Under the pieces are notes generated by a model. That model saw only the letters and a program-made list of their open reading frames with translations. It was not told where the DNA came from and made no database searches. Shown here one piece after another: positions 1 to 22,735 of a stretch of DNA of 22,735 nucleotides. The stretch is taken from positions 1 through 22,735 of IMG/VR virus record IMGVR_UViG_3300009124_000110; one strand, 5' to 3'. The stretch comes from a virus. Every line of letters starts with the position of its first letter. Position 1 is the first letter of the stretch. The translations under genes and the position numbers were made by a program.

Positions 1-124
1 CATCACTCAAAAGACCTCCCACAAACGGAATTTTGCTAGTGTATCCAGTCAACAGATCCTGCACCCGTGCTGGACTGCCATCATCTAGCAAACCCTGTTG
101 ATAGAAGTCAATTTTTTCTCTCAT
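1..124 (-). CDS. partial unknown protein, N-terminal 41 residues only
   Basis: An ATG at 124 opens a frame that stays open to the window edge, giving 41 codons that begin MREKIDFYQQ and contain the hydrophobic run PFVGGLLSD near the cut. It lies 51 bases downstream of the third large ejection-type gene on the same strand, so it is most likely another late virion gene of the same operon. A weak purine stretch (AGAG) sits about 8 bases before the ATG. The visible part is too short to assign a family. The rest of the gene lies outside the window. Confidence 0.6.
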   Translation of the reverse strand, partial: MREKIDFYQQGLLDDGSPARVQDLLTGYTSKIPFVGGLLSD

Positions 125-175
125 ACTGAAATCTCTAAATTATTTAAATTTAAAGAGGAACCTGAGATGCTCATC

Positions 176-2476
176 TTATTCTCCGTAAAGTAAGGGACTC
201 AGGAACTGGTTCTGCAGCATTGGAGACGTCCTTGGCAACATCCGGAGTCCATAACGCCTTGCCAGATCATCCTGTGTCTGGGAGCGTTGCAGTGCCTCCA
301 GTTGATCTGTCAGGAGGTCTGCCTGTGGACCTCTGGACATCAACTGTCGACCCATTGCTGCCTTGGTCCGTTGTCCCTGTTCGAAGTCAAGTTGATCCTG
401 CAGTCGTCTTGCTACATTGGCACCCTCGTTGACTGCCGTGATTGCTCCACCAGAGGGGTCGGTTGCCACTCTTGCAGCTACATCAAAAGAGTTTGGTGCC
501 ATGCCTCTCTCAGATACCTTTAAGGGTGCCGTTGGAGATCCGGAACGTGGTCCAAGGAAGGTCGCACTGGCAAACGCTTCCTCTACCCCTACCCTTCCCA
601 TCAGGTCATCGACTGCTTCGTTACTGCTGACAGATCTGAGCTTCTGAACCAGTGTGTCGTTACGGAACTCTTTGGCGAGGTCTGCACTCTTGGCAGTAGT
701 TCTGGAATACTTGTCGAGTAACGCCTGGACCATCCCAGAACGGTAGGCGAGTTTCTTCTCACCTTTGAGTTTGTTGTACTTATTGGCAACCTTCTGAGGA
801 GTCATCTTTGAACTCATCAGGTCAGAAAGTCCTTCCTCAAAAGGTTCTACCAGTGAACCTCTGGAGTATAGCTGTCGAGCAATCTGGTACTCCTTGACCA
901 ACCCTCCAGCTTCTGTCAGTGCATCATCCGTAATCTGATTGAGTAGGGTTGACCTTCTCAGCATCTGACCTTTTTGATTCGCTCTCTGGTCAATCTTCAT
1001 CTGATCCCGAAACGCTTTTTGCGTTGCATCTAACTGATCTACCGTTAAAGGAGTCCTCAGTTGATCAGGAACTGGAGTCTGACGGTCAGCAGGACGCATC
1101 ATGTTCTCCAGATCTAATGCTTCTCTTGCTTCTCCGTATGCCCTTTGTGTATATGGCAGATTCACAAACCGTTGGATGTTTGGACCATCCACGGGTTGTG
1201 TGCCCTGCTGCTGGTAGAACTGCTTTGCCAGACGTCGAGTCTCATCTTGGATACCCGTAACGTCTGCCTCGTCGTAGGTTCTCCCCATTGTCTGCCCAAT
1301 GTCTCCCTCAAATCGTTGCTGAACATTGGGAGTGAGTTGGCGTTGTCCAATCGTGTTTCCGTATAACGTAGACCCTTCTCCCATTGCCAGTGATGCTTTG
1401 GCATCAAAGTCAATTGGGTTGCCGATACGTTGAGTCATCGTCTCTGGGTTGATGTTCATCCGATCATAGAAGGTCGCAATGTCTCCCTTGTTCATGCCTT
1501 GGAGTCGTTGCTGCACAAAGCGCAACTCCTCCGGAGTAATGTTGCCTTCTTCCAATCTCTTCAAGATCCTGTCGAGTGCCCCTCTCTCATCATCAGGCAT
1601 CCCTCTCATTGGCGCAGAGACACTTGGCGGAATCCTACCCCCTGATCCACCAGAGAAGGCATCCTGCACAGATCTGAGCTTTGGAGCAGCATATCCTGCG
1701 ACTGCCTGACCGACCTTGCCTCCCACTCCGCCAAGACCAACTCCCAAAGCAGTGTCCGTTCCTAGTCTCTCCACATCCAACCCTTGTGTCTGTCCCTGCA
1801 GACTCAGCGGGTTGTCTGGTGTAATGATGTTCTCAGCAGTGCCCAGATTGTAGGCAGCAGCATCCACTCCTCCTTGCACGGCACCAGAGATAATAGGAGA
1901 CTTGGCAACGCCCGCCAGTCTCCCTGTCTTTCCTACTCCCAGACCTTGAACCCCTCTTGCTGCAAGAGATCCAGGGTTTAGTAAATTGCTTAGTACCTTG
2001 CTACCGTACTGAACTGCCTGACCCCCTCTTGCAATTCCGCCAGCAGGAGTGAGTGCAGAAGCAACTCCTCCTGCTAACTCTAATCCAAGAGCAGCATTGG
2101 GGTTCTCCTGTGCAAACTGATCTTGCTCCTGGCGGATGATGTCCAAGGCAACATCATACGGCAGATCACCCATTGAGAGCATGTATCGGACTCCTGCCTC
2201 TGCCTCATCACTGAACCCAAGGGTCGCTCCCTGCAAAAATGCTCTGGTTCCATCAAGGAGAGTCTTGCCAAGGGTCGGGTTCTTCCGACCCGCAACACTC
2301 TCTTCTAGTGCTACCTGTGACGCAATCACCTGATCCAAGTCCTTAAACGCACCCTTGGTTGCTTTCTTTACGAAGGAGTCAATCTCCTTGGAGGTCAGCT
2401 TCTTCCTTCGTTTCTCTTTTTCCTGCTTCAAGACCGTCAGGTCTCTCAGCACACTCTGAATCAGGGAATTGTCCAT
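176..2476 (-). CDS. large putative DNA-ejection (internal virion) protein
   Basis: A 766-residue protein. Its first 60 residues are charged and helical (residues 19-27 are almost all E, K and R). A Gly/Ala-rich hydrophobic part follows at about 75-260, with the motif GATLGFSDEAEAGVR at 83-97, an Ala/Gly segment near 126-150 (NPNAALGLELAGG) and further small-residue stretches that could insert in a membrane. The rest is hydrophilic and helical, rich in Q, R and D. The GATxGFxDE pattern next to an NP-A-xxE-xAGG segment recurs, as I recall, in large ejection-type proteins of environmental podoviruses. The ATG overlaps the stop of the upstream gene by one base (TAATG). As the third in a row of large non-enzymatic genes after the tail nozzle, it is inferred to be ejected with DNA into the host envelope. 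No lytic transglycosylase motif was recognised, and tape-measure function is unlikely in a short-tailed phage. Confidence 0.65.
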   Translation of the reverse strand: MDNSLIQSVLRDLTVLKQEKEKRRKKLTSKEIDSFVKKATKGAFKDLDQVIASQVALEESVAGRKNPTLGKTLLDGTRAFLQGATLGFSDEAEAGVRYMLSMGDLPYDVALDIIRQEQDQFAQENPNAALGLELAGGVASALTPAGGIARGGQAVQYGSKVLSNLLNPGSLAARGVQGLGVGKTGRLAGVAKSPIISGAVQGGVDAAAYNLGTAENIITPDNPLSLQGQTQGLDVERLGTDTALGVGLGGVGGKVGQAVAGYAAPKLRSVQDAFSGGSGGRIPPSVSAPMRGMPDDERGALDRILKRLEEGNITPEELRFVQQRLQGMNKGDIATFYDRMNINPETMTQRIGNPIDFDAKASLAMGEGSTLYGNTIGQRQLTPNVQQRFEGDIGQTMGRTYDEADVTGIQDETRRLAKQFYQQQGTQPVDGPNIQRFVNLPYTQRAYGEAREALDLENMMRPADRQTPVPDQLRTPLTVDQLDATQKAFRDQMKIDQRANQKGQMLRRSTLLNQITDDALTEAGGLVKEYQIARQLYSRGSLVEPFEEGLSDLMSSKMTPQKVANKYNKLKGEKKLAYRSGMVQALLDKYSRTTAKSADLAKEFRNDTLVQKLRSVSSNEAVDDLMGRVGVEEAFASATFLGPRSGSPTAPLKVSERGMAPNSFDVAARVATDPSGGAITAVNEGANVARRLQDQLDFEQGQRTKAAMGRQLMSRGPQADLLTDQLEALQRSQTQDDLARRYGLRMLPRTSPMLQNQFLSPLLYGE

Positions 2477-4341
2477 TAGTCCTCTTGCAGTGCTTTGAGT
2501 TCATCAGAGAGGGCACCTCCATCATAATTCATGGAGTCCTGTTGTGCTGGAGCAAGTTGTATCGGGTCAAAACGTAGCGGGGTAAACCCTGCATCCAAAT
2601 ATTCTTGCATCGGGTCGATGTTGTAGCGACTCGTCACAGGTTTCACGTTATCCATGAGGTTGCGCTTCGTGGTGTTGAACGATGCCATGAACGACTCAAT
2701 CGTGTTGAAGTTGTTCCGGATGTTCATCTCTGTTGGATCAGCAACCACAGACTTCATGATCTGCTCATCATTCCCTGTCAGCACCCCAAGGTTATACCCT
2801 CCTTCATTTTTTAACGTTAAAAGAAGATCATAGTAGTCCGACATGATCTCCTTCGTTTGCGGGTCGTTTTTCAGTAGTCGCTCCATGAAGTTCGGCACCC
2901 CATACTCTTCTAGTTTGTTCTGCAGGTTCTGGATCTTGTTGATACCAACATATGCCTGATCAATCTTCTCCCGTTGCGAAGATCTCATTCCCTCAAAGCG
3001 GACAAAGCGACCTGTGTCGGTCTTCCTCTGCCCTGGTCCTGCCAGATCAATCTTTGTGATGATCCCTTCCGGAACCGGATACTGAGGTTTCTCGTACTCT
3101 GTCCATTCGCCATTTGGCGAGGATGTGGTCTTCAGTGTCCTCATGTAGTCAAGGAAGTTCTGACGATACAACGGGGAGTTAAGAACCTCCTCGTTGATCG
3201 TCCTCTCTCCGGTCTCTGGATCTACGTTATAGACACTCTCCAGTACAGCACCTCTACGTTCCCCTTCAGTGGGAGTCGGTTCCTTTGGTGGTTTCTTGGA
3301 ATCATAGACATCGTCTTTGTACTTGCCATAACGAGTGATCAGGTCTTCATCTGGCAACGCACGAAGTTCTGCCTCTGTATAATCCCCTTCAAGAGTCATC
3401 ACGTTGATGATGTCATTACGGTCTAGGGTTGCGTTCTCCTTCCCTCTTTCCAGGATCTGAGACTCGTAGTTGCGGACCAAGGCATCTGCCTGGTTGATCA
3501 AAGACTCCTTGTACTTCTGATCCATTCTCATCTGAGAACGCTTAAACTCCTCATCTAACTTATCCTTCTCTGCCTGAGTCAGTCGTTGCTTGGTTGATCC
3601 GTATCCTTGCAGGTATCCAGCAAGTCCTCCTGCCAGTGCCTGATTCAGCGACACCTTAGAAGGGTCTGTGCTGTACCTTGGTTGCGCCAGCATCCCAAGT
3701 CCAGCTTGGATCAGACCCATCCGTTGCGGGTCATCGTAGAAATTGGTGTCGAAGTCGAGGAGACCGGAGGGGAGCGAGAACCCACTCGCTTCCCCTTCCG
3801 GTTGTTCGGTGAGTAGACTTGCTGGAGAGGAGTTGCGAGTCGTCCCACCGTAATCAAAGGGTCGTTGTTGTGGTTGTCCAGGATTTCTTGCTGCCTGTTG
3901 AGGAGGCATTGGAGGTTTAATCAAACTCTCTGAGTAATCAACAGGGACTTCTGTTCTTGGGGGTTGCGGCAACGATGGGCGCAAACTGGTCAATGGGTCG
4001 TAGGGTCTCTTCTTCAGCGATACCGGAGTCCCTGCCTTCGACAGACTGCTCATGTTCCTGGTCGTCTGCCCAACCTGACTTTTGATTAACTGGTCAGGGG
4101 TCATCTGACTTTGTGTTGGGAACAGTCTCTCCATTGGGCGATTTACATCATCCATTCTCTTGGAATTCTGAATCAGAAAATCCAGAGCAGAAGGCATTGC
4201 AGAGACATACGAAGAGTAGGGATACGCAAGGTTGTCGAGATGTGCCTGATGGATTCGACCCGTGACAGGGTCTCTTAATGGATACATCCCTTCGTCATAC
4301 TCAGGGAAGTAGGGCATCCCTGATCTGGTTCCAAATGCCAT
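2476..4341 (-). CDS. putative internal virion / DNA-ejection protein
   Basis: A 621-residue protein. Residues 1-70 are aromatic and proline-containing. Residues 105-185 are a Pro/Gln/Ser-rich linker that is probably disordered. Residues 205-250 hold the motif GLIQAGLGMLAQ followed by LNQALAGGLAGYLQGY, a small-residue amphipathic segment that I associate with ejection-type proteins of environmental podoviruses. Residues 250-300 are a strongly charged likely coiled coil, and the C-terminal half is soluble and helical. An excellent ribosome binding site (AAGGAG, 7 bases before the ATG) follows a 10-base gap, so this gene starts independently rather than by overlap. It sits between two other large proteins with no enzyme motif, which suggests a three-protein ejection apparatus comparable in position to P22 gp7/16/20 or T7 gp14/15/16. 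Homology to those was not testable here. Confidence 0.6.
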   Translation of the reverse strand: MAFGTRSGMPYFPEYDEGMYPLRDPVTGRIHQAHLDNLAYPYSSYVSAMPSALDFLIQNSKRMDDVNRPMERLFPTQSQMTPDQLIKSQVGQTTRNMSSLSKAGTPVSLKKRPYDPLTSLRPSLPQPPRTEVPVDYSESLIKPPMPPQQAARNPGQPQQRPFDYGGTTRNSSPASLLTEQPEGEASGFSLPSGLLDFDTNFYDDPQRMGLIQAGLGMLAQPRYSTDPSKVSLNQALAGGLAGYLQGYGSTKQRLTQAEKDKLDEEFKRSQMRMDQKYKESLINQADALVRNYESQILERGKENATLDRNDIINVMTLEGDYTEAELRALPDEDLITRYGKYKDDVYDSKKPPKEPTPTEGERRGAVLESVYNVDPETGERTINEEVLNSPLYRQNFLDYMRTLKTTSSPNGEWTEYEKPQYPVPEGIITKIDLAGPGQRKTDTGRFVRFEGMRSSQREKIDQAYVGINKIQNLQNKLEEYGVPNFMERLLKNDPQTKEIMSDYYDLLLTLKNEGGYNLGVLTGNDEQIMKSVVADPTEMNIRNNFNTIESFMASFNTTKRNLMDNVKPVTSRYNIDPMQEYLDAGFTPLRFDPIQLAPAQQDSMNYDGGALSDELKALQED

Positions 4342-4351
4342 GAGTTACTCC

Positions 4352-6328
4352 TTATCTATAGGGATCATACAGTAGACTGAGCAATGCTGCACCACCAGCA
4401 GCATAGGGGTTTTGTGTCATCCCATACGCACTGAATCCTGCTCCTGCTGCTCCAAGGAGGGGGTTGCTCTGATACCGTGGTTGAGTGGTCTGGACAATTG
4501 ATCCGGTAGCTGGAGAAATGGCAGCATTTCTGAGGTCAATCTGTCTGCCAGGGTAGTCCAACTCCCGATTGAATTCGGAGTAAATGAAATCAAGATCCTG
4601 CTGATCTCTTCCCGACTGTCCTGCTCCTGCTGCCAGCATGTCTGCCAGTCGTTGACGTTCATCTGCTATCGACATCTGTTGCAGGTTCCCCAGAGCATTA
4701 GCACCCTGCAGGTTGAGGGCACCAGCACCCTGCCTAAACTGTTCTGCCAGTCTCGCCTGTTCTACGCCCAACTGATTCCCTTGCATCTGGAGTTGGTTCT
4801 GGAAACCCATTGCATCCCGATCAGACTGCGCTCCAAGTGTCTGCGCTGCCAATCCACCTTGCGAAATTAGTCCACGAACATTCTGCAGATCTTGAGCTGT
4901 TAAATTCTGACCCTGCAGGTTCCCCTGACTAGCATACCCCCTGACACTCTGTAGATCTTGGGCAGTCAACCCTAGTCTCTGCAGTTGTTCCTGTTGCGCC
5001 AAATCTGCTGCCTTCTGGAACCCCTGAGAACGTAATTGTCCAACTGCTGCTGCCGTTCTGTCTGCAAAGTTCCTTGCATTTTCAGAACGCATCAATGCCT
5101 CTCTGGAACCTCCGAATGCCCCTTGTTTTGCAGCATTGCTGGAAATGTCCATGTCCGTTATGCGACGTGCACGGTCTAGGTCTTTGATCGTTTGATCGAC
5201 GACTTGGGAAGTATATGGGTTTTCGAACTGTGACAGATTCTGTTGGAAAGATCGTTGACCTTGGTAATTGATTGGTCCCTGCAGATTCCTGTTTGCATTC
5301 TCATAGTTCGATGACGTTAGTCCTGCATTCACATTACTATATGTGTTTGCTCTTGGGCCACTGATGTCGATGGCAGCAGGAGTAAACCTTGAACCGTAGT
5401 TTGCGACTTGTTGGGCAGAGGAGATTGCAGAGGCGAAAGGGTCTGTCCCTGATGGGCCGAATCGATCAGCATAACGTCCTGCCATTAAACTTTCGCCTGT
5501 CAACGTGTTTGCGTTTGGTGCCGCAAAACGTTGACGGTCGTATGCTTGGAACGGGGTCATCTTCGACGCATCAAACTCGTATGTTGGTTCTGATGCCGTC
5601 TCTACTCCGGTGTTCCCAGAAGTGTTGCTGGAAGAACTGTCAGAGGAACTGCTGGTATTATCATTATTGTCTGAGTCTCCAGAACCCCAGATCCAAGAAT
5701 CGTCACTACTGAATTCAAGACCACCATCTATTGCGGGAGGACTTGTGATGTCATACCCTGAGTCAGATTCATCATACCCATCACTGTAGGAGGATGGGTC
5801 TGTAAATGATCCATCATAGGTGTCAGACTCATAATAGTTGTCAGTCCCTTGATCTGAATAAGTATAGTCTCCAGATCCATACCCATCACTGTAGCTATAA
5901 CCCGTACTCCTGCCCATCCCTCGACTGGTCGTATTTTTCCGATCATCGACAAACCCTGGAGAATTGGGATTTTCGATTAGTCCTGTCCCAGGTTGGAAAC
6001 TATTCGACCCCATGTTCTGCAATGCCCTGCCAGAGACTCCACCAAACATTCCTCCACCAAATAAATTTCCTGTTATCCCCGCACCTGGTTCGGGCATGGG
6101 TTGGACAGGCATCGGATTCAACCCAAACTGCCCCACCTGAGAATTGGGTTGACCTTCGGCATTGTAGCCACGAATCCCAGAATAATCCCGACCCAGTGTG
6201 CTGGGTCGATAATTTGGATTCATCGTGTACTGATTGCCCATGTTTAAAGTGTCCTGGGCATAGTTCATGGCCCAATCTGGAATGTTCTGTTGCGTTACGG
6301 TTTGATTTCCGCTCTGACCTGAGTTCAT
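4352..6328 (-). CDS. putative DNA-ejection protein with Tyr/Ser/Asp-rich linker and 22-residue repeats
   Basis: A 658-residue protein with four visible parts. Residues 1-140 are Asn/Gln/Gly/Pro-rich. Residues 141-240 are extreme low complexity, made almost only of Y, S, D, G, T and N. Residues 255-450 hold a conserved-looking core with FENPYTSQVVDQ (368-379) and AAKQGAFGGSREALM (399-413), a pattern I recall from ejection-type proteins of marine podoviruses. Residues 454-563 carry five helical 22-residue repeats. Residues 621-654 are hydrophobic (GAAGAGFSAYG, GGAALLSLLYD) and could touch a membrane. The ATG overlaps the previous stop in an ATGA. It is the first of three large ejection-type genes. 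A tail-fibre or tape-measure role was considered, but the Ala/Gln helical C-terminal half and the neighbours favour an internal virion protein. Confidence 0.65.
   Translation of the reverse strand: MNSGQSGNQTVTQQNIPDWAMNYAQDTLNMGNQYTMNPNYRPSTLGRDYSGIRGYNAEGQPNSQVGQFGLNPMPVQPMPEPGAGITGNLFGGGMFGGVSGRALQNMGSNSFQPGTGLIENPNSPGFVDDRKNTTSRGMGRSTGYSYSDGYGSGDYTYSDQGTDNYYESDTYDGSFTDPSSYSDGYDESDSGYDITSPPAIDGGLEFSSDDSWIWGSGDSDNNDNTSSSSDSSSSNTSGNTGVETASEPTYEFDASKMTPFQAYDRQRFAAPNANTLTGESLMAGRYADRFGPSGTDPFASAISSAQQVANYGSRFTPAAIDISGPRANTYSNVNAGLTSSNYENANRNLQGPINYQGQRSFQQNLSQFENPYTSQVVDQTIKDLDRARRITDMDISSNAAKQGAFGGSREALMRSENARNFADRTAAAVGQLRSQGFQKAADLAQQEQLQRLGLTAQDLQSVRGYASQGNLQGQNLTAQDLQNVRGLISQGGLAAQTLGAQSDRDAMGFQNQLQMQGNQLGVEQARLAEQFRQGAGALNLQGANALGNLQQMSIADERQRLADMLAAGAGQSGRDQQDLDFIYSEFNRELDYPGRQIDLRNAAISPATGSIVQTTQPRYQSNPLLGAAGAGFSAYGMTQNPYAAGGAALLSLLYDPYR
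4640..4969 (-). repeat. five tandem 22-codon repeats in an ejection protein
   Basis: Residues 454-563 of the 658-residue protein divide into five 22-residue units beginning LTAQDLQS, LTAQDLQN, LGAQSDRD, LGVEQARL and GANALGNL. The first two are close copies (LTAQDLQ-x-VRG-x2-SQG-x-L); the others keep the helical Leu/Ala/Gln pattern. 22 residues equals two 11-residue (three-turn) helical periods, as in long amphipathic helices. The first two units lie at 4904-4969 and 4838-4903. Confidence 0.65.
5609..5908 (-). repeat. Tyr/Ser/Asp/Gly low-complexity segment
   Basis: Residues 141-240 of the 658-residue ejection-type protein consist almost entirely of S, D, Y, G, T and N, with recurrent SYSDGY-, YTYSDQ- and YSDGYDES-like units and then a poly-Ser stretch at about 226-236. 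The segment has almost no basic residues or aliphatic side chains and should be an acidic, disordered linker. On the DNA it creates long spurious open frames on the other strand. Confidence 0.75.
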
Positions 6329-6732
6329 ACGACCTCTTCCATGTAAAGAGTTGATTCTGATTTGATTCCAAGAATCTTAGACCAACCTTTTCGTCCAATT
6401 ACCTGGAAATAGTCTGCATCCCGCTTGATCCCTAAATCCTTGCCAATCTTTAACAACTCCAGAACTTCTGCCATGACTCCTGCTGTGATGAAACAGTGAT
6501 AGATCTTAGACTTTGGGGTTGCCAGCAACTCTGCTACGGCAATCGACTGTTGTCCAATCAAACAGTCGTAATTGCCGTCCCAGATCCCCTGCCAGATGTG
6601 TACGGGGTCATGGGTATCGATGTTCTTTTGCAGAACCCTCTTGACCTGATCCTGCAATCGAATGAATTCCTCAAAGGCAGTCTGTGCATCCTTGATCTCA
6701 TCCGCTATTCCATTACGACAGTCATAGATCAC
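6325..6732 (-). CDS. virion protein resembling T7 gp13 / acyltransferase-like family
   Basis: A 135-residue protein that starts with GTG, overlapping the previous stop as GTGA. It begins with a helical, acidic region (1-45). Then IWQGIWDGNYDCLIG and AVAELLATPKSKIYHCFITAG look like the central strands of a small alpha/beta fold, followed by a helix, KIGKDLGIKRD, and the motif VIGRKGWSKILG at 112-123. The GRxGWxxxL ending is, from memory, typical of a family that includes T7 internal virion protein gp13 and GNAT-like proteins found in tail regions of environmental podoviruses. No catalytic residue or acetyl-CoA loop can be confirmed, so enzymatic activity is doubtful. Its position directly before the ejection-type genes suggests a role in tail or ejection-apparatus assembly. 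It overlaps the next gene by four bases. Confidence 0.55.
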   Translation of the reverse strand: MIYDCRNGIADEIKDAQTAFEEFIRLQDQVKRVLQKNIDTHDPVHIWQGIWDGNYDCLIGQQSIAVAELLATPKSKIYHCFITAGVMAEVLELLKIGKDLGIKRDADYFQVIGRKGWSKILGIKSESTLYMEEVV

Positions 6733-6938
6733 AAAGACGTTGCCGATAGGGTTCCGGAATTGTCTACCGTGATCTTGTAACGTGTTCCGTTTGGCGACAC
6801 GATGATCAAACGCTGAGTGGAGTTCAGTTCCACATCAGCGTTTCGTTGATACGTTAACGAAAGCGTATTGTTGATCTGTTGTAATATGGTCGAGAAAAAC
6901 CCCTGTCGATACTCTTGAGGGGGGGTTGCCAGAATCAT
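6729..6938 (-). CDS. small conserved-looking virion-region protein
   Basis: A 69-residue protein. An N-terminal helix (PPQEYRQGFFSTILQQINNTL) precedes two or three beta strands ending with LIIVSPNGTRYKITVDNSG at about 44-62. The SPNGTRYK-x-xVDNSG hairpin is one I remember from small proteins next to nozzle-like genes in marine podoviruses, always without a known function. The ATG shares an ATGA with the stop of the tail gene upstream, and its own stop overlaps the GTG start of the next gene, so it is translated as part of the tail set. It could be a small tail plug or needle-associated protein, but nothing in the sequence shows this. Confidence 0.6.
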   Translation of the reverse strand: MILATPPQEYRQGFFSTILQQINNTLSLTYQRNADVELNSTQRLIIVSPNGTRYKITVDNSGTLSATSL

Positions 6939-8731
6939 CGTCTCCCCCCAACATGCGTCTCAAACCGTGTATTCCCTACGGTCCAGTCCTGAGTCAGATT
7001 GCCATAGACCTTGTAACGGACCTGACGACCCTGCAATCGGACATCGATCTCTCCATCTGTTTCTAGTGGGTAGTTTGTACTTTCGGTCTCTGTTGCGTCT
7101 CCAGAGGCAGAAGTAAAAAACTTAAAGGAGATTGCCCCCGCTGCCTGTTGATCTGAATCTGAAAACACCTTGCTGATTCTGCTGTAGCGTTCTCCCATCA
7201 TCACATCAATGGCACCAGTCTCTGCTTCTGCAACATCTGTCTGTGATGGGTTTGTAATTTCATGGGCATAGATCGTATTGTCTGAGGGATCGACTGCAAT
7301 CGGGGAGGTGAGTACCCCCCTGTCAATCCAACAGTTCCTTGCTATGCCTGACGGCAGCGAGTCGTACCAGACGTTTTCTCTATAATTCCAAACGACATAG
7401 TAACTACATTGCCCTGCTGTGCCATTCACTGAAGGGCAAAACCACCAGACCTCTCCGAATTCTGCATTTCCTCCAGAGTAGATCAGTCCTTCTTGAGACC
7501 AATCGACCGTCCTCAAAACTCTGTCTTGAATAGGGCAATCACTCACAGGTCGGGCATACCCATCGAAAGTCCAGAACCCTCCTCTGTTCAGCCATGTCGT
7601 CACTTCTGTGCTGCTATAGACCGAATAAGGAGAAACGACTCCAGCAGAGTCTGCTAACTTCTGAACACCAAAGAATAAGGGTGCCCCCGTGTAGGTGAGT
7701 AAATGCAGATCCTGGTCAGTCCAGATTGCCGTACCTTGAGGAACCCGTCTTGCTGTCACGATATATCCAGAGGTTTGCAGTGACAAATCCCCCGCACTAT
7801 TCGTTGCAGCAGGACTCCAGACGTCAACCGTTTCTTGAGAACTCCATTTAATCTGTCGAGCATCTCCGTCTGCACCTAACGCTAGAACATGCCGCTCTGG
7901 CGTCACCAGAACTGCCACTGCAGTCGGAGCAGTCTCCGTGAAACTGTTTGCCGTTGTGATCTCCTTTGCAGCAATTGAGAGGTCACTCACATCCAGATAA
8001 AATAGGGCTTTATCCCCTGAGTGCGTACCAATGAGGTCTTCCCCGAATGAGTCCAGGCTCCAGTGTGCTTTCTTGGAGAACGAGGCAGAACCTGGGCCAC
8101 TGTAGGAGTACCCAAAATCTACGTCTGAACCGTAGAACCAAGTCCCATATCCTGGTCTGAATTCAGAATCTCCCGTTGCCTGATAACCAGTAGGAGTCAC
8201 ATCGTACAACCTTTGTCGGGATAAGGTCGGTGTCACCGTGACGGTGATGTTCGTGGCCGTGGCAGTTGCATTGTTGGAGAGAGTGAGCGTGTTGGTGCTG
8301 ACTGCCGTGATGCTCGTTGCATCGGGAATCCCTGCGCCAGTAATGATGTCTCCCACCTCAAAATTGGTCCCGTCATCCACCGTCACTTGATCGCTGCCAG
8401 ATGTTGTGTCGGCAGTCGAGTCGGTGAATGTTGCAGGGGAAGAAACCTCAAAGGCATACAGTTTCCCAAAATTTGGCGATCCAGATCCTGCCGTCCCAAG
8501 TGCCAGCAGTCCAACTCCAGAGTTATTCCTCCATTGCAGATGCCCCCTAACTGCTGAGTCGAGAGTTTCACTGTGCCGAGACAGAGGGAAAGTGGACCAT
8601 CCTCCAATCGGTCTAAGTCGCCCATCTCTGAATCGGATCAGGTTCCCCTTGAGGTATCTTTGCTTGATCTCTCTTGGAGTTCCGTCAACAAAACCAGGAG
8701 GGATCTGAACCTCTTGCAGTCGTTTAGGCAT
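6935..8731 (-). CDS. tail nozzle-like protein (P22 gp10-like position) with inserted beta domain
   Basis: A 598-residue, beta-rich protein with many Trp and Gly residues. The N-terminus contains PPGFVDGTPREIKQRYLKGN and IRFRDGRLRPIGGW (residues 11-45), a signature I recall from podovirus tail proteins annotated as structural or packaged-DNA-stabilising, comparable in position to P22 gp10. Several WFYGSD-, WTFDGY- and WWFCPS-like blade motifs suggest a beta-propeller-type fold. Residues about 98-169 (TTSGSDQVTV, GAGIPDATSITAVS) look like an extra beta-sandwich domain inserted between LYAFE and LYDVTPTGY. The frame is open for 17 more codons upstream, but the ATG at 8731 has AAGGA five bases before it and overlaps the upstream stop by eight bases, so I use it. 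An alternative is a generic tail-base protein. Confidence 0.65.
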   Translation of the reverse strand: MPKRLQEVQIPPGFVDGTPREIKQRYLKGNLIRFRDGRLRPIGGWSTFPLSRHSETLDSAVRGHLQWRNNSGVGLLALGTAGSGSPNFGKLYAFEVSSPATFTDSTADTTSGSDQVTVDDGTNFEVGDIITGAGIPDATSITAVSTNTLTLSNNATATATNITVTVTPTLSRQRLYDVTPTGYQATGDSEFRPGYGTWFYGSDVDFGYSYSGPGSASFSKKAHWSLDSFGEDLIGTHSGDKALFYLDVSDLSIAAKEITTANSFTETAPTAVAVLVTPERHVLALGADGDARQIKWSSQETVDVWSPAATNSAGDLSLQTSGYIVTARRVPQGTAIWTDQDLHLLTYTGAPLFFGVQKLADSAGVVSPYSVYSSTEVTTWLNRGGFWTFDGYARPVSDCPIQDRVLRTVDWSQEGLIYSGGNAEFGEVWWFCPSVNGTAGQCSYYVVWNYRENVWYDSLPSGIARNCWIDRGVLTSPIAVDPSDNTIYAHEITNPSQTDVAEAETGAIDVMMGERYSRISKVFSDSDQQAAGAISFKFFTSASGDATETESTNYPLETDGEIDVRLQGRQVRYKVYGNLTQDWTVGNTRFETHVGGRR

Positions 8732-8960
8732 TTTGATCCTTCTGCTTTTTACGCCATGATCGAAACATTTTGATTCCAACAACTAGGACAGCAGGTCCAC
8801 CTAGTGCCGTTGTCAGTCCCTCTGCCAGTCCTGGAGTCTCCAGTACGATGTCTACAACTCCCCAGAGGGAGTTATCTACTGGCGTTGCTTGTTCAACAAC
8901 AACTTCTGTGACTTTTTCGGTCAGAGAGTCGGTCAAGAGATTCGTTAAAAGATCGTCCAT
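8724..8960 (-). CDS. small single-pass membrane protein, possible holin
   Basis: A 78-residue protein whose ATG overlaps the endolysin stop by one base (TGATG). Residues 1-30 are acidic and amphipathic (DDLLTNLLTDSLTEKVTEVV). Residues 50-66 are a hydrophobic segment (LTTALGGPAVLVVGIKM), followed by a strongly basic tail FRSWRKKQKDQ. One membrane span, a positive cytoplasm-facing C-terminus and direct coupling to the endolysin fit a small holin or accessory lysis protein. No named holin family was recognised, and a minor tail-linked membrane protein is equally possible because the next gene is structural. Confidence 0.5.
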   Translation of the reverse strand: MDDLLTNLLTDSLTEKVTEVVVEQATPVDNSLWGVVDIVLETPGLAEGLTTALGGPAVLVVGIKMFRSWRKKQKDQNA

Positions 8961-9319
8961 CAGTAGCTATAAATGATTGGGTCGTCTCTGTCGTCGAGGT
9001 GGATGAACCTTTTGGCATAGCTTCCCTTTTGCTGGATTCCACACGTTAGGCCCATCTCCATCGCAATAGCGACCAGTTTGTGAGCCATGTGTCCACTGAC
9101 ATGGACATCAATGGCTCTGCCCTTCGCATGGTATCCAGGGGCTTCCTTGACTCGCTCAATGGGGTGACGAGTCGGGTGTCGATACCCGCTCGTCACAAAC
9201 ATCGGTGATCCATACTTCTCTCGTAGTGCAATGAGTTTTTGCATAAACGCTTCATTCATCTTGCACTCTCCACTTACGGAGCATTTGAGTTCCTTCTCCG
9301 AAAAATACTTATAGTCCAC
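8960..9319 (-). CDS. endolysin, peptidase M15 (D,D-/L,D-peptidase-like)
   Basis: A 119-residue single-domain protein of the zinc peptidase M15 (M15_3-like) family. It opens with FSEKELKCS at residues 6-14, then SGYRHP at 44-49 (the SGYR motif), the zinc-ligand motif H64AKGRAID71 (HxxGxAxD) and the final FIHLDD at 105-110 with the third zinc ligand H107. All expected metal ligands are present, so it should cleave peptide stems of host peptidoglycan at lysis. The start is GTG at 9319, with AAAGG five bases upstream; the ATG two bases before it is in another frame. There is no signal peptide, so release should need a holin, and small membrane proteins lie on both sides. Cys13 and Cys19 form a CxxxxxC pair near the N-terminus. 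Confidence 0.88.
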   Translation of the reverse strand: MDYKYFSEKELKCSVSGECKMNEAFMQKLIALREKYGSPMFVTSGYRHPTRHPIERVKEAPGYHAKGRAIDVHVSGHMAHKLVAIAMEMGLTCGIQQKGSYAKRFIHLDDRDDPIIYSY

Positions 9320-9320
9320 A

Positions 9321-9650
9321 TCAACCTTTATCGTTATGGAGCATCACCTTTAGCTCATTGATTGAGATATGTAGATCCTGCAGTACCTTTGCCGTCTCCT
9401 GCATTACGGTCATTAGGCTTTGATAGGAACTCTTTTGAAGTTCCAGAATTCTCATATCTGCCTCCGTGTCTTTACTAACCCACATATCCCTCTCTTTATA
9501 AGCCTCCTGCCTTAACTGCTCTCTCTCTAAACGATAACTCTCCCGTTCCGTTTGAAATGATTTCTGGAGATGCCAGATGTAAACGAAACAGGCAGCGAGA
9601 CTGCCAAGTGTTCCTCCTAGGTCTGATAAGAGTTGTGCTAATTCTGGCAT
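9321..9650 (-). CDS. N-anchored coiled-coil membrane protein, putative holin or spanin-like
   Basis: A 109-residue protein with an N-terminal hydrophobic helix (about residues 8-28, LSDLGGTLGSLAACFVYIWH) followed by a long charged helix, QKSFQTERESYRLEREQLRQ and onward, likely a coiled coil to about residue 105. This layout (short N-terminal span, then heptad-like helix) is seen in BhlA/UviB-type holin-like proteins and also in inner-membrane spanins of the Rz kind. It ends one base before the GTG start of the endolysin, placing it in the lysis cassette. No lipobox-bearing partner (Rz1) was found inside it. I favour holin or holin-like over spanin, with low certainty. Confidence 0.5.
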   Translation of the reverse strand: MPELAQLLSDLGGTLGSLAACFVYIWHLQKSFQTERESYRLEREQLRQEAYKERDMWVSKDTEADMRILELQKSSYQSLMTVMQETAKVLQDLHISINELKVMLHNDKG

Positions 9651-9663
9651 TGCTCGGCCTTGG

Positions 9664-10041
9664 TTAGTCGGTTGGAGGTGTGGGCCACGTTATGCCCGTT
9701 AGGTTTCCGTTCTCATCCAATGCAGGAGTTGAGTTTGCTGGTAGATCTCGAAGTGCTTGGCAATAGTCAACCCATGCTTGGGATGGGGTTAAGTCACTGC
9801 GAAAACGCCAATCGGTTTGTGCTAGAAGTCGGTTGCGTTGTTCTCGGAGTAAGCGTAGTGGTTCGGCTGATTCTAACTCTGCTTTTTTTACGATAACATC
9901 ATCAAAAGTAAACGCTAACGTTGAATCGTCTTCTAGCCTGACTCCAGATAGATCCGTATCAGCATCCCCCTGAATTATAATTCCGGTATTTGGGTGATGG
10001 ATTTTTGCTAGCTCAAAAACTGCAACAACATTAGTAATCAT
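9664..10041 (-). CDS. tail-fibre assembly chaperone-like protein (phage tail APC family)
   Basis: A 125-residue protein. The C-terminal half carries LLREQRNRLLAQTDWRFRSD, then QAWVDYCQALRDLP and the end ITWPTPP. This LRxxRNxLLxxTDW...AWxxYRQALRDLP...WPTPP pattern is typical of the phage tail assembly chaperone family (Pfam Phage_tail_APC) that follows fibre genes. The N-terminal half is beta-like and of different base composition. The start is taken as the ATG at 10041, which forms ATGA with the fibre-tip stop. An in-frame ATG 15 bases upstream (10056) is possible but would overlap more and lacks a better ribosome site. It probably helps fold or attach the fibre tip encoded just before it. 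Confidence 0.75.
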   Translation of the reverse strand: MITNVVAVFELAKIHHPNTGIIIQGDADTDLSGVRLEDDSTLAFTFDDVIVKKAELESAEPLRLLREQRNRLLAQTDWRFRSDLTPSQAWVDYCQALRDLPANSTPALDENGNLTGITWPTPPTD

Positions 10042-10500
10042 TTGAATTCCATCCAAGTCATAAAGGTTTCTTCCAAAGTGTTATTGCCGTAAATTGACCA
10101 CGAAACAGAAGTGCTCGCACTAATGTTTTTTATAGCACAAGTGGCAGTTATTACGTCAGTAGTAGAGGTAGTGACTAAAGGTAATGTGATTGATTGATGG
10201 AAAGCTAACAAAGCACCCGATTCACCATAATCGTAACCGCCAATGTTTACCTCCTCAGCATTATTTATAGAAACCGTAGTAATTCCCGAACCACTTAAAG
10301 TGATTTTTAAACTTTTTCTACTTTCACCCCCTGTTTGATTATATCCTAAACCCTTAAAAGTTAAAATACCCAATACTTTAGAACCAGCAAATAGTGGCGT
10401 ATATGTGGGCGTAAAAAATGAGGTTAAGGTGGTTGAATTCGTTACAGTTGTATCTGCACTCTTTGCAACAGTAGTAATATTTCTGACTGTTAAGCCAGAT
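10021..10500. other. AT-rich patch spanning fibre tip and start of its chaperone
   Basis: A hand count of G and C gives about 36 % over 10021-10500, against about 55 % over 10501-10620 and about 51 % over 9661-9780; 9841-10020 is intermediate at about 41 %. The patch covers the 3' two-thirds of the fibre-tip gene and the first codons of the chaperone. Its right border falls where fibre-repeat sequence gives way to the unique tip domain. Confidence 0.7.
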
Positions 10501-10700
10501 GATGCCATAGCAACATCACCTCCTAACGTAACGCCACCCACAGTGCCACCAGTGATCGAAACACTGTTTGCCGCTTGTGTAGCCATTGAACCCAGACCCA
10601 GATTCGTCCGGTTCGTTGCACTATCGACATTGGCAACCGTAACGGTCCCACCGGATTCCGTAGCGAACGTAGTCCCACCTATTTGTATTTCACCTGCCAT
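10038..10700 (-). CDS. tail fibre tip / receptor-binding protein candidate
   Basis: A 220-residue protein in two parts. Residues 1-75 are fibre-repeat sequence: TNRTNLGLGSMATQAAN and SVSITGGTVGGVTLGG are common fibre motifs, and NLGLGSMATQ matches the TLGLGSAATS and HLGLGSLATQ motifs of the neighbouring 500-residue fibre. Residues 80-220 are a Ser/Thr-rich beta domain with no repeats (VLGILTFKGLGYNQTGG, MTWMEFK at the end), a probable globular tip. The DNA of the second part is clearly AT-richer than that of the first, suggesting the tip was exchanged by recombination. It abuts the stop of the long fibre gene (TAG then ATG) and is followed by a fibre chaperone, both supporting a distal fibre role. 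The family of the tip was not recognised. Confidence 0.65.
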   Translation of the reverse strand: MAGEIQIGGTTFATESGGTVTVANVDSATNRTNLGLGSMATQAANSVSITGGTVGGVTLGGDVAMASSGLTVRNITTVAKSADTTVTNSTTLTSFFTPTYTPLFAGSKVLGILTFKGLGYNQTGGESRKSLKITLSGSGITTVSINNAEEVNIGGYDYGESGALLAFHQSITLPLVTTSTTDVITATCAIKNISASTSVSWSIYGNNTLEETFMTWMEFK

Positions 10701-12203
10701 CTAACCTCTAACGTGAAGGGTTCCGGTTGTGTTAATAGTACCTGTGGTGTTTAAGAGCCCATCAAGGACCAGCAGTTTGCCTGCGATTGTCACCGTGTTT
10801 GAAAATGATACGGGGCCAACATAAAATCTGTGATTCCCTGAACTAATCGTTTCTGCAGTGGTGACTGAATTTGCGTGTTCTAGGTCTGACAACCCACCAC
10901 CTCCCGACTCATCTGCGAATTCCAGAGCAGTCGCCCCAGTGTTGACCTTTAGCACTTGTCCTGCAGTTCCAATCGTAGTCAGTCCAGTACCTCCGTTTGC
11001 CGTTCCAAGGGTCCCAGAAACATCTGTTGTTAAAACAATCGGACCAAGTGTAATTGTCTGAGAAGACAGACTGAGGTAATCGTGAGAAGTGGTGACTAAA
11101 CTGACCGGAGTCGAATTGTCTGTTCCCGATACATCCACACCTAATGTATTCCTAGCTGCTGCAGCGTCAGCGTCATCAACCAAAGTCGCACCAAATGCAC
11201 TGATCCCGTGGACTTCCGTAAGTGCTGCGTGTGTACTGACAGAACCTGCTGATTCAAAAGCACTGGTGTCACTCGTGGCTGCGCTTCCAAGACCTAACGT
11301 TGTCCGCTGTGCTGCAGCATCCACATCGTCTAGTAATGCTCGTCCAGCAGTTGTCAGAGTAGCGACTGCATAGGTGTCCGCAGCAGTCGTGTAGATCATT
11401 TTGTCTGCGGCAGTCGTGAGTCCTGCGATGCTGGTTAGCCCAGCATCAGAGGTTTGATAACTGCCAAAGTCGGAGATTTGGGATTCTGTGATGGAAAGTG
11501 CAGCTTGATGCTGAGTGACTGATGATTGGGTGATGTTTGCGTCTGGGACATTCGCCCAAGTCACGGCAGCAGATAGATCATTCGTTTCTGCAGTGAGGTA
11601 TCCAGAATCATTGGTCCACTGACTGATGGCCCCTGATTTGTTCGCGAGGGTATTTGTACTGCTGGCTGTGATGTACGACCCCAGATCGCTGATCTGCGAT
11701 TCCGTAATCGTGGACTGTGTGGCAAGAGACCCCAACCCCAGATGTGTGGAAAGGGTGGTTGAGTTGATCCCTAGAGCAATCGTTCCAGACGTGGTTACGG
11801 GAGACCCAGAATCGATCTCGATTCCATCTGAACCACTGACCGAAACACTAGTGACGGTCCCAGAACCGGAGACTGTTTGGAACTCCAACCCATCGGCAGT
11901 TGCATTCACTGCCAGCACCTGATTTGCAGTTCCAAGTGCTGCCAGTCCAGTTCCCCCAGATTCCACAGGTAAAGTACCTGTCACATCTGCAGTCAGATCG
12001 ACATCCCCAACGGTGATCGCCTGCCCAGAGATGGTCAGGTAATCGTTCCCCGTTAAGCTGACATCGTCTCCGACTGAATCTGCGACCGTTTTAAGTGTTG
12101 AGTCGAGGGAGGTCCAGTTGGCATTCAGTTGGTTGCCCCACTGATCCGTGTCTCCACCTACTTCGGGGAGAGTAAAACTATAGTTCGTCGTCGAGGTAGC
12201 CAT
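10701..12203 (-). CDS. tail fibre protein with repeat shaft
   Basis: A 500-residue Ser/Thr/Ala/Gly-rich protein. Residues 1-45 are an anchoring module (TTNYSFTLPEVGGDTDQWGN...LNANW) shared with two neighbouring proteins. The shaft is made of phage-fibre repeats: LTADVTGTLPVESGGTGL and LTTDVSGTLGTANGGTGL (each followed by xxxGTAxQVLxVN), HLGLGSLATQ, TLGLGSAATS and several ITESQISDxGSY units. The end (GNHRFYVGPVSFSNTVTIAG) is a likely C-terminal beta domain. Trimeric shaft structure is inferred from the family. The start is the ATG at 12203, which shares one base with the upstream stop (TGATG); two upstream TTG codons are in frame but not preferred. The product should attach to the tail by its N-terminus and reach towards the host. 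Confidence 0.8.
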   Translation of the reverse strand: MATSTTNYSFTLPEVGGDTDQWGNQLNANWTSLDSTLKTVADSVGDDVSLTGNDYLTISGQAITVGDVDLTADVTGTLPVESGGTGLAALGTANQVLAVNATADGLEFQTVSGSGTVTSVSVSGSDGIEIDSGSPVTTSGTIALGINSTTLSTHLGLGSLATQSTITESQISDLGSYITASSTNTLANKSGAISQWTNDSGYLTAETNDLSAAVTWANVPDANITQSSVTQHQAALSITESQISDFGSYQTSDAGLTSIAGLTTAADKMIYTTAADTYAVATLTTAGRALLDDVDAAAQRTTLGLGSAATSDTSAFESAGSVSTHAALTEVHGISAFGATLVDDADAAAARNTLGVDVSGTDNSTPVSLVTTSHDYLSLSSQTITLGPIVLTTDVSGTLGTANGGTGLTTIGTAGQVLKVNTGATALEFADESGGGGLSDLEHANSVTTAETISSGNHRFYVGPVSFSNTVTIAGKLLVLDGLLNTTGTINTTGTLHVRG

Positions 12204-13117
12204 CAACAAGCACTCGTATCAGGTTCTGGAAGAGTCAGAGTGTAGGTTTTACAAGTCAAATAGTAATCATAGACTGTGATCGGAGTGTTCGGCAGTCCGT
12301 CATCGGGGTAGTCCACCTGAAAGGGTCCTGACCCAGTCCAGGCACTGGATAACTGAATGGCGATTGTGGGTATCAGATTTCCTCGAAAATCAGTAGAACT
12401 GCCATTGGAGATGCTCACTGTCGTCCCGGGCGTAATTGTCCCATTTGTAATCGATGCCACAACTACCGTGGTTCCAATATCGGTAAGGGTGTAACTCGTT
12501 AGACTAGGCAGAGTTAAAATCATCGATGTTCCCCTAACTCCTCCCGTGCCAGCAGGAGTGCTTCCTCCTCCTGCTGCCAAGGCCGAATACGTGCCACTGG
12601 CAACTGAACTGCTGGTTAGGGCAAATCCAAGGGTGGAGGTCGATGTTAAAGACCAGGTGATGTAATCCTCATAATTCAGAATTCTATCTGAATAGTGGTT
12701 AGCGATGCAGATTTCCTGCTCTGCTGTAGCGACCAGAGTGTCCAGACTGTCGAGTTTCCCATTGAGGAAATTGGCAAAGGTCGCAAAATCTCCTCCGTCA
12801 AAGAATGTGTTGATCTCGCTTGCTGTCTCAGGGGGGGAGAGCCCCAGTGCAGTTAATTCTGTATTGTAAGCAGGCCAAGTCGAGACGGTGCTGTAATCCC
12901 CTGAGTAGGGATCTGGCAAAATCCCGTCAATGTCCTCATTGATTTGTGCCAAGGTGGAACTGTCTCCGACTCCTGCTGCATTGATCCGATCACTCAAGTT
13001 CTTGAGCTTGGTTTCCAGTGCCTGAAAATAGGTGTTGATGATTGTCCCATAGGTGCTGTTATCCTGATTCAGACTCGGCAACTCCAGGTCAGTATAGATT
13101 GATGAATTAAACGGCAT
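12203..13117 (-). CDS. tail fibre/spike-like protein with the shared N-terminal module
   Basis: A 304-residue protein. Residues 7-45 (SIYTDLELPSLNQDNSTYGT then INTYFQALETKLK) align by eye with the N-terminal module of the two neighbouring fibre proteins, although more diverged (WG becomes YG, LN becomes IN). Residues 60-145 are mixed helical, with acidic DPYSGDYSTVSTWPAYNTEL. Residues 150-300 are Ser/Thr/Gly-rich beta sequence that ends with VYDYYLTCKTYTLTLPEPD. There are few cysteines, two of them near the end. It is probably a second kind of fibre or a tail appendage protein. It begins two bases after the previous stop, with no strong ribosome site, so translation is probably coupled. No enzymatic or glycan-binding family was recognised. 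Confidence 0.6.
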   Translation of the reverse strand: MPFNSSIYTDLELPSLNQDNSTYGTIINTYFQALETKLKNLSDRINAAGVGDSSTLAQINEDIDGILPDPYSGDYSTVSTWPAYNTELTALGLSPPETASEINTFFDGGDFATFANFLNGKLDSLDTLVATAEQEICIANHYSDRILNYEDYITWSLTSTSTLGFALTSSSVASGTYSALAAGGGSTPAGTGGVRGTSMILTLPSLTSYTLTDIGTTVVVASITNGTITPGTTVSISNGSSTDFRGNLIPTIAIQLSSAWTGSGPFQVDYPDDGLPNTPITVYDYYLTCKTYTLTLPEPDTSAC

Positions 13118-13119
13118 AC

Positions 13120-13491
13120 TTAGGTTGTCGCTGCAGTGTAGGCTGATTGAGCAGTGGTCTTTGCAGTCCTAGCATCATCTGCCACAGATCCGGTTGTCCC
13201 GACTGCTCCCACGGTAGTTTCTAGTGCAGAGACTCGACTCGTCAGACTCGTCAGTGTGGTGTTTAAGGATTTGTTACTCACACTGAGAGCCGTGCTGGCA
13301 TTTGTCGATGCCTGGGTCAGGTTATATGCAAGGGAAGGCGTGGCACTGTCATCCGCAGCACCCAGCACCTGATCCACATCGTATGTCTTTTGCTCAAGTA
13401 CCGTGAAGGCTGAGTTCAAGGTGGAACCCCAGGTGTTTTTGTTTCCTCCTACCGTTGGCAGCGTGATGCTGTAATTTGTCGTTATTGGCAT
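13120..13491 (-). CDS. short fibre-adaptor-like protein with shared N-terminal module and coiled coil
   Basis: A 123-residue protein. Residues 3-40 (TTNYSITLPTVGGNKNTWGS then LNSAFTVLEQK) are very close to the N-terminus of the 500-residue fibre encoded 0.9 kb downstream. Residues 55-100 look like a trimeric coiled coil (heptad-like LNTTLTSLTSRVSALETTV), and the end is Ala/Thr-rich. It lacks any tip domain. It may therefore be an adaptor or truncated fibre stub rather than a full receptor-binding protein. The ATG directly follows the stop of the tryptophan-repeat gene (TAGATG). Confidence 0.65.
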   Translation of the reverse strand: MPITTNYSITLPTVGGNKNTWGSTLNSAFTVLEQKTYDVDQVLGAADDSATPSLAYNLTQASTNASTALSVSNKSLNTTLTSLTSRVSALETTVGAVGTTGSVADDARTAKTTAQSAYTAATT

Positions 13492-13743
13492 CTAAACCTG
13501 TTTAAAAATCGTCCAAGATTCTGCAGTTGTGTCGGTTCGTTTTGTCCAAGTTTCTGCAGTGCTATCGGGTTGGGTAGTCCAAGATTCTACAGTGGCGTCC
13601 GTACCTGCTGTCCACGATTCCGCAATCAGATCCGTTTGTTTGGCCCATGTTCCCAATGAACTATCTGGTTGTGAAGAAAACTCTGATCCTCTGACGTATG
13701 GTCCTACCCCAAATTTTCCTAACCCAAATTTGAGGTAGCTCAT
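13492..13743 (-). CDS. small tryptophan-repeat protein of the tail region
   Basis: An 83-residue protein. Residues 1-21 (SYLKFGLGKFGVGPYVRGS) are Gly/aromatic. Residues 22-76 are five 11-residue repeats with an aromatic at each start (F22, W33, W44, W55, W66) and a partial sixth at W77. The consensus is about W-T-x-x-T-D-x-T-A-E-S. Such regular alternating beta-type repeats suggest a fibrous or stacked beta structure. Its ATG overlaps the stop of the head-tail adaptor in an ATGA, and fibre-type genes follow, so it is probably a minor virion protein at the tail. I recall similar WTxxTD-repeat proteins next to adaptor genes in marine phage contigs, without known function. Confidence 0.6.
   Translation of the reverse strand: MSYLKFGLGKFGVGPYVRGSEFSSQPDSSLGTWAKQTDLIAESWTAGTDATVESWTTQPDSTAETWTKRTDTTAESWTIFKQV
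13516..13680 (-). repeat. five in-frame 33-bp tandem repeats
   Basis: On the plus strand the related cores gtccaagattctgcag, gtccaagtttctgcag, gtccaagattctacag, gtccacgattccgcaa and gcccatgttcccaat begin at 13511, 13544, 13577, 13610 and 13643, exactly 33 bases apart. They encode the 11-residue tryptophan repeats. Copies 1-3 are nearly identical and later ones have diverged. Confidence 0.85.
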
Positions 13744-14360
13744 CCAAATGCTTCAAAGTAGAAATTGTGTCGAGACCCCTTGTTTCGTCTGCGATCATCA
13801 CTCGCCTGGATCTCTGCCAACGCCCGATCTGCCAAGGACTGCCAGATAGGGAGACGTTCATCTTCTCCTAAATATGGTCCTGCTTGCATCAGCGCATAAT
13901 AAAGATAAGCGTCACTGTGAGAAGAGATTAGCCAATTCGTTGTCGTTGAATCGGATAACGATGGAATCGTGGCGTAATAGTACATCTCATAAGAAATGCT
14001 TTGAGCAGGAACAGGAAAGATTCTGGTTGATTGAGAATACAAATAATAACGAGGATATGCGTCTGGGAGGGAAGCCAAGAAGTTCGAATCGTTGACCTCA
14101 TTGATCTGGTGGGTACTGATTTCGATCAGTTCTCTCTCCACAGGAGAGGTCATCCGCAAGTGCGACATTTCCAAGAAATCTGTTGGCATCGTCAGGTAGC
14201 TGTCGCTACTGGTTAACGTAGCACGGGTGTACTGGTCCGTTGTCCTCAGTTGTCGGTTCAAGCGGTTCTCTGCCAGAGAAATAAACGTTGGAATGACACT
14301 GGTCAGATCACTACGGTTAAGCCAATCCGCTATGTTGCTTTTCAGTTCAGAGTAAGTCAT
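13740..14360 (-). CDS. head-tail adaptor protein (P22 gp4-like)
   Basis: A 206-residue protein. It starts with MTYSELKSNIADWLNRSD (a helix with a conserved Trp), then TFISLAENRLNRQLRT at about 25-40, DSYLTMPTDFLEMSHLRM at 53-70, PRYYLYSQSTRIFPVPA at about 103-119 and YEMYYYATIPSLSDSTTTNW at 123-142, followed by a C-terminal helical pair. This order (helix, xxxAExRLNRxLR, LPxDFLExxxL, IxxxPxP, YYxxIPxLSD, NWL) is the pattern I know from phage adaptor proteins that dock under the portal, as in P22 gp4 and SU10. The ATG overlaps the upstream stop. Its position between the capsid and tail genes fits this role. Confidence 0.78.
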   Translation of the reverse strand: MTYSELKSNIADWLNRSDLTSVIPTFISLAENRLNRQLRTTDQYTRATLTSSDSYLTMPTDFLEMSHLRMTSPVERELIEISTHQINEVNDSNFLASLPDAYPRYYLYSQSTRIFPVPAQSISYEMYYYATIPSLSDSTTTNWLISSHSDAYLYYALMQAGPYLGEDERLPIWQSLADRALAEIQASDDRRRNKGSRHNFYFEAFG

Positions 14361-14674
14361 ACCCGACCCTCGTAGACACGGAATGGTTTGTTATTAAAAT
14401 CATTTAGCCATGCCTTGAGCTTCTTCTTGTCTTTTGTAATTCCTGCCATCTCCAACTGATCCCACAAAACTCTAGGAATCTCTGCAACATGCTTCATTCC
14501 AGATGCTTTGTCTGCAAAGGAATGCTGTTGGTTTTCTCGCAGGACTTTTGCCAATTGTAGAGTTGGCTCAATGTCCTGCGATACCTTATGGTGGATAATC
14601 AGGTTATTAACGCCCTCCTCAAAATACAGTTCGGAGAGTAAGTTTCCTCTGTGATCCAGTATCTGTTTGAGCAT
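14357..14674 (-). CDS. small conserved head/connector-region protein
   Basis: A 105-residue protein. It contains a beta-type N-terminus (ILDHRGNLLSELYFEEGVNN), a central helix, and a C-terminal segment IPRVLWDQLEMAGITKDKKK then LKAWLNDFNNKPFRVYEGRV. The IPxxLWxxLxxxGIxxDxxxLKxWLNDxxNxxFRxxxGRV pattern is one I remember next to DUF5309-type capsid genes in environmental podoviruses, with no established function. The start is the ATG at 14674, with AGGG six bases upstream; a TTG one codon earlier is also in frame. It lies between the major capsid and adaptor genes, so a minor head or connector role is inferred only from context. Confidence 0.6.
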   Translation of the reverse strand: MLKQILDHRGNLLSELYFEEGVNNLIIHHKVSQDIEPTLQLAKVLRENQQHSFADKASGMKHVAEIPRVLWDQLEMAGITKDKKKLKAWLNDFNNKPFRVYEGRV

Positions 14675-14689
14675 CAATAACCCTATCCG

Positions 14690-15670
14690 TTAAGAAGTGG
14701 TTAAGTCGAAGATTCCACCCAATCCAGCTTCTTCGGTTACTTCTAGTCCAAATTCACATCGGACGACTGCTGTTTCTTCGTCTCCAATTTTTCCAAGACG
14801 TTCTGTCTCAAAATTTCGAAGATAAACTACCTTGCACATCGAATCGTCGACGAGATAGGCATCCCGCTCCCGCATAAACCGATTTGGCTTCACGGCTAAA
14901 TCTCCAAAATCCGTAGCAAAAACAGACACATTGGCTCCTGCCCGATTACTGTCAATCAGTTCTCTGGCAATTCCTCGACCTGTCAACGTGGAGACAACGG
15001 TTTTGTTAAATGGACCAACCATCAACATATCCGGTTCGCCACCGTTGGAGAAACAACTCTGAGCAACTGTATTGATCAGTAATGCTGTTAGGGCACGTTG
15101 TGCAGAGGAGTCAGTCCGTGCAGTAGAGCCAACGGTAACAGGGTCCGCACCCGATGTTGCATCAAAGCTAGTGTTGGTCGTTAGCCAAGCACCTATTGTT
15201 GCCGTGGTTCGTGCTGTTCCAGAAGCACCATTGTTTCGTGCCTGATTGCTGGTTAAGACTGCCTCCATGGAACGTTTGAGTTCCTTGGATTTCTTGGTCA
15301 ACTGGTATGCTAGTTGACCTTCAGATTTCCCATAAATGGCGATCCGTGCCTGAGTGCCTGACACACTGGCGTTTCTGCTCATGATCTGGCAGATGTTACT
15401 CAGACGAGTGGCGTGAGTGATGGCAACACGGGTCGTCTGATCCGCTTCGACATCTGCTGTCGTTGAGGTCGCTGCAAGATCGTCCGTTAACCACTCGAAA
15501 ATAGTGTTGTTGGTGTCCCTGGTGCCAATTGCTGACAGAAAGGGGGTCTCTGTAGGCGAAATATTCATGATGAGCTTCGCTACATCAGGCATTGCCTCGT
15601 CTGCAGAGGATGCATAAACCTTTTTATCTCCCATGTCATAAGACTGGGAGGTTCCGCTAATGACTGCCAT
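14690..15670 (-). CDS. major capsid protein (DUF5309/SU10-type, HK97 fold)
   Basis: A 326-residue protein. The N-terminus has DVAKLIMNISPTETPFLSAI at 29-48, then NTIFEWLTDDLAA, TRLSNICQIMSRNASVSGT and a helical YQLTKKSKELKRSMEAVLTS. Later segments are PDMLMVGPFNKTVVSTLTG, VFATDFGDLAVKPNRFM and YLVDDSMCKVVYLRNFETE, with an acidic C-terminus. The series PxxTPFLSxI, FEWxxDxL, Q, N..Q, K, E, Lx.N, G, MVxP..K, and TDFG, L is that of the DUF5309 (SU10 major capsid) family. The best ribosome site in the region (AGGAG, six bases before the ATG, after a 14-base gap) agrees with a highly expressed structural gene. The scaffold lies directly upstream. Confidence 0.88.
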   Translation of the reverse strand: MAVISGTSQSYDMGDKKVYASSADEAMPDVAKLIMNISPTETPFLSAIGTRDTNNTIFEWLTDDLAATSTTADVEADQTTRVAITHATRLSNICQIMSRNASVSGTQARIAIYGKSEGQLAYQLTKKSKELKRSMEAVLTSNQARNNGASGTARTTATIGAWLTTNTSFDATSGADPVTVGSTARTDSSAQRALTALLINTVAQSCFSNGGEPDMLMVGPFNKTVVSTLTGRGIARELIDSNRAGANVSVFATDFGDLAVKPNRFMRERDAYLVDDSMCKVVYLRNFETERLGKIGDEETAVVRCEFGLEVTEEAGLGGIFDLTTS

Positions 15671-15684
15671 TTCAGTCTCCTAAT

Positions 15685-16635
15685 TTAATTTCCTAAAAGA
15701 GCAGCAAATGCTGCTGTTGCGTCTGCTGTAGATCCTGACTTCTCCAGACGACCCATTGCTTTGTTGAAGTTGGTCTGCCGTCGAGTTGTTGGACCCTGTG
15801 GAGATCGACCACGAACCCGTGCTGTTTTCACAGTGGGTTCTTGCGACTCCTTGAGTGCTTGCTTGCCTTGTGACAACGATTTATTGGCACTGTAGGCATC
15901 ATATAAAATTCGAACTAATCGGTGATCATAGGCGCTTTGCAAATCGGCATCGGTCAACCCGTAATACGATTTGGCAAAATCCCTGATCTCACTCTTCTCT
16001 TTCTTTGCCACCTCCGGATTTCTCCAGGAGGGGATAACTTCGTTGAGTAACTCTCTCTCCTTCGAGAGAGTTTCGTTAAACTGCTGCTGTTGGATGTACT
16101 GTTGCTCTTGCTTGACTGCTTCAAGTTGTGCTGATCGTTGTGCCCTGATGTTGGCACGGTCTTGTGCTAATTGACGTTGTTTGAGCCACTCCACTGGATC
16201 AGCATGTTGCAGTCGTTCCCAATCGATCTCCGGTTCCGGTATCGACGGCTCCTGCTGTAGCTGATAAGCAAAGGTATTTAGAGCATTAACCCGTTGGGCA
16301 TAGTCCTGCTGTAAGGATTCTAACTCCTTACGTTGTGCTGATAACGCCTGAGTCTTTCTGGTATAGTCTGCATTTCTGCTATACCCCTGCTGTAGCTCAC
16401 TGAGCGGCACCTCCACTTCTTCCCCGTCGATCTTAACGACATAGAGAGGTTCCTGCTCCTCCTCTACTTCTTCTTCGACTTCTTCTTCTTGTACATCTTC
16501 CTCTAATTGCTGTTGAGGAGTCTCCTCCTCTGGTTCTGGAGCAGATTCTTCTGGTTTTGGAATTGGGTTCCCAGAGAGTAATGCCTCAAATCCCTCTACG
16601 GTTGCCTGTTCAGTTGCCCGTGCTTCCTCACTCAT
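15685..16635 (-). CDS. capsid scaffolding protein
   Basis: A 316-residue protein. Residues 25-62 are a Pro/Glu-rich, very acidic tract (nearly all E between 45 and 60). Next come YVVKIDGEEVEVPLSELQQG and YSRNADYTRKTQALSAQRKE (about 64-105), a module common in scaffolding-type proteins encoded just before capsid genes. A long Gln-rich coiled coil follows (about 105-205), then a helical domain with WLKQRQLAQDR and EVIPSWRNPEVAKKEKSEI. The C-terminus (RVRGRSPQGPTTRRQTNFNK) is basic, as expected for capsid-contacting tails. No protease motif is visible, so the scaffold probably leaves the capsid by exit or by another protease. It shares an ATGA with the gene upstream. Confidence 0.8.
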   Translation of the reverse strand: MSEEARATEQATVEGFEALLSGNPIPKPEESAPEPEEETPQQQLEEDVQEEEVEEEVEEEQEPLYVVKIDGEEVEVPLSELQQGYSRNADYTRKTQALSAQRKELESLQQDYAQRVNALNTFAYQLQQEPSIPEPEIDWERLQHADPVEWLKQRQLAQDRANIRAQRSAQLEAVKQEQQYIQQQQFNETLSKERELLNEVIPSWRNPEVAKKEKSEIRDFAKSYYGLTDADLQSAYDHRLVRILYDAYSANKSLSQGKQALKESQEPTVKTARVRGRSPQGPTTRRQTNFNKAMGRLEKSGSTADATAAFAALLGN

Positions 16636-16874
16636 TCAGACCTCTTTCGACTGCTTTGTTTTGCTTGCTGAATCCCTCGTTGCGTCTGAGTATTTAGCAA
16701 CTGTTTGAGTGATGTCAGTGCCTCCAGCATGTACCATTGCCGTTCTCTCTGCTCTGTCGTTTCTGCCTGTTTCCAGAGACCAACATAAAAGGCTTCCAGT
16801 TCCTCAAAGGCTTTCTGGACACTTTCATTGGCAAGTACCCGCTTTGCCTCTTCTCCTAGTCGAATCTTATCCAC
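16632..16874 (-). CDS. small helical protein between portal and scaffold, unknown
   Basis: An 80-residue, all-helical, highly charged protein. It includes RVLANESVQKAFEELEAFYV and TTEQRERQWYMLEALTSLKQ, and a basic Gln-rich end. The start is GTG at 16874, with AAAGGA four bases before it. It overlaps the stop of the Cys-rich microprotein on one side and the scaffold ATG on the other. I recall similar ANxxxxxAFxxLExxYxxxW...ERxxxWxxLxALxxL proteins at this position in environmental podoviruses, without a function. A terminase small subunit was considered, but the position after the portal, the small size and the lack of an HTH make that speculative. Confidence 0.6.
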   Translation of the reverse strand: MDKIRLGEEAKRVLANESVQKAFEELEAFYVGLWKQAETTEQRERQWYMLEALTSLKQLLNTQTQRGIQQAKQSSRKRSE

Positions 16875-16971
16875 TATATCCTTTCTTGCGGCACCTACCC
16901 AATTTCATGCAGATTTGTGGGGTTGGGCAACCAATACATGGTTTAAAACGTCCACCTATCTTGTTAGGCAT
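16867..16971 (-). CDS. 34-residue four-cysteine microprotein, putative zinc-binding
   Basis: A short frame fills the 89-base space between the portal and the 80-residue gene. It starts with ATG at 16971 inside the last codons of the portal and stops at TAA 16867-16869 inside the GTG start region of the next gene. It has AGG six bases upstream. The 34 residues include KPCIGCPTPQICMKLGRC at positions 10-27, giving C12-x2-C15-x5-C21-x5-C27, followed by the basic tail RKKGYSG. Four cysteines in 16 residues with a CxxC and a basic end suggest a zinc knuckle or small metal-binding fold. The tight overlaps on both sides match the gene packing seen elsewhere in the operon. I have a vague memory of CxGCPTPxxC-type small proteins in phage head regions but cannot confirm it. 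Confidence 0.7.
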   Translation of the reverse strand: MPNKIGGRFKPCIGCPTPQICMKLGRCRKKGYSG

Positions 16972-19048
16972 TCGGCACCTGTTGTTGTTGTTGATAAAGT
17001 TGCTCTTGGACACTCATGTCCATTCGCTCTAGTTCACGGTTACGATTGACTGCCTGGACTAGGGGTCTAGCATCAATCTGAGTGTTGTACTTCAGTTGAA
17101 GTTCCTGGATGTCGAGGAAAGTCTTAGCCTCAAACTTGTCTCTCTCCAAGTCATCCTTCCGCCTCATTTCTTCCGCCTTCTGTTGCATCTCAAACTGAGT
17201 CTTCTGGATCTCACTCTGAGCCAAGATCTCTTCCGGAGACGGTTTGGGTTGCTGTTGCTGTTGTGCCTGTTGCATCTGCTGCTGCAGCATCTGCTGCATC
17301 TCCTCCGGAGATCTCAGGTATCGTGAACCATCAACCAACCCCTGCTCCTGGAGCAAACGCTGAAGGGTCTGATAGTAGTTCTCAACACTACAGATTGGGT
17401 TCATTGGGCCAAACTGAGAAATGATCTGCTCCTGCTTGGCAAGCAAAGCGAGAAGCGTTTGTGTGCGCTTCTCGTTGTTGCTGTCTAAGGAGAGAGAGAT
17501 TCGGACGTCATAGTCCGAAAAGGTCGAGGGATCGACTGGAATGTACTGACCCCGTAACCTCATCAAGATGGGTTCGGCAGTCATGTACGTTAGGGCAAGG
17601 TTGAGTAGTTTTTTGTAGAGGGGTTTGAATCCAGATTCAGCAACATTTCTGGCAACCAATTCCAAACGGGACTGTGCAGCTTTCTGAGATGCTGCCAGTC
17701 CTACCGCACTGGTCGATTGCAAGTGTTCCAACTCCAGTCCCTGAGATGCTCGTCCAACGCCAACCCGTTCCTCCTTGATCTGATCAAGGTACTGAATCAG
17801 TGGGAATGCCTGTTGACCAACGAAAGGCATGGTGAGCATTTGCAGAGCCTTGGAAACATCTCCACGGACATTGATCAGAGATCCGATCTTGTCCTGACTG
17901 AGTTGATCCCAATCAATGTAGTTCTCATTGAACATAATGCGAGGACGAGTCGACAGAGATAGACTGTCGAGGACGTTCCGCATGACGGCACTCTTGACCC
18001 GCTGAATGTCCTGCAGAGCATCGTAAACAGATAACCCCTCCCAGGTATGGGGTCGGGCATCGTAACGGATCAGCAGGAAAGGAGTGTCGGTAACAACCTC
18101 GTTGGAAAGCACTTCGTGAGCAGAGCCAATTGTACAGATCCTTCTTAGTTCTCTGACTCCGTCTCCGTCTTGGTCGACTCGACAGAAGCATTCGGCATAA
18201 TGGACGAATCGTCCTGCTGGATCGGAGGAAGTGTCCTCGTCCTCTTTCCAAGCAGGGTGACGTAACAACCACTCAGAATTGTTTCTGACATGGTCTTTCG
18301 TTCCTCCAAATTCGACGACTTCTTCGTAATCATAACCCAATTCCACGAGATCTGAGACTCTGAGCAGCATCCTGTGAGATACGATAGTTGCATCCTCGAC
18401 ACTTTTGGCTGTTCGGTTGATCAAAAACTCCTCACCAGGGAGACACTCCATCTTGATCTGACCATTCGGAGTCTTCCTTGTCAGATGGACATCGATCAAC
18501 CCTGTCTCTTCATCGGTTTCGCTACTCGTTACCTCGTACCCCTCTTGCAGAAACAAGTTGATCTGCATCTCGTTGAGTCCGGAAAGTCTGCGACTTTCGA
18601 CGTTATAGGTCTTGTCGTAGTAGATCTTCAGAATGCCTGTGCCACTAATCAGCATGTCCTTGATGGCATCCCCGAAAACCCCATAGGCATCAGACTGCTC
18701 CAAAAACCAGTTAGCTAGGTCTGTTGCCTGTTTCGCAGGTTGGACATCCTCCGGTCCTCTGGGCACGAACTCACAAATCTGCTCTCCAGAGAAGAAAACC
18801 CGCATGAGCGAAGGAACCATCGAATTCACGGCATCAAAGACGTCCCTGCTGACCACTTGGGATCGACCCTTCTCCTCATAGGGAGAAACATCAGACTCGC
18901 TAAACGGTTTCCCAAGAAAGAACCGTTGAGCGACAACTCTGCGGTTGCTCACATCGTTGTCGATATAGTCTATCGCATCATCTAGTGTGGACTTCACCCA
19001 TGCCTGGAGTTCTTCCTCCGTCATGGGTTCTAGGATTTCGTTACTCAA
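16964..19048 (-). CDS. portal protein (P22-like)
   Basis: A 694-residue protein, near the size of P22 gp1. The N-terminus is acidic and helical. Then come KGRSQVVSRDVFDAVNSMVP and SLMRVFFSGEQICEFVPRGP (about 60-100), a conserved portal wing segment; DAIKDMLISGTGILKIYYDK; and LPGEEFLINRTAKSVEDATI with SHRMLLRVSDLVELGYDYEE. Further motifs are TPFLLIRYDARPHTWEGLSV and GNVRGDV-like residues before a stem/crown helix containing RVGVGRASQGLELEHLQSTS. Residues 580-694 are Gln-rich coiled coil, as in the P22 barrel. The start is TTG at 19048, with AGGA seven bases upstream (19056-19059). An ATG eight codons later (19024) has no ribosome site, so TTG is preferred. The portal forms the ring through which the terminase encoded just upstream pumps DNA. 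Confidence 0.88.
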   Translation of the reverse strand: MSNEILEPMTEEELQAWVKSTLDDAIDYIDNDVSNRRVVAQRFFLGKPFSESDVSPYEEKGRSQVVSRDVFDAVNSMVPSLMRVFFSGEQICEFVPRGPEDVQPAKQATDLANWFLEQSDAYGVFGDAIKDMLISGTGILKIYYDKTYNVESRRLSGLNEMQINLFLQEGYEVTSSETDEETGLIDVHLTRKTPNGQIKMECLPGEEFLINRTAKSVEDATIVSHRMLLRVSDLVELGYDYEEVVEFGGTKDHVRNNSEWLLRHPAWKEDEDTSSDPAGRFVHYAECFCRVDQDGDGVRELRRICTIGSAHEVLSNEVVTDTPFLLIRYDARPHTWEGLSVYDALQDIQRVKSAVMRNVLDSLSLSTRPRIMFNENYIDWDQLSQDKIGSLINVRGDVSKALQMLTMPFVGQQAFPLIQYLDQIKEERVGVGRASQGLELEHLQSTSAVGLAASQKAAQSRLELVARNVAESGFKPLYKKLLNLALTYMTAEPILMRLRGQYIPVDPSTFSDYDVRISLSLDSNNEKRTQTLLALLAKQEQIISQFGPMNPICSVENYYQTLQRLLQEQGLVDGSRYLRSPEEMQQMLQQQMQQAQQQQQPKPSPEEILAQSEIQKTQFEMQQKAEEMRRKDDLERDKFEAKTFLDIQELQLKYNTQIDARPLVQAVNRNRELERMDMSVQEQLYQQQQQVPNA

Positions 19049-19055
19049 AAGAGAG

Positions 19056-19059
19056 TCCT
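19056..19059 (-). promoter_or_regulatory. ribosome binding site deciding the portal TTG start
   Basis: AGGA lies seven bases before TTG at 19048. The next in-frame ATG (19024) is preceded by CTAGAACCC, with no Shine-Dalgarno match, so the site supports the non-ATG start. Confidence 0.6.
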
Positions 19060-19079
19060 GTTGATGGTTTATAAGTATG

Positions 19080-19112
19080 TTGACGCTATCAAAACGTTTT
19101 TTGATCTGTCAA
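19080..19112. promoter_or_regulatory. 33-bp dyad in the terminase-portal gap
   Basis: In the 66-base gap between terminase and portal the plus strand reads TTGAC (19080-19084), gct, ATCAAAA (19088-19094), cgtt, TTTTGAT (19099-19105), ct, GTCAA (19108-19112). Both arm pairs are perfect inverted repeats with nearly centred spacers. As RNA on the minus strand it would fold into a 12-bp stem with a small 2/3-base internal loop and a four-base loop. There is no T-run after it, so a classical terminator is unlikely. An operator or an RNA processing/stability hairpin are the two options. Confidence 0.55.
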
Positions 19113-19114
19113 AG

Positions 19115-20515
19115 TCAAACCACGTTCCCAACAAAGGGTTGGGCATATCCACCCCTGGCACGATACCTGCCATCTGGAAGAACCGAACTCTGGGCAAACG
19201 TTAAGGAAAAACTGTCTCCATAGTCCGGAGATGCCCCAATTCTCTTGCTCAACTCGTCCTTGCGCTCCACCGCAATCTTGCCATTGGGACGGTAGACGTA
19301 CCGAATGGCAAGCAAGTCCCTCAATAACCCCTCCTCCTCCGGAATACTGACCTCGTCGTCAAACCACTCCTTTGCCTTGAAGTACAACTCTGCTCTGAGA
19401 TTCGCATAGGTTTCTCCCAAGGCAGGAGACTCCGACACATTGACCCCCTTCGCAGGAACTCCCCAAGATCGCAGAATGTCTAAGCACCCTGCTCCAACAC
19501 CTATATTATCCACCAACACCTCAGCGCAATCCGGTATACACCCCTCGTAGATGTCGAGGACTCTTCCTGCCAACTCGACCAAGTCCAACTTCTGATAACT
19601 GTAGATGCCCAGAATGCGTCTACCCTGTCGTACTGTGACTACACTATGGTCGGAACCATACCGTGCCGGATCAACCCCCATCACAATCGGGTAGTCGTCC
19701 GGAATGACGACCTCCCGATTGATGGCATCTGTCACCCTCTCTGCACTGAAGACCGTGTCGTCATCCTGACTTGGAAACTCCCCAATGACCCGCACTCTCC
19801 ACTGATTGCTAGACTCCGGATACTTCGACCTCATCTCCTCAATGAAAGACTCACTGACCAAAGGGTTGTCAAGGCACGAAACCGTCATCAGTTTCCAACC
19901 CTTCTTCGAAGAGTGGAAAACATCGTAAAAGAATCCACTGCTGTAGACAGGATTCCCAAATAACAGACAACAACTGTTCGGTGTGGAGAGACTCCCCAAT
20001 GAGGCTTCCCACACCGAAATCGGTACCCCAGAAGCCTCATCAATCACCAACATCACTCCTCCATGCGGAGGAGCATGGACCCCCTGCAAGGCAGTCGGAG
20101 ACTCTGCCCTCGCTACACGAAAACTGATAAACCCCCTCTCCGGTGAAGCAGTAAGTTCCAACCTCTCCTGCTTCACTGTGATCAAGTCCCTCAGTGCTGC
20201 TGGCAACATCCCATGCCACTTCTTCACCTCTGCTGCCAAGGCATCCTGCAGTTGGGCAATCGTCGGTGCCGTTACCACAATTTTGACGTCAATTCTCGTT
20301 AACAGAAACCAGAGCATCAAGACACTGGCACAATGGGATTTCCCTACCCCATGACCACTTTTTGTTGCTACAAGACGTTGTCCAGAAGCTATCGACTCCA
20401 TCACCTCCTGTTGCCAAGGCAACGGTTCCACGTTCAGCATGTTCCTCGAAAACCCAACCGGATCATCCCGATAGGTCTCCATGAACAACGCTATGGGGTT
20501 CTTTTGATTTTCCAT
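19115..20515 (-). CDS. terL: terminase large subunit (ATPase plus nuclease)
   Basis: A 466-residue protein with both terminase domains intact. Walker A is SGHGVGKS at 53-60, Walker B is VMLVIDEA at 154-161, and a coupling-type LLFGNP lies at 184-189. The RNase H-like nuclease carries GVDPARYGSD (D282), LVDNIGVGAG (D336) and SPDYGDSFSL (D431, D434), giving the usual acidic triad. PWQQEVMESI at 33-42 is the adenine-binding/Q-motif-like segment. It drives DNA packaging at the portal and cuts concatemers. The ATG at 20515 lies 25 bases inside the end of the RusA-like gene, with GAGAG just upstream, so the two are translationally coupled. The compact size and headful-type neighbours agree with a podovirus terminase, but the packaging mode cannot be read from sequence. 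No small subunit was recognised beside it. Confidence 0.93.
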   Translation of the reverse strand: MENQKNPIALFMETYRDDPVGFSRNMLNVEPLPWQQEVMESIASGQRLVATKSGHGVGKSHCASVLMLWFLLTRIDVKIVVTAPTIAQLQDALAAEVKKWHGMLPAALRDLITVKQERLELTASPERGFISFRVARAESPTALQGVHAPPHGGVMLVIDEASGVPISVWEASLGSLSTPNSCCLLFGNPVYSSGFFYDVFHSSKKGWKLMTVSCLDNPLVSESFIEEMRSKYPESSNQWRVRVIGEFPSQDDDTVFSAERVTDAINREVVIPDDYPIVMGVDPARYGSDHSVVTVRQGRRILGIYSYQKLDLVELAGRVLDIYEGCIPDCAEVLVDNIGVGAGCLDILRSWGVPAKGVNVSESPALGETYANLRAELYFKAKEWFDDEVSIPEEEGLLRDLLAIRYVYRPNGKIAVERKDELSKRIGASPDYGDSFSLTFAQSSVLPDGRYRARGGYAQPFVGNVV

Positions 20516-20856
20516 AATCTCTCTATCGTTACGATGCTCTTGCCACCACTGACGACCTCTCTGCGCTCCACATACAACTCATCCACCTGATTGTCGTTTG
20601 GGAACACTCCTGCATTCTGTAAGAGGTCCAAAACACTCTTGGCGTAGTTGTCAATGTCAAAGGAACGTCTTGTTGGCGGGAACAACTGCAGATGGACCCG
20701 TAAACGGTCCTCTGCAGCAAATGGTTGGAATTCCGGTAGTTCGGAAGCAAATGCCTTGAAAAGACGACCCTTCCTGCTCAGAAGAGTCCTCCCATTCGGA
20801 AGATGTCGGTAGTAGGTATTAACTGACGGGGGGAACGGTAACGTTAAGGTGATCAA
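20491..20856 (-). CDS. rusA: RusA-like Holliday-junction resolvase
   Basis: A 121-residue protein matching RusA in length and motif order. LPFPPSVNTYYRHLPNGRTL at 6-25 is the conserved N-terminus. RRSFDIDNYAKSVLDLL at 63-79 carries D67, D69, N70 and K73. FPNDNQVDELYVER at 85-98 carries D88, the third expected catalytic aspartate. It should resolve four-way junctions and branched DNA, clearing replication intermediates before packaging. The start is TTG at 20856, overlapping the YqaJ stop as TTGA; no ATG or GTG occurs before the conserved PFPPSVN, so the TTG is well supported. No clear ribosome site precedes it, which suggests coupling to the upstream gene. It overlaps the terminase gene by 25 bases. 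Confidence 0.88.
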   Translation of the reverse strand: MITLTLPFPPSVNTYYRHLPNGRTLLSRKGRLFKAFASELPEFQPFAAEDRLRVHLQLFPPTRRSFDIDNYAKSVLDLLQNAGVFPNDNQVDELYVERREVVSGGKSIVTIERLWKIKRTP

Positions 20857-21773
20857 CGATAGGAACGGAAAACTCTGTGCTGTGACTTACAAGTCAACGC
20901 TTCCACTAGGTCCGGATGTTGTTCTTTGAGTTGCTTCGTGTCCAGAGACGATCTCTCCTGCACTTTCCAGGTACAGAGTACCTTGCCTGATGATGATTGC
21001 AAACCAGCATGGTCTGCTACCCTCGACTTCAGGAACGTCTCCAACTTCTTGATCTGCTCGTCATACTGACCACGCTCCCGCTTTAACTCCACATACTCCT
21101 GCAGTGCATGTTCCTCGTCAGAACTCGCCTCACGCAAGTCCTGATGCTCCTCTGGGTACTTGTGATCAAAGTCCACCGCAAACATCATCTCTGGTTCGTT
21201 GCCATTCTGCACATCTGCCCAGTATGATAATGCCCTGCTCAAGATCTCTGCCTGAGATGCCTTGTTCTCCAAACACTTCAATACCCTGACCTCCCTGTTG
21301 TCCAAAACCCCAACTGTATAGTAACAAACCGACTTCTTCGTTAAGAGCATGTACCACTGCATCTGATAGAAGTGAGAAGGGGGACACAACCCCCCTTCCA
21401 CTTCCTCAATCAAATCCCCATGATTGCCATACTGCGACAACATTCTCGACGTTGTCGTCTTGCACTCCAACACCGCATCACTCCGGATGCCATCAACATG
21501 CGCCACCAGGAAGGGATAGTCCGGATGACGATAACGCTTCCTAGACCTCCGGAACGTTAACCCTGTTAACCGTATCGCTTCCGATCTGATAAACTCCTCA
21601 AAGGCTGTTCCCCAACGCATGGCATCGTTCTCCTCCTCCGGAGGCAACTCCCCCCTCTTCTCCAAAAAAAGCTGATACGGAGTCTTGTAGGGATTTGCTC
21701 CCATCAAGACTCCAATGTCCGAACCTCCAAGGAATTGCTTCCTCTCCTCAACCAGAAACTGCGGATTCAACAT
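20853..21773 (-). CDS. YqaJ-family phage exonuclease (lambda Exo-like)
   Basis: A 306-residue protein. Its N-terminal two-thirds carry the YqaJ/lambda-exonuclease pattern: FLGGSDIGVLMGANPYKTPY at 14-33, RWGTAFEEFIRSEA at 53-66, PFLVAHVDGI at 87-96, VLECKTT at 101-107 and HFYQMQWYMLL at 134-144. D94, E103 and K105 are the expected PD-(D/E)XK active-site residues. The C-terminal third is a charged helix (YVELKRERGQYDEQIKKLET) and a tail with CTWKVQERSSLDTKQLKE. It should degrade 5' strands to give single-stranded tails for recombination. No recombinase partner (RecT, Erf or Redbeta) is visible in the window. The start is ATG at 21773, with AGGAG five bases before it; the frame is open six codons further to a TTG. 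It overlaps the upstream gene by 26 bases. Confidence 0.9.
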   Translation of the reverse strand: MLNPQFLVEERKQFLGGSDIGVLMGANPYKTPYQLFLEKRGELPPEEENDAMRWGTAFEEFIRSEAIRLTGLTFRRSRKRYRHPDYPFLVAHVDGIRSDAVLECKTTTSRMLSQYGNHGDLIEEVEGGLCPPSHFYQMQWYMLLTKKSVCYYTVGVLDNREVRVLKCLENKASQAEILSRALSYWADVQNGNEPEMMFAVDFDHKYPEEHQDLREASSDEEHALQEYVELKRERGQYDEQIKKLETFLKSRVADHAGLQSSSGKVLCTWKVQERSSLDTKQLKEQHPDLVEALTCKSQHRVFRSYR

Positions 21774-22242
21774 CTCCACTCCTCTGTACAAAATTAAACT
21801 TCTGAAACTTGCTCAATGGGACCATCCGCATGACAACCCCAACCCCCTTCGTGATCCGACATCGATCCTGCATTTGCTCTCCATGCAACCCCCGAAAGGG
21901 GGAGTACATCCAATACTCCCCCCTTTCGTGCGTCCGCCACCGATGCACAAACGTTGTCGGAATCAACCCGTGAGACCACGATTTACACGCATATAACCAC
22001 TTCTTTACCTCTATCGGGATCAGGATCTCGTCCAACTTCCCCTGCTCGTACCTCCTCGTCTCCTCCAGGAAGGTCTTCAACTCAAAATAACTCTCCACGT
22101 TCCCGTCTGCCCCAATCGATACAAAGTCCATGATCTGAGAGTCCTGTAACTTGAATAACTCCTTGCCTGTCGCCATCAGGTACAACTCCATGAATTCCTT
22201 CTCCTCTGCTAAACTGTGCAGATCACTGTCTGGGTATGCCAT
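21748..22242 (-). CDS. unknown protein, possible PD-(D/E)XK nuclease fold
   Basis: A 164-residue protein. A first acidic helix (LHSLAEEKEFMELYLMATGK) is followed by QIMDFVSIGADGNVESYFEL and then KTF. This is a D-x14-E-x-K arrangement (D39, E54, K56), and the next part, LIPIEVKKWLYACKSWSHGL with FVHRWRTHERGEYWMYSPF, has the strand-helix-strand order often seen after ExK in PD-(D/E)XK enzymes. Its position directly before a YqaJ exonuclease and RusA would suit a nuclease, but no family was recognised and the reading is tentative. The start used is ATG at 22242, which has GGAG six bases before it (22249-22252); an ATG at 22254 is also in frame but has no ribosome site. The end overlaps the YqaJ gene by 26 bases. 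Confidence 0.65.
   Translation of the reverse strand: MAYPDSDLHSLAEEKEFMELYLMATGKELFKLQDSQIMDFVSIGADGNVESYFELKTFLEETRRYEQGKLDEILIPIEVKKWLYACKSWSHGLIPTTFVHRWRTHERGEYWMYSPFRGLHGEQMQDRCRITKGVGVVMRMVPLSKFQKFNFVQRSGDVESAVSG
21779..21783 (-). promoter_or_regulatory. ribosome binding site fixing the YqaJ start
   Basis: AGGAG, five bases before ATG at 21773, favours this start over the in-frame TTG at 21791, which has no Shine-Dalgarno match upstream. It lies inside the end of the preceding gene. Confidence 0.7.
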
Positions 22243-22260
22243 CCATTGCTCCATTGCTGT

Positions 22261-22476
22261 TTATAGTGCGGACTCTCTCTCAGAGTCCCATTCGTTAAAC
22301 TTCCTAACGATTCCCTCCGCTTGCTCTATCAACTCCATCGGGTAGGTGTCCTGAGACCTTTCCAAAAGTCTCAGGAACACCTCCCAGACCTGCAACGTGT
22401 ATAAGTTCTCAATCTCCTGCAAACTCACTCCTGTGCCTCGTTGGAAGATCTTGTCCAGCAGTAGCGATTGGATCAT
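22261..22476 (-). CDS. small helical protein, unknown
   Basis: A 71-residue protein predicted all-helical from its composition: SLQEIENLYTLQVWEVFLRL, then ERSQDTYPMELIEQAEGIVR and an acidic end (WDSERESAL). It has a strong ribosome site, AAGGAG, four bases before the ATG, and shares an ATGA with the gene upstream. It ends six to eighteen bases before the next gene, depending on that start. No domain or motif was recognised. Size and early position are compatible with a regulator or inhibitor of a host function, but nothing shows this. Confidence 0.6.
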   Translation of the reverse strand: MIQSLLLDKIFQRGTGVSLQEIENLYTLQVWEVFLRLLERSQDTYPMELIEQAEGIVRKFNEWDSERESAL

Positions 22477-22679
22477 TCTGCTCCTTTCTCGTTATCCAAA
22501 TCCTTTGCATCTGACCACCAGTCCACAGGGCACTCCGGTACCCTTGTGCCCATTGCCCAGGCATAGCGCCATTCCCGATAGGCATAGCCAATCGTCTCCA
22601 TCTGTTCCTCATTCCTCACAAAGACCCCAATGGGGTCGTTCCTGTCGATTTGCGCCTTCAGCCATTCGTAAAAATTCAT
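22473..22679 (-). CDS. YozE-like small protein
   Basis: A 68-residue protein beginning MNFYEWLKAQIDRNDPIGVF. The FYxWLxxQxxRxDPIG pattern is that of the YozE_SAM_like family, small three-helix proteins of unknown role in Firmicutes and phages. The continuation (QMETIGYAYREWRYAWAMGT) is helical but ends in a Pro/Trp-rich tail (PECPVDWWSDAKD) not known to me from that family. The ATG matches the usual family start. The reading frame stays open upstream to the window edge, so a longer form cannot be excluded, though the AT-rich sequence before the ATG looks non-coding. There is no clear ribosome site. It shares an ATGA with the next gene. Confidence 0.65.
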   Translation of the reverse strand: MNFYEWLKAQIDRNDPIGVFVRNEEQMETIGYAYREWRYAWAMGTRVPECPVDWWSDAKDLDNEKGAE

Positions 22680-22688
22680 AAATTTTCT

Positions 22689-22724
22689 AAAAATAAAAAA
22701 TTGGGGTTGGTGGACTACGCCAAC
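22689..22724 (-). terminator. weak terminator-like hairpin at the right edge
   Basis: On the minus strand GTTGG (22724-22720) pairs with CCAAC (22710-22706) across a nine-base loop, then CCCAA and a T-rich run (TTTTTTATTTTT, 22700-22689). The stem is only 5 bp and is separated from the T-run, so it is a weak candidate. A frame ending in TAG at 22687-22689 also crosses it, so it could instead be the tail of an upstream gene. Confidence 0.25.
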
Positions 22725-22735
22725 GTCCTCGTTCC

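Follow-up and report, generated by a model that had tools for sequence, protein, structure and literature searches.

A conserved family of four-cysteine microproteins encoded near phage head and packaging genes

The microgene and the head module around it

We analyzed a stretch of viral DNA of 22,735 nucleotides (IMG/VR record IMGVR_UViG_3300009124_000110; hereafter, the window) and focused on a very short gene that lies in a head module of SU10 type. The features of this module are listed here in the direction of transcription.

19115-20515, minus strand: terminase large subunit (phrog_2, E 7.2e-49; phrog_5902)
16964-19048, minus strand: portal protein, SU10 type (PF23899, E 2.8e-159; phrog_1216)
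16976-16980, minus strand: AGGTG, possible ribosome-binding site of the microgene, read from the sequence, 4 bases before the ATG and within the portal 3' end
16867-16971, minus strand: four-cysteine microprotein gene, 34 codons, MPNKIGGRFKPCIGCPTPQICMKLGRCRKKGYSG
16879-16887, minus strand: AAGAAAGGA, possible ribosome-binding site of the 80-aa gene, read from the sequence, within the tail codons of the microgene
16632-16874, minus strand: 80-aa gene after the microgene, with only a weak PHROG match (phrog_3550, E 0.043)
15685-16635, minus strand: head scaffolding protein (phrog_3927, E 1.6e-55)
14690-15670, minus strand: major capsid protein, SU10 type (PF17236, E 2e-80)

Based on the sequence, the microgene starts with an ATG at 16971-16969 and stops with a TAA at 16869-16867, and its product contains four cysteines (C12-x2-C15-x5-C21-x5-C27) followed by a basic tail, with a net charge of +8. 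The portal gene ends at 16964 and overlaps the ATG end of the microgene by 8 bases; similarly, the GTG of the downstream 80-aa gene at 16874 lies 8 bases inside the stop end, and the microgene fills the 89 bases (16875-16963) that separate its two neighbors. A preliminary description of this DNA had reported the 34-codon frame with its cysteine spacing and basic tail, the 89-base space, and the overlaps with the portal stop and the next start; all of these are exact, and we add the strand, which that description did not give. The frame remains open upstream to a GTG, which would give a 48 aa form; however, we favor the ATG because relatives match the ATG form in length. The tail codons AAG AAA GGA (16887-16879) form a purine-rich stretch ahead of the GTG of the 80-aa gene. 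The suggestion in the preliminary description that an overlooked gene lies here in a head operon is borne out by the surrounding SU10-type module and by the coding evidence described below.

Two other parts of the window deserve mention. Three tail-fibre-like ORFs in a row (10701-13491, minus strand) have related N-terminal starts (TTNYSITLPTVGGNKNTWG, TTNYSFTLPEVGGDTDQWG, and IYTDLELPSLNQDNSTYG), which suggests that a fibre attachment segment has been duplicated. On the plus strand, antisense to the Gln-rich end of the portal gene, a frame with many cysteines (MGCCCCCACCICCCSICC, 17244-17363) reflects composition and is not a gene; this frame is probably the source of the second motif match in the window.

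A virus-associated family under purifying selection

The motif CxxCx5Cx5C occurred in any open frame on average 0.04 times per dinucleotide-shuffled 22.7-kb window, and in 20,000 shuffled versions of the 105-base ORF, the open frame and the motif were never kept together, in agreement with the earlier view that the arrangement is hard to explain by chance. Searching a viral collection with a DNA pattern for CxxCPxPxxCxxxGxC, we found matches on at least 120 contigs. A frame-broken version of the pattern, which is not a matched control and is slightly more specific, gave 3 matches. Among the matches listed, 78 of the 80 retrieved are open ORFs; their lengths range from 26 to 87 aa (median, 37), their median net charge is +11, and they contain nearly no histidine. 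Family members are usually 26-60 aa long and strongly basic, and the consensus derived from their alignment is FKPCxGCPxPAKCKAAGKCxxK. The window ORF has the pattern CxxCxxPxxCx5C with all four cysteines and is short, basic, free-standing, and under purifying selection. We consider it practically certain that the microgene belongs to a real protein family.

Because the search pattern itself fixed the cysteines, an unbiased test of their conservation was needed. When only FKPCxxCPxP was used for selection, the third and fourth cysteines were present in 109 of 110 unique cores; when only PxxC[KR]AxGKC was used, the first and second were present in 56 of 57. The two exceptions are one long chance frame and one contig end. 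The glycine is kept in 104/109 cores and the proline after the second cysteine in 46/57. Selection on the cysteine pattern is strict, and selection on the protein is strong. In the comparison of synonymous and nonsynonymous changes that had been proposed in the preliminary description, the pN/pS ratio of the window ORF against its relatives was 0.05-0.15, and the pooled ratio over independent pairs was 0.114 (P about 1e-22, simple binomial).

The family is essentially virus-only and co-directional with head and packaging genes. In a scan of about 85,000 prokaryote genomes with a pattern similar to the viral one, there were 58 matches, of which only 2 are real members, the rest being mostly chance matches in GC-rich frames. 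Of these two, the first directly follows a terminase-like ORF on a contig of an Opitutae MAG, and the second is flanked by capsid-like and tail-like ORFs on a contig of a Legionellales MAG, with the neighbors recognized by eye in both cases; both contigs look like phage contigs that were binned with bacteria.

Pfam, NCBIfam, and PHROG hold no model that describes the four-cysteine core, probably in part because the members fall below the usual gene-calling length, and no relative of the microprotein was found in the PDB. A strictly conserved four-cysteine protein of ~30 residues that is carried by many uncultured phages (well over 100 contigs) has no model in three family libraries. Searches of phage records by tblastn with the 34 residues and with the family consensus gave no matches, an uninformative result given the short queries and the active low-complexity filter. 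Among 16 phage records, only that of phage C72C1 has the four-cysteine pattern; it is not present in the cultured phages CRP-4, P12053L, ICBM2, and SIO1, which carry a neighbor family of the GYNKPKRTP type, or in several phages with SU10-type portals. In the literature searched, we found no proteome for any phage carrying a family member. The number of small phage genes reported exceeds two million (PMC11323111). Small phage proteins without an assigned function are a known kind, and none of the libraries searched includes the four-cysteine family, which may be listed without a name in the small-gene catalogue of Fremin 2022.

Gene neighborhood, gain, and loss

In 56 of 78 loci, genes for TerL, portal, capsid, scaffold, or other structural proteins are found nearby, all on the same strand as the microgene. 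Among the 32 testable non-redundant loci, i.e., those containing a terminase, portal, capsid, or scaffold gene, 12 have the microgene within 300 nt of TerL, portal, capsid, or scaffold, compared with 4.0 by random placement (P 0.001). The family prefers a late head/packaging position; however, its members occupy different slots (before or after TerL, between TerL and portal, after portal, or after the capsid gene), and one member, in L050, sits among recombination genes, and therefore the link to the head is a statistical one. This preference may merely reflect that small insertions are tolerated in the late region.

The microgene is one member of a large family that is usually clustered with other Lys-rich microproteins. 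Such a microprotein, from any of nine families, is encoded within 700 nt in 123 of 177 unique loci (random mean, 45.7), a count with some circularity, since recurrence near the microgene was the reason for choosing these families; all of these Lys-rich neighbors (289/289) are on the strand of the microgene. They include phrog_2423, DUF6496 (PF20106), DUF6321 (PF19846), and DUF5872-like (PF19197) proteins, and for one neighbor family there is a weak match to part of phrog_220 (E 7e-4), a minor head/DNA-pilot family. Of 285 loci, 51 encode a phrog_2423-type protein within 600 nt of the four-cysteine core; in two loci (L116 and L361), such a protein is fused to the core. The window ORF itself matches neither the phrog_2423 nor the DUF6496 profile; only neighbors or fusion partners do. 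The window lacks Lys-rich companions, and L234 and L236 have two just upstream of the portal gene. Lys-rich islands near terminase and portal genes are seen in L116, L361, L054, L107, L098, and many other loci, with types that also include GLYANIHAKRKRI and GYNKPKRTPxHPxKSH; two island types also occur in the cultured roseophage CRP-4 and one of these in P12053L, ICBM2, and SIO1.

The microgene occupies the same slot in four viral contigs whose portals share 96-99% identity with that of the window. At 60% portal identity (L234-L236), we found the orthologue MPNPMKFKPCPTCPAPKVCAKLGRCIKQQKGRR, which directly precedes the 80-aa and scaffold genes (read out for L234 and L235) and whose stop overlaps the next ATG; at these loci, a 711-aa gene (at least 472 aa in L236) separates the portal gene from the microgene. 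Among the portal relatives examined with ≤41% identity, none has the microgene at this site, although the 80-aa and scaffold genes are often still present. Because the whole gene is absent in the more distant portal relatives, we conclude that the microgene is accessory rather than essential. An orthologue with a broken frame or a lost cysteine between intact flanking genes, named in the preliminary description as the finding that would speak against a real gene, was not seen.

The large gene straight after the portal gene varies among SU10-type phages related to the window (L234:5088-7223, L236 from 5067, L238 from 4050, and L239:2971-5016). It encodes 472 to 711 aa starting with MRPQRYGSRRR or MAKQRYGARRR and is missing from the window; its site looks like a cargo or insertion slot. 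In L022, the scaffold gene after position 6064 is split into frames of 48 and 285 aa by a one-base shift relative to the near-identical L026, which is probably a sequencing or assembly error.

Proposed function and comparison with known systems

AlphaFold2 models built with 58-71 relatives and without metal are of only moderate confidence, with a pLDDT of 70 for the window protein and 80 for that of L072 and values near 80-88 in the core. They contain two short helices; the third cysteine lies in the first helix, and the second helix comes after the fourth cysteine. For these two models, no informative PDB match was obtained with Foldseek or VIA-align.

In a cytoplasmic protein, four invariant cysteines at short distances most often coordinate a single zinc ion. 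We tentatively favor that the microprotein is a metal-knuckle, nucleic-acid-binding late protein that acts in head assembly or DNA packaging. According to this model, the four cysteines would hold one metal ion, most likely zinc, as argued by the invariant four-cysteine chemistry, and would fold a knuckle of about 20 residues. Based on charge and neighbors, we suggest that the Lys/Arg tail binds DNA or RNA; based on gene position, the protein would be made late, together with the head genes, and would act on nucleic acid while the head is assembled or filled, possibly as a small accessory that binds DNA and belongs either to the packaging machine or to the packaged DNA. We also speculate, with low confidence, that the Lys-rich companions are packaged together with the four-cysteine protein as a nucleoprotein set, comparable to viral core proteins; such a set would enter the head with the DNA, would help to condense or release it, and would be a modular cassette that is reshuffled among aquatic phages. 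Through its association with terminase, portal, and scaffold genes and with a recurring set of Lys-rich microproteins, the family leads to the concrete hypothesis that phage head biology has a hidden layer.

A late-expression regulator and a host-directed accessory protein are serious rivals to a role in head assembly or packaging. Zinc-binding late activators are established in P2-like phages, and with this precedent, a basic four-cysteine protein that is free-standing, accessory, and co-directional with late genes might, by analogy, regulate gene expression as a metal knuckle that binds late mRNA, RNA polymerase, or late promoters. However, the sequence of the microprotein matches neither Ogr/Delta nor any zinc-finger family, and the position in the head operon and the co-clustering with Lys-rich proteins favor regulation no more than packaging; we therefore regard a regulatory function as possible but unlikely. 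The scattered positions, the gain and loss between relatives, and the variable gene island with its many small families would also fit a host-directed cargo gene, i.e., an inhibitor of growth or defense that occupies insertion-tolerant gaps in the late region together with other microproteins. Yet host-acting genes are more often early, and a process of the phage itself better explains why a single core is so strictly conserved in very different phages and why it is linked to structural genes, making such a cargo gene rather improbable as well.

An iron-sulphur cluster or redox sensor would be considerably less probable still. WhiB-like proteins have C-x2-C-x5-C spacing with a proline after the second cysteine, and the same spacing and proline in the family (C-x2-C-P-x4-C) resemble three of the four WhiB cysteines; however, Pfam and NCBIfam gave no match to a WhiB or Fe-S family, the fourth cysteine follows the triad instead of preceding it, and the family has neither the turn nor the size of WhiB. 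That the ORF serves in cis only, coupling translation of the portal and 80-aa genes with an irrelevant peptide, could be suggested by the 8-base overlaps on both sides and the ribosome-binding-like stretch inside the tail codons, but it is very improbable, and we reject it on the selection evidence: RNA-level or cis-only explanations fail because pN/pS reveals strong selection on the protein, with synonymous sites varying freely while residues do not, and the same protein is found at unrelated positions. Finally, a chance ORF with a chance cysteine pattern, to which only a length below gene-finder acceptance would point, is refuted by the shuffling, the family of over 100 matches, the cysteine invariance, and pN/pS.

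Several known systems can be set beside the microprotein. The zinc knuckle of retroviral nucleocapsid proteins (CCHC) offers a comparison of how the protein might work only: it shares a four-ligand knuckle of ~20 residues, basic flanks, and a place in a virus assembly gene set, but its ligands are C-x2-C-x4-H-x4-C rather than C-x2-C-x5-C-x5-C. The microprotein has no histidine ligand and no Pfam match, and it is not a member of the retroviral type. Ogr/Delta of P2-like phages are likewise small four-cysteine phage proteins tied to late genes, but they are about twice the size with other, wide cysteine spacing; at 34 aa and with no match to the Pfam profile, the microprotein does not belong with them. 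With WhiB-like Fe-S proteins, the family has the C-x2-C-P-x4-C stretch in common; however, membership there goes with C-x(14-22)-C-x2-C-x5-C and a profile match, and the microprotein has a different cysteine order, with the fourth cysteine on the other side, no Pfam match, and none of the other WhiB motifs. The phrog_2423, DUF6496, DUF6321, and DUF5872-like proteins are similarly small and Lys/Arg-rich and share the late-gene neighborhoods and strand of the four-cysteine family, but their sequences are unrelated and without the four-cysteine core. The closest counterpart with a name is the hypothetical protein WJE88103.1 (FAMCQIZV_CDS0022; GenBank OQ984150) of phage C72C1, which has the same CxxCPxPxxCx5C core (MKTCEHCPFPRRCEPAERCIAYKK...) and whose gene lies just ahead of the portal gene in a head module of SU10 type. 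It differs from the window protein in its length of 64 aa, in a C-terminal extension that it has in common with locus L097, and in a Glu in place of the conserved Gly two residues before the last cysteine. This GenBank member provides a named protein as a starting point.
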